The position numbers were made by a program, and so were the translations under genes. This document shows, piece by piece, positions 1 through 64,000 of a stretch of 64,000 nucleotides of DNA (positions are counted from its first letter, which is position 1; every line of letters starts with the position of its first letter). The notes below the pieces were generated by a model. The model was not told the DNA's origin. It searched no databases and worked only from the letters and a program-made list of their open reading frames with translations. The DNA is from Methylovulum sp. (GTDB lineage Bacteria > Pseudomonadota > Gammaproteobacteria > Methylococcales > Methylomonadaceae). The DNA lies in assembly GCF_028687615.1 (NCBI RefSeq), contig NZ_JAQTZU010000003.1, positions 62,001 through 126,000 on the forward strand, in the 5' to 3' direction.

Positions 1-1231
1 TCAGTGTTCTAGCATTGGCGGCGCGTAACGGCACGATGGTGTACAGATTGGTCACGTCCCAGCCTTCTTTCAGCATATTGACGTGGATCACCACTTCGGT
101 CGGCTCATCATGGCTTTCCACCGCCAACAAGCGGCTGATCATTTCTTCCTCGGCAGCACCGGATTTGCTGCTGTCCACCTGAATAATCTTGCCTTGATAA
201 CGGCCTGCAAAAAACGCCGCTGATTCCATCAAGGTAAGCAACTGCGCCGCGTGGGTGGTGTCCCTGGCAATCACCAACATAAACGGCTTAACGACCACCA
301 CATCATTTTCGTGGGCATAGGTCAACAACTCTACCTTAGTGGCTTCATGCAGACGAATGCCGTCCTGTAATTTAATAAGCTCTATTTCTTCCTTGGTATG
401 TTGTGACGCATCAAAATTACGTTGCGTGACCACAGCGGGTTCTTTGACAAAACCATCATCCATCGCCCGCGCCAACGGATAATCGACCACCACATTCTTA
501 AACGGCACCGTGCCTTTGCCGCTTTCGGTAAACGGTGTCGCCGTCAATTCCAGACCCAGCAACGGATTCAATTCATTTAACGCCCGTACCCCCGCATCGG
601 CGCGGTAACGGTGCGATTCATCCATCAACAACACCAAATCCGGTAATTGCGCCAAATAGTTGAAATAACTGTCACCCAAATATTCTGACAAACGTTTAAT
701 CCGTGGTGACTTGCCGCCGCGCACTTCGGAATTGATTTTGGAAATATTGAAGATATTAATGGAAACGCTGGAAAACAAACTGCCCGCATGACGGCCTTTC
801 ACTTCGTAATCATCACCAGTAATAATCATCGGCGAATTGATGGCAAACTCGGAAATCCCTTTAAACACATATTTCGGCGTATTAGGCGTAAAGTCGGCAA
901 TCAGCTTGTTATAAATCGTCAAGTTAGGAGCCAACACAAAAAAATTGTTAATGCCATGCGCCAAATGCAAATAACTGACAAACGCACCCATCAATCGGGT
1001 TTTACCAACGCCCGTTGCTAAAGCAAAACACAAGGACGGGAATTCGCGTTCAAAATCCGACAGCTTAGGAAACTCAGCCTTTAAGGTTTCCAATAGCATG
1101 GGTACATCACGTTTGGGATTGAGCATGTCCGGCGTTGCCGCAATCGCAGCCGCCAAGGCTTCCAGCGATTCCCGTTGCGGTGCGCGTAACGAAAGCCGTC
1201 CGGCGACATGATGTAAGGCTTTTAGAGTCAT
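1..1231 (-). CDS. res: Type III restriction endonuclease subunit Res (N-terminal ~410 residues, runs off window)
   Basis: Reverse-strand translation from the ATG at 1229-1231 is open to the window edge, so the C-terminal nuclease part is missing. It begins MTLKALHHVAGRLSLRAPQR and carries a Walker A motif (ATGVGKTR, about residues 72-79), a DEAD-like Walker B/motif II (LLMDESHRYRAD), motif III (LTATPF) and a motif V/VI-like stretch (EGWDVTNLY) close to the edge. This is the superfamily-2 translocase layout of type III Res proteins, which cut DNA with the partner Mod. AGGA about 6 bases upstream of the ATG supports the start. The Mod gene lies 1.3 kb upstream in the same direction, separated by toxin-antitoxin-like genes and a DUF559 cassette. 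Family assignment is strong; activity cannot be judged from this part. Confidence 0.88.
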   Translation of the reverse strand, partial: MTLKALHHVAGRLSLRAPQRESLEALAAAIAATPDMLNPKRDVPMLLETLKAEFPKLSDFEREFPSLCFALATGVGKTRLMGAFVSYLHLAHGINNFFVLAPNLTIYNKLIADFTPNTPKYVFKGISEFAINSPMIITGDDYEVKGRHAGSLFSSVSINIFNISKINSEVRGGKSPRIKRLSEYLGDSYFNYLAQLPDLVLLMDESHRYRADAGVRALNELNPLLGLELTATPFTESGKGTVPFKNVVVDYPLARAMDDGFVKEPAVVTQRNFDASQHTKEEIELIKLQDGIRLHEATKVELLTYAHENDVVVVKPFMLVIARDTTHAAQLLTLMESAAFFAGRYQGKIIQVDSSKSGAAEEEMISRLLAVESHDEPTEVVIHVNMLKEGWDVTNLYTIVPLRAANARTL

Positions 1232-1264
1232 GCGTGTTCCTGTTGCGTAAGTCCACAAGTCAAG

Positions 1265-1306
1265 AAAAGCCCTCTCCAGCGGGAGAGGGTTGGGTGAGGG
1301 GAAATT
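1265..1306. repeat. Inverted repeat, left copy, flanking DUF559 gene
   Basis: A 42-bp sequence with its own small hairpin (CCCTCTCC..GGGAGAGGG) followed by TTGGGTGAGGGG. The reverse complement of 1668-1709 matches it except for a few bases in the hairpin loop and one at the end. The two copies bracket the DUF559 gene exactly. Related GGGAGAGGGG palindromes occur inside the Mod gene at 4120-4253. Confidence 0.85.
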
Positions 1307-1664
1307 AACATAATGAATTCTTTTTACTCATAATTTCCAAAATAACTTGATGAATGGCTTCTAAAACACCATCGCCATTACCGATAACATCATTATTCCA
1401 GAAGCGAATAATTCTAAACCCGCGCTGTTCAAGACATGCTCTACGCTGCTCATCATAATCAGCTTGCTCAATATGCTGCGAACCGTCAAGTTCAATAATC
1501 AACTTTAATTCCAAACAAACAAAATCGACAATATAACGATCAATAGGAAATTGCCGACGAAATTTGAGGTTTAAAAGCTGTCTATTTTTAATTTTTTGCC
1601 ATAGCCAGCGCTCAACATCGGTTTGATTTTTTCTTAACGATCGGGCGTTTTCAGTGAGAGTCAT
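1305..1664 (-). CDS. DUF559 family endonuclease-like protein
   Basis: This 119-residue protein has the DUF559 pattern: an N-terminal ARSLRKNQTDVERWLW segment, a core FRRQFPIDRYIVDFVC followed by LIIELDGSQH, and a C-terminal RGFRIIRFWNNDV. DUF559 proteins share the very-short-patch-repair (Vsr)-like nuclease fold; the D of YIVDFVC, the E and D of IELDG and the following H are the likely metal-binding residues. Its role in cells is not established. The gene sits between 42-bp inverted repeats, inside the defence operon and downstream of a toxin gene that is cut off at the repeat. It therefore looks like a small mobile cassette rather than a restriction gene of the operon. Family call is confident; function is not. 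Confidence 0.85.
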   Translation of the reverse strand: MTLTENARSLRKNQTDVERWLWQKIKNRQLLNLKFRRQFPIDRYIVDFVCLELKLIIELDGSQHIEQADYDEQRRACLEQRGFRIIRFWNNDVIGNGDGVLEAIHQVILEIMSKKNSLC

Positions 1665-1667
1665 TTT

Positions 1668-1709
1668 ATTTTCCCCTCACCCAACCCTCTCCCTTTGGAG
1701 AGGGCTTTT
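1668..1709. repeat. Inverted repeat, right copy, flanking DUF559 gene
   Basis: Inverted partner of 1265-1306. It lies between the DUF559 start codon (1664) and the broken DUF3368 gene, whose last in-frame codons are read from this repeat. No convincing target duplication is seen outside the pair. Confidence 0.85.
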
Positions 1710-1775
1710 TATATCCAGCGCATCAATATTATCCAAGAGAATCAGGCAACTGGTGTTGGAAATGATTTTAGGCAT
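1677..1775 (-). pseudogene. DUF3368 (PIN-domain) toxin remnant, truncated by repeat
   Basis: The ATG at 1773-1775 overlaps the stop of the UPF0175 gene (ATGCCTAA). The frame reads MPKIISNTSCLILLDNIDAL, which matches the start of DUF3368 proteins: a hydrophobic strand, then an acidic-type motif (NTS in place of the more usual DTS), then LxxLDxIxxLD. After about 22 residues it enters the inverted repeat and stops at 1677, so only 32 codons remain of a protein normally about 150 residues long. UPF0175 plus DUF3368 is a standard type II toxin-antitoxin arrangement, so this is the toxin half cut off by the DUF559 cassette. The remainder of the gene is not found on the other side. Confidence 0.7.
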
Positions 1776-1995
1776 TGTCAAAATCCAGCTTAATATCATC
1801 AGCAGGGTAATTAAGCACCGAAACCTGATATTGCCCTAATAACTCCATAAACGTCCGTTTGGAAAGTTGAGCCATTTGCGCCGCTTGCCCAACAGAAAGG
1901 ATGCCTTTTTCATACAGTCGGCTGGCAAGCAACAGGTGAATTTCCCGCGCGTCTATAGTGATGGTATCGGGTAATTGTATTTGTAGGGTTTGCAT
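1768..1995 (-). CDS. UPF0175 family protein, antitoxin-like
   Basis: This 75-residue protein fits UPF0175: an N-terminal strand (LQIQLPDTI), a central helix-turn-helix-like stretch (LSVGQAAQMAQLSKRTFMEL) and an acidic C-terminus (DDIKLDFDNA). Family members are predicted DNA-binding antitoxins of DUF3368 PIN toxins. The toxin gene follows with an 8-base overlap but is truncated, so this is probably an orphan antitoxin. It lies 71 bp downstream of the DUF2283 gene in the defence operon. Confidence 0.8.
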   Translation of the reverse strand: MQTLQIQLPDTITIDAREIHLLLASRLYEKGILSVGQAAQMAQLSKRTFMELLGQYQVSVLNYPADDIKLDFDNA

Positions 1996-2066
1996 GAGTT
2001 TTCCTCAATTAAAACGTGCTGAAATCAGGGCAATAATTTTCAACATGATATTTAGAAAATTGCCAT

Positions 2067-2300
2067 TTAAAGTAGGGAGTGTGAAATATCAGCCTTTTTC
2101 CGATTGGCCTGAAACTGAAAATCCAGTAAATCCACCGGACGTAGCCGCTTGGTTAAATGCAACACTTCCAAGCCTATAATTTCACCCGCCGCGTCATAAT
2201 CGACAATAACGCCGGGAGCCACTTCCTCTGATTCGACCACGCTATCATTCACTAACTGCAAATGTAATGCGTCAGCGACTTCGTCTACACTTAATTTCAT
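2067..2300 (-). CDS. DUF2283 domain protein, putative antitoxin partner
   Basis: This 77-residue protein has the DUF2283 pattern: MKLSVDEVADALHLQL, then an acidic segment, then APGVIVDYDAAGEIIGLEVL. The start ATG overlaps the stop of the DUF4258 gene by 4 bases (ATGA). DUF2283 and DUF4258 genes commonly occur as a small pair considered a putative toxin-antitoxin module. The C-terminal tail after LDFQFQANRKK is not conserved in the family as I know it. Confidence 0.78.
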   Translation of the reverse strand: MKLSVDEVADALHLQLVNDSVVESEEVAPGVIVDYDAAGEIIGLEVLHLTKRLRPVDLLDFQFQANRKKADISHSLL

Positions 2301-2554
2301 ATCAGACCTCTCAAACTGCGATCAAAAAATACGGTGATAATGCGGGGCGGTTTGACGTTTTCATTCAGAACAACGCGCAACACCCGACCATCAAACTCAT
2401 CGACTCTAAACAAATAATGCACCAGACTGGGATCAACCCTATCCTGTTCGACACGATGCGGCGCAACAATAGCCTGTTCCAGCCATTCCAGACGGATATT
2501 GCCGCGTTTTTTCAAACTTTCTTTGGCGTGTTCGGTTAATTCGTAATCCATCAC
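2297..2554 (-). CDS. DUF4258 domain protein, putative toxin
   Basis: This 85-residue protein shows the DUF4258 core: LTEHAKESLKKRGNIRLEWL near the N-terminus (HA..R..RGI-type motif) and LRVVLNENVKPPRIITVFFD near the C-terminus, a RelE-like small fold. It overlaps the Mod stop by 4 bases (ATGA) upstream and the DUF2283 start by 4 bases downstream, so it is translationally coupled inside the restriction-modification operon. Toxin activity is inferred from family context only. Confidence 0.78.
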   Translation of the reverse strand: MMDYELTEHAKESLKKRGNIRLEWLEQAIVAPHRVEQDRVDPSLVHYLFRVDEFDGRVLRVVLNENVKPPRIITVFFDRSLRGLI

Positions 2555-4371
2555 GCTTCTCCAAAGAGATCATCTTGCGCGATGTTTACTAGCTTAACAC
2601 TGGCTTTCTTAGGTTTTTCGGCTTCTGGCTTTGGTTGCGCCATCGGCAAATTCGCCACATTCAAGCTGTAATCATCATGCGCCCATTCGCAACGCGACAA
2701 CACCATCTTGGGGATTTTCTTTAAGGTGAGATTGGGAAACGCATCGGTTTTGCCGCGAAACGCCGCGCAACAAACCAGCAACGAACGGTCGCCGCCGACT
2801 TCTTCAGACAATTCCTGCAATTGCTGGTGCGACAGGTTTTGCGTGGTGACGTAGATAAAATCCTGCTCCGACGAATAGCCATGATTCCACCATTGCGTAT
2901 CGGACGGCGCATAACTAAAGCCTTCCAGCTTACATAAGGCTTCCGCCAGCATTGCCGGATTATAGTTTTTATTGACCACCCAATTACCCCAGCGGTCTTG
3001 TTCCAGTAAGGACGGCGCGAGGCTGTAATAGCGGAAACCGCCGCCGCCCTGCCAGTTGACCGCTTTGCTGATGCCGCCGGGGTCTTCGCCGGCTATGACT
3101 TTTTTCAGGCGCGGGATAATGTGGGTGTGGCAATGCTCGCCCAGTTCGATCATGATCCAGCGGCGGCCCATTTTGTGCGCGACCGCGCCAGTGGTGCCGG
3201 AGCCTGCGAAGGAGTCTAGGACTAGGTCGTTGGGGTTGGTGGCAAGTTCAAGAATTCGCTTCAAGAGTTTTTCAGGCTTAGGCGTAGAAAAAACTTCTTC
3301 TCCATTAAATACAAGAGCTTCTTTCTTAGCTTCTTGATTGTCACCTACCTCAGTGCGAAACCATATTGTTTTCGCAACAATTCCATTTTGGACTTCTGTT
3401 AAAAACCGTTTCAATGCCGGAACATTATTACCGTTTTCCCCAAACCATAGGCGATTGTCATTGAGTAACTCTTGATATTTCTCAGGTGATGCCGCCCAAC
3501 AGCGTCCTTTTGCAGGCATCAGGCATCTTCCAGATGGAGTAACAATTTCATAAATATTGGACGAAACTCCTGTTTTTGCAAACTGAGCGCCACGCTGACC
3601 ACCACTTAGGCTAATTGTGAAATCGCTTGCTTTCCAAATGCCACGCGGGTCATTGTCCCTGTTTGTATAGCGGGCATCCATTTCATCTGAACGAGATAGC
3701 TTTAATGGTCTCCACAACTCTTTATTTTTTGTAAAAACAAGAATATGGTCATGACTATCTGAAAGCCAAGTTGCATTATTCTGAGGGGCATATTTTTTCT
3801 CCCAAACCACATTCGCCACAAAATTCCCCCGCCCAAACACCTCATCACACAGCACCTTCAAATAATGCGCTTCATTATCATCAATCGTGATCCACAACGA
3901 ACCGTCATCGGACAATAAAGACCGGATAATCTCCAGCCGGTCACGCATCAGCGACAGCCAGATGGAATGCTCCAAACCGTCGTCATAATGGGTAAACGCG
4001 CTGCCGGTGTTATACGGCGGGTCGATAAACACGCATTTCACCTTGCCCGCATAGTTCTGTTCCAATGCCTTCAACGCCAGCAGGTTGTCGCCGAAAATCA
4101 GTTTGTTATCGAACAAGTCCACCCTCTCCCCAACCCCTCTCCATGAGGGAGAGGGGCTTTTTGGGCTTTCCGCTTCAACAGACTGAACAGTCAAATGCTC
4201 AGCTGTCATCTTACTCCCCTCTCCCTCAGGGAGAGGGGCCGGGGGAGAGGGTGAATAACGCCTGAATTTAGCGTGATACGACAACTCAGGATTTTCCAAT
4301 AATATCCTCGGCTCCAGCTTAGGCCGCTTGTCCTTGCCTATCCAGGTCAGTTCCAGTTTGGTTTTGCTCAT
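2551..4371 (-). CDS. mod: Type III site-specific DNA-methyltransferase (Mod)
   Basis: A 606-residue N6-adenine methyltransferase of the beta class. The catalytic motif IV DPPYNTG lies at residues 117-123, before the AdoMet-binding motif (DSFAGSGTTGA) in the C-terminal half, with target recognition sequence between them. It should methylate the recognition site and direct Res. The N-terminus matches type III Mod proteins up to about residue 38 and again from VDLFDNKLIFGDNLLALKAL, but about 45 residues between are rich in Pro, Ser, Gly and Glu. That stretch is the translation of a palindromic repeat (4120-4253) inserted without breaking the frame. The gene overlaps its neighbours by ATGA on both sides. 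Confidence 0.92.
   Translation of the reverse strand: MSKTKLELTWIGKDKRPKLEPRILLENPELSYHAKFRRYSPSPPAPLPEGEGSKMTAEHLTVQSVEAESPKSPSPSWRGVGERVDLFDNKLIFGDNLLALKALEQNYAGKVKCVFIDPPYNTGSAFTHYDDGLEHSIWLSLMRDRLEIIRSLLSDDGSLWITIDDNEAHYLKVLCDEVFGRGNFVANVVWEKKYAPQNNATWLSDSHDHILVFTKNKELWRPLKLSRSDEMDARYTNRDNDPRGIWKASDFTISLSGGQRGAQFAKTGVSSNIYEIVTPSGRCLMPAKGRCWAASPEKYQELLNDNRLWFGENGNNVPALKRFLTEVQNGIVAKTIWFRTEVGDNQEAKKEALVFNGEEVFSTPKPEKLLKRILELATNPNDLVLDSFAGSGTTGAVAHKMGRRWIMIELGEHCHTHIIPRLKKVIAGEDPGGISKAVNWQGGGGFRYYSLAPSLLEQDRWGNWVVNKNYNPAMLAEALCKLEGFSYAPSDTQWWNHGYSSEQDFIYVTTQNLSHQQLQELSEEVGGDRSLLVCCAAFRGKTDAFPNLTLKKIPKMVLSRCEWAHDDYSLNVANLPMAQPKPEAEKPKKASVKLVNIAQDDLFGEA
4120..4253. repeat. Palindromic inverted-repeat element inside mod reading frame
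   Basis: The outer arms (CACCCTCTCCCC.. and ..GGGGAGAGGGTG, about 23 bp) are near-perfect reverse complements, and each arm has an inner small hairpin (CCCTCTCC/GGGAGAGGG type). The sequence family resembles the repeats around the DUF559 gene. Because the element lies within mod it is translated, giving segments such as PAPLPEGEG and SPSWRGVGER. Confidence 0.82.
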
Positions 4372-4925
4372 AAAGGTTGTTGTAGCAGTTTGCGTAAGGG
4401 AACCGGCTCGCCATTGGCGACATGTAGAATGTGCGCTTTATCTGCCCGAACATTATTGGGAGGAGTTTGCGCATAATCGGGTAACGTGGTACGTCTATTA
4501 TTGCCGCAATGAAAAATAAAATAGCGACGTTGCCAGCCTGTTGATTTGATTTGCTCAAACCGTTCCAAAACGGCCAGTAAATAATCTGTAAAGCAGTCGC
4601 CGCTAACTAACTGTGGGATATGATTGTCATCCGAAGGAATACTGGATTTTAAATCGAGAATCAATATATAGCTTTGTCCATCAAGCTGGCAAAAAATGAC
4701 GGCATCACAGGCTCTACGGGCTTTGTGCCCATCAATGAAGGCTTTGTCCGCAAAACCGATTTTATCGAATTGGATAGCCACCGCTTCATCGCTGATCCCG
4801 GATATAACTACATGATTAAGATGAGCTGTTGGATTTTCGCGAAGTGTTATCGTTTGGATTGAGCAGCTATGCTTTTTAGTATTAGATATGATTTCTTGTA
4901 GCTTTTTTATAGCGTCAACCGACAT
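4368..4925 (-). CDS. Uncharacterised protein, PD-(D/E)XK nuclease-like
   Basis: I do not recognise this 185-residue protein by family. It has a plausible PD-(D/E)XK core: Asp74 in ACDAVIF, then a hydrophobic strand ending LILDLKSS with Asp91 and Lys93, then IPQL..GDCFTDYLL, which could be the following helix. No transmembrane or signal segment is visible. It starts directly after the AAA ATPase stop (4926/4925) and overlaps the Mod start by ATGA, so it is coupled to both. A nuclease-like effector paired with the upstream ATPase is an inference; a cofactor of the helicase or of Mod is also possible. Confidence 0.55.
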   Translation of the reverse strand: MSVDAIKKLQEIISNTKKHSCSIQTITLRENPTAHLNHVVISGISDEAVAIQFDKIGFADKAFIDGHKARRACDAVIFCQLDGQSYILILDLKSSIPSDDNHIPQLVSGDCFTDYLLAVLERFEQIKSTGWQRRYFIFHCGNNRRTTLPDYAQTPPNNVRADKAHILHVANGEPVPLRKLLQQPL

Positions 4926-6332
4926 TTACGACACTCCATATAAAATAGCGTCCTGAATCTGGTTCATTGCATTGATCTCGTCATCGAAACTTTTTACTTG
5001 AATGCCGTGATGTTGCTTAACATCCCATTTTTGTAGCGTTAAACCTCTTTTCTTTTTGCCCTCTACCTCAAAAGTAGCAGTTGTGGTTGTGTACACAGCG
5101 ACATTTTCGGCTTTCAAAAAATCACCTTCCGTATAAGCCTTAAATTTCTCTCTAACTGCTGCCAAGTGCGGTTTATCGCTAGACAGCATTATCAAGGTAT
5201 TAAACTCACGAATAATATAATCGCTGTGTGTGGTTAAAAATATTTTTATGCCTGCATTGACTAATGCAGCTAAAAATCGCGCCAATCGCCGCTGGTTGGC
5301 CGGATGCAGATTGAGTTCAGGTTCGTCTATCATCAGCATATCGCCTGTTTTGGCTTCGTGATGTAGCCAAAACCATAACACCATCAACGATCTGACGGCA
5401 CTGGATGCTTCGCCTAAACCCAGTTTGAGTGTGGTTCCCTTAGGGGTGAAATAAATGGCGCCTTCCTTGGTTGCTTTGTAACTACCGCCTGCCATTTCCT
5501 TAAACGCTTTCGATAGCGCCGGGTTATTTTTCATGACCTCACTGATGCCGCGTTGCTCAAGATTCGGGATTTCTATGCTGATAAACTCGACATTATGTTC
5601 TACCGATAGCGCGTAACTACGTTTCATTAATCTGAGTAATGTTGAAAAATTAACCACTGATTTTTTGTCATTGTCCATTTCGGTTAAAACATTAACCAAT
5701 TTATTTTTTGAAAAATTCAGCTCGCCCCGAAAAATAGCCGAACCGGTTCTTTCAGCACTGGTTATGAAGACATCGGGAAAGGTTTTTCCTAAAACAATTT
5801 CTAAGATTTGCTGACGGATAAAGCTGGCTAATGAATGCACGGGAGGCAGGTCATCGCCCGGTTCAACAACAATAGCGATTTCCACAACAGTCTGTTCAGG
5901 TTGTTTTTTTATAGAAACCAGTCGTTTTCCTTTGCTGCTATTCAGCCCGTCATCAATTCCCTTGTTAATCCAATCGCTTGCAATGGGTGCTGTTAATGAA
6001 AATTTTGTATCGTTGAATCGTTCCGGCGGGGTTGCCAAAAATTCATGCAGATTTTTGGCTAAATTAGTCATTGTTTCTTGTAGAATGGCAGCCCAGTTTT
6101 CAACAATCTCTTTTTGTAAATTTATGCTGATAAAGCCTTCATTGTGAAGTTTTAGCATATCTTCCTCAGATAAATCCCATGCCAGCAATTGCTGCCACGC
6201 AACCAGTAGCGCGTAAAGCGAATTTGTCACATAGGTTTTTCCCGTGTTGTTTTCTCCACAGATAATTGTCAAATCCGCTAGTTCTACTTCGGCCTGATAT
6301 AAAGGCCCTAGTTGTTCAAATTTAAACTTCAT
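4926..6332 (-). CDS. AAA family ATPase (AAA_21/OLD-like ATP-binding protein)
   Basis: A 468-residue ATPase with an SMC/ABC-like split. The Walker A motif GENNTGKT is at residues 26-33, a long middle region carries the coiled/insert portion, and LGLGEASSAVRSL (signature-like) is followed by Walker B MLMIDEPELNLHP and the D/H-loop region FLTTHSDYIIREFN. This matches AAA_21 ATPases found in many anti-phage systems (OLD, PARIS AriA, Septu PtuA and similar). No Toprim domain is visible after the ATPase, so it is not a full OLD nuclease; the adjacent 185-residue protein may supply the effector. It lies 33 bp downstream of the helicase gene on the same strand. Confidence 0.82.
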   Translation of the reverse strand: MKFKFEQLGPLYQAEVELADLTIICGENNTGKTYVTNSLYALLVAWQQLLAWDLSEEDMLKLHNEGFISINLQKEIVENWAAILQETMTNLAKNLHEFLATPPERFNDTKFSLTAPIASDWINKGIDDGLNSSKGKRLVSIKKQPEQTVVEIAIVVEPGDDLPPVHSLASFIRQQILEIVLGKTFPDVFITSAERTGSAIFRGELNFSKNKLVNVLTEMDNDKKSVVNFSTLLRLMKRSYALSVEHNVEFISIEIPNLEQRGISEVMKNNPALSKAFKEMAGGSYKATKEGAIYFTPKGTTLKLGLGEASSAVRSLMVLWFWLHHEAKTGDMLMIDEPELNLHPANQRRLARFLAALVNAGIKIFLTTHSDYIIREFNTLIMLSSDKPHLAAVREKFKAYTEGDFLKAENVAVYTTTTATFEVEGKKKRGLTLQKWDVKQHHGIQVKSFDDEINAMNQIQDAILYGVS

Positions 6333-6365
6333 AGTTTTATGGTTTCTTAGTCAAGACGTTAAAAG

Positions 6366-9221
6366 CTATTGTAAGCCCCAAGAAATAGTAAACAAATCTT
6401 GTATCTCAATTTTTTGATTTAACTTGCTTTCCAATTGCCCAATCAAGACTTCGCGGCGTTCGTCTATTTCATCTTGGCGATCAAAGAGTTCTTTGCGCTG
6501 CTTGTTGCGGGTGCGTTCCAGTTCCTGTTGTTGCTTTTGGAATGCCAGTTTTTCTGCCAACGTGGGGGCTATTTTAGCATTGCGGCGCACTTCTTTGATT
6601 TGTTGGTCGATGTCTTTGATGCTTTGCTCTAGGCCGAATTTTAAGTCATCCGCCCAATGGTCGAGTTTGTTTACTTCTTCTTCAAAAAAGGCCAGATTAC
6701 GGCTGTTGACTCTTTTGATAAGCTCATTTTGTGCAGCAGCCAGCGCTTCGTCAATCTGGGGCTTAAGTAAAACGCTTTGTTGATGGCAGTGGTTAGCGGG
6801 TAGCTGCATCAGTTTTTGGGCGGTTTCGACAGGCAATAGTTTACCGTCATCGGTTTCGGCAGCGAACAACAGATGGTCTTCGTTGCGTTCCAGTGCTTCT
6901 ATGCTAAAGCGTTGCAGTTTTAACGTGCCGGATTGCCCTAGCAGGGATTCCAGTACGGTGATTTTTGCGCCATGTGCAGCATAATCAAAATGGATTTGCG
7001 CGGTGGGCGTTGGTTGGTTTTTGGCGGTTTCCAACACCCATTCACCTAACGGATGGTTGAGGCGGTAAACGTGGGTGTTATGTGTATTGGTGTTTTGTTT
7101 TTGGTGTCGGGCTATTAGTTGGTAATGTCCGAGCGAGGCTTCTTTTATGACATTTTTTTGTAGTTGAAAGCGGTGTTGCTGGTCGTCGAAGCTGGAGTAA
7201 GGTTTAAGCTGATGCTGCGTTACCGCCCAAAACCAGCGGCTGATTTTATCCAGCCGTTGTTCGGCTTGGTCGAGCTGCAATTTAAGCAGGTCGTGGATGT
7301 CTTCATCAAAATTGTCGAGCAATTGCTGGCGGGTTTCCTGCATTTGCTTATTGATGTCAACTTCCATTTCCTGTTGCAGTTGGCTGAAAGCCGCTTCGAT
7401 TTGTTCAATCGTCCGGCAGCTTTCGTAAATAGCCTGGATGCGCTTTTCAAAATCAATGCCGGATTCTATTGAGCCTAAAACATCGTCGGATGCGCCAAAC
7501 ACACCATCGAACAGGTGGAATTTATCCGTTAGCAATTCCAGTACGCGCTGGTCGGCGTAGTTGCTTTGGTTGAGAAAGTTGATGACCACCACGTCAAACT
7601 TTTGCCCGTAACGGTGGCAACGGCCTATGCGTTGTTCTACCCGCTGCGGGTTCCAAGGGAGGTCATAATTGATGACCAAGGAGCAGAATTGCATATTGAC
7701 ACCTTCCGCCCCCGCTTCAGTGGCGATCATGATTTCAGCATGATCTTGAAAGTGGTCGATAAGGGCGGTTCGCCTGTCTATTTGCGGCGATCCGGCAATT
7801 TTATCGGAGCCTTGGTTTTCTGCCAGCCATTGCTGGTATATTCGGGTGGTTTCGGGGCTGTTGTTAGTGCCGCTGAACGTGACCAATTTATCGGCGTAGT
7901 TGTTAGCCGCCAAATAGTTTTGCAGGTATTCTTGGGTACGTCTGGATTCGGTAAAAATGACGGCTTTACGCGGGGCAGCCATTGCCGCCATTTGTTCAAA
8001 GCCTTGATTTAAGGCAATCAATAAGGCTTTGGCTTTGCTGTCATCTGTTATTTTCTCAGCTTGTCCGATAAGGCTGCTAAGTTCGATGATTTCAAGTTCC
8101 AGTTGCGCTTTGTCGATAACTTGTTCCGGTTCGTTTTGGTCTGCATTGTCCAGTTCTTCGAGATAATCTGTTTCCAGATCATCGTTTTCTATCAGTTCAG
8201 CAATAATGTCGGTATCGTCAGACTGATTATCACGCAGTTTTTCCAAGCGGTTTTTGATGGTAACCAGCGTGTTAAGCACGGCATGGGTGCTGGAAGCCAG
8301 TAATTTGCGCAGAATCAATCCCGTTAGATGGCGTTGCCGCTTGGGCAAAGCATAACTTTCTTCCCGTTCCAGTACGGCGGTAATGCCGTTATAGAGCTGC
8401 ATTTCTGCATGGGATGGCGTAAAAGGAACGGTAATGGCCTTGCGCTGGGTATAGCGGATGTATTCCAGCACTTGTTTACGCAAGGTGCGTTTTACAAAGC
8501 CTTTTAATCGGTCTTTCAATTGGCCTATGCCGTCGCTACCCATGTAGTGTTGGCGGAACGATTTGTCATCCCCAAACAGTTGTTCATCTAACAGTGTCGA
8601 TAAGCCGTACAGTTCCAGTAATGAGTTCTGTAAGGGCGTGGCAGTGAGCAATAGCTTTTGCCGCCCATATAAAGCGCGTTTTAACGCTTGTCCCATTTTG
8701 TTATTGGGGCGGTAAGCGTTGCGTAGCTTATGGGCTTCGTCCATAACCACCAGATGCCAAGGTTCAACCAGCAAGTATTCTTCTAACCGTGCGGCAAAAT
8801 GGTAGGAAAGGATGTTGATGCAGTGATTGTTGAGCGGGTTGGCAATGCCTTGGTTTTTTAATTGCCGCCAGGTATTGGCATCAAGTATCTGTGATGGCAG
8901 GTTGAATTTGTCTTGCAGCTCTTGCGCCCATTGTTTGCGTAAGGACGCCGGGCAAATAATCAATAATTGGCGTTTGCGTTCCGCCCAATACTGACAAAGT
9001 ACCAAGCCCGCTTCTATGGTCTTTCCCAAACCGACTTCATCAGCCAGGATAACGCCTTTATTTAGTGGGTTATTCAGGGCAAACAGGGCGGCATTGATTT
9101 GATGGGGATTGAGGTCAACGGTAGCATCGAATAAGGACTGGGATAACCTTTCAACGCCATCGGCGGCACATTGGCGGGTCAGTTCGTAAGCGTAATACTT
9201 GGCATGGTAATCAGTTATCAC
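6366..9221 (-). CDS. SNF2/RapA-like DEAD/DEAH helicase
   Basis: A 951-residue superfamily-2 ATPase. It has Walker A DEVGLGKT (61-68), motif Ia LLIICPASLRKQW, motif II DEAH (161-164), motif III LLTATPLQN, and a C-terminal RecA domain with FTESRRTQEYLQNYL, ATEAGAEGVNMQ and NYDLPWNPQRVEQRIGRCHR. About 300 C-terminal residues are rich in Gln, Glu and Lys and are probably coiled coil. The start is GTG at 9219-9221. Such helicases are often co-located with type III-like Mod and Res genes. It heads the operon, with no gene for 130 bp upstream. A general RapA role is unlikely given the neighbours. Confidence 0.85.
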   Translation of the reverse strand: MITDYHAKYYAYELTRQCAADGVERLSQSLFDATVDLNPHQINAALFALNNPLNKGVILADEVGLGKTIEAGLVLCQYWAERKRQLLIICPASLRKQWAQELQDKFNLPSQILDANTWRQLKNQGIANPLNNHCINILSYHFAARLEEYLLVEPWHLVVMDEAHKLRNAYRPNNKMGQALKRALYGRQKLLLTATPLQNSLLELYGLSTLLDEQLFGDDKSFRQHYMGSDGIGQLKDRLKGFVKRTLRKQVLEYIRYTQRKAITVPFTPSHAEMQLYNGITAVLEREESYALPKRQRHLTGLILRKLLASSTHAVLNTLVTIKNRLEKLRDNQSDDTDIIAELIENDDLETDYLEELDNADQNEPEQVIDKAQLELEIIELSSLIGQAEKITDDSKAKALLIALNQGFEQMAAMAAPRKAVIFTESRRTQEYLQNYLAANNYADKLVTFSGTNNSPETTRIYQQWLAENQGSDKIAGSPQIDRRTALIDHFQDHAEIMIATEAGAEGVNMQFCSLVINYDLPWNPQRVEQRIGRCHRYGQKFDVVVINFLNQSNYADQRVLELLTDKFHLFDGVFGASDDVLGSIESGIDFEKRIQAIYESCRTIEQIEAAFSQLQQEMEVDINKQMQETRQQLLDNFDEDIHDLLKLQLDQAEQRLDKISRWFWAVTQHQLKPYSSFDDQQHRFQLQKNVIKEASLGHYQLIARHQKQNTNTHNTHVYRLNHPLGEWVLETAKNQPTPTAQIHFDYAAHGAKITVLESLLGQSGTLKLQRFSIEALERNEDHLLFAAETDDGKLLPVETAQKLMQLPANHCHQQSVLLKPQIDEALAAAQNELIKRVNSRNLAFFEEEVNKLDHWADDLKFGLEQSIKDIDQQIKEVRRNAKIAPTLAEKLAFQKQQQELERTRNKQRKELFDRQDEIDERREVLIGQLESKLNQKIEIQDLFTISWGLQ

Positions 9222-9354
9222 ATTCGTCTATCCGTTGATTTGAGTGTTGATTAGTCTAATAGCGAATGTAGTCGGCGAGAAAACGTGAAAGACTGCACTG
9301 TTGAATGGCTTTTAAGGCATACGATTGCTTGCATTAGAATTGTTAAAATCAGTA

Positions 9355-11322
9355 TTATTTCAGGGTATCAAAAATCTTAAATGCCTTGACACACTGTGCC
9401 AGTTCTTTCATATCCACCTCTTTGGCATCCTTGCCATAACGCAAGCGGATAAAAATATCCGTGATGTGCCGGGCTTGTCCGGCGGTTTGGGGCAGGGCGG
9501 TTTTTACGCGTTCGGCGAAATCGGTTTCGCCTTCACCTGGATGTCTAATCAATCCCCGTTTGGCGAGTTTGCGGCAAAAGCGTTGATAATAGCGCAGGGC
9601 CTGGTCGGTGGTTTTGGGTTTTTGATATAACAAAAACGCGCTCAAAACGGCGGTGATGACGCAGAGGATGCTTACCATCCAGACCATCATGGTTTTGATG
9701 TCACCGACACCCAAGTTAGCCAGAAATTTGGCCTGGTTCATGCTGTTGTAATTGATGACCCAGCGTTGCCAGTTGTAATCGACATTGCTCCATAATTGCC
9801 GCGCTTCTTTTAGCCACGCAAAGGCTTTACCGTTATTGGCATCATTGGCGAATTGGATTGCTTCACCTTGGGCCAGGGCATCGACGTTGATGTTCTTTTC
9901 GATGCGCTCAGGGGCGACGGCGGCGGTCGGGTCAACCCGTGTCCAGCCTTTGCCTTCCAGCCACACTTCCGCCCACGCATGGGCGTCGTATTGATGGATT
10001 TCCAGAAATTGCCCGACCGGATTGAATTCGCCGCCTTGGTAGCCCGTCACCACACGGGCCGGAATATGGGCGACGCGCATCAGATACACGAATGCGGAGG
10101 CGTAATGGCTGCAAAATCCATAACGGGTTTTGAACAGGAAGGTTTCTATCGGCTTGTCTTCCATCACGGGCGGCGTCAGCGTGTAATGGAAATCTTCGGT
10201 TCGGAAATGGTTTAACAGGGCTGTGATGAATGTCTCCGGTGCCTTATCAAAACCGTGCAATTGGCTGACCAAGCCGTTGATTTCAGCCGATGGCGTGTCC
10301 GGCAATTGCGTGGCGTCGTTATATTCGATACGGGTGGGTGTGCCGGTGTTGTAGTGCGGATAAGAGGTGATTTTATATTCCGAGCGTTTGTCGGGATTGG
10401 TCGAAGTGGTCAATTGGTAATTGACATTGCGGCTTAGCGGTTTGCTAAATTCGGCAGGAAGGTCAAGTGCAAACACCCAGTTTTTGTTCTGTGGTTCCAT
10501 CAATAAGGTGTACTGATACGATGTGCCGGAAAACGTGGGCTTGTCCATGATCGCTTCAAGGCCTTGGTGCAGCGATGGTAGCCAGCGTTTACCATTGGTT
10601 TTGGCCAGCACCGGCCCGCGCCAATAGCGTTGTGCGGCTGGTGGCAATGCACCGCTAAATTTGACGCGGAAAGCCAATTCTGTAGACACGCCCAATTCGC
10701 TGATGGAGCCGGGCTCCATGCTGTCGCTCAAGCCCATGCGGGCTTGTTGGCGGTCATTGAGCAGCATCCAGCGCGGCGCTTCGATACGCGGAAACAGGAT
10801 GAACAAAACAATAGCCAACGGAAAAGCCTGGGCGATAATGACACCCGCTGTTTTTAACGCCACCCAAGGCTGTGGTTGGCGGCTGTTGATGCTCACCAAG
10901 GTGCCGATGAGGGTGCAGCACACCATTAGGATATACCCCGCCATCAACAGGCTTTGTTCGTATAAAAACTGCGAAGCGGCGACGATGAAAGCCAAAAAGG
11001 TGATCAGGTACAAATCACGCTCGGTTTTTATCTCCATCAATTTCAAACCCAGCGCGACGATGAACAAGCGGGTTCCGGCATCACGCCCGAAAATGCCTTG
11101 ATGCTGGATATAGATCAAACCTAGGCCGATGACCGTCAACAAAAACACCAGCCAGCGGTTGGGCAGCCACATCGGTTGCCACAAACCGACGAACCGCCAC
11201 GCTAGCAACGTGAAAAAAAAGCCGAAAATACTAATCGGAAGATGGTAAAAATGCGGCAGGACAATCAGTGCGATGGAAGCAAGTAAGAAAATCAGCACGT
11301 TTGGGGCGGGTTTTGCTGTCAT
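9355..11322 (-). CDS. TgpA-type membrane transglutaminase (DUF3488/transglutaminase-like/DUF4129)
   Basis: A 655-residue membrane protein. The N-terminal ~200 residues form a cluster of hydrophobic helices (DUF3488 region, e.g. LIFLLASIALIVLP, AFPLAIVLFILFP). A periplasmic transglutaminase-like domain follows with the triad Cys404 (YGFCSHYA), His448 (DAHAWAEV) and Asp464 (RVDPTAA). A late transmembrane helix (MMVWMVSILCVITAVLSAF) and a cytoplasmic C-terminal domain come last. The family member TgpA is essential in Pseudomonas aeruginosa. These genes usually directly follow moxR and DUF58 genes; here that pair sits 6 kb away on the opposite strand (17535-19384). Substrate unknown. Confidence 0.88.
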   Translation of the reverse strand: MTAKPAPNVLIFLLASIALIVLPHFYHLPISIFGFFFTLLAWRFVGLWQPMWLPNRWLVFLLTVIGLGLIYIQHQGIFGRDAGTRLFIVALGLKLMEIKTERDLYLITFLAFIVAASQFLYEQSLLMAGYILMVCCTLIGTLVSINSRQPQPWVALKTAGVIIAQAFPLAIVLFILFPRIEAPRWMLLNDRQQARMGLSDSMEPGSISELGVSTELAFRVKFSGALPPAAQRYWRGPVLAKTNGKRWLPSLHQGLEAIMDKPTFSGTSYQYTLLMEPQNKNWVFALDLPAEFSKPLSRNVNYQLTTSTNPDKRSEYKITSYPHYNTGTPTRIEYNDATQLPDTPSAEINGLVSQLHGFDKAPETFITALLNHFRTEDFHYTLTPPVMEDKPIETFLFKTRYGFCSHYASAFVYLMRVAHIPARVVTGYQGGEFNPVGQFLEIHQYDAHAWAEVWLEGKGWTRVDPTAAVAPERIEKNINVDALAQGEAIQFANDANNGKAFAWLKEARQLWSNVDYNWQRWVINYNSMNQAKFLANLGVGDIKTMMVWMVSILCVITAVLSAFLLYQKPKTTDQALRYYQRFCRKLAKRGLIRHPGEGETDFAERVKTALPQTAGQARHITDIFIRLRYGKDAKEVDMKELAQCVKAFKIFDTLK

Positions 11323-11600
11323 TACAAACTCTTTTGGATTATGGGTTTAAGGTTAGATCTAACGGCGATTCTTTGAGGCTGGCGTATGGCTGCTGCATGG
11401 TTTTGCGGGTAGGTTCCGGTCATGTCGCCCTAGCCTACCATAGACCATTGCTTGCTGGGTATCCGCGCTTTGTAGTGATGCCGCTGTGATAGGCCGGACA
11501 TTGACAAAACTGGAAAGCCGCCATTAATCGGATTACTATCCTGTTTTGTAAGATACCCAAGCACCGTCCAGCAACTTTACGCATTTTCAGGTAGCCGACC

Positions 11601-13106
11601 ATGTCCGACTTGCTTTCATCCCCCTCTGCTGAGATTTTCAACCGTTTTATCAACACGCCGCTGGATGGCTTGCTTGACGGGCAAACCGCCAACCCGCCGG
11701 AAGCGAAATGCCTGGCTTTGTTCCAGCGCTGCGCCACTGAAGTTCCCGCTTACCGCCAGTTTTTGGCGGCGCGGCAAATCGATCCGGCTACGATAAACAC
11801 ATATCCGGCTTTCCAAACCTTGCCGCTGATGGACAAAAGCAATTACCTGCGGGTTTATCCACTGCCTGAACGTTGCTTCGGCGGCAGCCTGCTGGGAGCC
11901 GACCGCATCGCCGTGTCATCCGGTTCCACAGGCCAACCGACGTTTTGGCCGCGCTCCGCTGATTATGAACTGGAGGTGGCGGTGCGCTTTGAGCAGGTGT
12001 TCCATGACAGTTTCCGCGCCCACGAGCGCAGCACCTTGGCGATAGTTTGTTTTGCTTTGGGCAATTGGGTGGGGGGCTTGTTCACCACGTCCTGTTGTTG
12101 GCATTTGGCCCGCAAAGGCTATCCGCTGTTGGTGGCGGCACCTGGCAATAACAAAGCGGAAATTTTCCGTATCGTGCGCGAATTGGCCCCGCATTTTCAG
12201 CAAACCGTGCTATTGGGGTATCCGCCGTTTGTCAAAGACGTGTTGGATGCGGGCATCGCCGAGGGCATAGACTGGGCGGCGTACCACCCTAAATTGGTAT
12301 TTGCCGGGGAAGTTTTCAGCGAAGAATGGCGGGGCCTGGTCGGTCAGCGTACCGGTTCGGCATCGCCTTGTTTTGATTCCGCTTCGTTGTATGGCACGGC
12401 GGATGGCGGGGTCTTGGGCAATGAAACGCCGTTCAGCACCGCCATCCGCCGCTGGCTGTCGGCGCACCCCGAAGCCGCCCGCGAGTTGTTTGGTGAATCG
12501 CGTTTGCCCACGCTGGTGCAATACGATCCGAACAGCCGTTTTTTTGAAGTGCATGATGGCACGTTGGTGGTGTCTGGTGAAAATTCCGTGCCCTTGTTGC
12601 GTTACCACATCGCCGATAAAGGCGGATTGCTCGGTTATGAGGCGATGTGGGAATTCCTGCGGGCGCGGGGTATGCAATCTTTGGCCGATTTGGGCTTGGA
12701 CGCGGGCTTCCAAGCCCGCCACTTGCCGTTTGTCTATGTGTTCGGCAGGGCGGATTTTACCGTGTCGTATTATGGCGCGAACATTTACCCTGAAAATGTC
12801 ACGGTCGGTTTGGAGCAGCCAGAACTCAGCCACTGGGCGAGTGGAAAATTCGTGCTGGAAACGGCAGAAACCGCAGAGGGCGACAAAGTCCTGCATATTG
12901 CCGTGGAATTGTTGCCAAATATCACGCCCGATGAAGCGATGAAACCGCTCATTGCCGCCGCTATCCGCACCCAGTTATTGCGCCTGAACAGCGAATTTGC
13001 CAATTACACGCCAGTCGAGCGGCAATTGCCGCAGATCAGCCTGCATCTGTTTGCCGATCCCGGGTATTTTCCGCTGGGGGTGAAGCATCGTTATACCCGT
13101 GGTTAA
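11601..13106 (+). CDS. PaaK-like AMP-forming ligase (phenylacetate-CoA ligase family)
   Basis: A 501-residue ANL-superfamily enzyme. The phosphate-binding loop is VSSGSTGQPTFW, a further core motif is SLYGTADGG, and VYVFGRADFTVSYYGANIYPENV is the A8-like hinge region. The family activates carboxylic acids as acyl-adenylates, usually to make CoA thioesters. The N-terminus EVPAYRQFLAA and the YLRVYPLPERCFGG segment are PaaK-like. The short C-terminal domain ends GVKHRYTRG, where the lysine could be the adenylation lysine. AGGTAG upstream of ATG supports the start. No pathway genes for phenylacetate or other aromatics are next to it, so the substrate is open. Confidence 0.68.
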   Translation: MSDLLSSPSAEIFNRFINTPLDGLLDGQTANPPEAKCLALFQRCATEVPAYRQFLAARQIDPATINTYPAFQTLPLMDKSNYLRVYPLPERCFGGSLLGADRIAVSSGSTGQPTFWPRSADYELEVAVRFEQVFHDSFRAHERSTLAIVCFALGNWVGGLFTTSCCWHLARKGYPLLVAAPGNNKAEIFRIVRELAPHFQQTVLLGYPPFVKDVLDAGIAEGIDWAAYHPKLVFAGEVFSEEWRGLVGQRTGSASPCFDSASLYGTADGGVLGNETPFSTAIRRWLSAHPEAARELFGESRLPTLVQYDPNSRFFEVHDGTLVVSGENSVPLLRYHIADKGGLLGYEAMWEFLRARGMQSLADLGLDAGFQARHLPFVYVFGRADFTVSYYGANIYPENVTVGLEQPELSHWASGKFVLETAETAEGDKVLHIAVELLPNITPDEAMKPLIAAAIRTQLLRLNSEFANYTPVERQLPQISLHLFADPGYFPLGVKHRYTRG

Positions 13107-13128
13107 AATTTATAAAATAATGTGAGCT

Positions 13129-13216
13129 GGAACGGGTTTGTTCCAACAGTAGCGCCTTAAGCGACCCGTTCCGTAACGTTTTCAGCACCTATAGCGATTT
13201 TGAAACCCCGTCCCGC
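13129..13216. repeat. Degenerate copy of GGAACGGGTTTGTT/ACCCGTTCC repeat family
   Basis: It contains GGAACGGGTTTGTT, then ACCCGTTCCGTAACGTTTT, then GAAACCCCGTCCCGC. The same modules occur in the same order in the two longer direct repeats at 39892-40078 and 43643-43827. The arms GGAACGGGT and ACCCGTTCC can form a hairpin. It lies between the convergent PaaK-like and DUF2380 genes. Confidence 0.6.
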
Positions 13217-13313
13217 CCCCGTGGTGAGCGGCTGCTCGCCGTTGTGATTGCACCGGTTCCGATCACACGACCAGCCGGTCGCTACTACAAACTGGCGATA
13301 CCTTTCGATGATC

Positions 13314-13820
13314 TTATCTGGCTGGATTAATAATCCCGTTAATTTTTTTCGCAAGCGCGTTGACCCCGTGTTCGGTGACGCTGGCGTGGTTGCCTTTCAA
13401 TTCAATAGCAAAGCTGGCGACCAAATTTCGGGTTTTGACATTGATGACCTGCGCCATCAAATAGGAATACAAGAAACTGGGTTTGCTGTGCTGCCCGACC
13501 ACAAGCCAATCGGCCCCGGCTTGTCCGCCCAGTTGTGCGGCAAGTTCATGGAAGTGGAATAAATAACCCAAGCCGGAATTGGCGGCGGCTTGGGTTGCGG
13601 GCGGGATGTGGATAATCTCAACGCTGTTGGATTGCTTTAACGCCTGTTCCAGCAAGGGTTGTATGGATGCCGTGCGGATTTTTTCCTGCGGCGTGTTGGG
13701 TAGCGAGGTGATGTCGTTCAGTTCAAATGCCAAAATGGCGATGCGCGGCGCGGCATAAGCCTTGTTGCCGGACAGTAGCAAGATCACCAGGACAATCAAT
13801 GTTGAAATTAGCCGGTTCAT
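13314..13820 (-). CDS. DUF2380 domain protein, exported
   Basis: A 168-residue protein with a clear signal peptide (MNRLISTLIVLVILLLSG..AYA, cleavage probably before APRIAIL). The mature part starts RIAILAFELNDIT, the hallmark of DUF2380, and includes GADWLVVGQHSKPSFLYSYL. The ATG at 13818-13820 was chosen over an upstream in-frame start because GAGGAAAA lies just before it and the signal peptide begins there. Function is not established. It follows the cupin gene by 10 bp on the same strand and is probably co-transcribed with it. Confidence 0.72.
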   Translation of the reverse strand: MNRLISTLIVLVILLLSGNKAYAAPRIAILAFELNDITSLPNTPQEKIRTASIQPLLEQALKQSNSVEIIHIPPATQAAANSGLGYLFHFHELAAQLGGQAGADWLVVGQHSKPSFLYSYLMAQVINVKTRNLVASFAIELKGNHASVTEHGVNALAKKINGIINPAR

Positions 13821-13830
13821 CGTGTTTTCC

Positions 13831-14268
13831 TCAAAGGGACTTTTGTGCTTGGTACAGATTGATGAAATCCTGTAAACCCAGCGTTGCAATACTATTCAAA
13901 TCATCGTCAAGAATTTCATAAAACACCTTTTCATTGCTGCGGATGCTGAAAAAAACGATGGCGTCCATTTCACCACCGCCTTCCCGGTGCGGTTCATCGC
14001 TGGCTGGACTGCATTTATAGCTGCCCACCGCCCTGGTTTCTTTCAGTGTGCCGTCCGCCTTATAAAGCCGATGCTCACCTTGGATGACAAAGGTGTGGTT
14101 CAAGGCTTTATGCCGATGCAGGACTATCTGTTGCCCTGCGGCGAACTTAAACAGCACGTCCACGATGCGGTTGTCTTCGTCGATATTTAAGATGGAGTAG
14201 AACAAATGGTCAAATCCTGCCAGGGTTTGCCATTGGATGTGGGTGTCGTCAAATAGGTAATGGGTCAT
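13831..14268 (-). CDS. Cupin domain protein (ChrR-like)
   Basis: A 145-residue single-domain cupin. Motif 1 is VLHRHKALNHTFVIQGEHRL, with His residues placed to bind a metal; SDEPHREGGGEMDAIVFF supplies the second motif. ChrR-type cupins bind zinc or iron, and some cleave diketones (Dke1-like) or act as anti-sigma domains. The start at 14266-14268 has GAGGAAACTGAT upstream; the longer frame upstream shows no conserved sequence. It is divergent from the sensor kinase gene 203 bp away, so one intergenic region may control both. Confidence 0.7.
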   Translation of the reverse strand: MTHYLFDDTHIQWQTLAGFDHLFYSILNIDEDNRIVDVLFKFAAGQQIVLHRHKALNHTFVIQGEHRLYKADGTLKETRAVGSYKCSPASDEPHREGGGEMDAIVFFSIRSNEKVFYEILDDDLNSIATLGLQDFINLYQAQKSL

Positions 14269-14471
14269 ATCAGTTTCCTCGGCTAGATTCTGTAAATTTG
14301 CTTCGGCCCTTAGATTTTGGCGGGCGGCATCAGTGTAGACACGCCCGGCCTGCGTGTAAGCCGAGATTTGCCCGCCAAACACGGGCAAATTGCCCGCGTC
14401 AGTCCAAGCCGCTTTGCTAGTCTGCGCTAGACGCTTAGAATGGCGGAACACCGGATAACCGAAAAGCCATC

Positions 14472-15830
14472 ATGAACCTGCCCTACCACATTTTGACCCG
14501 CATCATTGCCGCCGCACTGCTCTGCTTGTTGGCGAACGCCGCGTATGTGCTACGGTCCAGTGACCAGCAAGCCCGGCAAGCCACACAGCGCATCGCCGAG
14601 GCTTTGGGCAAGCAGCTCAGTTTCCAGCAATTGCAAATCAGTGCCGGCTTCGGCGGGGCTTTGCCGTTCCCTGATTTTACGCTGTGGAAACAAACCAGCA
14701 ATGCTCCGGGGATTTGTGTCCGTTTTGTCGCCGCTGGCAGCCAACAAACCTACCGGCTGTGCAATGGCGCAGAACTCGACACGCTACAAGTGCCCAGTAG
14801 TTTTGCAAACGGCTACCGATGGTTTTTCCAGCCAGGATTAGCACTGACGCAAAGCATTCGGTTTAAGGGTCGTGATTATGGGGAATTGACAGTTACGCCC
14901 AGTGCCGATATGGAAATCACCCAAGCTTGGGAAGACACTAGCCGTTTGCTGGGTTTGTCCATCACCACCGTTGCCGCCGTGTGTTGCCTGGTGTATCTCG
15001 GCATCCGCCGCGCCTTGCATCCGGTACAAACGATTGTTGCCGGTTTGGGGCAGTTGGAACAAGGGCGGCTGGATTACCGCCTGCCGCGATTCGCTTTGGA
15101 TGAATGGCAACGCATTGCCGAAGCGGTCAACCAATTGGCGGCAAGCCAGCAACAATTGCTAAACGAACGCCAACGGCTGGCGGTGCAACTGTTGAACCTG
15201 CAAGAAGAGGAACGCCGGTATTTGGCGCGGGAGCTGCACGATGAATTCGGTCAATGTCTAGCCGCCAGCAACGCGCTAGCCGCCTCCATTGCCCAAACAG
15301 CGGCAACGAAATGCCCTGGATTGCTGGCCGAAATCGGACAAATCAGCCGTATCACCCAACATATCCTCGACGGTGTACGGGGTTTGTTGCAACGTTTGCG
15401 GCCCGCCGAGCTGGAGGATTTGGGGCTTGCCGCCAGTTTGGCAAGTCTGGTCAGCGGCTGGAATGCCCTAGGTGGCAAGACGCGCTATCATCTGGAAATC
15501 AACGGCGATTGTGCCGGTTTACCGGAACCGCTGGCGATCACCCTATTCCGCATCAGCCAAGAGTGCCTGACCAATATCGCCAAACACGCCGATGCCAGCC
15601 ATGCGCGGGTGGGCCTGGCAGTCAGCGGCGATAGCGTGGCATTGACCATTGAAGATGATGGCATCGCCAGCCAATTGCCTTTCAGCCAAAACAAGGGCAT
15701 CGGTTTGCTAGGCATACGCGAGCGGGTCATGGCTTTGGACGGGCGTTTGACTTTACGCATCGTGCCGCCGCATGGCTTGAAAGTCGAAGCCCGCTTGCCG
15801 ATCCATGCTGTTAATGAGGCTAAAATATGA
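14472..15830 (+). CDS. Sensor histidine kinase, NarX/HisKA_3 type
   Basis: A 452-residue membrane kinase. It has transmembrane helix 1 (IIAAALLCLLANAAYVL), a periplasmic sensor of about 130 residues, helix 2 (LGLSITTVAAVCCLVYLGI), a HAMP-like linker (PVQTIVAGLGQLEQGRLDYR), the HisKA_3 dimerisation box with the phospho-acceptor His256 (ARELHDEFGQ), and an ATPase domain with an N box (NIAKHADASH) and G box (GIGLLGIRERV). It pairs with the NarL-type regulator directly downstream. The stop codon lies within the first copy of a 17-bp tandem repeat. The signal is unknown. Confidence 0.88.
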   Translation: MNLPYHILTRIIAAALLCLLANAAYVLRSSDQQARQATQRIAEALGKQLSFQQLQISAGFGGALPFPDFTLWKQTSNAPGICVRFVAAGSQQTYRLCNGAELDTLQVPSSFANGYRWFFQPGLALTQSIRFKGRDYGELTVTPSADMEITQAWEDTSRLLGLSITTVAAVCCLVYLGIRRALHPVQTIVAGLGQLEQGRLDYRLPRFALDEWQRIAEAVNQLAASQQQLLNERQRLAVQLLNLQEEERRYLARELHDEFGQCLAASNALAASIAQTAATKCPGLLAEIGQISRITQHILDGVRGLLQRLRPAELEDLGLAASLASLVSGWNALGGKTRYHLEINGDCAGLPEPLAITLFRISQECLTNIAKHADASHARVGLAVSGDSVALTIEDDGIASQLPFSQNKGIGLLGIRERVMALDGRLTLRIVPPHGLKVEARLPIHAVNEAKI

Positions 15831-15857
15831 AAATAAATTCAATATGAAAATAAATTC
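15824..15857. repeat. 17-bp tandem duplication over the kinase stop codon
   Basis: AATATGAAAATAAATTC occurs twice head to tail (15824-15840 and 15841-15857), with a partial third start. The TGA stop of the kinase gene (15828-15830) lies in the first copy. Confidence 0.85.
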
Positions 15858-15872
15858 AATAAGTCATGCGTT

Positions 15873-15938
15873 TTTCATAAGTGCTTGCCGAAACAATGGT
15901 GGCGAAACAAGCCATTTCTAAGGCAAGCGCTTATGAAA
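15873..15938 (+). promoter_or_regulatory. Long hairpin just before the response-regulator start
   Basis: TTTCATAAGTGCTTGCC (15873-15889) pairs with GGCAAGCGCTTATGAAA (15922-15938) over 17 positions with one G-T pair; the loop is 32 bases. The ATG at 15941 lies two bases after the stem. In the kinase-regulator mRNA this could limit translation, act as a partial terminator, or be the footprint of a small inserted palindrome. Confidence 0.5.
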
Positions 15939-15940
15939 CA

Positions 15941-16627
15941 ATGAATATGAGCATCCGCATACTGCTAGTTGACGACCACGCCATTGTCCGTGCCGGCTAC
16001 CGTGCCTTGCTGGCAAAACAGCCCGGTTTGGAGGTGGTCGCCGAAGCTGCCGATGGCAACCAGGCTTACCAGCAGTTCAAAGATTGCCAGCCCGATGTGG
16101 TCATCACCGACCTCAGCTTGCCTGGCATCAGTGGCCTGGAAGTGATTGCCCGTATCAAACAACGCGATGCCAAAGCCAAGATTTTAGTGTTCAGCATGCA
16201 CCAGAATCCCAGTTTTGCGATGCAGGCAACCCGCGCCGGCGCCTTGGGTTATGTCACCAAAAGCAGCCCGCCGGAAGTCTTGCTACGCGCCATCCACGAA
16301 GTCCATGCAGGCCGCCATAGCTTAAGCGCGGACATCGCCCAAGCCTTGGCAATGGCGCAACTCGGCACGGAACGCGTGGCCTTGGACAGCTTGACTGGGC
16401 GCGAATTTGAAATCCTGCGTCTATTGGTCGAGGCAAAAAGCACCGAAGACATCGCGCAAACCCTCAATATCAGCCCGAAAACCGTGGCTAACAGCCATTA
16501 TCTGATCAAGCGCAAATTGGGCGTGGGCAGTGACATTGAATTGACACGGCTGGCGATACGTTTGCAGGTGGTGAATTTGTTGGAGTTGGCGGGTTCCGCT
16601 GGCGATGTCGGGGAAATTGCTTTATGA
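15941..16627 (+). CDS. Response regulator, NarL/LuxR type
   Basis: About 228 residues. The receiver domain has acidic residues LLVDDHAIVRAGY, the phospho-acceptor aspartate in DVVITDLSLPG (Asp57 from this start), a switch Ser (FSMHQ) and Lys (YVTKSS). A LuxR-type helix-turn-helix follows: LTGREFEILRLLVEAKSTED then LNISPKTVANSHYLIKRKL. The ATG at 15941 or 15947 (MNMSIRIL) is preferred because receiver homology begins there; longer frames would start inside the hairpin at 15873-15938. It forms a two-component system with the kinase upstream. Targets unknown. Confidence 0.88.
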   Translation: MNMSIRILLVDDHAIVRAGYRALLAKQPGLEVVAEAADGNQAYQQFKDCQPDVVITDLSLPGISGLEVIARIKQRDAKAKILVFSMHQNPSFAMQATRAGALGYVTKSSPPEVLLRAIHEVHAGRHSLSADIAQALAMAQLGTERVALDSLTGREFEILRLLVEAKSTEDIAQTLNISPKTVANSHYLIKRKLGVGSDIELTRLAIRLQVVNLLELAGSAGDVGEIAL

Positions 16628-16869
16628 ATGCCCGGTAATTTAGATGGGCTTGGGCGGCTTGGCTTGCCCGGCAACAGACAAGCCTGCTTGCCACCCTAAT
16701 CCGCCGTTTGCGATGTAGCTTATGAACTTGAATCCAATTTGGAAAAAAGGGATTTTTCAACTGGGCATTTTTTCACGCCCGGCCTGCTGACAAGCGTTGT
16801 TAGTTCAGCAAATTAGTAAAAACTATAATAAGATAGCCAGAGTTTTAACCCCGCCGGAGGCTTAATGTC

Positions 16870-17214
16870 ATGCTTCGTCTTATTATTTTGATTTTTATTG
16901 TTTTTCCTGCGCTGGCGATGGCAGAGGATGAGCGTCCGCCCAATCTTGAAGCCGTGCCTGAGGTTCCTGCACCGCCGCCACCGATCCAAGACGGTGAAAA
17001 CATGGAACCTGAAATCACCATCTTGCGTAGCGGCAAAAAAATCATCCAGGAATACCGCCGGGGCGGACGGGTCTATATGGTCAAAATTGTCCCCGATATT
17101 GGCCCTGCGTATTATTTCCTCGACAACAATGGCGATGGCCTGTTTGACGCCCGCAACAGTGATCCAAACCGGGGCAGTTATGTCAATTTGTGGAAATTGT
17201 TTGAGTGGAATTAA
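16870..17214 (+). CDS. DUF2782 domain protein, exported
   Basis: A 114-residue protein with a signal peptide (MLRLIILIFIVFPALAMA, then EDERPP). The mature part has a proline-rich spacer (PEVPAPPPPIQDG) and the DUF2782 core EITILRSGKKIIQEYRRGG..YMVKIVPDIGPAYYFLDNNG. Function unknown; the family is common in Gammaproteobacteria. GGAGG at 16856-16860 gives good spacing for the ATG at 16870, and a TATAAT box lies at 16824-16829. The stop codon abuts the 300-bp inverted-repeat element at 17211. Confidence 0.8.
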   Translation: MLRLIILIFIVFPALAMAEDERPPNLEAVPEVPAPPPPIQDGENMEPEITILRSGKKIIQEYRRGGRVYMVKIVPDIGPAYYFLDNNGDGLFDARNSDPNRGSYVNLWKLFEWN

Positions 17215-17510
17215 TTAACTGATGTTACGCACGACTTTTTTTGTCCACGACCCGTAGAGCGCGAAGCGAAAAACACGAAAAAGCACGAAAGGTTCTTGAG
17301 CATTTATTTGTTTTTGATTGGTCGGGGGCGGGATGGGGGCGCCGTGGCACCTACTGTTGGAACAAATCCGCTCCGGCTTGCGCTAAAAAGCGAAAAAAGG
17401 CTAGGGGGGCATTTCAAGTTGCCGCTTATTTTTGCTCACGAAGGCGTTGGTGAGTTTTTTTTCGTGCTTTTCGTGCTTTTCGTGGACAATGCGTAACATC
17501 AGTTAATTAA
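17211..17510. mobile_element. 300-bp inverted-repeat (MITE-like) element
   Basis: The two ends are perfect reverse complements over 21 bp, starting TTAATTAACTGATG on the left and ending CATCAGTTAATTAA on the right. Shortly inside, TTGTCCACGA pairs with TCGTGGACAA, and GAAAAACACG-like and CGTGCTTTTCGTG stretches pair further in. TTAATTAA is itself palindromic, so it can be read either as part of the ends or as an 8-bp target duplication around a 284-bp element (17219-17502). It fills the space between the DUF2782 gene and moxR. Short open frames inside it look spurious. Confidence 0.7.
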
Positions 17511-17534
17511 ACCGCGAACTATGTCGGGCACCCC

Positions 17535-18440
17535 ATGCACAACGCCATCCAACAATTGTTAAATTCCGCCAACCAGATCATTCTTGGCAAAGACCATAAA
17601 ATCCGCCTGGCTCTCTGTTGCCTGTTGGCGCGGGGGCATTTGTTGATTGAAGATATTCCCGGCGTCGGCAAAACCACGCTGGCCCATACGCTGGCAAAAT
17701 TGTTGGGCCTGCATTACCAGCGCATCCAATTCACCAGTGACATCTTACCTGCCGATATTCTTGGCGCATCGGTGTTTGACAGTGCCAATAACACGTTTAA
17801 ATTTCATCCCGGCCCTGTCTTTAACCAAATGGTGCTCGCCGATGAAGTCAACCGCGCCACACCCAAAGCCCAAAGCGCGTTGCTGGAAGCGATGGAAGAA
17901 CAGCAAGTCACGGTGGAAGGCCAAACTTATCCTTTACCCACGCCTTTTTTTGTCATCGCCACGCAAAATCCGTCGCATCAAATCGGCACCTTCCCCTTGC
18001 CGGAATCCCAGCTCGACCGGTTTTTGATGCGTATTGAACTAGGCTATCCCGACCACGCCGCCGAACGCGCCTTATTGGCGGGCCAAAGCCGCCAGTATTT
18101 GCTGGAATCCCTGGTGGTACAATTGCCGCCGCAACAATTGCAAGCGATCCAGCACGCCGTGACCGACATCCATGTCTCACCGGCCTTGCTGGATTATTGC
18201 CAAGCCCTGATCAACTTTACCCGCACGTCGCCCGAATATCCTTGCGGCTTGTCGCCCCGTGGCGGTTTGGCCTTATTACGTGCCGCTAAAGCTTGGGCGT
18301 TGATGAACCAGCGTGATGCGGTGATTCCTGAAGACGTGCAAGCCGTCCTCGCCGCCGTCGCCGGACACCGTTTGCGGGCGGGTACTAGCCATTCCGAAGC
18401 CATCATCGCGCCGCTGTTAGAAAAGGTAGCCATTCATTGA
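17535..18440 (+). CDS. MoxR family AAA ATPase
   Basis: A 301-residue AAA+ ATPase of the MoxR group. It has Walker A (DIPGVGKTTLA), the family sequence RIQFTSDILPADILG, Walker B (LADEVNRATPKAQSALLEAM), sensor 1 (VIATQNP) and sensor 2/lid (SPRGGLALLRAAKAWAL). MoxR proteins act as chaperone-like ATPases together with DUF58 proteins. The next gene, DUF58, overlaps its stop. Despite the name this subgroup does not imply methanol oxidation. Confidence 0.9.
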   Translation: MHNAIQQLLNSANQIILGKDHKIRLALCCLLARGHLLIEDIPGVGKTTLAHTLAKLLGLHYQRIQFTSDILPADILGASVFDSANNTFKFHPGPVFNQMVLADEVNRATPKAQSALLEAMEEQQVTVEGQTYPLPTPFFVIATQNPSHQIGTFPLPESQLDRFLMRIELGYPDHAAERALLAGQSRQYLLESLVVQLPPQQLQAIQHAVTDIHVSPALLDYCQALINFTRTSPEYPCGLSPRGGLALLRAAKAWALMNQRDAVIPEDVQAVLAAVAGHRLRAGTSHSEAIIAPLLEKVAIH

Positions 18441-19384
18441 GTCCGCTGAGTCTTAAGGAACGCATCAAAGCCCATCGTTTTTTTGCGGGCGAAAAAGCCA
18501 CCGATGAGCAGCCCATGATGTTGACGCACCGGCTCATTTTTATACTGCCGACCCAACGCGGCCTAGGTTTTGCCGTCCTCGTCGTACTATTGTTTTTGAT
18601 CGCGTTTGTCTACAACAACAACCTCGCGTATTTATTGACGTTTTTGATCGCGAGCGTGTTCTTCGTCACCATTTTGCATAGCTTCAAATCCCTGTCAGGA
18701 TTGCTGGTACAGCCAGGACAAGCCAAACCGGTATTTGCCGGAAGCCCTGCCGGTTTCGACATTTATCTCGACAATCCATCAAACAACCCGCGCCAAAACT
18801 TGCAAATCACGCTGGAAAACACGGAAAGCGTGACCTTGCCTGCACACAGCAAAACCCAGGTCACGCTCTATTCGGCGACGAATAAACGCGGCTGGCATGA
18901 AGCCGGAAAAGTCACCGTCTCCAGCACTTATCCGTTGGGCCTGTTCCGGCCTTGGTCACCCATACGTTTTAATCTGAAAGTGTTGGTGTATCCCAAACCC
19001 GCCGCACAAGAAAGCCCGTTGCCAGAAACCGCTGCGGGCGAGTTCCGGCAAGGCTTTAGTAAAAGAGGCGCGGATGATTTTTATGGTATGCAGGAATATC
19101 AAGCCGGAGACCCGGTCAAACACATTCATTGGAAAGCCTACGCGAAAGGTTTGGGCTTATACAGCAAGCAATACGGCGGCGGCAATTCGGCACAAATCTG
19201 GCTGGATTATGGTTGCACCAGCGGACACGACACCGAACAACGCCTAAGCCAATTATGCCGTTGGGTGCTCGAAGCCGATCAGGCGGGGCTTAGTTATGGC
19301 TTTATCATGCCAGGTTTAAAGCTGTCGCCGGACAGCGGGACATTGCACACCCGCAAGTGTTTGGAGGCGTTGGCGTTGTTTTAG
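18437..19384 (+). CDS. DUF58 domain membrane protein
   Basis: A 315-residue protein with two N-terminal transmembrane helices (LGFAVLVVLLFLIAFVY, LAYLLTFLIASVFFVTIL), a beta-rich middle and the DUF58 motif DDFYGMQEYQAGDPVKHIHW (from RRGAD-type KRGADDF). It starts with TTG overlapping the moxR stop (TTGA). DUF58 proteins are the usual partners of MoxR and TgpA-type transglutaminases, here at 9355-11322 on the other strand. The molecular role is not settled. Confidence 0.87.
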   Translation: MSPLSLKERIKAHRFFAGEKATDEQPMMLTHRLIFILPTQRGLGFAVLVVLLFLIAFVYNNNLAYLLTFLIASVFFVTILHSFKSLSGLLVQPGQAKPVFAGSPAGFDIYLDNPSNNPRQNLQITLENTESVTLPAHSKTQVTLYSATNKRGWHEAGKVTVSSTYPLGLFRPWSPIRFNLKVLVYPKPAAQESPLPETAAGEFRQGFSKRGADDFYGMQEYQAGDPVKHIHWKAYAKGLGLYSKQYGGGNSAQIWLDYGCTSGHDTEQRLSQLCRWVLEADQAGLSYGFIMPGLKLSPDSGTLHTRKCLEALALF

Positions 19385-19423
19385 GTGTTTATATGGAAAA
19401 ATTGACTTGAAGAAAACCCAGAA

Positions 19424-19699
19424 TCAATCGTAGCTGTAATGCTTACGCAAAGGTTTGACGACTTCCCAATGGCTGTCCAGGCCCGCTGCAAACACCACCA
19501 GGTCGCCTGGTACGATGCGGACAGGTTCGCCGCCGACGGGAGTGACAATAATCTCGCCTTCCAAAATGTAAGCGGTTTCTGTTTCATCAAAATCTATTGG
19601 AAACGTCGAAATTTCTTTTTCCCAGATGGGCCAGCTTGCCACGCCTAAGGCTTGCAGGCGTTCTTCGCTAGGTTGGTGTTCAATTGTAATCAGGCTCAT
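19424..19699 (-). CDS. Cupin domain protein (DUF861/cupin_3)
   Basis: A 91-residue cupin. The core motifs are WPIWEKEISTFPIDFDETET, AYILEGEIIVTP and GDLVVFAAGLDSHWEV. Small cupin_3 proteins resemble ureidoglycolate hydrolase/EutQ-type cupins but have no fixed function. It is convergent with DUF58 and ends 39 bp away. Confidence 0.78.
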   Translation of the reverse strand: MSLITIEHQPSEERLQALGVASWPIWEKEISTFPIDFDETETAYILEGEIIVTPVGGEPVRIVPGDLVVFAAGLDSHWEVVKPLRKHYSYD

Positions 19700-19788
19700 G
19701 TTTTCCTTTAAATGCTTATTGATGGGAGGCGGATTCTAGCATTATTTACCGACAAACCGCCTAATCGCTTGCAAAAGCTTCTGTGCAT

Positions 19789-20292
19789 TCAATAAAGTTT
19801 CCCCACCCGGTCAAGATAAGTCAGGTACAAGCGGGTATCAAATTCGAACTGGTGGTAATCCGCTTCCATGTGCCCGCACAATTTATAAAAGGCTTTGTTG
19901 TGTTGTTTTTCGCGTAAATGCGCCAATTCATGCACGACGATCATCCTTAGAAATTCCAGCGGCGCATTTTTAAAAACCGCACCAATGCGGATTTCATGCT
20001 TGGCTTTCAAATTCCCGCCTTGCACTCTGGAGACAAACGTGTGCAATCCCAAGGCCTGATGCAGCACATCAATTTTGTCATCGTAGACCACTTTGCTAAG
20101 CGGATTGGATTGCCGGAGGAATTGGTTTTTCAAGTCTATGGCATAAGAATACAAGGCTTTGTCTGTTTTAAGTTCATGGCTGCGTGGATACTTTTTTAAC
20201 AACAGGCCGGCCAATTTATCGCTGTCGATCAATTTTTGCACTTGGTCTGTAACCGTTGCCGGGTAGCCGGATAAATATTTTAAGGTGTCCAT
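19789..20292 (-). CDS. YgjP/WLM-like M48-type metallopeptidase
   Basis: About 167 residues with a zinc-protease motif in IVVHELAHLREKQHNKAFY (HELAH plus a distal His), typical of YgjP-like (DUF45) proteins. The preceding RIGAVFKNAPLEFLRMI fits the same family. The ATG at 20290-20292 was chosen because the 10-residue extension would need a TTG start and shows no conserved content. Stand-alone gene; substrate unknown. Confidence 0.72.
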   Translation of the reverse strand: MDTLKYLSGYPATVTDQVQKLIDSDKLAGLLLKKYPRSHELKTDKALYSYAIDLKNQFLRQSNPLSKVVYDDKIDVLHQALGLHTFVSRVQGGNLKAKHEIRIGAVFKNAPLEFLRMIVVHELAHLREKQHNKAFYKLCGHMEADYHQFEFDTRLYLTYLDRVGKLY

Positions 20293-20550
20293 TGTATTCT
20301 GGTAAATGGTTGTCCAAGGCAATGAAGGATATTGTAAAGATGGATTATAGCCAAGCCCGGTTGTTTAAAGAACAATTCAAGAAAGGCGGGTTAGGATTTA
20401 TGCCCACCTACAATCTGCGATGAATCTACTGGCAATGTTTTTTGGAAGTCCATCAAAATCAATTCCAACACGGTTTCATTTGACCTTCCCACCTAGCCTA
20501 GCCTAACATCGCCCTCCTTAAACCTATTTGCATTAGCGGAGCCAACAGCC

Positions 20551-21405
20551 ATGACCACCCCACCCGGCAAACTTTATGTAGTGGCCACGCCTATCGGCAA
20601 TCTGGGCGATATGACGTTCAGGGCGGTCGCCACGCTTAAGGAAGTCGGCCTGATTGCCGCCGAGGACACCCGCCATGTGAAAATGCTGTTGCAGCATTAT
20701 GGCATCAGCAACAAGCTCGTGTCCTTGCATCAGCATAATGAAGATAAAGCCTCGCAAATGCTGTTGGATAAGTTGCGCGAAGGCTTGTCGATAGCCTTGG
20801 TCTCCGATGCCGGAACGCCGTTGCTCAGCGATCCGGGTATGCCGTTGGTCAAGCTGGTCAAAGACGCCGGGTTGGATGTCGTGCCGATTCCTGGCGCGTG
20901 TGCGTTGATTACGGCTTTGTCGGCGGCGGGTTTGCCGGTCAGCCAGTTTACGTTTGAAGGCTTCGCGCCACGGACTTCGTCAGCGCGTAAGGCGTTTTTC
21001 AGCGAACGCGCCTTGAGTCCCGTCACTTGGGTGATTTATGAATCCAGCCACCGCATTCTGGCTTGTTTGCAGGATATGGCCGCCGTGTTGCCGTTGGATA
21101 GGGAAATTGTCATCGCGCGTGAGTTGACCAAACTGCATGAAACCATCGTCAAAACCACTCTGGCAAACGCGGTGGAATTGGTCGGAAACGACGAGAACAT
21201 GCGCAAAGGCGAGTTTGTCGTGATAGTCGATGGTGCGGTGCTTGAGAAAACAGAACAGGAAGTTACACCTGAGCAATTGAAAGTCCTCAGTATTTTGCTG
21301 AAAGAATGCCCGCTTAAAACCGCTGTGGCTTTGGCGGTGGAAATAACGGGCGGAAGAAAAAAATTGCTGTATCAGGCGGCATTGGATATGCAGGATGCGG
21401 AATAA
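20551..21405 (+). CDS. rsmI: 16S rRNA (cytidine1402-2'-O)-methyltransferase
   Basis: A 284-residue SAM-dependent methyltransferase of the tetrapyrrole-methylase fold. It shows KLYVVATPIGNLGDMTFRA, AEDTRHVKMLLQHY, ALVSDAGTPLLSDPG and VPIPGACALITALSAAGLP. RsmI 2'-O-methylates C1402 in the decoding centre of 16S rRNA, together with RsmH (22740), which adds the N4 methyl to the same base. It is placed directly before the RNase P RNA and the dcw cluster, as in many Gammaproteobacteria. Length is normal. Confidence 0.95.
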   Translation: MTTPPGKLYVVATPIGNLGDMTFRAVATLKEVGLIAAEDTRHVKMLLQHYGISNKLVSLHQHNEDKASQMLLDKLREGLSIALVSDAGTPLLSDPGMPLVKLVKDAGLDVVPIPGACALITALSAAGLPVSQFTFEGFAPRTSSARKAFFSERALSPVTWVIYESSHRILACLQDMAAVLPLDREIVIARELTKLHETIVKTTLANAVELVGNDENMRKGEFVVIVDGAVLEKTEQEVTPEQLKVLSILLKECPLKTAVALAVEITGGRKKLLYQAALDMQDAE

Positions 21406-21469
21406 AAAACCTAAACACCCGCGCGGTTTTTGGTTTTACAGAAGTCATCCGCCATCCTGCGCGTGACTG

Positions 21470-21478
21470 TGATACACT
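21470..21478 (+). promoter_or_regulatory. Probable rnpB extended -10 promoter
   Basis: TGATACACT forms an extended -10 (TGnTACACT) 8 bases before the RNase P RNA start inferred from its P1 helix. No good -35 is visible, which is usual with extended -10 promoters. Confidence 0.45.
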
Positions 21479-21485
21479 AATGGAT

Positions 21486-21838
21486 GGAAGAGTCGACTGA
21501 GCAGTCGCTGTTTCATCCTTGAGATGAAATGGAGGAAAGTCCGGGCTCCATTGGGCAGGGTGCCAGGTAACGCCTGGGAGGTGTGAACCTACGGAAAGTG
21601 CCGCAGAAAATAAACCGCCTGTCAGTAGATCGGTAAGGGTGAAAAGGTGCGGTAAGAGCGCACCGCGCAACTGGTAACAGGAGTGGCATGGTAAACCCCA
21701 CCCGGAGCAAGATCAAATAGAGGGACAGACGCGTGGCCCGCGCGGTCCCTGGGTAGATTGCTTGAGCTGCAAGGTGACTTGCAGCCTAGATGAATGGCTG
21801 TTCTCGACAGAACCCGGCTTACAGGTCGACTCTTTCTT
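21486..21838 (+). ncRNA. rnpB: RNase P RNA, bacterial class A
   Basis: Catalytic RNA that matures tRNA 5' ends. The 5' GAAGAGTCGAC (21487-21497) pairs with GTCGACTCTTTC (21825-21836) as helix P1. The universal GAGGAAAGTCCGGGCTCC lies at about 21531-21548, and ACAGAACCCGGCTTACAG near the 3' end forms the P4 partner. AGAGGGACAGA-type and GGTAAGGGTGAAAAGGTG segments in the middle are also typical. The length of about 350 nt is normal. It lies between rsmI and mraZ. Exact ends are set by the P1 pairing and could shift by a few bases. Confidence 0.95.
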
Positions 21839-22113
21839 CTTACTAGCGTTTTCGCGCTTTTTTATGGCAAGCCTTGTGATGTATTAACATCCGCAACGGT
21901 AAAACACACTTTTTTTCGCATCCCCAATATCGTAAGTAAATCTTTGACATCCCGGCAAAACTTGCCACATTTCCAGAGCACCCCGCAACCACATCATCCA
22001 CTTTATTGATAAATCGTAATATTTATCATGCCCGCTTCCCTATTGCCTGCGCTTTCCCCTCCTATGGTTTGTAAGTTATTGTCAAGAAAGCAACATTTTA
22101 ACTAAAAACCTTC
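21839..22113. other. Intergenic region between rnpB and the mra promoter
   Basis: AT-rich, with no convincing gene. A short plus-strand frame (21794-22009) begins inside rnpB and has no ribosome-binding site or recognisable content. I see no strong terminator hairpin with a T-tract after rnpB, so some read-through into the dcw cluster is possible. Confidence 0.5.
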
Positions 22114-22142
22114 TTGACTAACGACCGATTGGATTCTATAGT
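22114..22142 (+). promoter_or_regulatory. Sigma70 promoter of the dcw cluster (Pmra-like)
   Basis: The -35 TTGACT (22114-22119) and -10 TATAGT (22137-22142) are separated by 17 bp, close to the ideal. Transcription would start near 22149, leaving a leader of about 65 nt before mraZ. This is the expected place for the main promoter of mraZ and the genes behind it. Confidence 0.75.
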
Positions 22143-22184
22143 GCGCCTAAATATGGAGAAAAGTGGAATAAACTTGTAAAAAAA

Positions 22185-22207
22185 TGGATTTTTTGGGGAA
22201 TCTGGGG
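22185..22207 (+). promoter_or_regulatory. Candidate MraZ operator repeats
   Basis: TGGAT (22185), TGGGG (22194) and TGGGG (22203) repeat every 9 bp just upstream of mraZ. MraZ is known to bind TGGGN direct repeats in its own promoter region, in E. coli with a 10-bp period. The 9-bp spacing and the weak first box make this a candidate only. Confidence 0.4.
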
Positions 22208-22213
22208 TGATTT

Positions 22214-22681
22214 TTGTTTCGCGGCATCAGCTCAATCAATCTTGACGACAAAGGGCGTGTTGCCATTCCGACGCGTTATCGGGACACCTTGCAACAATGT
22301 TGTCAACGCCAAATGATCGTCACCGTCGCCGTCAATGAGCGATGCACGGGCGAGAGCGGTTGCTTGTGGCTATATCCTTTGCCGGAGTGGGAGAAACTCG
22401 AACAAACTATCATTCAATTACCTACCTTAAATAAAGCAGCAAACAAACTCAGACGATTTCTTATCGGAAATGCCACAGAATGTGAAATGGATAGCCAGGG
22501 GCGTTTGTTGTTGCCTGAAAAGCTTAGAAGTTTTGCGGCGATGGATAAAAAAATCATGCTAGTCGGCCAACTCAACAAGTTTGAAATATGGAGCGAAACC
22601 GCCTGGATCGCGAAAGAACAGGACTGGGTGGACAGCAATGATAACGAAGGCGTTGAAGAATTAGGGTCGTTGTCTTTTTAG
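22214..22681 (+). CDS. mraZ: Transcriptional regulator MraZ
   Basis: A 155-residue AbrB-fold protein of the MraZ family. The N-terminal MFRGISSINLDDKGRVAIP and the second repeat ECEMDSQGRLLLPEKLR carry the paired DxKGR/DxQGR-type motifs. MraZ binds DNA upstream of the dcw operon and can repress it. The start is TTG at 22214: the conserved MFRG sequence begins there and no in-frame ATG fits. GGGGTGA just upstream may serve for ribosome binding and overlaps the candidate operator, so self-binding could also affect translation. Confidence 0.93.
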   Translation: MFRGISSINLDDKGRVAIPTRYRDTLQQCCQRQMIVTVAVNERCTGESGCLWLYPLPEWEKLEQTIIQLPTLNKAANKLRRFLIGNATECEMDSQGRLLLPEKLRSFAAMDKKIMLVGQLNKFEIWSETAWIAKEQDWVDSNDNEGVEELGSLSF

Positions 22682-22739
22682 GTTGTCTTTTTAAGAAACC
22701 GTCTTTTTAAAACGATTTAAAACTAGAGGGGCGGGGTAA

Positions 22740-23666
22740 GTGGAACATTTGCCTGTCATGTTGGCGGAAGTGTTGGATCAATTGGCAATCAAAGAAGACG
22801 GCCTTTATGTGGATTGTACCTTTGGGCGTGGCGGGCATAGCCGGGGAATTTTAGCGTGCCTGGGTGAAGCTGGTCGGTTGCTGGCGTTAGACAGGGATCC
22901 GGGCGCCATCCACTCGGTATACGCCCGCCAGTTACAAGACGATAAACGCTTCACGTTAATCCACGGCTGTTTTTCAGAACTGAAAACCATCGCCAGCGAC
23001 GCACAGATCATCGGCAAGGTTGATGGCCTGTTGCTTGACATAGGCGTGTCATCGCCACAACTGGATGATCCCGAACGGGGTTTTAGCTTTTTGCATGATG
23101 GCCCCTTGGACATGCGCATGGACTGTTCCAGTGGGTTGTCGGCGGCACAATGGCTGGCGCAAGTGGCTGAGCAAGAACTGGTCGAGGTATTGTTTACTTA
23201 CGGTGAAGAACGCTTCGCACGGCGCATCGCCAGGGCAGTGCTTGATCAACGTAAATTGTCGCCGATCACAACGACCAGGCAATTGGCAAAATTGATTGAA
23301 GACGCGGTTCCGGTCAGGGAAAAACACAAACATCCGGCGACCCGTGCTTTTCAAGCGATACGGATAAAAATCAACAATGAGCTGGAAGAACTCAAAACCG
23401 TTCTGGAGCAGGCCGTGGAATTGTTGAAACCTGGGGGACGGTTGGTCGTGATTTCTTTCCATTCGCTCGAAGACAGGATAGTCAAACGGTTTTTCCGCGA
23501 CGAATCCGGCGCTAAATACAATCCAGGCAAATTTCCTGTCAAGGAAGCCGATATTGCCCAAGGGGTGTTGAAAAAAATGCGCATAGCTGTAAAGGCCGGG
23601 GCGGAGGAAGTCTCCCGCAATCCCCGTGCGCGTAGCGCAGTCCTGCGTGTTAGCGAGAAAATTTAA
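22740..23666 (+). CDS. rsmH: 16S rRNA (cytosine1402-N4)-methyltransferase
   Basis: A 308-residue methyltransferase starting with GTG: HLPVMLAEVLDQL, the SAM-binding YVDCTFGRGGHSRGIL, LLDIGVSSPQLDDPERGFSF and the C-terminal VVISFHSLEDRIVKRFF. It methylates N4 of C1402 in 16S rRNA, acting on the same base as RsmI. It is the second gene of the dcw cluster, immediately followed by ftsL. Confidence 0.95.
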   Translation: MEHLPVMLAEVLDQLAIKEDGLYVDCTFGRGGHSRGILACLGEAGRLLALDRDPGAIHSVYARQLQDDKRFTLIHGCFSELKTIASDAQIIGKVDGLLLDIGVSSPQLDDPERGFSFLHDGPLDMRMDCSSGLSAAQWLAQVAEQELVEVLFTYGEERFARRIARAVLDQRKLSPITTTRQLAKLIEDAVPVREKHKHPATRAFQAIRIKINNELEELKTVLEQAVELLKPGGRLVVISFHSLEDRIVKRFFRDESGAKYNPGKFPVKEADIAQGVLKKMRIAVKAGAEEVSRNPRARSAVLRVSEKI

Positions 23667-23939
23667 ATGGCGGCCTTGCGTATTTGGGGTATGGGCTTTT
23701 TGTTCATGGCACTGCTGGTGTCAGCCATCGCCGTGGTTTATTACCAATACCGGACACGGTTAATCTTCATTGAAATTCAGCGGCAGCAAAATGCGCTTGA
23801 CCAATACGAAATTGATTGGGGCAAGACACAGTTGGAGATCACGATGTTGCTGGAACAGAACCGCATCGAATCTGCCGCGCTCAATCAATTAAAGCTGGTC
23901 ATTCCAAAACACGAAGACATTATTTATCTCAAGCCTTAA
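23667..23939 (+). CDS. ftsL: Cell division protein FtsL
   Basis: A 90-residue bitopic protein: a short cytoplasmic start, one transmembrane helix (MGFLFMALLVSAIAVVYY) and a periplasmic coiled coil with heptads of Leu and Ile (IEIQRQQNALDQYEIDWGK). It starts directly after the rsmH stop. FtsL forms a complex with FtsB and FtsQ in the divisome and activates FtsWI. Sequence conservation is low in the family, so size, topology and position carry the call. Confidence 0.88.
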   Translation: MAALRIWGMGFLFMALLVSAIAVVYYQYRTRLIFIEIQRQQNALDQYEIDWGKTQLEITMLLEQNRIESAALNQLKLVIPKHEDIIYLKP

Positions 23940-23946
23940 TGCGACC

Positions 23947-25794
23947 ATGATTGATTTTAGATTGAAAAAAACAGTGCGGGAACCCAATGTTGATTTCAGC
24001 ACTAGAAGGCGCGTGCTGGTGTCGTTCATGATGCTTTGCATGGTGGCCTTGGTGGGCAGGGCGGTTTATCTTCAAGCCATACACCAATGCGATCCCAAGT
24101 TTGAGAACGCTTACCAGCATGTCGATGTCGTGCCGATCATGGCTTCACGCGGCATGATAAAAGACAGGAACGGCGAGCCTTTGGCGGTCAGTACGCCGGT
24201 GCACTCCATCATCATTAATGCCAGGGAAGTCAAAAAAGATGATGACGCCCGTATCAAACAGATGGAAAAGGAATTTCGCAAGCAGAAAAAAACCGACTTG
24301 CATCTTGATAAGGCGATGAAGTTGACCGAGGCTGAAAAGCTTCAGATTTACGATGCTTACCAAAAAGAAAAGATTTTTAAAGTCCAGCAAATCGAAAAAC
24401 TGCTGGCTTTGCCGATGGGGAAAATATCAAGCCTGCTGGATCAAGAAAAACCCAAGCAGTTTGCTTACCTGGCCCGTCGGATAGACCCGGCGATAGGCGG
24501 GCAGATCAAGGCGTTAAAATTGGCGGGTATTTTCATCGAGCCGGAATATAAACGTTTTTATCCGTCCAAAGAAGTTGCGGCACATTTGTTAGGATTCACC
24601 GATGCCAAAGATGTCGGCCAAGAAGGCGTTGAAGCCGGTTATGAAAAAGTCCTGCGGGGCATTTCCGGCAGCAAGCGGGTCATCAGGGACGGACAAGGCC
24701 ATATCGTCGCCGTGACCGACACCAAAGAAGCCGTTAAAGGCAAAGATATTGAGCTGAGCATTGACGGGCGTATCCAATATCTGGCGTATCGTGAACTGGA
24801 GCGGGCGGTGACCGAGAACAAGGCCAAATCTGGCGTGTTGGTTATTTTGGACGCTAAAACCGGTGAATTATTGGCGGCAACCAACCAACCTTCATTCAAT
24901 CCCAATACCAAAGCGAAAAGCAATTACCGCAACCTTGCCATCAACGACGTGTTTGAACCGGGTTCAACGGTCAAGCCGTTTGTGGTCGCCGCCGGTTTGG
25001 AAGGGGGTTATGTCAGGCCGAATGATAGGTTTGTCACAAACGGGGCCTATTCCATTGGTCACCGCACCGTTAAAGATGTCCACAATTACGGCACGATGGA
25101 CTTGACGCGGGTCATTAAAAAATCCAGCAATATCGCCGTTAGCCAAATGGCCTTGCGGATGCCGCCCAAATATTTCTGGGGGGTTTACCGTAATCTGGGT
25201 TTTGGTGGTTCGGCAGATTCTGGTTTTCCAGGGGAGGCTGATGGTTCCCTGATTGATTATCATCGCTTAAATGATTTCGCCCGCGCAACCTTGTCGTTTG
25301 GTTACGGTGTCAGCACGTCAGCTTTGCAATTGGCCAGGGCTTATACCGCGCTCGCCGATGACGGCGTCTTGCATTCAGTCAGTTTGTTAAAGCGTGATGA
25401 AGATATTGACGCCAAACGGGTGTTTTCGGCAAAAACCGCCAAAAGCGTCAGGGCGATGATGCAAGAGGTTGTCGCCAAAGATGGGACGGCGTATGAAGCC
25501 AGGGTCGATGGTTACACGGTGGCTGGAAAAACCGGTACCGTGAAAAAATCAGGCGGACGCGGCGGTTACCTAGCCAAAAAATATTTCTCGGTGTTTGCCG
25601 GCATAGCCCCGGCGAAAGACCCGCGTTTAGTGATGGTGGTCATGATAGACGAACCGTCGGCAGGCCAGTATTACGGCGGTTTGGTTTCCGCACCCGTATT
25701 CTCAAGAGTCATGAACGGTGCTTTGCGGATTCTTGACATAGCCCCCGACCAGGTGGAGACCATGCCAATTTTATTAACCCAGCAATTTCAATAA
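23947..25794 (+). CDS. ftsI: Peptidoglycan transpeptidase FtsI (PBP3)
   Basis: A 615-residue class B penicillin-binding protein. An N-terminal transmembrane helix (VLVSFMMLCMVALVGRAVYL) and pedestal domain (MIKDRNGEPLAVST) precede the transpeptidase with Ser340 in GSTVKPF (SxxK), SSN at 393-395 and KTGT at 528-531. It cross-links septal peptidoglycan, working with FtsW. A charged insert rich in Lys and Glu (about residues 95-140, e.g. DDARIKQMEKEFRKQKKTD) makes the pedestal a little longer than in E. coli. It follows ftsL by 7 bp. Confidence 0.95.
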   Translation: MIDFRLKKTVREPNVDFSTRRRVLVSFMMLCMVALVGRAVYLQAIHQCDPKFENAYQHVDVVPIMASRGMIKDRNGEPLAVSTPVHSIIINAREVKKDDDARIKQMEKEFRKQKKTDLHLDKAMKLTEAEKLQIYDAYQKEKIFKVQQIEKLLALPMGKISSLLDQEKPKQFAYLARRIDPAIGGQIKALKLAGIFIEPEYKRFYPSKEVAAHLLGFTDAKDVGQEGVEAGYEKVLRGISGSKRVIRDGQGHIVAVTDTKEAVKGKDIELSIDGRIQYLAYRELERAVTENKAKSGVLVILDAKTGELLAATNQPSFNPNTKAKSNYRNLAINDVFEPGSTVKPFVVAAGLEGGYVRPNDRFVTNGAYSIGHRTVKDVHNYGTMDLTRVIKKSSNIAVSQMALRMPPKYFWGVYRNLGFGGSADSGFPGEADGSLIDYHRLNDFARATLSFGYGVSTSALQLARAYTALADDGVLHSVSLLKRDEDIDAKRVFSAKTAKSVRAMMQEVVAKDGTAYEARVDGYTVAGKTGTVKKSGGRGGYLAKKYFSVFAGIAPAKDPRLVMVVMIDEPSAGQYYGGLVSAPVFSRVMNGALRILDIAPDQVETMPILLTQQFQ

Positions 25795-25803
25795 ACCGTA
25801 CAA

Positions 25804-27279
25804 ATGAACCTGCAGGCTTTATTAGACGGACTGACACCTAACCCAAAGCAGGAGCTTGGCGCATTGCCGGTAAACGGTTTAGTGTTGGACAGCCGTTTGG
25901 TCAAGCACGGCAATGTGTTTATCGCGCTGGATGGTAGCCAGCAACATGGCTTGCTCCATGCCGCGCAAGCCATTGCCAACGGAGCTGGCGTACTTATTTA
26001 TGACCCCGCTGGTGACGGCGCAACGTTGGCTGGGTCAATCAATGCCGTGCCGACGATTGCCGTCAAGGATTTAGGCCAGTTGCTTGGAGAAATCGCCGCA
26101 CGGTTTTATGGACACCCTTCCCAAGCTTTGCAAGTCATAGGTATTACTGGAACCAATGGTAAAACCTCATGCAGCCAATTTTTGGCGCAAATGCTAGATG
26201 CTTGCGGAATTATCGGCACGTTGGGCTGGGGTGATTGGGGCAACTTGACCCAAACCGTCAACACCACACCCGATGCCTTGTCGGTGCAACAAATGCTCGC
26301 GGGTTTGAAAATCCAAGGCAAACAAAGCGTGGCGATGGAAGTTTCCTCACATGGCTTGGCACAAGGGCGGGTCAACAGCGTAGCTTTCACTGGTGCGGTG
26401 TTCACCAACATCACCCGTGACCATCTGGATTACCACGGCACGATGGAAGATTATCTTGAAGCCAAGTTGTTGTTGCTGAAACAATCGTCGTTAGCATTTG
26501 TCGTCGTCAATCTCGATACCGATAACAGCGGGCGGATTGTTGCCGAAATTTCTGAAACCACCGTGATCTGGGGGGTGAGCAGGCAAGGGAAAATCTTGGC
26601 TAAGGGTGAAACCCTGCAAATCCACAATAGCCATCCCCGCGTCGGTGGCCTTGAATTTACCGTAGATTGGCGTTCAGCTAGCCAAACCATCAATATCCCT
26701 TTGTATGGTGATTTTAATGTCGAAAACGTCGCGTTGGTATTGGCTGCGTTGTTGGCGATGGGTGAGGGTTTTCAGCAAGCGGCCAACAAATTACAGCAGT
26801 TAAAACCCGTTGCCGGACGCATGGAAGCGTTTGGCGGCGATGGACAGCCGCTGGTGTTTGTCGATTATGCCCATACCCCCGATGCTTTGGACAAAGTTTT
26901 GTGCAGCGCACGTCAGCACTGCCAGCAATCTTTATGGGCGGTGTTTGGCTGTGGCGGCAACCGAGATAGCGGCAAACGTCCGTTGATGGGGGCCAGTGCC
27001 ACGCAATGGGCGGATCGCATCATCATCACTGATGACAATCCTCGTTATGAAGACAGCGCGGACATTATCAATGCCATTCTGGCTGGTTGCGATACCGGCA
27101 AAACCGAAGTGATGCCAAACCGCGGACAAGCCATCAACTATGCCATCACCAATGCCAACCGCGATGATTGCATCGTCGTTGCCGGCAAAGGCCATGAAGA
27201 TTATCAAGAGATTAAAGGCGTGAAATATCCGTTTAGTGACCGGCAAATGGTGCTTGACGCACTGGCTGTGAGGGCCTGA
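25804..27279 (+). CDS. murE: UDP-MurNAc-L-Ala-D-Glu:meso-DAP ligase MurE
   Basis: A 491-residue Mur ligase with the ATP loop GITGTNGKTSCSQFL, the central-domain sequence VAMEVSSHGLAQGRV and the C-terminal motif DDNPRYED. The DNPR sequence is the marker for adding meso-diaminopimelate rather than lysine. It catalyses the third stem-peptide addition in the cytoplasm. It starts 9 bp after ftsI. Confidence 0.95.
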   Translation: MNLQALLDGLTPNPKQELGALPVNGLVLDSRLVKHGNVFIALDGSQQHGLLHAAQAIANGAGVLIYDPAGDGATLAGSINAVPTIAVKDLGQLLGEIAARFYGHPSQALQVIGITGTNGKTSCSQFLAQMLDACGIIGTLGWGDWGNLTQTVNTTPDALSVQQMLAGLKIQGKQSVAMEVSSHGLAQGRVNSVAFTGAVFTNITRDHLDYHGTMEDYLEAKLLLLKQSSLAFVVVNLDTDNSGRIVAEISETTVIWGVSRQGKILAKGETLQIHNSHPRVGGLEFTVDWRSASQTINIPLYGDFNVENVALVLAALLAMGEGFQQAANKLQQLKPVAGRMEAFGGDGQPLVFVDYAHTPDALDKVLCSARQHCQQSLWAVFGCGGNRDSGKRPLMGASATQWADRIIITDDNPRYEDSADIINAILAGCDTGKTEVMPNRGQAINYAITNANRDDCIVVAGKGHEDYQEIKGVKYPFSDRQMVLDALAVRA

Positions 27280-27282
27280 TCC

Positions 27283-28662
27283 ATGCACATGCTACTAAGT
27301 GAAATCGCCGCCATCGTGGGTGGCCGGTTGGTTGGTGCTGACCTTGCCATCAGCGCGGCCAGCATCGACACCCGCACCTTGCAAGCCGGACAGCTTTATG
27401 TCGCGGTCAAAGGCGAGCGTTTTGACGGCAACGAATTTATGCCCGCCGCCGAACAAGCAGGGGCGGCAGCGGCTATCGTCCATGCCGGAACCAACACCTA
27501 TTTGCCGCATATCGTCGTTGCCGATAGCCGCCTGGCCTTGGCGGAGTTGGCGGGGGCGTGGCGGCGCAAGGCGAATGTCAAGGTCGTCGGCGTCACCGGC
27601 AGCAACGGTAAAACGACCGTCAAGGAAATGACCGCCGCTATTTTAAGCGTGGCAGGCAACACCTTGTTTACGCAAGGCAATTTAAACAACGACATTGGCG
27701 TGCCATTGACCCTGTTGCGCCTCGACGAAACCCACCGCTACGCCGTCATAGAAATGGGCGCAAACCATCCGCAAGAAATTGCTTACACCAGCCGCTATGC
27801 CCAGGCAGACGTGGTCATCCTGAACAACGCAGGTGCCGCCCATCTCGAAGGTTTTGGCAATTTGGACGGCGTTGCCCGCGCCAAAGGCGAAATTATCGAA
27901 ACGCTTCAAGCCGATGGCATCGCCATCCTCAACCGTGATGACTGTTATTTTGATTATTGGCAAGGCCTTGCCGGAACCAGACAAATCCTATCTTTCGGCT
28001 TTCATCAAAACGCCGATGTGTGCGCCAACAACATCAAAACCGAGCTATGCACATCGGCCTTCCGCACGGTTTTCCAATTAACCACCCCGCAAGGCGAAAC
28101 CGAAGCCGCCATCAATTTGGCAGGCCGCCACAATGTCTTGAATGCCTTGGCGGCAACGGCGGCAGCGTTGGCCTTGGGTTTGCGCTTGCCGCAAATTGTG
28201 CAGGGCCTGGCAAATGTGCAGCCGGTCAAAGGCCGCTTGCAGCCCCTGGTCGGTTCTTTCGGTTCTTTCGGTTCATTGGGCAACCGGATTATCGACGACA
28301 CTTACAACGCCAATGCGTCCTCGCTAAAAGTCGGCTTGGATGTGCTGATGGATTGCGGCGGCAAGCCTTGGTTGGTGCTGGGCGCGTTTGGTGAATTGGG
28401 GCCGGAAAGCGAGGCTATGCACACAGAAATCGGTGCCATGATCAAAGCCAGTGGTGTCGTCAGCTTGCTGGCAACTGGCGACCATGCCCGTTTTGCCGTG
28501 GCAAGCTTTGGTGACGGTGCCGAGTATTTTGCCGCACAAGAAGATTTAATCGCCGCCTTAAAGCAAAGACTGAAAGGTGATGAAACCATTTTGATTAAGG
28601 GCTCACGGGCGCAGCACATGGAATATGTCGTTGCCGCCTTAGTTGGGCGGTTCGAAAATTAA
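27283..28662 (+). CDS. murF: UDP-MurNAc-tripeptide:D-Ala-D-Ala ligase MurF
   Basis: A 459-residue Mur ligase with VVGVTGSNGKTTVKEMTAAI, the central VIEMGANHPQEIAYTSRYA and the C-terminal IIDDTYNANASSLKVGLDVL, followed by LVLGAFGELG. It adds D-Ala-D-Ala to the UDP-MurNAc tripeptide. Just before IIDDTYN the sequence has a small slippage-type repeat (SFGSFGSLG from GGTTCTTTC units). It starts 3 bp after murE. Confidence 0.95.
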   Translation: MHMLLSEIAAIVGGRLVGADLAISAASIDTRTLQAGQLYVAVKGERFDGNEFMPAAEQAGAAAAIVHAGTNTYLPHIVVADSRLALAELAGAWRRKANVKVVGVTGSNGKTTVKEMTAAILSVAGNTLFTQGNLNNDIGVPLTLLRLDETHRYAVIEMGANHPQEIAYTSRYAQADVVILNNAGAAHLEGFGNLDGVARAKGEIIETLQADGIAILNRDDCYFDYWQGLAGTRQILSFGFHQNADVCANNIKTELCTSAFRTVFQLTTPQGETEAAINLAGRHNVLNALAATAAALALGLRLPQIVQGLANVQPVKGRLQPLVGSFGSFGSLGNRIIDDTYNANASSLKVGLDVLMDCGGKPWLVLGAFGELGPESEAMHTEIGAMIKASGVVSLLATGDHARFAVASFGDGAEYFAAQEDLIAALKQRLKGDETILIKGSRAQHMEYVVAALVGRFEN

Positions 28663-28676
28663 GCTAGGAATACGCA

Positions 28677-29759
28677 ATGTTACTTTATCTGGCGGATTAT
28701 TTACTGAGTGTGGACAGCGGATTTTGGGTGTTCCATTACCTGACTTTCCGCGCCATTCTGGGCGTGTTGACCTCATTGATGATCTCTTTACTGATTGGCC
28801 CGTGGATGATCGAGCGTTTGCGCGGCAACAAAATAGGCCAAAGCATCCGCGAATTGGGACCGCAATCGCATTACGAAAAAGCCGGTACGCCCACGATGGG
28901 CGGCACCTTGATCCTGGTTGCCATCGCCATCAGCACTTTGTTGTGGGCGGATTTGGGCAACCGTTACATCTGGGTCATCCTGCTGGTGACGCTAGGTTAC
29001 GGCGTGATTGGATTTATTGACGATTACCGCAAAGTCATCAAACGCAATAGCGATGGTTTGTCGGCAAAAGCGAAATATCTAGGGCAGTCAATCATCGGCT
29101 TGACCGCCGCGATATTTTTATACAAAACCGCCGTGGTTCCCGCCGAGACCCAGTTTTTCCTGCCGTTTTTTAAAGATGTGATGCTGGACATGGGGCCTAT
29201 GTACGTCATCTTGACGTATTTTGTCATTGTCGGCACCAGCAACGCCGTCAACCTGACCGATGGATTGGATGGGCTGGCGATTATGCCGACGGTGATGGTG
29301 GCGATAGGTTTGGGTGTGTTCGCCTATTTGTCAGGCCATGTCGCGTTTGCCCAGTATTTAGCTATCCCTTACTTGCCGAATGCGGGCGAGTTGATCGTTT
29401 TTTGTGCGGCGATAGTCGGCGCGGGTTTAGGATTTTTATGGTTCAACACCTATCCGGCGATGGTGTTCATGGGCGATGTCGGCGCCTTGGCATTGGGGGG
29501 CGCATTAGGTGTGTTGGCGGTGCTGGTCCGGCAAGAAATTGTGTTGGTCATCATGGGCGGAGTTTTTGTCATGGAAACCTTGTCGGTCATCATCCAAGTC
29601 GCGTCTTTCAAAATGACCGGCAAACGCGTGTTCCGCATGGCCCCGATACACCATCATTTTGAACTCAAAGGCTGGCCCGAACCACGGGTTATCGTGCGTT
29701 TTTGGATTATCACGGTCATTTTAGTTTTGATCGGTTTGGCGACACTGAAATTGAGATGA
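28677..29759 (+). CDS. mraY: Phospho-MurNAc-pentapeptide transferase MraY
   Basis: A 360-residue polytopic membrane enzyme making lipid I from UDP-MurNAc-pentapeptide and undecaprenyl phosphate. Visible motifs are [23 protein letters not shown], the [10 protein letters not shown] active-site loop, [13 protein letters not shown] and [13 protein letters not shown]. An AGGAA sequence precedes the ATG. The stop overlaps the murD start (ATGA). Confidence 0.96.
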
Positions 29760-31135
29760 CCATGCAAACGCAAGCAATGACGGATTCATTGAACAAGCAT
29801 TTTGGACTGGACCCGCAAGATGCCAAAGTCTTGGTGGTGGGACTGGGCCATACCGGCATGTCGGTGGCCCAGTTTTTACAAAAATTAAATTATAAGTTCG
29901 CCATTATCGACAGCCGCGACAAACCGCCGTTAATGGATAAATTTTTGGAGCAAATGCCCGACACGGCGGTGTTTACCGGCGGTTTTGACGATGCGGCGTT
30001 TCAAGTGGCGACCCATTTGGTGGTTAGCCCTGGCTTGTCCTTGAATGAAAAAGCGATTATGAAAGCCATCGCCAATGGCTCAAAAATCGTCAGCGATATT
30101 GATTTGTTCGCCTGTTCGGTCACCGCGCCGATCATCGCCATCACCGGTTCAAACGGTAAAAGCACGGTCACGACAATGGTTGGCGACATGGCAAAAATGG
30201 CGGGGAAACAAGTGGCAATCGGCGGCAATTTGGGCGTTCCGGCCTTGGATTTGTTGGCGCAAGACGCGGAATTATATGTTTTGGAACTGTCCAGCTTCCA
30301 ATTGGAGCGGACTTCCGCCTTGAATGCCGCCGCAGCGACCGTCTTGAACGTCAGTGCCGACCATCTTGACCGACATGCCGACATTGCCGAATACGCCCAG
30401 GAAAAACAGTGTGTGTTCCGTGGCGATGGAGCGATGGTGCTTAACGTGGATGACCCTATCGTCAAAGACATGCAGGAAGCGGGACGCATCACCCATACCT
30501 TTTCAATCAAAACCCAAGCTGATTTTTATCTTGCCGAACAAGAGGGTGTCGAGTATCTGATGCACCACGATGAAGCCTTGATGCCATTGGCCCAGTTACC
30601 ACTTGAGGGCCGCCATAATGCCGCGAACGCCTTGGCTGCCTTGGCACTAGGGGTGTCGGTGGGACTGGACAAAAAGGCGATGTGCAGGGCCTTGCGTAAA
30701 TTTAAAGGCTTGGAGCATCGGATGCAAAAAGTTGCCGAAGTCCGTGGCGTGAATTTCATCAATGATTCCAAAGCCACCAATATCGGGGCTTGCGTTGCGG
30801 CTTTGGAAGGTTACGTCCGCAAAGTCATCCTCATTGCCGGGGGGCAGGCCAAAGGTGCGGACATGAATGAACTGGTCCCGGCAATTATGGAAAAAGCCAA
30901 AAGTGTGGTGCTGATGGGCAAAGACGCGCCATTGATCCAAAAAGCCCTGGAAGGCACCCCGGTACCCGTGTACATGGCGGAAAACATGGCGCAAGCCGTG
31001 CAGATTGCGGCTTCCCTTGCAACTACCGGTGACAGCGTGTTGTTGTCACCCGCCTGCGCCAGTCTCGATCAATTTAAAGATTATCAGGACAGGGGCAATA
31101 AATTTACCAAAGCGGTCTTGGGGTTGACAATATGA
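29756..31135 (+). CDS. murD: UDP-MurNAc-L-Ala:D-Glu ligase MurD
   Basis: A 459-residue Mur ligase: [17 protein letters not shown], the ATP loop [39 protein letters not shown] and [20 protein letters not shown]. It adds D-glutamate to UDP-MurNAc-L-Ala. The ATG at 29756 overlapping the mraY stop (ATGA) is preferred over an in-frame start upstream, which lies inside mraY. It overlaps ftsW in the same way. Confidence 0.95.
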
Positions 31136-32328
31136 ACAGAAAAAACAAAAACTTATCGGCTGAACCTTTCCATTTCGATTCGATGCTAGTTACCGTGTGC
31201 GTATGCCTGTTGCTGATTGGTTATGTCATGGTGACTTCATCCTCATTGCATTTGGACGCCAAAGCCTCGTTAGCCGCCACTACGTTAAATGTTTGGGGTT
31301 ATCCTCTCAAACAGCTAGCCCATATCGGTTTGGGGCTGGTAATGGCCCGATATATCGCCTTGATGCCTATGCGTAGCTGGCAAAAAATGGCGCCGTGGTT
31401 ATTTATCGGTGGCTTGATTCTGCTGGTCGTCGTCTTGTTTGTCGGAATCAATGTCAACGGCAGTACCCGCTGGCTACAGCTTGCCGGTATCAGGATCCAG
31501 GTGTCGGAGCTGGTCAAGTTTGCCGCCGTGGTTTATATGGCAAGTTATGTGAGCCGCCATCAACAATCCATACGCGAATCGGCCTTTGGTTTGCTCAAGC
31601 CCTTGTTGCTGTTTTCGGTGGCGAGTGCTTTGTTATTGTTGGAGCCAGATTTTGGTTCCGCCGTGGTGATCCTGATCATTGCGATGGGTATGATGTTTTT
31701 GGCTGGGGCCAGATTATCGCAATTCGCCTTGTTATTGGCAGTGGTTACGGCATTGGCAGTAGTGTTGGTGATTTTCGAACCCTACCGTATGCAACGGGTG
31801 ACCAGCTTCATGAATCCTTGGGCTGACCCGCGCAACACCGGTTTCCAATTGATCCAAGCCTTGGTGGCATTCGGACGCGGGGAATTATGGGGTGTCGGTC
31901 TAGGAAACGGCTTGCAAAAATTGTTTTATCTGCCGGAAGCGCACACGGATTTCCTGTTTTCAGTAGTCGCTGAAGAATTGGGTTTGCTGGGTGTGTTGGC
32001 AGTGATCGGCTTATTCGCGTTGCTGGTTTGCAGGGCCTTTGCCATTGCCGTCGCCGCCGAAAAAGCGGGCGAGCAATTTTCCGCTTTCGTTGCCTATGGC
32101 TTAGGGATATGGTTTGGTTTCCAAGCGTTTGTCAACATGGGTGTCAACATGGGGATCTTGCCGACCAAGGGCTTGACCTTGCCGCTGATGAGCTACGGCG
32201 GCGGCAGTATGATGATCATGTGCTGCGCCGTCGCCTTGTTGTTCCGGGTGCATACCGAAGTGACCGAAATCAACGCCAGCACGCTGCCTGAGCCGCGCGT
32301 CAAAGCTAGGGCAAAAGTGACCGCATGA
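31132..32328 (+). CDS. ftsW: Septal peptidoglycan glycosyltransferase FtsW
   Basis: A 398-residue SEDS protein with about ten transmembrane helices. Conserved parts include ARYIALMPMRSWQKMAPWL, GINVNGSTRWLQL, LEPDFGSAVVI, AHTDFLFSVVAEELG (the Glu/Asp-containing catalytic loop) and LMSYGGGSMM. It polymerises lipid II at the septum with FtsI. It overlaps murD upstream and murG downstream by ATGA. Confidence 0.95.
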   Translation: MNRKNKNLSAEPFHFDSMLVTVCVCLLLIGYVMVTSSSLHLDAKASLAATTLNVWGYPLKQLAHIGLGLVMARYIALMPMRSWQKMAPWLFIGGLILLVVVLFVGINVNGSTRWLQLAGIRIQVSELVKFAAVVYMASYVSRHQQSIRESAFGLLKPLLLFSVASALLLLEPDFGSAVVILIIAMGMMFLAGARLSQFALLLAVVTALAVVLVIFEPYRMQRVTSFMNPWADPRNTGFQLIQALVAFGRGELWGVGLGNGLQKLFYLPEAHTDFLFSVVAEELGLLGVLAVIGLFALLVCRAFAIAVAAEKAGEQFSAFVAYGLGIWFGFQAFVNMGVNMGILPTKGLTLPLMSYGGGSMMIMCCAVALLFRVHTEVTEINASTLPEPRVKARAKVTA

Positions 32329-33371
32329 AACGCATAGTGATTATGGCCGGCGGCACCGGCGGACATGTGTTTCCGGCCTTGGCGGTGGCGCAGTCGTTGC
32401 AGGAAAAAGGCTGGCAAGTCAGTTGGCTAGGTACACAAAAAGGTTTGGAAAGCCGTGTGGTTCCCGAACAAGGCATCGCCATCGACTGGTTGTCGGTTGC
32501 CGGTGTGCGTGGTAAAGGCTTGTGGTCGAAAGTCACCGCACTGTTCAAGTTATTTAAAGCGTGTTTGCAGGCGGCGAAAATTTTGCGCCAGCGCAAACCC
32601 GATGTGGTGTTGGGCATGGGCGGGTTCGTCGCAGGCCCTGGCGGCCTGATGGCAAGGCTATTGGGCATACCCTTGGTCATCCATGAGCAAAACCGCGTCC
32701 CTGGTACGACCAACCGCTTGCTGGCAAAACTGGCGAACCGCGTGTTGGAAGCGTTCCCAGATAGTTTCGCCCCAAAAAACCAAGCCCAATGTACGGGCAA
32801 TCCCTTACGGAAAGCCTTTGTGCAAACGCAGGCAGAAAAAAATCCATCAGGCGAAATCAATATCTTGGTGGTCGGTGGCAGCCAGGGGGCGCAAATACTG
32901 AATGAAACCGTACCTGACGCAATTGCCTTATTGTCGGGAGTAAATGTTAAGCATCAAACCGGTGTTGCCATGTGTGGACAAGTGACCGAACGTTATCAGG
33001 CTTTGGGCATAGATGCACAAGCCAGTGCGTTTTTTGACGACATAGTCGCCGCCTACCAATGGGCGGATCTGGTGATTTGCCGCGCGGGGGCGATGACGGT
33101 GAGCGAAGTCTCGGCTATGGGCGTTCCGGCGATTTTTATCCCCTTGCCTAGTGCGATTGATGACCACCAAACTGCCAACGCCAAATATTTGACCGAAACC
33201 CAAGCAGGAATATTGTTAATGCAGAAAGACCTGACCGCCCAATCCTTGGCGGCGCACATCACCCAGGCCAGCCAACAGTTGGCGGCGATGGGCAAGGCCG
33301 CGCGGCAATGCGCAAGGCTGGACGCCACGGAAGCCGTGGCGGCTGTTTGTATTGCGGAGGCTGGGGCATGA
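32325..33371 (+). CDS. murG: Lipid II synthase MurG
   Basis: A 348-residue GT28 glycosyltransferase with [54 protein letters not shown] and the donor-binding [20 protein letters not shown]. It transfers GlcNAc to lipid I at the inner face of the membrane. Overlapping ATGA junctions on both sides indicate translational coupling. Confidence 0.95.
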
Positions 33372-34804
33372 GTTTTCAACATATCCGTGCTATGGTGCAA
33401 TCACTAGGCAATGTCGAGCGTATCCATTTTGTCGGTATCGGCGGCACGGGCATGAGCGGCATCGCCGAAGTCTTGTCCAATCTGGGCTATCAAGTGTCCG
33501 GCTCGGATATTAAAGACAGTGCGGTGACGCAACGCCTGGCAGATTTGGGTGTGGGCATCATTATCGGACACAGCCGCGACAATGTCCTGAATGCCGATGT
33601 CGTCGTGGTGTCCAGCGCGATAGACCGGAGCAATCCCGAAGTCGATGAGGCGTACCTGAACCGGATTCCCGTGATTCCCCGTGCGGAAATGCTTGCGGAA
33701 CTGATGCGTTTCCGTTTTGGCATCGCGGTTGCCGGAACCCACGGCAAAACGACGACGACTAGCCTGACCGCCAGCATCTTGGCAGAAGGCGGGCTAGATC
33801 CGACGTTTGTCATCGGCGGACGTTTAAACAGCGCGGGCAGCAATGCCAAATTGGGCTTAGGGCATTATCTGGTTGCCGAAGCCGACGAAAGCGATGCGTC
33901 TTTTTTGTACTTGCAGCCGATGATTGCGATAGTCACTAATATCGACCAAGACCACATGGCGACTTACCAAAACAGTTACCAGCGCTTGAAAGAAACCTTT
34001 ATCGAATTTTTGCACCATCTGCCTTTTTACGGTCTGGCGGTGTTGTGCCTGGATGATGACGGCATTAAGGAAATCTTGCCGGACATTTCCAAGCCCGTGA
34101 CCACTTACGGTGTTGATGAAGAGGCGGATGTCCGCGCCATCGACATCCATCAAGACGGCATGCACACCAGTTTCACCGTGTTGCGGCGCGGCGGACTCCC
34201 CGATTTGGCCGTGACCTTGAACATGCCGGGTTGGCATAACATGCTGAACGCGCTGGCGGCGATTGCCGTAGCTACCAAGCTGGATGTTGACGATGCGGCT
34301 ATCATCAAAAGTTTAGGAGCATTCAAAGGGGTCGGCAGACGCTTCCAGATCAACGGTGACATTGCCTTGGGTAATGGAAAATTAACCTTGGTTGATGATT
34401 ACGGACACCATCCGCGCGAAATTGCCGCGACCTTGGAAGCGTTGCGCCAAGCGTGGCCTACGCGCCGCTCGATAGTGATCTTCCAGCCGCACCGTTACAC
34501 CCGTACCCGGGATTTGTTTGAAGATTTCGTACATGTTTTATCAACGGTTGATGTGTTGATTTTAATGGACGTTTATAGCGCAGGGGAGGCGGCGATTCCG
34601 GGCGCCGATGGTAGGGCGTTGAGCCGGGCGATACGGGTGCGCGGTCAAGTTGACCCCGTGTTTGTCGAAAACCGGGAAGAATTGCCGTCAATCCTGGCGG
34701 GTATAGCCAGAGCCGATGATGTCATACTGACAATGGGGGCGGGTAATGTCGGGGCGATTGCGGCACAATTGCCGCAATTATTGTCGGCGGCGTTGGCGGG
34801 CTAA
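33368..34804 (+). CDS. murC: UDP-MurNAc:L-alanine ligase MurC
   Basis: A 478-residue Mur ligase: [18 protein letters not shown], the ATP loop [51 protein letters not shown] and [16 protein letters not shown]. It adds L-Ala to UDP-MurNAc. The ATG at 33368 overlaps the murG stop (ATGA) and starts [20 protein letters not shown]; a longer in-frame version would begin inside murG and adds no conserved sequence. Confidence 0.95.
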
Positions 34805-34805
34805 G

Positions 34806-36620
34806 ATGCAAGGACGTTTGTTGCTAGATGAACCGCTGGCGAAATATACGACCTGGCGGGTAGGCGGCAAGGCTGACCGTTTGTATATCCCGCAAGATAA
34901 AGCGGATTTAATCACATTTATCAAAAACTTGCCGGAAACTGAGCCGCTGTTTTGGATGGGTTTGGGCAGCAATTTGCTGATCCGCGATGGCGGTATACGC
35001 GGCACGGTGATCAACACCAAAAACCGTTTGAAAAGCATGTACCTTAACGATGACGGGTTGCTTTATGTCGAAGCGGGCGTCCCTTGCGCCTTGGTCGCCC
35101 GTTTTTGTGCCGAACACGGTTTGTTGGGTGCGGAATTCTTGGCGGGCATCCCGGGAACGATGGGCGGTGCGCTAAAAATGAATGCCGGGGCGTTTGGTGG
35201 CGAAACGTGGCCGATAGTCCAGCAGGTGGAAATGTTGAATCGGCAAGGGCAAGTCAACTTGCGTGGGCCGCAAGATTTTCAGATTTCCTATCGAAGCGTC
35301 AAAGGATTTGATGGCGAATGGTTTTTGTCGGTATTGCTCAGGCTAGCAGCGGGTGATACCGTAGCGAGCCAGCATAAAATTAAGGCTTTGCTGGAACAAC
35401 GGGCAAAAACCCAACCGACCAACCAACCCAGTTGCGGTTCGGTGTTCATCAATCCCGTCGGCGATTATGCCGCACGCTTGATTGAGCAAGCCGGCTTGAA
35501 AGGCTATAAGTTGGGCGGTGCGAGGGTATCCGAAAAACACGCCAATTTTATCGTCAACACCGATAATGCCACGGCGGCGGATATAGAAAAATTGATTGGG
35601 ATAGTCCAACGTAAAGTTGAAGAAATCCACGGTGTGCTTTTAAAGACAGAGGTTTGCATGGTAGGCGAAGAAATAACAGCAATGGACACCACGGCGCATC
35701 GTTATGGCGATCCTGAAAAATTCGGACGTGTCGCGGTCATGATGGGCGGTTCGGCTGCCGAACGCGCGGTGTCGCTAAGAAGCGGCGCGGCGGTTTACGA
35801 AGCCCTCAAAAGAGCGGGTGTCGATGCCATAGCGATAGATGTCACTGCCAGCCCGATAGACGCGCTGGCAAATGTCCAAGTGGATCGCGTCTTTAACATC
35901 ATCCACGGACGCGGTGGCGAAGATGGCGTTTTGCAAGCGGTGCTGGAAGTGCTGGGGATTCCTTATACGGGCAGTGGCGTGTTGGCGTCGGCCTTATCAA
36001 TGGATAAATTACGCACCAAATTGTGCTGGCAAGGCATCGGTTTGGTGACACCGTTGTGGCGGCTTTTGCAAAGCGAAGCGGATATTGATGGCTGTATCGA
36101 AAAATTGGGCTTTCCGGTGATAGTCAAACCAGCCAAAGAAGGTTCCAGCTTAGGCATGAGTAAAGCCCATAACCGTGATGAATTGCTGGCGGCATGGCAA
36201 ACGGCTTCGGGTTTTGATTGCGATGTGTATGCAGAACAATGGGTTAGCGGAAAAGAATATACCGTGGCGATATTAAACGGGGAGGCGCTGCCTGTCATAC
36301 GCTTGGAAACGCCGCATAGTTTCTATGATTATGAAGCGAAATATCACGCCAACACCACGCAATACCATTGTCCTTGTGGTTTGGATGAAGCACAGGAACA
36401 ATCCTTAAAAACGTTGGCGGTCACCGCCAGCGAAGTGCTTGGGGTGAAAGGTTGGGCGCGGGTCGATGTATTTATCGACGGCAACGGTCAATACCAGTTG
36501 ATAGAAATCAATACCGTACCCGGCATGACAGACCATAGCTTGGTGCCGATGGCTGCCAAACAGGCGGGTTTGGATTTTGACGCTTTAGTCTGGCAAGTGC
36601 TGGAAACCAGCCTGGTTTAA
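34806..36620 (+). CDS. murB-ddl: MurB-Ddl fusion: UDP-MurNAc dehydrogenase and D-Ala-D-Ala ligase in one frame
   Basis: A 604-residue open frame joining two enzymes that are normally separate. Residues 1 to about 290 are type II MurB (KYTTWRVGGKADRLYIP, FLAGIPGTMGGALKMNAGAF, SCGSVFINPVGDYAARLIEQ with the catalytic Ser region, and terminal GVLLKTEV with the catalytic Glu). Residues about 300-604 are D-Ala-D-Ala ligase (VAVMMGGSAAERAVSLRSG, IIHGRGGEDGVLQAVLE, IVKPAKEGSSLGMSKA, LIEINTVPGMTDHSLVP). No stop separates them. AGAGG at 35648-35652 sits 5 bases before an in-frame ATG (35658), and a second ATG is at 35682, so a free Ddl could also be made. Confidence 0.9.
   Translation: MQGRLLLDEPLAKYTTWRVGGKADRLYIPQDKADLITFIKNLPETEPLFWMGLGSNLLIRDGGIRGTVINTKNRLKSMYLNDDGLLYVEAGVPCALVARFCAEHGLLGAEFLAGIPGTMGGALKMNAGAFGGETWPIVQQVEMLNRQGQVNLRGPQDFQISYRSVKGFDGEWFLSVLLRLAAGDTVASQHKIKALLEQRAKTQPTNQPSCGSVFINPVGDYAARLIEQAGLKGYKLGGARVSEKHANFIVNTDNATAADIEKLIGIVQRKVEEIHGVLLKTEVCMVGEEITAMDTTAHRYGDPEKFGRVAVMMGGSAAERAVSLRSGAAVYEALKRAGVDAIAIDVTASPIDALANVQVDRVFNIIHGRGGEDGVLQAVLEVLGIPYTGSGVLASALSMDKLRTKLCWQGIGLVTPLWRLLQSEADIDGCIEKLGFPVIVKPAKEGSSLGMSKAHNRDELLAAWQTASGFDCDVYAEQWVSGKEYTVAILNGEALPVIRLETPHSFYDYEAKYHANTTQYHCPCGLDEAQEQSLKTLAVTASEVLGVKGWARVDVFIDGNGQYQLIEINTVPGMTDHSLVPMAAKQAGLDFDALVWQVLETSLV
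35648..35660 (+). promoter_or_regulatory. Possible internal ribosome-binding site and start for Ddl
   Basis: AGAGG (35648-35652), five bases, then ATG (35658-35660) in frame with the ligase domain, exactly at the end of MurB homology. It could start an independent Ddl of about 320 residues. It may equally be a relic of the time when murB and ddl were separate genes. Confidence 0.4.
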
Positions 36621-37399
36621 TGGGCAGAATCGGCATTATACGCTTGCTGATTGGCCTATTGTTGCTAATAGGCATAATTTGTTTAGGATGGCAAAAAGCA
36701 ACTGAGTTAAAATGGTCAGTTAAAATTGCCTCCTTGCCAATAAAGTACGTCAGAACAGAAGGTGTTTTTCAGTATTTGAGCAAAGAGGACATTAAAACGG
36801 CTTTAGAGCCACTGGTGACGACGGGATTTTTAGAAGCGGACATGCAGGCGATACACCAGGCCGTATCGGCACTGCCTTGGGTGGATACCGTTGCTGTCAA
36901 ACGTATTTGGCCTGATACCATCGATATAAAAGTCACAGAAAAAAAACCTTACACCCGTTGGGGAAAAGATAGCCTGATTACCGAACAAGGCGTGATTTTT
37001 GCTCCAAAAACCCTAGACCTGCACCAGCAGTTAATCGTCGTCACCGCACCCGAACAACGTCGCTTGGATGTTCTGGAAATTATGAAAGGCATTAAAACCG
37101 CTTTGGCAGATGAATCGCTGGAATTGGCGGAATTTACGATAAATAACCGCTGGTCATGGAATATCAAATTGACCAGCGGATTAGACATTTTACTAGGGCG
37201 TGAAGAACAATTAAAAAAATTACAGCGGTTTTTAAAAACCTTGCCGCTGTTAGGAAAGCAACAGGTTGACGCGATGGCGGTGGTGGATTTGCGTTATCCT
37301 AACGGTTATGCTGTCACTTGGAAAACTGAAGCCCCCGTTATTGACCGGGAAACCGTCAATACGCCGGAGGATGGCAATATTGCCAACCAACAAAACTAA
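36620..37399 (+). CDS. ftsQ: Cell division protein FtsQ
   Basis: A 259-residue bitopic protein: short cytoplasmic tail, one transmembrane helix (LLIGLLLLIGIICLGW), a POTRA-type domain (PIKYVRTEGVFQYLSKEDI to LPWVDTVAVKRIWPDTIDIK) and a beta domain ending VVDLRYPNGYAVTW. It links early and late divisome proteins through FtsL/FtsB. The start overlaps the previous stop by one base (TAATG). Confidence 0.93.
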   Translation: MGRIGIIRLLIGLLLLIGIICLGWQKATELKWSVKIASLPIKYVRTEGVFQYLSKEDIKTALEPLVTTGFLEADMQAIHQAVSALPWVDTVAVKRIWPDTIDIKVTEKKPYTRWGKDSLITEQGVIFAPKTLDLHQQLIVVTAPEQRRLDVLEIMKGIKTALADESLELAEFTINNRWSWNIKLTSGLDILLGREEQLKKLQRFLKTLPLLGKQQVDAMAVVDLRYPNGYAVTWKTEAPVIDRETVNTPEDGNIANQQN

Positions 37400-37435
37400 A
37401 TGAACGGGCACACTGATAAAGCGATAGAGTAAACA

Positions 37436-38662
37436 ATGGCAAGAAGAACAGAACGTAATTTAATCGTCGGACTGGATATTGGCACGTCCAAAGTCGCCGC
37501 CATTGTGGGGGAGATTGGTGGTGATGGCAGTATTGAAATTATCGGTATAGGCACGACACCTTCGCGCGGCTTGAAAAAAGGCGTGGTGGTCAATCTGGAA
37601 TCCACCGTACAATCCATACAACGGGCGATTGAAGAAGCCGAACTGATGGCAGGATGCCAAATTAAATCCGTTTTTGCCGGCATTGCCGGCAGCCACATCA
37701 AGAGCCTGAATTCGCACGGCATTGTCGCGATAAAAGATAAGGAAGTCACCCAGTACGACATAGACCGCGTGATTGATTCAGCGCGGGCGGTGGCGATTCC
37801 GGCAGATCAAAAAATCCTGCATATCTTGCCTCAGGAATTTGTCATCGACTTGCAAGACGGCATCAAAGAACCGATTGGCATGTCCGGCATCCGCTTGGAA
37901 GCCAAAGTCCACATGGTCACAGGCAGTGTCAGCGCCTCGCAGAACATCGTCAAATGTATCCGCCGTTGCGGCCTGGAAGTGGAAGACATCGTCCTGGAGC
38001 AATTGGCCTCATGTAATTCAGTGTTGACCGAAGACGAAAAAGAACTGGGCGTTTGCCTGATTGACATGGGTGGCGGCACCACCGACATCGCCATTTTTGT
38101 CGAAGGCGCGATCAAACATACCGCCGTTATTCCCATCGCTGGCGACCAAGTCACTAACGATATTGCCGTGGCCTTGCGTACACCGACCGTCAATGCCGAA
38201 GAAATCAAGCGCAAATACGCTTGCGCTTTAACGCAAATGGCGAGTGTGGATGGCGTGATTGAAGTGCCGAGCATCGGCGACCGCGCCCCGCGCAAAATTT
38301 CCACGCAAAACCTGGCGGAAATTATTGAACCGCGTTACGAAGAGCTGATGTTGCTGGTACAAGCCGAGATTCGCCGTAGCGGCAATGAAGAATCTATCGC
38401 TGCGGGTATCGTGCTGACGGGCGGCAGCTCGAAAGTCCGTGGTTTGATAGAATTGGCGGAAGAAATTTTTCACATGCCAGTGCGCATGGGTGGCCCTGAA
38501 AACGTGGCAGGGTTGTCGGAAGTGGTTAAAAATCCGGTCTATTCCACTGGGGTGGGCTTGCTTATGTATGGAAAAGAACATCAAAACATCGTCAGAAGCA
38601 ATGATTCTGAACAAGACGGATGGTTTGCCAAAATGAAGAACTGGTTTCAGGGCAATTTTTAA
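37436..38662 (+). CDS. ftsA: Cell division protein FtsA
   Basis: A 408-residue actin-like ATPase with LIVGLDIGTSKVAAIVGEIG (phosphate 1), CLIDMGGGTTDIAIF (phosphate 2), GIVLTGGSSKVRGL (adenosine motif), and a C-terminal amphipathic helix (DGWFAKMKNWFQGNF) that tethers it to the membrane. It anchors FtsZ filaments and signals to FtsN and FtsWI. Confidence 0.96.
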   Translation: MARRTERNLIVGLDIGTSKVAAIVGEIGGDGSIEIIGIGTTPSRGLKKGVVVNLESTVQSIQRAIEEAELMAGCQIKSVFAGIAGSHIKSLNSHGIVAIKDKEVTQYDIDRVIDSARAVAIPADQKILHILPQEFVIDLQDGIKEPIGMSGIRLEAKVHMVTGSVSASQNIVKCIRRCGLEVEDIVLEQLASCNSVLTEDEKELGVCLIDMGGGTTDIAIFVEGAIKHTAVIPIAGDQVTNDIAVALRTPTVNAEEIKRKYACALTQMASVDGVIEVPSIGDRAPRKISTQNLAEIIEPRYEELMLLVQAEIRRSGNEESIAAGIVLTGGSSKVRGLIELAEEIFHMPVRMGGPENVAGLSEVVKNPVYSTGVGLLMYGKEHQNIVRSNDSEQDGWFAKMKNWFQGNF

Positions 38663-38697
38663 TAACTTTGTAAATATTTTTATCTTTGGGTGATGTT

Positions 38698-39864
38698 ATG
38701 AAATACGAATTAGTTGATATGTACAATGAGACTGCCGTCATCAAAGTTATTGGTGTCGGCGGCGGCGGTGGCAATGCGGTCAACCACATGGTCGGCAACC
38801 ACATTGAAGGCGTGGAATTCATTTGCGCCAACACCGATGCACAAGCATTAAGAAAATTGAATGTCGGCACGATTATCCAATTAGGTGTCGAACTGACCAA
38901 AGGCCTGGGCGCAGGCACTAATCCTGAAATTGGCAAAAATGCCGCGCAAGAAAACAAAGACCGTATCAAAGAAGTGCTGCAAGGTGCGGACATGGTGTTT
39001 TTGACTGCCGGTATGGGCGGTGGCACAGGTACTGGCGCGATTCCGGTCATCGCCGAAATCGCCCGCGACATGGGGATTTTGACCATCGCCGTCGTCACCA
39101 AGCCATTTTTGTTTGAAGGCAAAAAGAAACAAGCCGTTGCCGAACAAGGCATTTTGGAACTGGAAAAATACGTCGATTCCTTAATCACCATTCCTAACCA
39201 AAAACTGTTGCCCGTGTTAGGCACAAATGTCTCTTTAATGACCGCGTTCAAAGCCGCCAATGACGTATTATTGGATGCGGTGCAAGGCATCACCGAGCTA
39301 ATCGTCCACCCTGGCATGATTAACGTGGACTTTGCCGACGTGCGCACCGTCATGTCCGGCATGGGCGCGGCGATCATGGGTAGCGGTGCGGCATCCGGCG
39401 AACACCGCGCCCGCGAAGCGGCGGAAAAAGCCATCGCTTGCCCCTTGCTGGAAGACATCAACCTGCAAGGCGCACGCGGCATCTTGGTCAACATCTCCGC
39501 CTCCGACATGGGCATCGCCGAGTTCGACGAAGTCGGTAACATCGTCCATGAATTCGCGTCAGAAGACGCCATCATCAAAATCGGTATGGCGGTCGATCCG
39601 TCATTGGGCGACGAATTGAAAGTGACCGTGGTTGCCACCGGCATGGGGCAGACCGCCGCCATGGCGGCGAGCAAATCCAACGTCAAACCCTTGCACAAAA
39701 GTGCCAACCCTTATGACGAACTGGATAAACCCACTGTCATGCGCAACAAAGGCGATGGCAAAACCGAAGGCCGCGAAACCCGCTTTGGCGCACAGCCCGC
39801 CAAAAAAGAAACTGATCTGGATTATCTGGACATCCCCGCATTCTTAAGACGGCAAGCGGATTAA
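38698..39864 (+). CDS. ftsZ: Cell division GTPase FtsZ
   Basis: A 388-residue tubulin-like GTPase: IKVIGVGGGGGNAVNHM, the signature MGGGTGTGAIPVIAEIA, the T7 loop region NVDFADVRTVMSG, and the C-terminal peptide DYLDIPAFLRRQAD that binds FtsA and ZipA. The ATG at 38698 is preferred to the TTG at 38686, because GGGTGA lies upstream of it and family members start MKYELV-like. It is the last gene of the cluster here: lpxC does not follow, and a strong terminator comes directly after. Confidence 0.96.
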   Translation: MKYELVDMYNETAVIKVIGVGGGGGNAVNHMVGNHIEGVEFICANTDAQALRKLNVGTIIQLGVELTKGLGAGTNPEIGKNAAQENKDRIKEVLQGADMVFLTAGMGGGTGTGAIPVIAEIARDMGILTIAVVTKPFLFEGKKKQAVAEQGILELEKYVDSLITIPNQKLLPVLGTNVSLMTAFKAANDVLLDAVQGITELIVHPGMINVDFADVRTVMSGMGAAIMGSGAASGEHRAREAAEKAIACPLLEDINLQGARGILVNISASDMGIAEFDEVGNIVHEFASEDAIIKIGMAVDPSLGDELKVTVVATGMGQTAAMAASKSNVKPLHKSANPYDELDKPTVMRNKGDGKTEGRETRFGAQPAKKETDLDYLDIPAFLRRQAD

Positions 39865-39885
39865 CGGTTGATCGTTAATGGGTAG

Positions 39886-39920
39886 AAAAAAGGCTGGAGT
39901 GCATAACTCCGGCCTTTTTT
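39886..39920 (+). terminator. Rho-independent terminator after ftsZ
   Basis: AGGCTGGAGT pairs with ACTCCGGCCT around the loop GCATA and is followed by six T. The same hairpin is present in the second copy of the long direct repeat (from 43643), where it follows no ftsZ. Confidence 0.85.
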
Positions 39921-40078
39921 ATGCGTGTTGGAAAGGGCTTTAGGAGTAAAAAACAGGTTTTTGACGGATCGCCGGATTAATTGCCGGAACGGGTTTGTTA
40001 CCCGTTCCGTAACGTTTTTGGAGGCTTATGGATAAATTGAAACGTTAAGGACGGGGTTACGAAACCCCGTCCCGCTAA
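39892..40078 (+). repeat. Long direct repeat, copy A (~187 bp)
   Basis: Nearly identical to 43643-43827. The main differences are at GAAAGGGCTTTAGGAG versus GAAAATGTTAGGAG and one base near the end. It holds three hairpins: the terminator, GGAACGGG/CCCGTTCC, and ACGGGGTTACGAAACCCCGT. Its last bases supply the stop codon of the PEP-CTERM-like gene on the minus strand. Confidence 0.92.
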
Positions 40079-40611
40079 AATCTACAACCAAATCCTAGCA
40101 AACTAAACACGCCCCAAACCAAAAGCCAAATGGTGGCGGGGAGCGGTACTGCGGATGGTATATCGCCGTCAAGATGGAGGATAAACTCACCAATATTGTT
40201 AGGGTTGTTTACGCCGTTGCCATTAAAGCCATCGGATAGCAAAGGGCCAAACGGGGCGTTGTTGCTATTGGTTACGGTAGCCAAGTAATTGCCCGCTGAT
40301 AATAAGAGAGTCAATCCCGCATCGAAGCTGTTTGCACTGCCAAAAATGCCTGACACATCATCATTGCTATCGAGCAAAATCCAATCGGATAAATCGCCTG
40401 TTTGTTGCCAGATCGCCAGACTAGGGTCGGTGGGTTCATCAAAACTGTTAAGGCCGGATACCGTCCACGCGCTGACAAAGCCATCGCTGGCGGTAGCAAA
40501 ATAAAAATAATCAAGGTCATTGGGCGAGTCGATAGTGCCGTTAAACGTAGCTGCCTGAGCGGGGGTCAGCACCGACAACATCAGTAATGCGTATAAATAA
40601 AATCGTTTCAT
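40075..40611 (-). CDS. PEP-CTERM-type exported protein (DVUA0089-like)
   Basis: A 178-residue protein with a signal peptide (MKRFYLYALLMLSVLTPAQA), a single beta-rich domain (FNGTIDSPNDLDYFYFATAS to SAGNYLATVTNSNNAP) and a C-terminal VPLPATIWLLVWGVFSLLGF, which is the PEP-CTERM sorting signal (V-P-L-P then a membrane helix). PEP-CTERM proteins are processed by exosortase and sent to the cell surface or biofilm matrix. The usual arginine-rich end is reduced to GCRF, and the stop lies in the direct repeat, so the tail may have been trimmed by the repeat. Confidence 0.72.
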   Translation of the reverse strand: MKRFYLYALLMLSVLTPAQAATFNGTIDSPNDLDYFYFATASDGFVSAWTVSGLNSFDEPTDPSLAIWQQTGDLSDWILLDSNDDVSGIFGSANSFDAGLTLLLSAGNYLATVTNSNNAPFGPLLSDGFNGNGVNNPNNIGEFILHLDGDIPSAVPLPATIWLLVWGVFSLLGFGCRF

Positions 40612-40646
40612 GGTTGGTCTCTGGATAATTTGATGTAGGTTAAGCT

Positions 40647-40756
40647 AGACGGGGCTTATTCCCCGTCTGCAAGTTTGCTTGTTGGTTAATTCCAGCAGTG
40701 AGATTCTGACATCATAAAAACTTGAGGCTAAGTTAGACGGAGCCAATTCCCCGTCT
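40647..40756. repeat. Two AGACGGGG..CCCCGTCT hairpins between divergently placed gene ends
   Basis: AGACGGGG-CTTATT-CCCCGTCT at 40647-40668 and the variant AGACGGAG-CCAATT-CCCCGTCT at 40735-40756, 88 bp apart. Both lie between the collagen-like gene end (40805) and the PEP-CTERM gene start (40611). They could be terminators or protein-binding sites; neither has a T-tract. Confidence 0.6.
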
Positions 40757-40804
40757 CTCGTGGAGTTTTAGTTTGCTATAACGAAATAGCCTTACAAGCT
40801 CTGG

Positions 40805-42253
40805 TTACTGGGCAATTGCAAATCCAGTAACATGTGGAACGTAATAAGTAGACTGTAACTTAATGGCACACAAACCAATTCTCCAACTACCTGACGGAAG
40901 ATTTATTGCTGCATTGATTGAAATAGGAAATGGATAGCTCCCTATTATAGCTGGTTGACCGCTGACGGGCATAAAAGCTATTGTGGATGGTTGATTATCC
41001 GTTGCCGCACAAATTGAGTATTCAAAATAAGTTCCCTGTTTTGCCAGTAGTATTGTTGTTGATATAGACGCGAACACCAGTCCAGCAGCTGATAGGGTGA
41101 TTTTGTTAGAGGGTACTGCGCCAACCCAAGTCCAGGAGCTAATTTCAGGAAAAGCACCATTAACAATCTGATTAAGTGATATTGCATTCGCTAATGCACT
41201 AGAACCTGTTGCGCCTATATCGCCTTTTGGCCCTTGCAAGCCTTGGATACCCTGTGCTCCAGCAACTCCCACATCACCTTGTAGACCTGTTGCGCCTGTA
41301 TCGCCTTTTGTCCCTTGTAAGCCTTGGATACCTTGTGCGCCAGTCGCTCCGGTGTCACCTTTCAAACCTTGCGGGCCAATTGGGCCAACTTCACCTTGTA
41401 GACCTGTTGCCCCTGTATCGCCTTTTGGCCCTTGTAAGCCTTGGCTACCTTGTTCGCCAGTTGCTCCCGCGTCGCCTTTCAAGCCTTGTGGGCCAATTGG
41501 ACCAATTTCACCTTGTACCCCTGTTGCGCCTGTATCACCTTTTGGCCCTTGCAAGCCTTGGATGCCTTGTTCGCCAGTGTCTCCTTTGTCGCCTTTCAAG
41601 CCTTGTGGGCCAATTGGACCAATTTCACCTTGTACCCCTGTTGCGCCTGTATCGCCTTTCGGCCCAGGCACACCCGCCAAACTAATTTCAATTTCCGGCG
41701 CATGGCTGGAAGTGGTGTTTTCTTTGCTGTCAAAAAACACATTAATGCCATCGCTGGCGACTAGCGCCAAGCCGTTGTTATTAGCCGTGCCATCCAGCCA
41801 ATCTTTGACTTGATTGGTGATGTCGATGCTGACCCATTGCTGGCTGGACGCGCTGCTGATGGCAATCGGTCCGGTCACTAAGGTACTGGCGGCAGGTTGG
41901 TTGGTGGCGTTAATGCTGGCTTCTGACCATGTGCTGTCTATCGCATAAACGTTAAAATTACCGGCGGCTTTGAATGAATTGACAAACACTTTTAAGGTGG
42001 CTTTGCTGATGTCATTGCCTACTGTTCCGGCCGGGAAATACGAATTGACGGCAAAACGCACAAATCCGGTTTTACCGCTGGTGATGTTGAGCGAAGGGTT
42101 GTTGCCATAATTGAGTGTGGACGTGGTGGCTCCGGTAGCGGTGTAAGCGTCTTGAAGCAGAATAGGGCCGGCATGGGCGGCGTTACTAATGCCAGCCAAG
42201 AGTAGGCTGGTGATTAGGAGTTGTTTTAGTTGATATAGCGTGGTGGTTTTCAT
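40805..42253 (-). CDS. Secreted collagen-like protein with N-terminal DNRLRE domain
   Basis: A 482-residue protein. Signal peptide (QLLITSLLLAGISNAAHA); DNRLRE-type beta domain from about 30 to 190 (LLQDAYTATGATTSTLNYG, VRFAVNSYFPAG, WVSIDITNQVKDWLDG); about 50 collagen-like Gly-X-Y triplets from about 192 to 350 built from GPKGDTGATG, GPIGPQGLKGD and GIQGLQ units; and a C-terminal domain of about 130 residues with no family I know. The Pro/Gly/Gln/Asp-rich repeats should form a triple helix, probably on a surface stalk or matrix fibre. Near-identical DNA units point to recent expansion. It lies in the direct-repeat cassette with a PEP-CTERM-like gene. Confidence 0.85.
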   Translation of the reverse strand: MKTTTLYQLKQLLITSLLLAGISNAAHAGPILLQDAYTATGATTSTLNYGNNPSLNITSGKTGFVRFAVNSYFPAGTVGNDISKATLKVFVNSFKAAGNFNVYAIDSTWSEASINATNQPAASTLVTGPIAISSASSQQWVSIDITNQVKDWLDGTANNNGLALVASDGINVFFDSKENTTSSHAPEIEISLAGVPGPKGDTGATGVQGEIGPIGPQGLKGDKGDTGEQGIQGLQGPKGDTGATGVQGEIGPIGPQGLKGDAGATGEQGSQGLQGPKGDTGATGLQGEVGPIGPQGLKGDTGATGAQGIQGLQGTKGDTGATGLQGDVGVAGAQGIQGLQGPKGDIGATGSSALANAISLNQIVNGAFPEISSWTWVGAVPSNKITLSAAGLVFASISTTILLAKQGTYFEYSICAATDNQPSTIAFMPVSGQPAIIGSYPFPISINAAINLPSGSWRIGLCAIKLQSTYYVPHVTGFAIAQ

Positions 42254-42425
42254 AAAAGCCCCTTTCTTTTAGATTTATTTTTAGTAGCCAATAAAGCGAG
42301 CTATCCACTAGATTGGTCGATTATAGAACAGCTACACGCTAATTCGTGGCTAACATATTGATGAATAGCGGAGGCTGTGTCATCATCCATTTGTATGAAC
42401 CAGCCCACATTTTTTGGTATTTTTT

Positions 42426-43535
42426 ATGCACCAACATGATGATTGCCTTGACTTAATCACCGCCATTTACCACGCCGCCACTGAACCTACCGAGTGGAAT
42501 GCGGTTTTGGAAGACATAACACGCCTATTTGACGGACATGCGGCGTTTACCATGCGGGTGGGCATTGGTGCGCAAGATAGCCTTGGTTTGTATATCCACA
42601 ATTTGCCGTATGAAGCATTTGTGGCTTACGGGGAATATTTTTACCAGCACGATTTATGGAGTCCGGCTTGGATTAAGGCGGGGCTGCATAATCTGGGCAA
42701 TGTGTATACGGACGACCAGTTGGTGGGTCGTGACGAATTTCGCCGCTCCGTTTGGTTTAATGACTACCTGAAAAAGTTGGATATTGAACATAGCCTGTTT
42801 GCGTCATTATCCGAAGCCACGCCCACTCCGTCGATTTTGGCGATAGGCCGTCCGTTGGGTTCTGAGCCATTTACTCAGGCCGATATGGAACGCCTACGCC
42901 CCATCGCCCAGCATTTGGCGCAAGCCTTGGACATAACGCGTAAATTTCACGCCTTGCAGGATGGGATTCAAGCGAATGAACAGTTTGTGGAGTCGCTCAA
43001 CCGAGGCATTTTGTCGGTTAACCTGAAAGGCAAGGTCTTGTACGCGAATGGTTTTGCGATAGATGTGCTAATAAATCAAGCGGGGTTGACGGTGAACAAC
43101 GGATTGCTGTGTGGGATCAATGATGCGGTTAATCAGACTTTGGCTAAGATGCTGTCCCTTGCCAAACAAGGGATAGGGCATTCGTTCGTGATTACCAGAC
43201 CGCCCAAGCCGCCTTTAAAAATTGACAGTGTGCCGATGGCGGATAACGCGGCAGCGGTTTTATTACCGGAAAGCCAAACCGGTAAAGTGGTTTTGTTGTT
43301 GAGCTATGAGAGCGACGCGCAAACCGATGCTTATGGGCTGTTTGCCCAAAAGCACCGATTAACCCCGCAGGAAACTAAAGTTTTACAGGGGATTATTGAG
43401 GGTTATTGCCTCAAGGAAATTGCCGGGCATCATGCCGTTAGCTTCAACACGGTGCGTTCGCAATTGGCAAGCGTCATGCAGAAAACCTATTGCAAACGCC
43501 AAAAGGATTTGGTTAGGTTGTTTTTGGCGGAATAA
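42426..43535 (+). CDS. LuxR-type transcriptional regulator
   Basis: A 369-residue protein. The N-terminal ~180 residues are a sensory-type domain (AIYHAATEPTEWNAVLEDIT, HDLWSPAWIKAGLHNLG), followed by a PAS-like stretch (GILSVNLKGKVLYANGFAI) and a C-terminal LuxR helix-turn-helix (LTPQETKVLQGIIEGYCLKE then HAVSFNTVRSQLASVMQKTY). The ATG at 42426 is used; the TTG at 42414 is less likely. It is divergent from the collagen-like gene 172 bp away and is the only regulator in the cassette, so it may control it. Confidence 0.8.
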   Translation: MHQHDDCLDLITAIYHAATEPTEWNAVLEDITRLFDGHAAFTMRVGIGAQDSLGLYIHNLPYEAFVAYGEYFYQHDLWSPAWIKAGLHNLGNVYTDDQLVGRDEFRRSVWFNDYLKKLDIEHSLFASLSEATPTPSILAIGRPLGSEPFTQADMERLRPIAQHLAQALDITRKFHALQDGIQANEQFVESLNRGILSVNLKGKVLYANGFAIDVLINQAGLTVNNGLLCGINDAVNQTLAKMLSLAKQGIGHSFVITRPPKPPLKIDSVPMADNAAAVLLPESQTGKVVLLLSYESDAQTDAYGLFAQKHRLTPQETKVLQGIIEGYCLKEIAGHHAVSFNTVRSQLASVMQKTYCKRQKDLVRLFLAE

Positions 43536-43642
43536 AACGCGTAAGACACATTCCGTAGGGGGCAATAGGCGATAGCCGTATTGCACCCGTTGTTGGCTTC
43601 AATCATCCGGCGCATTACGCTATCGCTAATACGCCCTACGCG

Positions 43643-43827
43643 GGCTGGAGTGCATAACTCCGGCCTTTTTTATGCGTGTTGGAAAATGTTAGGAGTAAAA
43701 AACAGGTTTTTGACGGATCGCCGGATTAATTGCCGGAACGGGTTTGTTACCCGTTCCGTAACGTTTTTGGAGGCTTATGGATAAATTGAAACGTTAAGGA
43801 CGGGGTTACGAAACCCCGTTCCGCTAA
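43643..43827 (+). repeat. Long direct repeat, copy B (~185 bp)
   Basis: Second copy of 39892-40078, same orientation, about 3.75 kb apart. It includes the ftsZ-type terminator hairpin and both inner palindromes. Copies A and B frame the PEP-CTERM-like, collagen-like and LuxR genes. Confidence 0.92.
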
Positions 43828-43958
43828 GGCATTTTTAGCTTTTTTTGAAATCTATTTTGACAGATACCATGTTTGTGGGGATTTGATGTGTTGGCATCAC
43901 GACTGCCAGTCCTTCAAGAACTGGTAGTCGTTGGCAACGATTGCGCTCTTATCAGGCC

Positions 43959-43995
43959 AAACCTACCGTGTTTTGAAAATCCAGTAGGTTTTTTT
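43959..43995 (+). terminator. T-tailed hairpin upstream of Uma2 gene
   Basis: AAACCTAC (43959-43966) pairs with GTAGGTTT (43984-43991), then a T-run. The stem is 8 bp with a 17-base loop, so strength is moderate. Confidence 0.5.
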
Positions 43996-44069
43996 CAGCC
44001 TTGTTTTTTGTGGTTCGTTGTGGAACATTGAGCCAATTGGTTTGCCATCCATTAACAACAGGATATTTT

Positions 44070-44630
44070 ATGAACGCTATTTTAAAACCTAGCCTTTACG
44101 AACAACTGACGGGCTTGCCGGAGCATGTCACCGGAGAGATTTTGAATGGCGAACTACATGAAATGCCGCGCCCGTCTGGGCGGCATGGAGTGGTAGAGCG
44201 CGGATTGGGGTTCAATTTGTCCGGGCCGTTTGATTTCGGGCGCGGTGGCCCGGGTGGTTGGTGGATCATTATCGAACCCGAAGTGCATTTTATCCGGGAT
44301 ATGGAAGTCGCCGTGCCGGACTTGGCAGGTTGGCGACGCGAGCGTATGCCTAACGTGCCTGATGACCACCGTTTTGAAGTGGTTCCCGATTGGATGTGTG
44401 AAATCTTGTCGCCGTCCACCGCGAAGAAAGACCGCGTGGTGAAGTTGCCGATTTATGCCCGTTACGGTGTGCAGCATGTGTGGATAGTCGATCCCTTGGC
44501 GCAAACTTTGGAAGCGTTTGAATTGCAACAAGGCCGCTGGACGTTGATTGCCACGCTCAAAGATGATGACCCAGTCGCCGTGCCGCCGTTTGATGCGGTG
44601 GTGTTTTCTTTGGCGGATTTGTGGGGTTAA
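44070..44630 (+). CDS. Uma2 family (DUF820) endonuclease-like protein
   Basis: A 186-residue protein of the DUF820/Uma2 group with a restriction-endonuclease-like fold: VTGEILNGELHEMPRPSGRH, IIEPEVHFIRDMEVAVPDLAGW, PDWMCEILSPSTAKKDRVVK and YGVQHVWIVDP. Conserved acidic and lysine residues in PDLAGW..CEILSPST are the predicted catalytic set. Cellular role unknown; these genes are often present in many copies. The ATG at 44070 has AGGAT upstream. One of three paralogues in the window. Confidence 0.82.
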   Translation: MNAILKPSLYEQLTGLPEHVTGEILNGELHEMPRPSGRHGVVERGLGFNLSGPFDFGRGGPGGWWIIIEPEVHFIRDMEVAVPDLAGWRRERMPNVPDDHRFEVVPDWMCEILSPSTAKKDRVVKLPIYARYGVQHVWIVDPLAQTLEAFELQQGRWTLIATLKDDDPVAVPPFDAVVFSLADLWG

Positions 44631-44881
44631 AAAGCTAACGAAATCACAAAACGTGTTTTTAGAGTCAAAAAATCAAGCCATCCAAATTCTTATCCCTTAG
44701 CTATAAAGGCGGGCCGATGAATGCTTTTCTGCCTGCCGTTTTCAGCCATCTTCCAATCCCACAAGCCATTAGCGGTGGCAAAAGTCACTGTATTTCCTTA
44801 CAATAGCGGACTTTCCCCTCCCTTTCAGCATGCCCGAAGGACATTCCGTGTCCTTGCATGGGCGATTCAAACTCAAGGCTT

Positions 44882-47800
44882 ATGGAACACAATACATTTA
44901 CCTCTGGAATTCCTGGATTTACTTACGCAGACTTGTACGATGCCAACCGCCTGCAAGATTTGGCGGTGGTGTTTGACGAATCGGTGCAACGCCACGATGC
45001 CGAATTGTTCGGGCAGTTTGCCGCTTACCGCCAAAGCCAAGGCGAAGGTCTCACGCCGGAAGCCATTTCCCAATTGCTGGTGGACATGGCTCCGTTCGTC
45101 GGGCAGTTTGTCGCCAAATTGTTCAATGTCAGCGAGCAGCGAGATGCGCAAGCCAACACCATCAAGCAGGAAATTGACACCATCTTCACCTATAAAAATG
45201 AAGTGGTGGACAAGCTGGGCGTGTATTTCAAAGGCCAAAACACCGATGAGTGGAATATCCCCTGTGTCTTGAACAATTTTGATTTGCTGATCGCCGCCGC
45301 ATTTTCTGAAGCCCATCAGGACGAAGATGCCGAACGCCGCGTGGCGAGGGTGGGTGCGGTGATTGGCTTGTTGTCCAGCCATTACAAAACCCTTGCCAAA
45401 GGCAAGCCTAGCGATTACGCCAACGCCGATGAGCAAGTTGCCGCCATCCGCAGCAAACTCGCCGGGCATGACGAAGCTGCCGAGACTTTCAAAGACTTGT
45501 TGGCGATTGCCGACACCACGGAATTTGTCGCCGGATTGATGGACATTGTGCAACGCTGGAGCTGGGTCGCCCAACAAGACAATGATGTGGTCGCCGATTG
45601 GCTCAGTTTCAAATTCCCAGGCAAACGCGATTTTGACCAGTTGGTCGGGCATGAAACCATTGATAAAGGCGAATTCAGCGCGTGGATGGGCGGATTGGAA
45701 CATCGTCGCCGCCGTGACGGTTTCAAACTGACCGACCTGCGTTATAACGAACGGGAAGTCTTGTCCGAAGTCAACCATTGCATCTACTGCCACGAGCGCG
45801 ACACCGATTCCTGCTCAAAAGGGATGCGAAATAAAAAAACCAACGTCTACAAAGTCGATCCTTTAGGCGAGACTACAATTGGTTGTCCGCTGGATGAAAA
45901 AATTTCCGAAATGCACTTGGTCAAACGCCGTGGCGACAATATCGGCGCGTTGGCGGTCATCATCATCGACAATCCGATGTGCCCTGGCACAGGCCACCGG
46001 ATTTGCAACGAGTGCATGAAAGGCTGTATCTACCAAAAAACCGATCCGGTCAATATCCCCGAAATTGAAACCAATGTCCTGACCGATGTCTTGTTCATGC
46101 CGTATGGTTTTGAAATTTATAGCTTCCTGACTCGTTGGAATCCTTTAAATATCAAACGCCCACATACATTGCCTTACAACGGCAAAAACGCGCTGGTCGT
46201 GGGCTTGGGCCCGGCGGGTTACACGATGAGCCATTATTTGCTCAACGAAGGTTTTGCGGTTGTCGGCATTGACGGCTTGAAGCTCGAACCGTTGCCCGTG
46301 GCATTGACTGGCGACAACGGCAACTTGCCCAAGCCGATAGTTGATTTCAAAGAATTGTATGAAGATTTGGACAAACGCATCCTGGCGGGTTTCGGCGGGG
46401 TCGCCGAATACGGCATCACCGTGCGTTGGGACAAAAATTTCCTGAAAGTCATTTACCTGACCCTGCAACGCCGCGCCGCTTTCCGCAGTTATGGCGGGGT
46501 GCGTTTCGGCGGTACGCTGACGATTGAAGATGCGTGGAACATGGGCTTTGACCATATCTGCATCGCCTCCGGTGCCGGCAAACCCACGGTCATCGACCTG
46601 AAAAACAATTTGATGCGCGGTATCCGCAAAGCCTCCGATTTCCTGATGGCCCTGCAACTGACGGGCGCGGCGAAAATGTCCTCGCTCGCCAATCTGCAAG
46701 TGCGTCTGCCGGCGGGTGTGATCGGTGGCGGTTTGACGGCGATAGACACCTCCACCGAATTGATGGCGTATTATCCGGTGCAAGTCGAAAAAATCCTGCA
46801 CCGCTATGAAACGCTGGTGGAAACTTATGGCGAAGCAACCGTGCGCCGCCGTTATGACCAAGAAGAAACGCTGATACTGGATGAATTCCTCGCCCACGGC
46901 AAAGCCATCAAAGCCGAACGCGGACGTGCCGTGGCGGCAGGTGAACAGCCCGACTTCCAACCCTTGCTGGAATCATGGGGCGGCGTGACGCTGTTTTACC
47001 GCAAAGGCATGGTTGATGCGCCCGCGTATCGGCAAAACCACGAAGAAATCGCCAAGGCTTTGGAAGAAGGCATTGCGCTGGCGGAAGGCATGAGTCCATT
47101 AGCGGCGCAAGCGGACGAATTCGGGCATTTGAACGCCGTGGAATTCGACAAACTGGTGTTGGAAAATGGCCGCTGGCAATCCAGCACAAAAGTCACCGTG
47201 CCACTGCGTAGCATGTACATCGCCGCCGGCACCTCGCCAAACACGATTTACCAAAGCGAATATCCCGACACCTTCGTGATGGACAAATGGTTCTTCCAAC
47301 GTTACGAACCGCAATGGACGGAAGACGGCGCAGTCGAATTGGTGGAAATGCACGATGAAACCAAGCCCAAACTGGGCAAACCCGCGCCACTGACTTCGTA
47401 TCAAAAAGATGGCAAGTTCATCAGTTTCTACGGCGACAACCATCCGGTGTTTGCGGGCAACGTCGTTAAGGCGATGGCGAGCGCGAAAAACGGTTATCCG
47501 TACATTGCCAAACTGTTCGAGAAAGAACTGGCAACGCTAGACTCTGCGGGGCAGCCAGCGCGTGACGCGGCGATGAAAGACTTGTTCGCCCGTTTGGACG
47601 AATCTTTTAAAGCTACGATAGTCGCCATCAACCGCCTGACCCCGACCATTATTGAAGTGGTCGTTAAAGCGCCGTTGGCGGCGGAAAAATTCCAACCCGG
47701 CCAATTCTACCGTGTGCAAAACTACGAAGCCTTCGCGCCTGTCGTTGAAGGCACGGTGCTGGCGGCGGAAGGTTTGGCGTTGACGGGCGCGGAAGTCGAT

Positions 47801-48574
47801 AAGGAAAACGGCACGGTATCGTTGATCGCCTTGGAAATGGGTTCATCATCGAGATTGTGCGCCCACTGGAACGTCGGCGACCCCGTGGTGTTGATGGGCG
47901 TGACCGGAACGCCAACCGAAATCCCGACCGGGCAAACCGTGTTGCTGTTAGGCGGCGGTTTGGGCAACGCAGTGTTGTTCTCCATCGGCAAAGCCTTACG
48001 CGCCGCTGGCAACCGCGTGATTTACTTCGCCGGTTACAAATTCGCGCAAGACCGTTTCAAAGTCGAAGACGTGGAAGCCGCCGCCGATGTCGTGGTCTGG
48101 TCGGTTGACAAAGCCGACGGTGTTGAGCCGTTCCCCACCTACCGCCCACAAGACAAAAGCTTCGTCGGCAACATCTTGGAATGTATGGTCGCCTATGCCA
48201 AAGGCGAATTGGGCGAACAGCCCATCTCGCTGGCGGACGTAGACCACCTGATCGTCATCGGCTCTGACCGCATGATGGCGGCCGTCAAATCCGCCCGTTT
48301 CGACGTGCTGAAACCGTATTTGACCAAAGCCCACCACGCCATCGGCTCCATCAACTCGCCGATGCAGTGCATGATGAAAGGCATCTGCGCCCAATGCTTA
48401 TGCAAACACGTCGATGCGGACAGCGGCAAAGAATATTTTGTTTATTCCTGCTACAACCAAGACCAGGATTTGGACAAGGTGGACTTCCCGCATTTGAACG
48501 CACGGTTGCGGCAAAATACCGTGCAGGAGAAATTGTCTAACCTTTGGTTGGATTATTTGTTGGCGAAGCAGTAA
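44882..48574 (+). CDS. Large NfnSL/GltD-like FAD and Fe-S oxidoreductase (fused)
   Basis: About 1230 residues. Residues 1-290 are a helical region I do not recognise. A GltD/NfnB-like module follows with Fe-S cysteines (C300, C303, C311, C335 in GCPLDEKI; C367, C375, C378, C382 in CNECMKGC), a Rossmann FAD loop (VVGLGPAGY, ~440) and a second nucleotide-binding part (AGVIGGGLTAIDTSTELMAY). The last ~300 residues form a ferredoxin-reductase/PyrK-like module (FQPGQFYRVQNYEAF, SSRLCAHWNVGDPVVLMG, LLLGGGLGNAVLFSIG) with a terminal Fe-S site (C1169, C1172 in GICAQCLCKH). This resembles both subunits of NADH-dependent ferredoxin:NADP oxidoreductase in one chain. The ATG at 44858 is an alternative start. 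Physiological partners unknown. Confidence 0.72.
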   Translation: MEHNTFTSGIPGFTYADLYDANRLQDLAVVFDESVQRHDAELFGQFAAYRQSQGEGLTPEAISQLLVDMAPFVGQFVAKLFNVSEQRDAQANTIKQEIDTIFTYKNEVVDKLGVYFKGQNTDEWNIPCVLNNFDLLIAAAFSEAHQDEDAERRVARVGAVIGLLSSHYKTLAKGKPSDYANADEQVAAIRSKLAGHDEAAETFKDLLAIADTTEFVAGLMDIVQRWSWVAQQDNDVVADWLSFKFPGKRDFDQLVGHETIDKGEFSAWMGGLEHRRRRDGFKLTDLRYNEREVLSEVNHCIYCHERDTDSCSKGMRNKKTNVYKVDPLGETTIGCPLDEKISEMHLVKRRGDNIGALAVIIIDNPMCPGTGHRICNECMKGCIYQKTDPVNIPEIETNVLTDVLFMPYGFEIYSFLTRWNPLNIKRPHTLPYNGKNALVVGLGPAGYTMSHYLLNEGFAVVGIDGLKLEPLPVALTGDNGNLPKPIVDFKELYEDLDKRILAGFGGVAEYGITVRWDKNFLKVIYLTLQRRAAFRSYGGVRFGGTLTIEDAWNMGFDHICIASGAGKPTVIDLKNNLMRGIRKASDFLMALQLTGAAKMSSLANLQVRLPAGVIGGGLTAIDTSTELMAYYPVQVEKILHRYETLVETYGEATVRRRYDQEETLILDEFLAHGKAIKAERGRAVAAGEQPDFQPLLESWGGVTLFYRKGMVDAPAYRQNHEEIAKALEEGIALAEGMSPLAAQADEFGHLNAVEFDKLVLENGRWQSSTKVTVPLRSMYIAAGTSPNTIYQSEYPDTFVMDKWFFQRYEPQWTEDGAVELVEMHDETKPKLGKPAPLTSYQKDGKFISFYGDNHPVFAGNVVKAMASAKNGYPYIAKLFEKELATLDSAGQPARDAAMKDLFARLDESFKATIVAINRLTPTIIEVVVKAPLAAEKFQPGQFYRVQNYEAFAPVVEGTVLAAEGLALTGAEVDKENGTVSLIALEMGSSSRLCAHWNVGDPVVLMGVTGTPTEIPTGQTVLLLGGGLGNAVLFSIGKALRAAGNRVIYFAGYKFAQDRFKVEDVEAAADVVVWSVDKADGVEPFPTYRPQDKSFVGNILECMVAYAKGELGEQPISLADVDHLIVIGSDRMMAAVKSARFDVLKPYLTKAHHAIGSINSPMQCMMKGICAQCLCKHVDADSGKEYFVYSCYNQDQDLDKVDFPHLNARLRQNTVQEKLSNLWLDYLLAKQ

Positions 48575-48793
48575 ATGATGTAGGCTGGGATGTAGCGATA
48601 GCGTAATCCCAGCACCAGTTGCTACACCGTGTGCAGGAGTTGTGTCTAACCTTTGGTTGGATTATTTGTTGGCGAAGCAGTAAATGATGTAGGCTGGGAT
48701 GTAGCGATAGCGTAATCCCAGCACCAGTTGCTACACCGTGTGCAGGAGTTGTGTCTAACCTTTGGTTGGATTCTTTGTTGACTAAGCAATAGA
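48517..48793 (+). repeat. 109-bp tandem repeat that copies the gene's last codons
   Basis: The segment TCTAACCTTTGGTTGGATT starts at 48536, 48645 and 48754, a period of 109 bp: two full units and a third partial, diverged one. Each unit contains the last 12 codons of the large oxidoreductase gene plus a REP-like hairpin (GGCTGGGATGTAGCGATAGC and GTAATCCCAGC). Only the first copy is in the gene. Confidence 0.9.
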
Positions 48794-48998
48794 TTTTAAG
48801 CAAAACCGCATAACGGTTTTAAAATGGCATTGGCTGGGGTGACGGCAGGTGCTCCCCAGCCAAAGCTTTAGCCAAATGGACGTTTTCCAAAGACTTTGTA
48901 GGTTTTAAAACCTACAAAGTCTAGTGTTGCATTAGAAATACGCGCCAATCAGACAAGCATGGCTAAAGCCCATCCACCACCGACTGAAAGAGGTTTTT
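48794..48998. other. Intergenic with perfect 32-bp palindrome
   Basis: No gene. It contains the palindrome at 48891-48922 (listed separately) and the leader of the Uma2 gene, with GAAAGAGG a few bases before its ATG. Confidence 0.6.
48891..48922. repeat. Perfect palindrome with AGGTTTTAAAACCT core, copy 1
   Basis: AGACTTTGTAGGTTTT followed by its exact reverse complement, 16+16 bp. It shares the central AGGTTTTAAAACCT with palindromes at 50682-50715 and 56112-56144, but the outer arms differ. Confidence 0.9.
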
Positions 48999-49634
48999 AT
49001 GATCCCCTTCATTGCGCCTAAACATAAAAGCTCAAGACTATTGGTCTACCCGTCCGAACCGCTAGAAATTGATTTTGGCGATTTGCTTAAGTCCATGACG
49101 GATGACGATTTCGCGGATTTCTGCCAACGGCATCGGGATTTGCGGATTGAAATGGATCAGTTTGGAGAAATTACCATTATGTCACCCACCTACAGCGAAA
49201 CAGGTGCAATCAACTTTGAATTAAGCGTCGATTTTGGCGTTTGGGCACGGGCAGACGGCACAGGCAAAGGCTTTGATTCCTCAACAGGTTTTATTCTGCC
49301 CAACGGGGCCAAACGTTCACCGGATTTGTCCTGGATAAAACTGGATAGATGGCTCGCCATACCTGCCGAACAGCGTAAAAAATTCGCCCCGATCTGCCCG
49401 GATTTTGTCGTTGAAATCCGCTCGGCATCCGACTCACTCCCCAAATTACAAGCCAAAATGGCCGAATATATCGACAACGGTGCTTCGCTGGGCTGGCTAC
49501 TGGATGTGATGAATAAAAAAGTCCACATCTACCAACCCAATACTACTGTGCAAATACTGGACAATCCCAGCGAAGTGTCCGGCGAGCCGTTGTTAACAGG
49601 CTTTGTTTTGCCGATGCAGGCTATTTTTGTTTAG
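48999..49634 (+). CDS. Uma2 family (DUF820) endonuclease-like protein
   Basis: A 211-residue Uma2 protein: LRIEMDQFGEITIMSPTYSE, KRSPDLSWIKLDRWLAIPAEQ, APICPDFVVEIRSASDSLPK and YIDNGASLGWLLD. The PDLSW..VVEIRSASD arrangement gives the predicted PD-(D/E)XK residues. Role unknown. It lies between the duplicated 3' end of the large oxidoreductase gene and a further fragment of that gene (from 49643), so it was probably carried in by, or involved in, the rearrangement. Confidence 0.85.
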   Translation: MIPFIAPKHKSSRLLVYPSEPLEIDFGDLLKSMTDDDFADFCQRHRDLRIEMDQFGEITIMSPTYSETGAINFELSVDFGVWARADGTGKGFDSSTGFILPNGAKRSPDLSWIKLDRWLAIPAEQRKKFAPICPDFVVEIRSASDSLPKLQAKMAEYIDNGASLGWLLDVMNKKVHIYQPNTTVQILDNPSEVSGEPLLTGFVLPMQAIFV

Positions 49635-49642
49635 AAAACAAG

Positions 49643-49763
49643 CTCGCCTATGCAGTGCATGATGCAAGGCATCTGCGCCCAATGCTTATGCAAACACGTC
49701 GATGCGGACAGTGTTTGTGTATTCCTGCTACAACCAAGACCAGGATTTGGACAAAGTGGATTA
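49643..49763 (+). pseudogene. Fragment copy of the oxidoreductase gene 3' region
   Basis: It closely matches 48353-48485, encoding the last Fe-S motif (MQCMMQGICAQCLCKHVD) and the YSCYNQDQDLDKV segment. About 14 bases are missing after the GATGCGGACAG sequence, so the frame is broken. There is no start or upstream gene body: a duplicated scrap rather than a functional gene. Confidence 0.85.
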
Positions 49764-49811
49764 ATGGGTGGTGGTTGAAACCTGACGGTTTCCTATCGCC
49801 GGACATAACGG

Positions 49812-49844
49812 AAAAGCCGGATGGGTTTACCATCCGGCTTTTTT
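49812..49844 (+). terminator. Rho-independent terminator
   Basis: AAAAGCCGGATGG pairs with CCATCCGGCTTTT around GTTTA, with a T-run on the plus strand. It follows the gene fragment and the Uma2 gene. Confidence 0.75.
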
Positions 49845-49970
49845 ATGAACATTAAAATTTATCCTGCTTCTGAAGAATAGATAATCAGTGCTTTCTTGGC
49901 TAATCCTTATTTTCCACCGTTGCACAAATTAGCCCTACAATAAGCCATCCACCTTATTCTAAAATCAGCC

Positions 49971-50285
49971 ATGACCCTAAACGAAATCCTCAAAGACTCT
50001 AACCGCTTCGCCATTTTGTCAGAAAAGGAAGAACCGCTGGTTATACAAAAAGGCGATGTGCTGATAAACGGCACCGGCGTAGGGACGATTGGGCGTTCAG
50101 CCTGTTATTTGCATGAGCAAAACGCGCTGCCCGATAATCACGTCACCATTTTAAGAACGGACAAAATCAATCCGATTTTTTTATCGGTTTATCTAAATTC
50201 CATTGCCGGAAAATATCAGGTTGATAAATACTTTAAAGGTTCATCAGGCCAAATTGAGATTTATCCAAAAGACATAGAGAATTTT
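49971..50285 (+). pseudogene. HsdS-like type I specificity subunit fragment
   Basis: The first 105 codons (start 49971) read like the end of a target-recognition domain: LVIQKGDVLINGTGVGTIGR, ALPDNHVTILRTDKINPIFL, KYQVDKYFKGSSGQIEIYPK and DIENF. These are characteristic of HsdS and related recognition proteins. At 50286 it meets a 136-bp inverted-repeat element. The open frame continues to 50516, but the residues after DIENF do not resemble the family. No hsdM or hsdR is adjacent. Confidence 0.6.
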
Positions 50286-50421
50286 GGTAGTCCTGCAATC
50301 GGAATGATTTGTAAAAAGTCAAGCTTACCGATTTATTGGCTCGAATGCCCGTACTTCAAGGCGTACAGTCATCGCAATATTTTTTTGACAAATCTATTAT
50401 CATTCCGATTGCAGGACTACC
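50286..50421. mobile_element. 136-bp inverted-repeat (MITE-like) element
   Basis: GGTAGTCCTGCAATCGGAAT.. at 50286-50308 and its perfect 23-bp reverse complement at 50399-50421. If it is removed, the reading frame before it runs on uninterrupted into the frame after it (to 50601). No clear target duplication is visible. Confidence 0.6.
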
Positions 50422-50601
50422 GAAAACTGTATTGCCGATGCCTCAGAACACACTGCTCATGGCCGTTTCCTAATCTTGCACTGGCAATCCGGTACAACCA
50501 TTACTTTGCGTTTTGACCAAGGCGTAAGCTATTGGGCTTGTGCTGACAAATCGTCTATTTATTTTGACAACACAAGCTATTGGCAAAAGAAGAATATTTA
50601 A
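50422..50601 (+). pseudogene. C-terminal fragment, helicase-like (uncertain)
   Basis: An open frame without its own start reads ENCIADASEHTAHGRFLILH, then WQSGTTITLRFDQGVSYWAC, and ends at a TAA (50599-50601). The LRFDQGVSYW-type pattern reminds me of the extreme C-terminus of large DEAD/DEAH helicase-like defence proteins, but I cannot name the family. Together with the HsdS-like fragment upstream this looks like remains of a defence locus. Confidence 0.4.
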
Positions 50602-50681
50602 AAACAAGCAGAATGTTTTCACTATAAACATCGCTGTGTTCAATCCCGTGCATGAAATTTCCAGTTAATGGCAATAGTGGC

Positions 50682-50722
50682 AAACCCAGCCAGGTTTTAA
50701 AACCTGGCTGGGTTTTTTTCTA
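50682..50722. terminator. AGGTTTTAAAACCT-core palindrome, copy 2, terminator-like
   Basis: AAACCCAGCCAGGTTTT plus its exact reverse complement (50682-50715), then more T on the plus strand. It lies just after the ftsH stop (minus strand) and may terminate transcription from both sides. The core is shared with palindromes at 48891 and 56112. Confidence 0.65.
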
Positions 50723-52648
50723 TCAAAACAACGCCAGAAACTCCTCGCGTTGCACCACTTCTTTTTCCTGCAACAAAGCCGCCAGCCTGTCCAAAATGTC
50801 GCGGTTTTCGCTGATGATTTCATGGGCGCGATGCTCGCCTTCGCTGATTAAGGCCATGATTTCGGTGTCCAATATCCGCGCGGTTTCGTCACTGTAGTTA
50901 CGGTATTCGGAGATTTCGCTGTCCAGAAATTGCAGTTGTTGGCGTTTGCCGTAAGTCAATGCGCCCATGCGTTTGCTCATGCCCAGGCTACAAACCATGC
51001 TGCGGGCAATGTCGCTGGCTTTTTCCAAGTCGTTTTGCGCACCTGTGGAGACGTTGCCCAAGGCGATCCGCTCGGCGATGCGCCCACCCAGCAAAATGGC
51101 GATTTGGTCTTTCAGCTCGTTTTCTGTCAGTAAAAACTTTTCTTCTATCGGCAATTGCAGGGTGAATCCCAAAGCCGATACGCCGCGTGGAATGATGGAT
51201 ATTTTGTGTACCGGTTGGCCTGTCGGTATTTTTTCGGCGATCAACGCATGTCCGGCTTCATGATAGGCGACTCGGCGTTTTTCCTCGGTGTTTAAGGTGC
51301 GGTTTTTCTTTTCCGGGCCTGCCAGTATCCGGTCTATCGCCGCTTCAAAATCCGTCATTTCGATCTGTTTGTGATCCAGGCGCGTGGCGATGATGGCGGC
51401 TTCGTTGGCGATGTTGGCCAAATCTGCACCGACCAGGCCGGGTGTGCGTTTGGCGATGACGGTGGCGTCAATATCAGCAGCCAAAGTCATGGCTTTGATA
51501 TGCAATTTGAGAATTTCGATACGGTCTTGCAAATCCGGTTTATCGACGATGATCTGACGGTCAAAACGGCCGGAACGCAACAAGGCTTTGTCGAGGATTT
51601 CCGGGCGGTTGGTTGCCGCCATGACGATCACGCCGACTGAGGTGTCGAAACCGTCCATTTCGGTCAGCAATTGGTTGAGGGTTTGTTCCCGCTCATCATG
51701 GCTGCCCATCACGTTCGGGCCGCTGCGTGAGCGGCCTATCGCGTCCAGTTCGTCGATAAAAATGATGCACGGGGCTTTGCCACGCGCTTGTTCAAACAAC
51801 TCACGCACCCGCGCCGCGCCGACACCGACAAATAGTTCGATAAATTCAGAACCGCTGATATTAAAAAAGGGTACGCCCGCTTCTCCAGCCACGGCACGGG
51901 CCAACAGGGTTTTGCCGGTTCCAGGAGGGCCGACCAGCAACACGCCTTTGGGCATGTGCCCGCCCAATTTGTGGATTTTGTCCGGCGTTTTTAAAAAGTC
52001 TATCGCTTCTTTGAGTTCTTGTTTGGCACTGTCCGCACCGGCGACATCATTAAATGTCACTTTCGGTAATGAATCGGGGTGGATCTGGCCTTTGTTGCCT
52101 AGGTTCAAAATACCGCGTTGCATCCCGGAGCTGCGGCGCATCATCCATGACCAGATCGCCACTAACAGTAAAATTGGCAAGACCCAGTTCAGGAAAAAAT
52201 TGACCAGCCAGTTTTCGCCGCTTCTGACCACATAATCGACGTTGTTTTCTTGCAGCAGCTTCGCCAAATCCGTTTGCCACAAGGGCACGGTCAAAAACTG
52301 TTGCGGCTGGGCGTTGGCCTTATCCGGCTTGATAGTGCCGGAAATAAAGCGTTCGGTGACAATGGCTTTGTCAATTTTTGCCGATTTGACATCATTTAAG
52401 AATTGGCTATAGGAAATTTCCCGGCCCTCCATTGTGTTGCTGGTATTGAAAATCACCAAAACTACGATAAAAAGCGCGATAAAAGCGAATAATCGTTTTG
52501 GGTTGGGAGGGGTATCGTCTGGTGGGGTTTTATTGGGGCGTTCAATGGCTTTGCCGAAAAAATCCAGCAGCATTTCCAGCCATTGTTTTAGGGTTTGGTA
52601 AATCTTGCCCAACAGACTGGCAAAGCCGCCATTTGTATTTTTATTCAT
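50723..52648 (-). CDS. ftsH: ATP-dependent zinc metalloprotease FtsH
   Basis: A 641-residue membrane AAA protease. Two transmembrane helices ([15 protein letters not shown] and [19 protein letters not shown]) surround a periplasmic domain. The AAA module has Walker A GPPGTGKT (240-247), Walker B ([12 protein letters not shown]) and SRH ([20 protein letters not shown]). The zinc motif HEAGH is at 463-467. It degrades membrane and short-lived soluble proteins. The ATG at 52646-52648 has GAGAGGCAG upstream; a 62-residue longer frame lacks support. An extra ~45-residue N-terminal stretch ([20 protein letters not shown]..) precedes helix 1, unlike housekeeping FtsH, so this may be a second, specialised copy. 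Confidence 0.93.
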
Positions 52649-52936
52649 AAACTGCCTCTCCCGTAGTAAACAAACGATGATAGAAGTTAAAGCCACATGG
52701 GTATTTTGCCGCCCTGACGATATAGGGCTTATGAGAAAACAACATTTATATATCTTCTTGACTATACCCGCCGCAAGCAAGCTGGACAAGCGATATTGGT
52801 TTGGCAAGCATTTAAACTGAAATGGAATTATCAACTAAACCCCCTGTTCTCAATCCCGTTTGTGCAACACATATCATCGCAATGGTAAAAAATGCTAAAA
52901 TCAACGGCTTAATTATTTTTCTGGTTGCCTTGATTC
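52649..52936. other. Divergent intergenic region ftsH / Lon-like
   Basis: 288 bp between two divergent AAA protease genes. TGCTAAAAT at about 52893-52901 could be an extended -10 for the Lon-like gene. I see no clear heat-shock (sigma32) promoter. Confidence 0.35.
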
Positions 52937-55327
52937 ATGCCCAATACCCAAAAACTGCCTGTCACCTCGTTAAAACTGAACGTCGATCTGGACGGTTTTG
53001 ATTTTCCTGACCCACCGCTTTGTCCCCCCAATATTTTAGGCCAAGCCAGGGCAAGGTCGGCATTGGAATTTGGCATTGCCATGCCCCAGTCTGGTTATCA
53101 TGTTTTTGTCATGGGGGAACCGGGCATGGGGCGGTTGACGATGATCAACCAACAGTTGGATAAGGTGGCGGCAACCTTGCCGACGCCGGCTTCTTACGCT
53201 TACGCCCATAACTTTGAAAATCCTAGGGAGCCTATAGCGATAGCTTTACCGGCTGAATACGGGCAATTGTTCGGCAAAGACATTGAAAAATTATTGGATG
53301 GCCTGCTGGAAATTTTTCCGGTCGCATTTGAAAGCCCGGCGTATCAGCAAAAAAAGACCGCCATCGAACGCCAATTCAATCAGAATTATCAACAGGCGAT
53401 TGATAGTGTCGATAAAAAAGCCAGGGCTATGAGCATCGCACTGTTCCGTGAAGATGACAATATCACCTTTGCGCCCATCCACGGCAACAAAACCCTCAAT
53501 GAAAAACAATTCAGCCAATTGCCGGAGGCGGAGCGTGAAATGTTTCACTGCCAAGTCGAAGAGCTGGAAGATTTTCTAAGCGAAGTGCTGCTGGAAATGC
53601 CGTTGTGGCGGCGGCAAGTGTTGGAAAAAATCAAGCAACTGGACAATGACACCATCAAGCAAGAACTCCAGCCCTTGTTTATCGAACTCCACGATAAATA
53701 TCTCGCCATTGATGATGTCATCAGCTATTTATCCGCCTTGGAGCAACAACTGTACACCACCATCTGCGATGAACTAATGCCCACGCGGACATCGGATTCA
53801 CTCAGCCATGCCGCTAAACGCGCCCGCTTGTTTGAGCAATTCGCGCCGAATATCCTGGTCGACCATTCGCAAGACAGCGGTGCGCCCGTGGTTTATCAAG
53901 CCCATCCGACTTACCAAAACCTGTTCGGACGCATTGAATACGCCAGCGAACAAGGTATGTGGGTCACGCATTACCAGCGGATTTGCAAAGGTTCGTTGCA
54001 TAAGGCCAACGGCGGTTATTTGATCCTCGATGCCGAAAAGCTGTTGGAATATCCGTTTGTTTGGGACGCGCTGAAACGGGCGTTAAAGTCCGGCACTATC
54101 GACATTGAATCGCCGTATTCGGAAATGGGCATCAGCACGATGACCTTAAGACCGGAATTGATCCCGCTGAATGTCAAAATCATCCTGGTTGGTTCCGGCG
54201 ATATTTATTATTTGCTGGAAGAGCTGGATAACGAATTCAATGAAATGTTTAAAGTGCTGGCGGATTTTGATTATGAAATTCCGATTACACCCGAATCCAT
54301 GCAACATTTCGCGATATTGGCGAACAAGCACGCCGCTGATTCCGGCGTAAAACTGTTGACCAAGGCGGCGATTGCCAGTTTGATGGAACACAGTTGCCGG
54401 CTTGCCGAAAATCAGCACCGCTTCTCGGCACATATCAATGACTCGCTCGAACTCATCGGCGAAGCCAGCCTGTTTGCCAAACAAGCCGCTAGCGGACAAC
54501 TAGAGCGCATCCATATTGAACAAGCCTTGGCGGCCCGCGAATACCGCAATGGCGGGCTCTCGCAACGCATTCTCGAAGACATGCTGGACGGCACGATTTT
54601 GATCGATACCCACGGCGAAGCGATAGGCAAAATCAATGGCTTGACGGTGCTGACTATCGGTGGCAGCAGTTTCGGCGCCCCCGCCCGCATCACCACCACC
54701 GTTTATCCAGGCTCACGCGGCATCGTCGATATTGAACGCGAAGCCGAATTGGGCGAGGCGATACATTCCAAAGGCGTGATGATTTTGACGGGCTATTTGG
54801 GGCATTTTTATGCCCAGCAATTCCCGTTGGCGATTTCCGCCAGCATCGCCATCGAACAATCGTACAGCGCGATAGACGGCGATAGCGCGTCACTCGCCGA
54901 GTTGTGCTGCCTGATTTCCGCGCTGACCCGTATCCCGATCAAGCAAGCCTTTGCCGTGACGGGTTCGATCAACCAATACGGCGAAGTGCAGGCCATCGGC
55001 GGCGTCAATGAAAAAATCGAAGGCTTTTTCAGATTATGCCAAATGCGCGGTTTGACCGGAGAGCAAGCCGTCATTATCCCGGCGGTAAACAAACGCAACC
55101 TGATGTTGAAACAGGATGTGATTGATGCCGTGGCGCAAGGCTTGTTTACGGTTTACACTGTCAACAGCGTCGATGAAACGCTGGAATTATTGACCGGACA
55201 CCTGGCGGGAGAAGCCGATGCGGAGGGTAATTACCCAGAAAACAGCATCAACTTCAAGGCCATTTCACGGTTGAAAGAAATTTCAGAAATGGCGGGGGAT
55301 GATGAACATAAGGAAGAGGGATGTTGA
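52937..55327 (+). CDS. Lon-like ATP-dependent protease (AAA_32/LonB-like)
   Basis: A 796-residue protein with an N-terminal AAA-type domain (PNILGQARARSALEFGIAMP; P-loop VMGEPGMGRLTMI, where Arg replaces the usual Lys, as in this family), a long helical insert (EAEREMFHCQVEELEDFLSE), and a C-terminal Lon protease domain with the Ser650 (GDSASLAELC) and Lys693 (VNEKIEGFF) dyad, 43 residues apart as in Lon. Homologues are annotated as Lon-related or YcaL/YcbZ-type proteases. The acidic C-terminus (EMAGDDEHKEEGC) is not part of the fold. Cytoplasmic; targets unknown. Divergent from ftsH. Confidence 0.88.
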   Translation: MPNTQKLPVTSLKLNVDLDGFDFPDPPLCPPNILGQARARSALEFGIAMPQSGYHVFVMGEPGMGRLTMINQQLDKVAATLPTPASYAYAHNFENPREPIAIALPAEYGQLFGKDIEKLLDGLLEIFPVAFESPAYQQKKTAIERQFNQNYQQAIDSVDKKARAMSIALFREDDNITFAPIHGNKTLNEKQFSQLPEAEREMFHCQVEELEDFLSEVLLEMPLWRRQVLEKIKQLDNDTIKQELQPLFIELHDKYLAIDDVISYLSALEQQLYTTICDELMPTRTSDSLSHAAKRARLFEQFAPNILVDHSQDSGAPVVYQAHPTYQNLFGRIEYASEQGMWVTHYQRICKGSLHKANGGYLILDAEKLLEYPFVWDALKRALKSGTIDIESPYSEMGISTMTLRPELIPLNVKIILVGSGDIYYLLEELDNEFNEMFKVLADFDYEIPITPESMQHFAILANKHAADSGVKLLTKAAIASLMEHSCRLAENQHRFSAHINDSLELIGEASLFAKQAASGQLERIHIEQALAAREYRNGGLSQRILEDMLDGTILIDTHGEAIGKINGLTVLTIGGSSFGAPARITTTVYPGSRGIVDIEREAELGEAIHSKGVMILTGYLGHFYAQQFPLAISASIAIEQSYSAIDGDSASLAELCCLISALTRIPIKQAFAVTGSINQYGEVQAIGGVNEKIEGFFRLCQMRGLTGEQAVIIPAVNKRNLMLKQDVIDAVAQGLFTVYTVNSVDETLELLTGHLAGEADAEGNYPENSINFKAISRLKEISEMAGDDEHKEEGC

Positions 55328-55450
55328 TGTTTTTATGTTGGAATTGGAGCTTTGGGGTTTTGAAGCTGTTCAACTGGCTTCAAGGAATTCCCGCACAATC
55401 CACGTCTGCCGCTATAATGCAAAATCCCTGATACAGCAACGAGGTGGCCC

Positions 55451-56056
55451 ATGTCTGCCGTAATCCAACAAACAAGCTACACCGCCGAAGAATATTTAAC
55501 GCTGGAACGTAACGCGCCCTATAAAAGCGAGTTCCACAATGGACAAATTTTTGCCATGACCGGAGCCAGCCGCAAGCATAATTTGGTTTCGATAAATATT
55601 GCTGCGGAATTGCGTAGCCAACTCAAAAAACGCCCCTGCGAAGCCTACATCAATGACATGCGGGTCAAAGCTGCTGAAATGCGTAGTTATTATTACCCAG
55701 ACATTGCGGTTGTTTGTGGGGTCGCGCGATTCGAGGACAATATGCTCGATACGCTATTGAATCCGACGGTGGTGATCGAAGTGTTGTCGCCTTCCACCGA
55801 AGCTTATGACCGTGGCGGCAAATTTAGTCATTACCGTAAAATTGCTAGCTTGCGCGAGTATTTGCTGGTGGCGCAAGACCAGCCGATTATCGAGTGTTTT
55901 ACGCGGCAGGAAAACGGCTGGGTGTTGACGGAAACAACGGGGCTTGATGCGGTTGTGAAACTGGCAAGCATTGATTGCTCGCTGAGTTTGCGCGAAGTTT
56001 ACGATAAGGTGCTGGATGATATGGCAGATGGGCGGAGCGTTGATCAGGCGTCATAA
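55451..56056 (+). CDS. Uma2 family (DUF820) endonuclease-like protein
   Basis: A 201-residue Uma2 protein: YTAEEYLTLERNAPYKSEFH, NGQIFAMTGASRKHNLVSIN, YYYPDIAVVCG, NPTVVIEVLSPSTEAYDRGG and REYLLVAQDQPIIECF. The core (PDIAVVCG, VIEVLSPSTE, Lys in KFSHYRKI) is intact. GAGG lies before the ATG. It belongs to a different Uma2 subgroup from the genes at 44070 and 48999. Role unknown. A MITE lies 18 bp downstream. Confidence 0.88.
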   Translation: MSAVIQQTSYTAEEYLTLERNAPYKSEFHNGQIFAMTGASRKHNLVSINIAAELRSQLKKRPCEAYINDMRVKAAEMRSYYYPDIAVVCGVARFEDNMLDTLLNPTVVIEVLSPSTEAYDRGGKFSHYRKIASLREYLLVAQDQPIIECFTRQENGWVLTETTGLDAVVKLASIDCSLSLREVYDKVLDDMADGRSVDQAS

Positions 56057-56074
56057 CCCGCAATAGTAAGCGAG

Positions 56075-56198
56075 GGCTACCAACTTAAGGCGGGACAAAA
56101 AGACCTGATCTAGAGCTGTCAGGTTTTTAAAACCTGACAGCTCTAAAGTCCTGCGAGTAATTGGGAAGTTACCTCTGCCCCGCCTTAAGTTGGTAGCC
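56075..56198. mobile_element. 124-bp MITE with 20-bp inverted ends and 8-bp target duplication
   Basis: GGCTACCAACTTAAGGCGGG (56075-56094) is the exact reverse complement of 56179-56198. TAAGCGAG occurs directly before (56067-56074) and directly after (56199-56206), an 8-bp target duplication. There is no transposase, so it is a non-autonomous element. The AGGTTTTAAAACCT-core palindrome copy 3 is nested in its centre. Confidence 0.88.
56112..56144. repeat. AGGTTTTAAAACCT-core palindrome, copy 3
   Basis: AGAGCTGTCAGGTTTT, one T, then the exact reverse complement. It shares its core with the palindromes at 48891 and 50682 but has different arms, and is nested within the MITE. Confidence 0.88.
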
Positions 56199-56377
56199 TA
56201 AGCGAGTGGATACAAGCCCGTATGGGGGGGGTATGGAATACGGGATTTTTCAGTGCTGATATGTCGTGTTTCATTGTTTTTCGCGTGTTTTGGGGAATTG
56301 CATGTTGTGCGGCTTCGACCCCCGTATTCCGCTACCGCTGCATACGGGCTACTGGCTGAACTTATTTTCGATTAAAC

Positions 56378-56414
56378 AAAAGCCTCGGTTGCTTTCAACA
56401 ACCGAGGCTTTTTT
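56378..56414. terminator. Bidirectional terminator hairpin
   Basis: AAAGCCTCGGTTG pairs with CAACCGAGGCTTT, with a T-run on the plus strand and an A-run before it, so it can act for the minus-strand barrel gene as well. Confidence 0.75.
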
Positions 56415-56451
56415 GTTCAAATCGGATGGGATTAAAGTGTCTATTCTAAAA

Positions 56452-57225
56452 TCACAAATCAAAATGGGCAGCCAAACCGAAAATCAACTGGTGGTTGACC
56501 GTTTCGGTGTTGATTGTGCCGCCGCCTTTCAGGTCATCTTCAACATCGACATAAGTCAATTTATATTCGGCAAAAGCCGAGACATATTTGATTAAATCAT
56601 AATTGACGCCCATCATGCCATTGATGACAGGGCCGGCACCCCACTGATATTCGTAAGTTTGGGTTCCGTTAATCACAGCTTCGACATGAGGGACGCTAAA
56701 GCCCGCTCCCAAACCGGTATACAACTGCATACGGCCTAACAAGGTGTTGTCACGTTGACCTGCTGGAAACCAACGGTATTGGCCGTTAAAGGTCAAGGTG
56801 TTGACGCCATGTGACATGTTAAAGTCCTGGATGTGGTTGCTAATTGGCTCTACGCCATTGACGGGATTGCCATTCAAATCCGTGCCGTTGATTTGCGCAT
56901 TATTGTCATAGTTCAGATAGTTTTTAAGATGGGCAAAGTCTATGGACAAACCCCAATTGGGCGCATCATCAAACCAATAACCCAAGCGTGCCCCGTAAAA
57001 TACGGGTTCTTCAAAAGAATTGTCTTCCCAGCTCACATCGCTGAAATTCAGGTTGGTTTTGCCCTGCGTCAAATTCAAATCACCATTATCAATGAATGAT
57101 TGTCCTGCATAGATGGCAACATTGATTTCGGCACTTGCTAAAGATGTCACTAACAACCCGGTCAGCAGTGTAAGCATTTTTATTCTGGTGGGTACGCCTC
57201 TGGCAATTGCTGTCTTTTGCTTCAT
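56452..57225 (-). CDS. Outer-membrane beta-barrel protein
   Basis: A 257-residue protein with a signal peptide (IKMLTLLTGLLVTSLASA) and alternating amphipathic strands rich in aromatic residues: FYGARLGYWFDD, WGLSIDFAHLKNYL, LYTGLGAGFSVPHV, VSAFAEYKLTYVDVEDDL and a last strand NHQLIFGLAAHFDL. This matches small 8-stranded barrels of the OmpW/OmpA-like or lipid-A-modifying type; I cannot pin the subfamily. No catalytic pattern is obvious. Single gene between terminator hairpins. Confidence 0.72.
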   Translation of the reverse strand: MKQKTAIARGVPTRIKMLTLLTGLLVTSLASAEINVAIYAGQSFIDNGDLNLTQGKTNLNFSDVSWEDNSFEEPVFYGARLGYWFDDAPNWGLSIDFAHLKNYLNYDNNAQINGTDLNGNPVNGVEPISNHIQDFNMSHGVNTLTFNGQYRWFPAGQRDNTLLGRMQLYTGLGAGFSVPHVEAVINGTQTYEYQWGAGPVINGMMGVNYDLIKYVSAFAEYKLTYVDVEDDLKGGGTINTETVNHQLIFGLAAHFDL

Positions 57226-57352
57226 TTTTATAGATTTCCTGTGCTGGTTAAGACAAACTCAAAATACGCATGGGTGATTGTTTTTGAGCCGGTAAAAATG
57301 CTTACCTTACCATTTTTGGGCTATTTTTGGCAAAGATTGCGTTAGCAATTGC

Positions 57353-58864
57353 TTAAGTGCTTCTGTCCAATTTACGGTAACTGATGGCTTCACTTAAATG
57401 AGGGATTTGAATTTGCGGTGATTGCGCGAGGTCGGCAATAGTGCGGGCGAGTTTTAAAATGCGGTGATAGGCGCGGTTTGATAAGCCAAATTTGTCCATT
57501 GCCTGCTCCAGTAAACGGTGTCCGGCTTCGGGCAATTCGCAGACGATTTTGACTTCTTTCGCGCTCAAGGCCGAATTGGCTTTGCCGGAACGCGCCAAGG
57601 CAATATTGCGTGCCGCCACCACCCGCGCCCGAATCGCCGCACTGCTTTCTTCGCCCGTCGCCGAACCTTTACGCAAGACTTCATGCGGCACATGCGGCAC
57701 TTCCAGGTGCATGTCGATACGGTCTAGCAAGGGGCCTGAAATCCGTCCGCGATAACGGGCGACTTGCTCGGATGTGCAATGGCAACGGCCTGACGCATCG
57801 CCCAAATAGCCGCAAGGGCAAGGGTTCATCGCCGCAACCAATTGGAAACGCGCGGGAAAATCGGCTTGGCGGTTGGCGCGGGAAATGGTGATGTGTCCGG
57901 TTTCCAAGGGTTCGCGCAAAACTTCCAAGACTTTGCGGTCAAATTCCGGCAGTTCATCCAAAAATAACGTGCCGTTATGCGCAAGCGAGATTTCCCCAGG
58001 TTTAGGATTGCTGCCGCCACCCACCAAGGCCGCCGCCGACGCGGTGTGATGGGGTGAGCGAAACGGCGGTTTCAGCCAATTATTGACATTAAAGCCTTGG
58101 TCGCTAATCGATGCAATCGCGGCGGTTTCCTGCGCCTGTTGTTCGGTCAACAACGGCAAAATCGTCGGCAAACGCGAGGCGATCATGGATTTGCCCGTAC
58201 CCGGCGGGCCTAGCATCAAGATGTTATGTGAACCCGCCGCGGCAATCTCAAACGCGCGTTTGACGTGGTATTGCCCATGCACATCGGCAAAATCCAATTC
58301 ATGCAGCGTCGGTTCGGGTTCGGTTTGTTGGCTTTGCATGTCGATTTGCGTCTGCCCGCTCAAATGCGCACAGATTTGCAATAAATGCTCGGCGGGGATA
58401 ATCTCCAAGCCCTTCACTAAGGCCGCTTCGGCGGTGTTTTCCTTAGGCACAATCAGTTTCCGCCCCTGCTTACGCGCTTGCAACGCAACCGGCAACACGC
58501 CGATGACAGGCCGCAATTCCCCGCCTAAGGACAATTCGCCGATACATTCATATTCCGCCAACCGCGCGGTGGGAATCTGCCCCGAAGCCGCCAAAATGCC
58601 TAGCGCGATGGCTAAGTCAAAACGCCCGCCTTCTTTCGGCAAATCAGCAGGGGCGAGGTTGATGGTGATGCGCTGCATCGGAAAATCAAACTGCGAATTT
58701 AGCAAGGCCCCGCGCACCCTGTCTTTGCTTTCCTTCACCGCCGTTTCGGGCAAACCGACGATGGACAAAGCAGGCAAACCATTGGAGACATGCACTTCGA
58801 CGGTGACGAGCGGCGCGTCAATACCGGAACGGCCCCGGCTGTAGATGACGGCTAGGGATGACAT
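57353..58864 (-). CDS. comM: YifB/ComM family Mg-chelatase-like AAA+ ATPase
   Basis: A 503-residue protein. N-terminal ChlI-like domain (VTVEVHVSNGLPALSIVGLP, FPMQRITINLAPADLPKEGG), AAA+ core with Walker A (LGPPGTGKSMIASRLP), Walker B-type LFLDELPEFDRKVLEVLREP and sensor MNPCPCGYLGD, and a C-terminal Mg-chelatase subunit domain (LSNRAYHRILKLARTIADLA). ComM is a hexameric helicase that promotes branch migration during natural transformation. The whole length and all motifs are present. Confidence 0.92.
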   Translation of the reverse strand: MSSLAVIYSRGRSGIDAPLVTVEVHVSNGLPALSIVGLPETAVKESKDRVRGALLNSQFDFPMQRITINLAPADLPKEGGRFDLAIALGILAASGQIPTARLAEYECIGELSLGGELRPVIGVLPVALQARKQGRKLIVPKENTAEAALVKGLEIIPAEHLLQICAHLSGQTQIDMQSQQTEPEPTLHELDFADVHGQYHVKRAFEIAAAGSHNILMLGPPGTGKSMIASRLPTILPLLTEQQAQETAAIASISDQGFNVNNWLKPPFRSPHHTASAAALVGGGSNPKPGEISLAHNGTLFLDELPEFDRKVLEVLREPLETGHITISRANRQADFPARFQLVAAMNPCPCGYLGDASGRCHCTSEQVARYRGRISGPLLDRIDMHLEVPHVPHEVLRKGSATGEESSAAIRARVVAARNIALARSGKANSALSAKEVKIVCELPEAGHRLLEQAMDKFGLSNRAYHRILKLARTIADLAQSPQIQIPHLSEAISYRKLDRST

Positions 58865-59008
58865 AAGGACGCGGGAAAACTGGCAAGCATATTAATTTTC
58901 ATAGACTTAGACGGGTGTTATATTGTCATTGCTATACGTAAATTGTATTGGCATTTATTATAGGTCAGGTAAAAGATTATAGCTGTAACGAAGCCATTGG
59001 AGAGAGCT

Positions 59009-59215
59009 ATGCACGGTCAACAATTATTACAGGAAATAGAGGTTTTACCGCCGGAATTACAAAAACAAGTGTCCGATTTCGTCATTTTTCTACGCAAACA
59101 GCAACAACAGCAATTCATCCAAAAACGGACGGTAGGCGAATATAAGGAAACTATCGTCATTCATGATGATTTTGACGAACCCTTGGCTGATGATTTCTGG
59201 TTGGGCGGACAATGA
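59009..59215 (+). CDS. DUF2281 family antitoxin-like protein
   Basis: A 68-residue protein: MHGQQLLQEIEVLPPELQKQ, VSDFVIFLRKQQQQQ, then an acidic tail (HDDFDEPLADDFW). This is the DUF2281 pattern, common as the antitoxin next to PIN-domain toxins. GAGAGAGCT precedes the ATG at 59009. The end overlaps the PIN gene (ATGA). Confidence 0.82.
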   Translation: MHGQQLLQEIEVLPPELQKQVSDFVIFLRKQQQQQFIQKRTVGEYKETIVIHDDFDEPLADDFWLGGQ

Positions 59216-59604
59216 ATATCCTGCTCGATACCCATGTGTTCTTATGGCTGAGGACAGAACCTGAAAAAATCCCAGAACAGGTGTTGGCAGCGTATTACGA
59301 CATAAACAACGATGTCTATTTAAGCCTTGCCAGCATTTGGGAAATGCAAATCAAGCATCAGTTGGGAAAACTTGATTTGGAAGTGCCGCTTAAAGACATG
59401 ATTGAAAAACAGCGTGCCAATAATGGCTTGCAGATTTTATCTGTCGAACCTCGCCATATTTATGGCTTGGCAGAGCTGCCTTTCCATCATAAAGACCCTT
59501 TTGATAGGATAATTTTAATCCAAGCAAAATTAGACGGTTTGGAGCTTGCTACTGCGGATACCGCTTTTTGCCATTATGGTGTTAATTTGTTTTGGGATTC
59601 CTGA
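59212..59604 (+). CDS. PIN-domain toxin, VapC-like
   Basis: A 130-residue PIN ribonuclease: LLDTHVFLWL (first Asp), SLASIWEMQIKHQLGKL (Glu), HHKDPFDRIILIQAK (Asp pair) and LATADTAF (last Asp). All acidic residues of the active site are present. Such toxins cleave RNA and are held by the partner antitoxin, here the DUF2281 protein overlapping by 4 bases. Complete and probably functional, unlike the broken toxin at 1677. Confidence 0.88.
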   Translation: MNILLDTHVFLWLRTEPEKIPEQVLAAYYDINNDVYLSLASIWEMQIKHQLGKLDLEVPLKDMIEKQRANNGLQILSVEPRHIYGLAELPFHHKDPFDRIILIQAKLDGLELATADTAFCHYGVNLFWDS

Positions 59605-59635
59605 GTTAAATAAAACTTATCCAGAATAATTTGAT

Positions 59636-60511
59636 TTACATCTTCTCCCGCAATTTCAAAAACCGCTGATACCTTGTCAGCGCAATATCCCCTTGTTCTG
59701 CCGCCGCCCTGACCGCACAACCCTTGTCCGAAACATGGCTGCAATCATTAAATCGGCATCCGTCCAATAAAGGCTGGAATTCGCGGTAGCCATGAGCCAG
59801 TTGATTATGGTTCATGTCGGCGAGGCCAAAAATCGCCACGCCTGGGCTGTCGATCAAATCGCCGCCGTCGGGCAAATGGTACAAAGTCGCGGCGGTGGTG
59901 GTGTGCCGTCCGTGTTTGGTGGTGGCGGAAATGGTGTTGGTTTTGAGTTCCTTATCGGGAATCAGCGCGTTAGTCAGCGAGGATTTGCCGACCCCGGATT
60001 GTCCGGTGAATATGCTGGTTTGCTGGTTCAGGGCCTGTTTCAAATCGTCCAGGCCATTGGCGGTGGTCGCACTGACGCGGTGCAAAGGATAGCCCAGTTC
60101 TTGGTAAATGCTAAGTTCCTGTTCGATGTCCGGCGAAGGCGGCAAGTCGGTTTTGTTCAGCACTAAAGCCGCGCTAAAGTCGTGGTTTTCGCAAATCGCC
60201 AAATATTGGTCCAGCAATAAAAAATCACAAAACGGTTCGGTGGCGAACACGACAAACACGGTGTCGATATTGGCGGCGACGGGGCGGGCTTTGTCGCCCC
60301 GGCTGGGGCGCAGCAGCACCGAGCGGCGAGGGAGAATTTCTTCGATGCGGCCTTGTAACAAGCCAGCTTCTGATAACAGCACTTGATCGCCGACCGCGAC
60401 GGTGTCCACTTTCCGTCGCGTTTGGCAGAGCCAGATAATGCCGTTGACTTCTACGGCGATACCTTGACCTAAGTGGGCGATGACCAGACCTTGACACAAG
60501 TCCGCAGCCAT
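59636..60511 (-). CDS. rsgA: Ribosome small subunit-dependent GTPase RsgA
   Basis: A 291-residue circularly permuted GTPase: OB domain (GIAVEVNGIIWLCQTRRKVD), G4 (VLNKTDL), G1 (FTGQSGVGKSSLTNALIP), G2 region (TTKHGRHTTTAATLYHL), G3 (DSPGV) and a C-terminal zinc site (CRFNDCSHVSDKGCAVRAA). It helps mature the 30S subunit. It overlaps the M48 protease stop by one base and is co-transcribed with it. Confidence 0.95.
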   Translation of the reverse strand: MAADLCQGLVIAHLGQGIAVEVNGIIWLCQTRRKVDTVAVGDQVLLSEAGLLQGRIEEILPRRSVLLRPSRGDKARPVAANIDTVFVVFATEPFCDFLLLDQYLAICENHDFSAALVLNKTDLPPSPDIEQELSIYQELGYPLHRVSATTANGLDDLKQALNQQTSIFTGQSGVGKSSLTNALIPDKELKTNTISATTKHGRHTTTAATLYHLPDGGDLIDSPGVAIFGLADMNHNQLAHGYREFQPLLDGCRFNDCSHVSDKGCAVRAAAEQGDIALTRYQRFLKLREKM

Positions 60512-61758
60512 CAGGCTTTGGCAATCAGATGGGCGATGCGGATGGCCGCTGGCGGATGGCTGTAGTGGAAGGCGGAATACAAGGGATCGGGGGTCAAGGT
60601 GCTGGCATTTTCTTCGTATAATTTCACCAAACCGCTGATCATTTTGCTGGCTTGGGAATTTTGCGCGGCGAAATCGTCGGCTTCAAATTCAAACTGGCGT
60701 TGGAAAAACGCCGTGATCGGCTGCATGAAAAAGGTGAACGTCGATGATACCAGCATGAACAACATCAATGCGGCGGCGTTGGATTTTTGTTCAATGCTGA
60801 CACCCAGGCCCGTGTAAAACCAGTCTTGGTCGATTAACCAGCCTAACACGGCAAAACCAATCAGGCTCATGATAGCACTGGCGATGAGCATTTTAATGAC
60901 GTGTTTACGTTTGAAATGTCCTAACTCATGCGCCAACACCGCTTCCAATTCTTCTTCATCTAAAGAATTGACCAAGTTGTCATAAAACACGATGCGTTTG
61001 TTATTGCCCAAGCCCGTGAAATAAGCGTTGCCGTGACCGGAGCGTTTCGAACCATCCATGATGAAAATGCCCTGGCTGTTGAATCCGCAACGTGCCAACA
61101 GGTTTTGGATGCGGTCTTTCAGTGAACCGTCTTCCATCGGCGTGAATTTGTTGAACAGCGGCGCGATCAGGGTGGGGAACAGCCAGCTCATCAATAAGGA
61201 AAAACCCATCAAAATCGCCCATGCCCACAGCCACCAGGACGAACCGATGCTGTCCATGACCCACAAAATCAATGCCAGTAAAGGCAAGCCGATTGCCGCA
61301 CCTAAGGCTAGTTGCAGGGCTTGGTCTTTGGCAAATTGTTGGATGGTGCTTTTATTAAAACCGAATTGCTCTTCAATGACAAAAGTCTGGTAGAGGCTGG
61401 TGGGGATTTCAACCAGCATCATGATTAGAAACACGGATGCCGTTGCCAGCAAACCTGCCAGGATGGGCGAATCGAGCATTTGTGACCAGCAAGAAAAAGC
61501 CAGATTGATACCGCCGCCCAAAGTCAGCAATAGCAACACGGCTACGCCGACAATCCGGTCAACATCGCCCAGCTTGCCTTTTGCCAAGGTATAATCGGCG
61601 GCTTTTTGGTGTGCATCTAAAGAGACGCTGGCGAGGAAAGCTTCCGGCACTTCGCCACGATGCGCGGCAACATGGTTGGCCTGGCGTTTTGCCAGCCAAA
61701 ATTCAATGCCAAACGATAAGATTAAGGCGATCAAAAAAAACAGCGTGAAGGTATTCAT
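60511..61758 (-). CDS. M48 family metallopeptidase (Ste24/CAAX-protease-like)
   Basis: A 415-residue membrane zinc protease. Several transmembrane helices ([56 protein letters not shown]), HELGH in [14 protein letters not shown], and the downstream Glu-containing [10 protein letters not shown]. It also shows [20 protein letters not shown], typical of Ste24-like proteins. Bacterial members take part in membrane protein quality control. The ATG at 61756-61758 is chosen; the TTG four codons upstream is unlikely. Confidence 0.88.
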
Positions 61759-61844
61759 ACGGGCAAACAAGTCAGGTTGGAGGGTTAGACGTTCAGTGTA
61801 CCCAATGCTACACTAAGCGCAATAGCAAACACAACGGAATCGAC

Positions 61845-62390
61845 ATGGCGCAGGAACCCCAAAACCTTATCTGGATAGACTTGGAAATGACCGGGCTGAA
61901 TCCCGACACCGACCTTATCATTGAAATGGCGACGATAGTCACCGACAAAGAACTTAATATCTTGGCGCAAGGCCCGGTCATCGCCGTACACCAGTCAGAT
62001 GAAGCGTTGGCGGCAATGGATGACTGGAACCAAAAACACCACGGCGAATCCGGCTTGATTGAGCGGGTCAAAGCATCGGTTATTAATGATGCCGAAGCTG
62101 AGGCCATGACGATTGAATTTCTTAAAGAATGGCTTCCTGAACGGACATCACCTATGTGCGGCAACACGATAGGCCAAGACCGCCGCTTTTTAGCCCGCTA
62201 CATGCCCCAACTGGAAGCGTTTTTCCATTACCGTAGCATTGATGTGTCCACTTTGAAAGAATTGGCGGCGCGTTGGGCACCAGAACTTAAGCAAGGCTTC
62301 AATAAACAAGCCAAGCACCAGGCCCTGGACGACATCATCGAATCCATAGAAGAATTGCGTTATTACCGGACGCATTTTCTTAAATACTAG
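61845..62390 (+). CDS. orn: Oligoribonuclease
   Basis: A 181-residue DEDDh exonuclease: [20 protein letters not shown] (DxE), [11 protein letters not shown] (Asp in the second motif), and [19 protein letters not shown] (H..D). It degrades 2-5 nt RNAs and the pGpG product of c-di-GMP turnover. Divergent from the M48/rsgA unit; crcB follows after 2 bp. Confidence 0.95.
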
Positions 62391-62392
62391 CC

Positions 62393-63109
62393 ATGAACCA
62401 ACTGTTCGCCGTCGCGCTGGGCGGGTCTTTTGGGGCTGTGCTGCGGTTCTTGGTTTCTACAGGAGTCTATCACTGGCTAGGGCGAGGCTTCCCTTATGGC
62501 ACGTTGGTGGTCAATGTCTTAGGTTCGTTTTTGCTGGGTTTGCTGACTGAGGCATTGGTGTTAAACCGCATTGCTTTTGCCTTGGATTACCGCGCGGCGA
62601 TTCTGGTGGGTTTTATCGGCGCGTTCACCACCTTTTCGACATTTTCCCTAGAAACCGTTTATCTGCTGGAACAAAACCAATTCAGCAAGGCGGCGTTGAA
62701 TATTGCGGTCAATGTCGTAGCGTGCCTGTTGGCGATTTGGCTGGGTTTGTTATGTGGCAAGGCTTTGGCGGGTAAGGCCATTGTTTGGGCGGGTGGGATA
62801 TTCCCGTATGGCATCATTATCGTCAATGTCCTTGGCGCCTTGTTGATCAGCTCGGTTTCCAGCTTGTTATTGCTGAAAGTGCCGATGGCTATTGAACAGC
62901 AACTAACTTTGGTTATTGTTATGGCCTTTGCGTATTTGGGATTGTCCGGTTTATACGTTTTGCTGCATCTATTGGAGCATGGCTATTCATATTCCACGCA
63001 TGAGCGTCTTTTGATGTTTAGTTTTGCGGCCAACACCTTTGCTTGTCTACTGGTGATGTGGCTAGGTTGGTTGGCGGTCAAGCCGTTAACAAATTTTTGT
63101 AATTCGTAG
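62393..63109 (+). CDS. crcB: Fused double FluC/CrcB fluoride channel, 4+3 helices
   Basis: 238 residues against about 125 in ordinary FluC. Half 1 (1-125) is complete: [29 protein letters not shown] (pore Asn) and [20 protein letters not shown] (Na site and Phe box). Half 2 repeats the domain from its second helix: [19 protein letters not shown], then [19 protein letters not shown] in place of the Phe-box helix, then [20 protein letters not shown]. The first helix of half 2 is absent, giving seven helices, so half 2 should face the opposite way, as in FluC dimers. Exports fluoride. No fluoride riboswitch is seen upstream. Confidence 0.85.
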
Positions 63110-63158
63110 GGGATATACTCTACGGCTACTGTATACATTCAATCTACAAAAGGTAACT

Positions 63159-64000
63159 ATGCTAGACCTCCGTTTATTCAGAACCGAACTTGATTTTGTC
63201 ACGCAACAATTGCAACGCCGTAATTTTGCGTTTGATGCCAGTGCGTATGAAGCCTTGGAAAACCAGCGCAAGGCTATTCAAGTCAAAACTCAAGACCTGC
63301 AAAATGAGCGTAACAGCCGCTCGAAAGCGATAGGTCAAGCCAAGGCTAAAGGTGAAGACGTGCAGCCCTTGCTCGATCAAGTCCAACACTTGGGTGACGA
63401 GCTGAAAGCTGCTGAAAACGCATTGGCGGACATCCAAACGGCGATGACGGCTTTGCTGGAAGGCATTCCCAATATTCTTGACGAGGCCGTGCCGGATGGC
63501 AAAGACGAGGAATCGAATCTGGAAATCAGCCGTTGGGGTGAACAACCGAATTTTGATTTTACGCCAAAAGACCATGTGGATTTGGGTACAAGCAAAGGCA
63601 TGGAATTTGAACTGGGCGTAAAAATCGCCGGTAGCCGTTTTGTCGTGCTGAACGGGCCGCTGGCGCGTTTGCAACGGGCGATTATCCAGTTGATGCTGGA
63701 CACGCACACGGCTGAGCATGGCTATTCTGAAACCTATGTGCCGTTTTTGGTCAACGCCGATAGCCTGTATGGCACAGGGCAATTGCCAAAATTCGCCGCT
63801 GATTTGTTCAAGGCTAGCGAAGATCCCGCTTTGTATTTGATCCCGACCGCCGAAGTGCCGGTCACCAACATCGTCCGTGACACGATTATCGAAGCGAAAG
63901 AGCTGCCGTTGAAATTTGTTTGCCACAGCCCTTGTTTCCGTAGCGAAGCGGGTGCGTATGGGCGCGATGTGCGCGGCATGATCCGCCAGCATCAGTTTGA
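63159..64000 (+). CDS. serS: Seryl-tRNA synthetase (N-terminal ~280 residues, runs off window)
   Basis: The translation from ATG 63159 starts [20 protein letters not shown], an N-terminal coiled-coil arm ([20 protein letters not shown] to [13 protein letters not shown]), then the class II catalytic core ([45 protein letters not shown]; motif 2 [20 protein letters not shown]). It charges tRNA-Ser. The frame is open to the edge, with motif 3 outside the window. AAAGGT upstream is a modest ribosome-binding site. Confidence 0.96.

Follow-up and report, generated by a model that had tools for sequence, protein, structure and literature searches.

A bacterial CrcB/Fluc protein with a complete four-helix domain and a second, three-helix repeat predicted to be inverted in the same chain

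The window analysed here, a stretch of 64,000 nucleotides, contains on its plus strand an open reading frame (62393-63109; ATG at 62393, stop at 63107-63109, 238 aa) in which a complete Fluc domain (D1) is followed by a second Fluc repeat (D2) that lacks the first transmembrane helix and that, by helix count, should lie inverted relative to D1. No other PF02537 match was found in this genome of 3.49 Mb (E up to 0.001), and the two domains are encoded by one ORF rather than by the two adjacent crcB genes of a heterodimeric Fluc pair. The features of the gene are as follows.

62393..63109, + strand: CDS, two-domain CrcB/Fluc protein, 238 aa plus stop
62393..62767, + strand: D1, complete Fluc domain, residues 1-125; its end coincides with the end of most single-domain relatives
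62396..62479, + strand: TM1, residues 2-29, without counterpart in D2 (AlphaFold2 model; alignment)
62498..62563, + strand: TM2, residues 36-57, with T37 and N41 (AlphaFold2 model)
62582..62671, + strand: TM3, broken helix, residues 64-79 and 86-93, TTFSTF motif with F81 and F84 (AlphaFold2 model)
62681..62767, + strand: TM4, residues 97-125, with N103, N107 and C111 (AlphaFold2 model)
62768..63106, + strand: D2, second Fluc repeat without TM1, predicted from helix count to be inverted relative to D1 (alignment, model, conservation)
62768..62806, + strand: junction, residues 126-138, equivalent to D1 residues 22-34 (last part of TM1 plus the TM1-TM2 loop); modelled as a strand pair, no transmembrane helix
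62807..62878, + strand: TM2′, residues 139-162, with N145 (AlphaFold2 model)
62891..62977, + strand: TM3′, residues 167-195, unbroken in the model; Phe-box positions occupied by L184 and L187; also S185 and Y188
63002..63103, + strand: TM4′, residues 204-237, with N214, C218 and W223 (AlphaFold2 model)

Membership of the Fluc/CrcB family is carried by D1. The whole protein scored 101.6 bits against the Pfam CRCB profile PF02537 (cut-off 32.9), with the best stretch at residues 6-119, and 99.5 bits against TIGR00494 (cut-off 80.45). The 16 solved sequences that matched were all Fluc entries, with their best stretches inside residues 3-121. Searching with the AlphaFold2 model, Foldseek aligned Fluc chains over ∼125 columns (TMt ∼0.80, TMq 0.45), among them the Fluc-Ec2 chain 5a43_A (TMt 0.80). 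The single-domain relatives end at residue 125 in 41 of 71 rows and at 123-128 or beyond in the others; these 71 ‘single’ rows include two pieces (L023/L035) of one copy in genome G015 that is broken by assembly Ns, one of the pieces being a D2 fragment. The TM3 motif GxTTFSTFxxE is present in D1 and absent from D2. Prokaryotic Fluc proteins have been described as chains of 120–130 aa with four helices (PMC3755343); the window protein instead has the four helices of D1 and the three of D2 in one chain.

The second half is recognisable as a Fluc repeat from which the beginning has been removed. D2 alone (residues 120-238) scored 15.1 bits against PF02537, under the cut-off, and its alignment begins at profile position 24 and runs to position 103 of 103, so that the start of the profile is missing from the second half. 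When the D2 profile was compared with the D1 profile by hhalign, using the first 73 fused proteins (the set also used for the single-row ends and the charge bias, whereas later counts refer to 151), the two matched with 99.7% probability, D2 residue 126 falling on D1 residue 22 and the alignment continuing to residue 232. D2 therefore lacks only TM1. Identity between D1 and D2 is 31 of 93 aligned columns in the window protein, with a median of 35% (range 15–46%) across the 151 members. The layout can thus be read as [1-125][22-125]. The simplest origin would be one partial tandem duplication, in which codons 22-125 (∼104 codons) were copied once and in frame within a normal single-domain crcB gene, with no need of a separate gene fusion; a fusion of two genes that afterwards lost TM1 would leave an indistinguishable layout. 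Lacking TM1, such a copy would insert in the orientation opposite to that of D1 and would need no linker helix.

The original prediction was of a 4+3 arrangement with an inverted second half and without the linker helix of the eukaryotic FEX proteins, and had named an eighth helix as the finding that would overturn it. The AlphaFold2 model of the window protein, built on 49 sequences (pLDDT 87.6, pTM 0.73), has TM1-4, a short strand pair and then three helices, seven in total with no eighth; TM3 is broken as in Fluc and TM3′ is continuous. A divergent member from Methylomonas was also modelled with seven helices and an unbroken TM3′, and with a helical junction, at a pTM of only 0.56. Neither model has an extra helix. 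The junction, counted from residue 125 through 138, is 14–18 residues long in all 151 proteins, and in every one of them the stretch 122-139 contains at least six residues of a broad set of polar or helix-breaking residues. Since D1 has four helices and the junction is of this length, D2 should be inverted relative to D1, as had been foreseen. The Kyte-Doolittle helix count (14 segments) was too crude for use.

The two-domain layout is not confined to the window. It was found in 151 distinct proteins of 226–244 aa, 110 of them exactly 235 aa long. The fused proteins that were read came from 143 genomes, 7 named loci and 9 further genomes. By family-level group, 104 belong to f1, two each to f2 and f3, 30 to f4, one to f5 and five to f6, six groups in all, with seven more from named records. 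We take the order to be Methylococcales, because Candidatus Methylobacter titanis, Methylomonas methanica, Methylocucumis oryzae and a Bathymodiolus symbiont are among the named carriers. In two other groups of the order, f7 and f8, the few rows contained single-domain CrcB (2 and 1 rows, respectively; 5 and 2 genomes), as did the remaining Gammaproteobacteria that were read. Within the genus of G209, 36 of 37 genomes matched the query, 34 of them over its whole length, G203 in two pieces and G220 over D1 only. The 276 matches among 311 genomes are no proof of fusion, the D2 query also matching D1; of the 35 genomes without a match, two (G212 and G228) proved to hold diverged fused copies. Assembly Ns break one copy (G015), and contig ends cut the loci L042 and L055. 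In a tree of D1 with 79 rows, from which the two G015 pieces were left out, a single branch separated the 43 fused rows from all others (SH-aLRT 86, from a quick search on few columns), compatible with a possible single origin of the fused form. Two genomes carry additional copies: G058 (f6) has two different fused crcB genes close by on opposite strands (L147 2534-3256, +, and 3562-4407, −), and G016 has a second, broken crcB copy (L158 1869-2500) besides its intact fused one.

Both domains are kept in 152 of the genomes read (143 + 9 further), against three in which D2 has been reduced or lost. None of these three has any other CrcB match.

L323 644-1123: G057, D1 and ∼one further helix
L309 278-676: G087, D1 only
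L316 387-750: G220, D1 only

This distribution bears on whether the frame could be a sequencing or assembly error joining two neighbouring crcB genes, the other finding that had been named as fatal to the prediction. Such a false case does exist elsewhere: in G719, two adjacent crcB ORFs parted by a stop (L308 389-1255) look fused if stops are read through. Nothing in the window points to an error of this kind, and the near-constant length and shared layout of the 151 proteins, some of them from one-contig genomes (G019, G213), exclude both a read error and coincidence for the window gene.

We also searched for fusions outside the order. Among 150 genomes of the phylum searched with the PF02537 profile (139 matched), there was no true two-domain frame, G719 being the sole apparent case. 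This search misses the D2 of the window protein itself (one match, frame 241), and diverged second halves would escape it. The other strong phylum rows with open frames of at least 200, G798 and 18 more, were therefore read as well; in the 18, the tails beyond the domain were 5–14 residues long and none reached 60 (0/18). In the class, where 299 of 369 genomes matched and about half of the matches were listed, those outside the order among the matches listed end at ∼residues 121-144, extending past 127 only via a read-through stop. Two genomes of the class with long stop-free frames, G456 and G488, were read and both are single-domain. The NCBIfam model NF002454 (270 positions) was considered as a second bacterial CrcB-CrcB fusion and rejected, because the protein that matches its second half is DUF302 (L322 292-825); the model seems to describe a CrcB-DUF302 fusion.

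D2 is under purifying selection and is probably used. Across 41 independent close pairs, dN/dS had a median of 0.058 for D1 and 0.114 for D2, and the D2 value was below 0.5 in every pair, low enough to suggest that the domain has a function. Conservation along D2 followed that of the single-domain family in the true register (Spearman 0.45), compared with −0.04 to 0.29 when the alignment was slid by 1–6 positions either way. Core-equivalent D2 positions were better conserved than the rest (p ∼1e-4 for all 151), the difference being marginal in f4 alone (p 0.05). The best-kept D2 sites, with their D1 equivalents, include G179 (G76), G225 (G118), P138 (P34), N214 (S107) and S185 (S82), as well as E195. 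That D2 is instead a non-functional relic still awaiting loss would fit a dN/dS above that of D1 in 36 of the 41 pairs, the loss of pore motifs, and the erosion or disappearance of the domain in G057, G087 and G220. However, a median dN/dS of 0.11, conservation patterned on the Fluc core and retention in 152 genomes against three losses all argue against a relic, which we regard as very unlikely.

We then compared the pore residues of the two halves. In D1, R18, T37, N41, T79, T80, F81, S82 and F84 are present in 151 of 151 proteins and N103 in 150, and position 87 is Glu or Asp in all 151. The pore asparagine within the VNVLG stretch was predicted to be kept in the second half, and it is found in both halves of the window protein, as N41 and N145. 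Across the family N145 occurs in 112 of 151 proteins, and it has been lost from all 30 members of f4; N214 (134/151) and Tyr or Trp at position 188 (133/151) are also widely retained. The predicted loss of the Phe box from D2 is likewise evident, with F81 and F84 of D1 replaced by L184 and L187 in the window protein. At position 184, 101 of the 151 proteins have Leu and 15 have Phe; at position 187 the corresponding numbers are 130 and 6. A loss of the Na-site sequence had also been claimed. The TTFST stretch of D1 reads LGLSG in the D2 of the window protein, but most members keep T183 (101/151) and S185 (132/151), so the Na-site of D2 has been lost in part and not wholly. The D2 equivalent of Thr39 is mostly Leu, Ile or Met (113/151), and the equivalent of Glu88 has been lost.

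In Fluc, the two domains contribute one Phe each to every pore (PMC4969038). With Leu at both Phe positions of D2, each of the two intramolecular pores would therefore be short of one Phe, and the proposal that only one of the two works is supported only in part: the loss of the D2 Phe box is as described, but by these rules it would affect both pores. A single complete pore would be left only in the 15 proteins that retain Phe184, or if the conserved Tyr/Trp188 takes over its role. In Fluc-Ec2, F80L and F83L are inactive and F80M is active (PMC5636608, Last et al. 2017), Tyr and Trp at position 80 are inactive, and Ser84 is placed in the pore from the TM3 of the partner (PMC5636608). In the hhalign register position 188 is the equivalent of this Ser84, about one turn further along the helix, and Tyr/Trp188 is a candidate stand-in for the Phe80 group missing at L184 in the D1-based pore. 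The residue is aromatic in 15 of 15 sequences with F184 and in 118 of 136 without it. Of the 18 exceptions, 15 belong to f4, where half of the members (15/30) have no aromatic residue at either 184 or 188. Position 85 of D1, where Ser would line the D2-based pore, holds Ala in 36 of 151 fused proteins (22 of these in f4) and in one of 71 single-domain rows, a slight sign of relaxation at that pore; the S84A change is harmless in Fluc-Ec2 (PMC5636608).

Taking together the inversion expected from helix parity, the conservation of D2 at Fluc-core positions and its wide retention, we favour an intramolecular antiparallel fluoride channel in which the D1-based pore conducts, and consider this an even call. 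The chain would fold on itself, with D2 packing against D1 like the antiparallel partner in a Fluc dimer. Fluoride would pass through the D1-based pore (T37, N41, F84, E87, N103 and the TM4 track), and the D2-based pore would be degenerate. The Phe contributed by the partner (Phe80 in Ec2) is Leu184 in most members, and the pore may tolerate Leu or use the nearby Tyr/Trp188. The known chemistry speaks against this: with F80L and F83L dead in Ec2, conduction would not be expected of a D1-D2 channel that has Leu at 184 and 187. Further points against it are that D2 has been reduced or lost in G057, G087 and G220, and that in f4 the aromatics are often missing and the core pattern is marginal. 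In addition, F81 would face the degenerate pore, yet it is invariant in the 151 proteins, unlike the Phe residues of the degenerate FEX pore, which drift.

The invariance of F81 points to another possible assembly, in which two seven-helix chains insert in opposite orientations and D1 pairs with D1 as a classic Fluc homodimer with two complete pores, D2 serving as an accessory packing or stabilising domain. The original prediction did not include this arrangement, which we treat as a serious rival while judging it rather unlikely. The canonical pore and Na-site residues, F81 included, are complete in D1 alone in 151 of 151 proteins, and three lineages (G057, G087, G220) get by with D1 while their D2 is reduced or gone. 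In TM1, G11 is present in 150 of 151 fused proteins and G14 and R18 in all 151, similar to the single-domain rows (71/71 each). At A15, however, Ser occurs in 19 of 151 fused proteins compared with 3 of the 71 single-domain rows, a faint hint of relaxation at the position aligned with Ec2 C16, which makes a TM1-TM1′ contact (PMC8315801). The homodimer requires dual insertion and hence a near-zero bias of Lys and Arg in the loops, and the bias lies between −2 and +1 in 71 of 73 fused proteins (mean −0.96, compared with +1.0 for the 71 single rows); a near-zero bias is expected of any inverted repeat, and the measure failed to decide between the assembly models. Against the homodimer, D2 is under selection and is conserved at Fluc-core positions and not on a new surface, and tethering should favour pairing within the chain.

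The invariance of both F81 and F84 (151/151) would also be explained if D1 paired with D2 and both pores worked with half a Phe box, one Phe from D1 and one Leu from D2, under a relaxed chemistry. The retention of the polar residues N145 (112/151) and N214 (134/151), and of L187 itself (130/151), is in keeping with this. It is set against the Leu, Ile or Met that mostly replaces Thr39 in D2 and the loss of the Glu88 equivalent, given that T39V and T39A (PMC8315801) and F83L (PMC5636608) are reported as inactive in Fluc, and against the absence of N145 from all of f4. Two working pores of this kind seem highly improbable, and the D1-D2 channel conducting through its D1-based pore remains the reading that we prefer.

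Compared with a bacterial Fluc homodimer (Fluc-Ec2, Fluc-Bpe), D1 is a full member, with a PF02537 score over the cut-off and the TTFSTF motif; the difference is that the window protein adds a second, three-helix repeat, inverted by parity, to the same chain. The descriptions of bacterial Fluc in PMC3755343 and PMC11139923 are of single four-helix subunits or gene pairs. Eukaryotic FEX shares with the window protein two homologous Fluc domains in one chain, antiparallel in FEX and predicted to be so in the window protein, and an asymmetric decay of pore residues (PMC5417652). FEX, however, has a linker helix between two four-helix domains, whereas the window protein has no linker transmembrane helix and its D2 has no TM1. 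The decay is also differently arranged: FEX keeps its Phe residues pore by pore, those of the degenerate pore drifting (PMC5417652), whereas in the bacterial form, found in one order, decay is by domain, with both Phe kept in D1 and both lost from D2 of the window protein (Phe184 is kept in 15 of 151 members). Heterodimeric Fluc pairs of the La1/La2 type resemble it in having two diverged partners, and in the La and Sa pairs one of the four Phe positions is occupied by Leu or Met (PMC5636608), but they are encoded by two genes with one subunit each. Engineered Fluc concatemers (Laf-TM; WT/WT Ec2) show that antiparallel domains in a single chain work as a channel (PMC3755343, PMC4969038). They were joined through a glycophorin A linker helix, where the natural protein drops a helix instead. 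The natural D2 has lost both Phe of one domain, a class of change that the concatemer authors could not test (PMC4969038).

In the literature searched, coverage of which was partial so that an earlier mention is possible, we found no description of a bacterial Fluc with a 4+3 form. A bacterial order appears to have fused the antiparallel pair by omitting one helix, an outcome achievable by a single partial duplication; a review calls EmrE, which has an even number of helices, evolutionarily frustrated (PMC3962082). The natural double loss of Phe from one domain is also informative about how strictly the Phe box is required. A fuller scenario, in which a one-step partial duplication of TM2-TM4 gave a self-inverted single-chain channel whose D1-based pore uses a relocated Tyr/Trp188 instead of Phe80, is doubtful as a whole and is put forward tentatively.

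The genes on either side of the two-domain crcB lie on the same strand.

61845..62390, + strand: upstream neighbour, RNase_T exonuclease (Pfam domain test)
63159..63998, + strand: downstream neighbour, seryl-tRNA synthetase serS, running past the window end (Pfam domain test)

The upstream gene is presumably orn, judging by likeness. A search of window positions 50000-64000 gave no match to the fluoride riboswitch and two weak chance matches to other families. In relatives, a DUF190 gene is frequent between crcB and serS (e.g. L309); it is missing from this position in the window. The idea that D2 replaces this DUF190 neighbour was dropped, since among loci with enough flank, and with the domain checked by Pfam, DUF190 is found downstream at 42 of 85 fused loci and at 46 of 92 single-domain ones. 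Further upstream in the window, at 58997-59604, are two small overlapping ORFs with DUF2281 and PIN domains, an arrangement that to us resembles a toxin-antitoxin pair.
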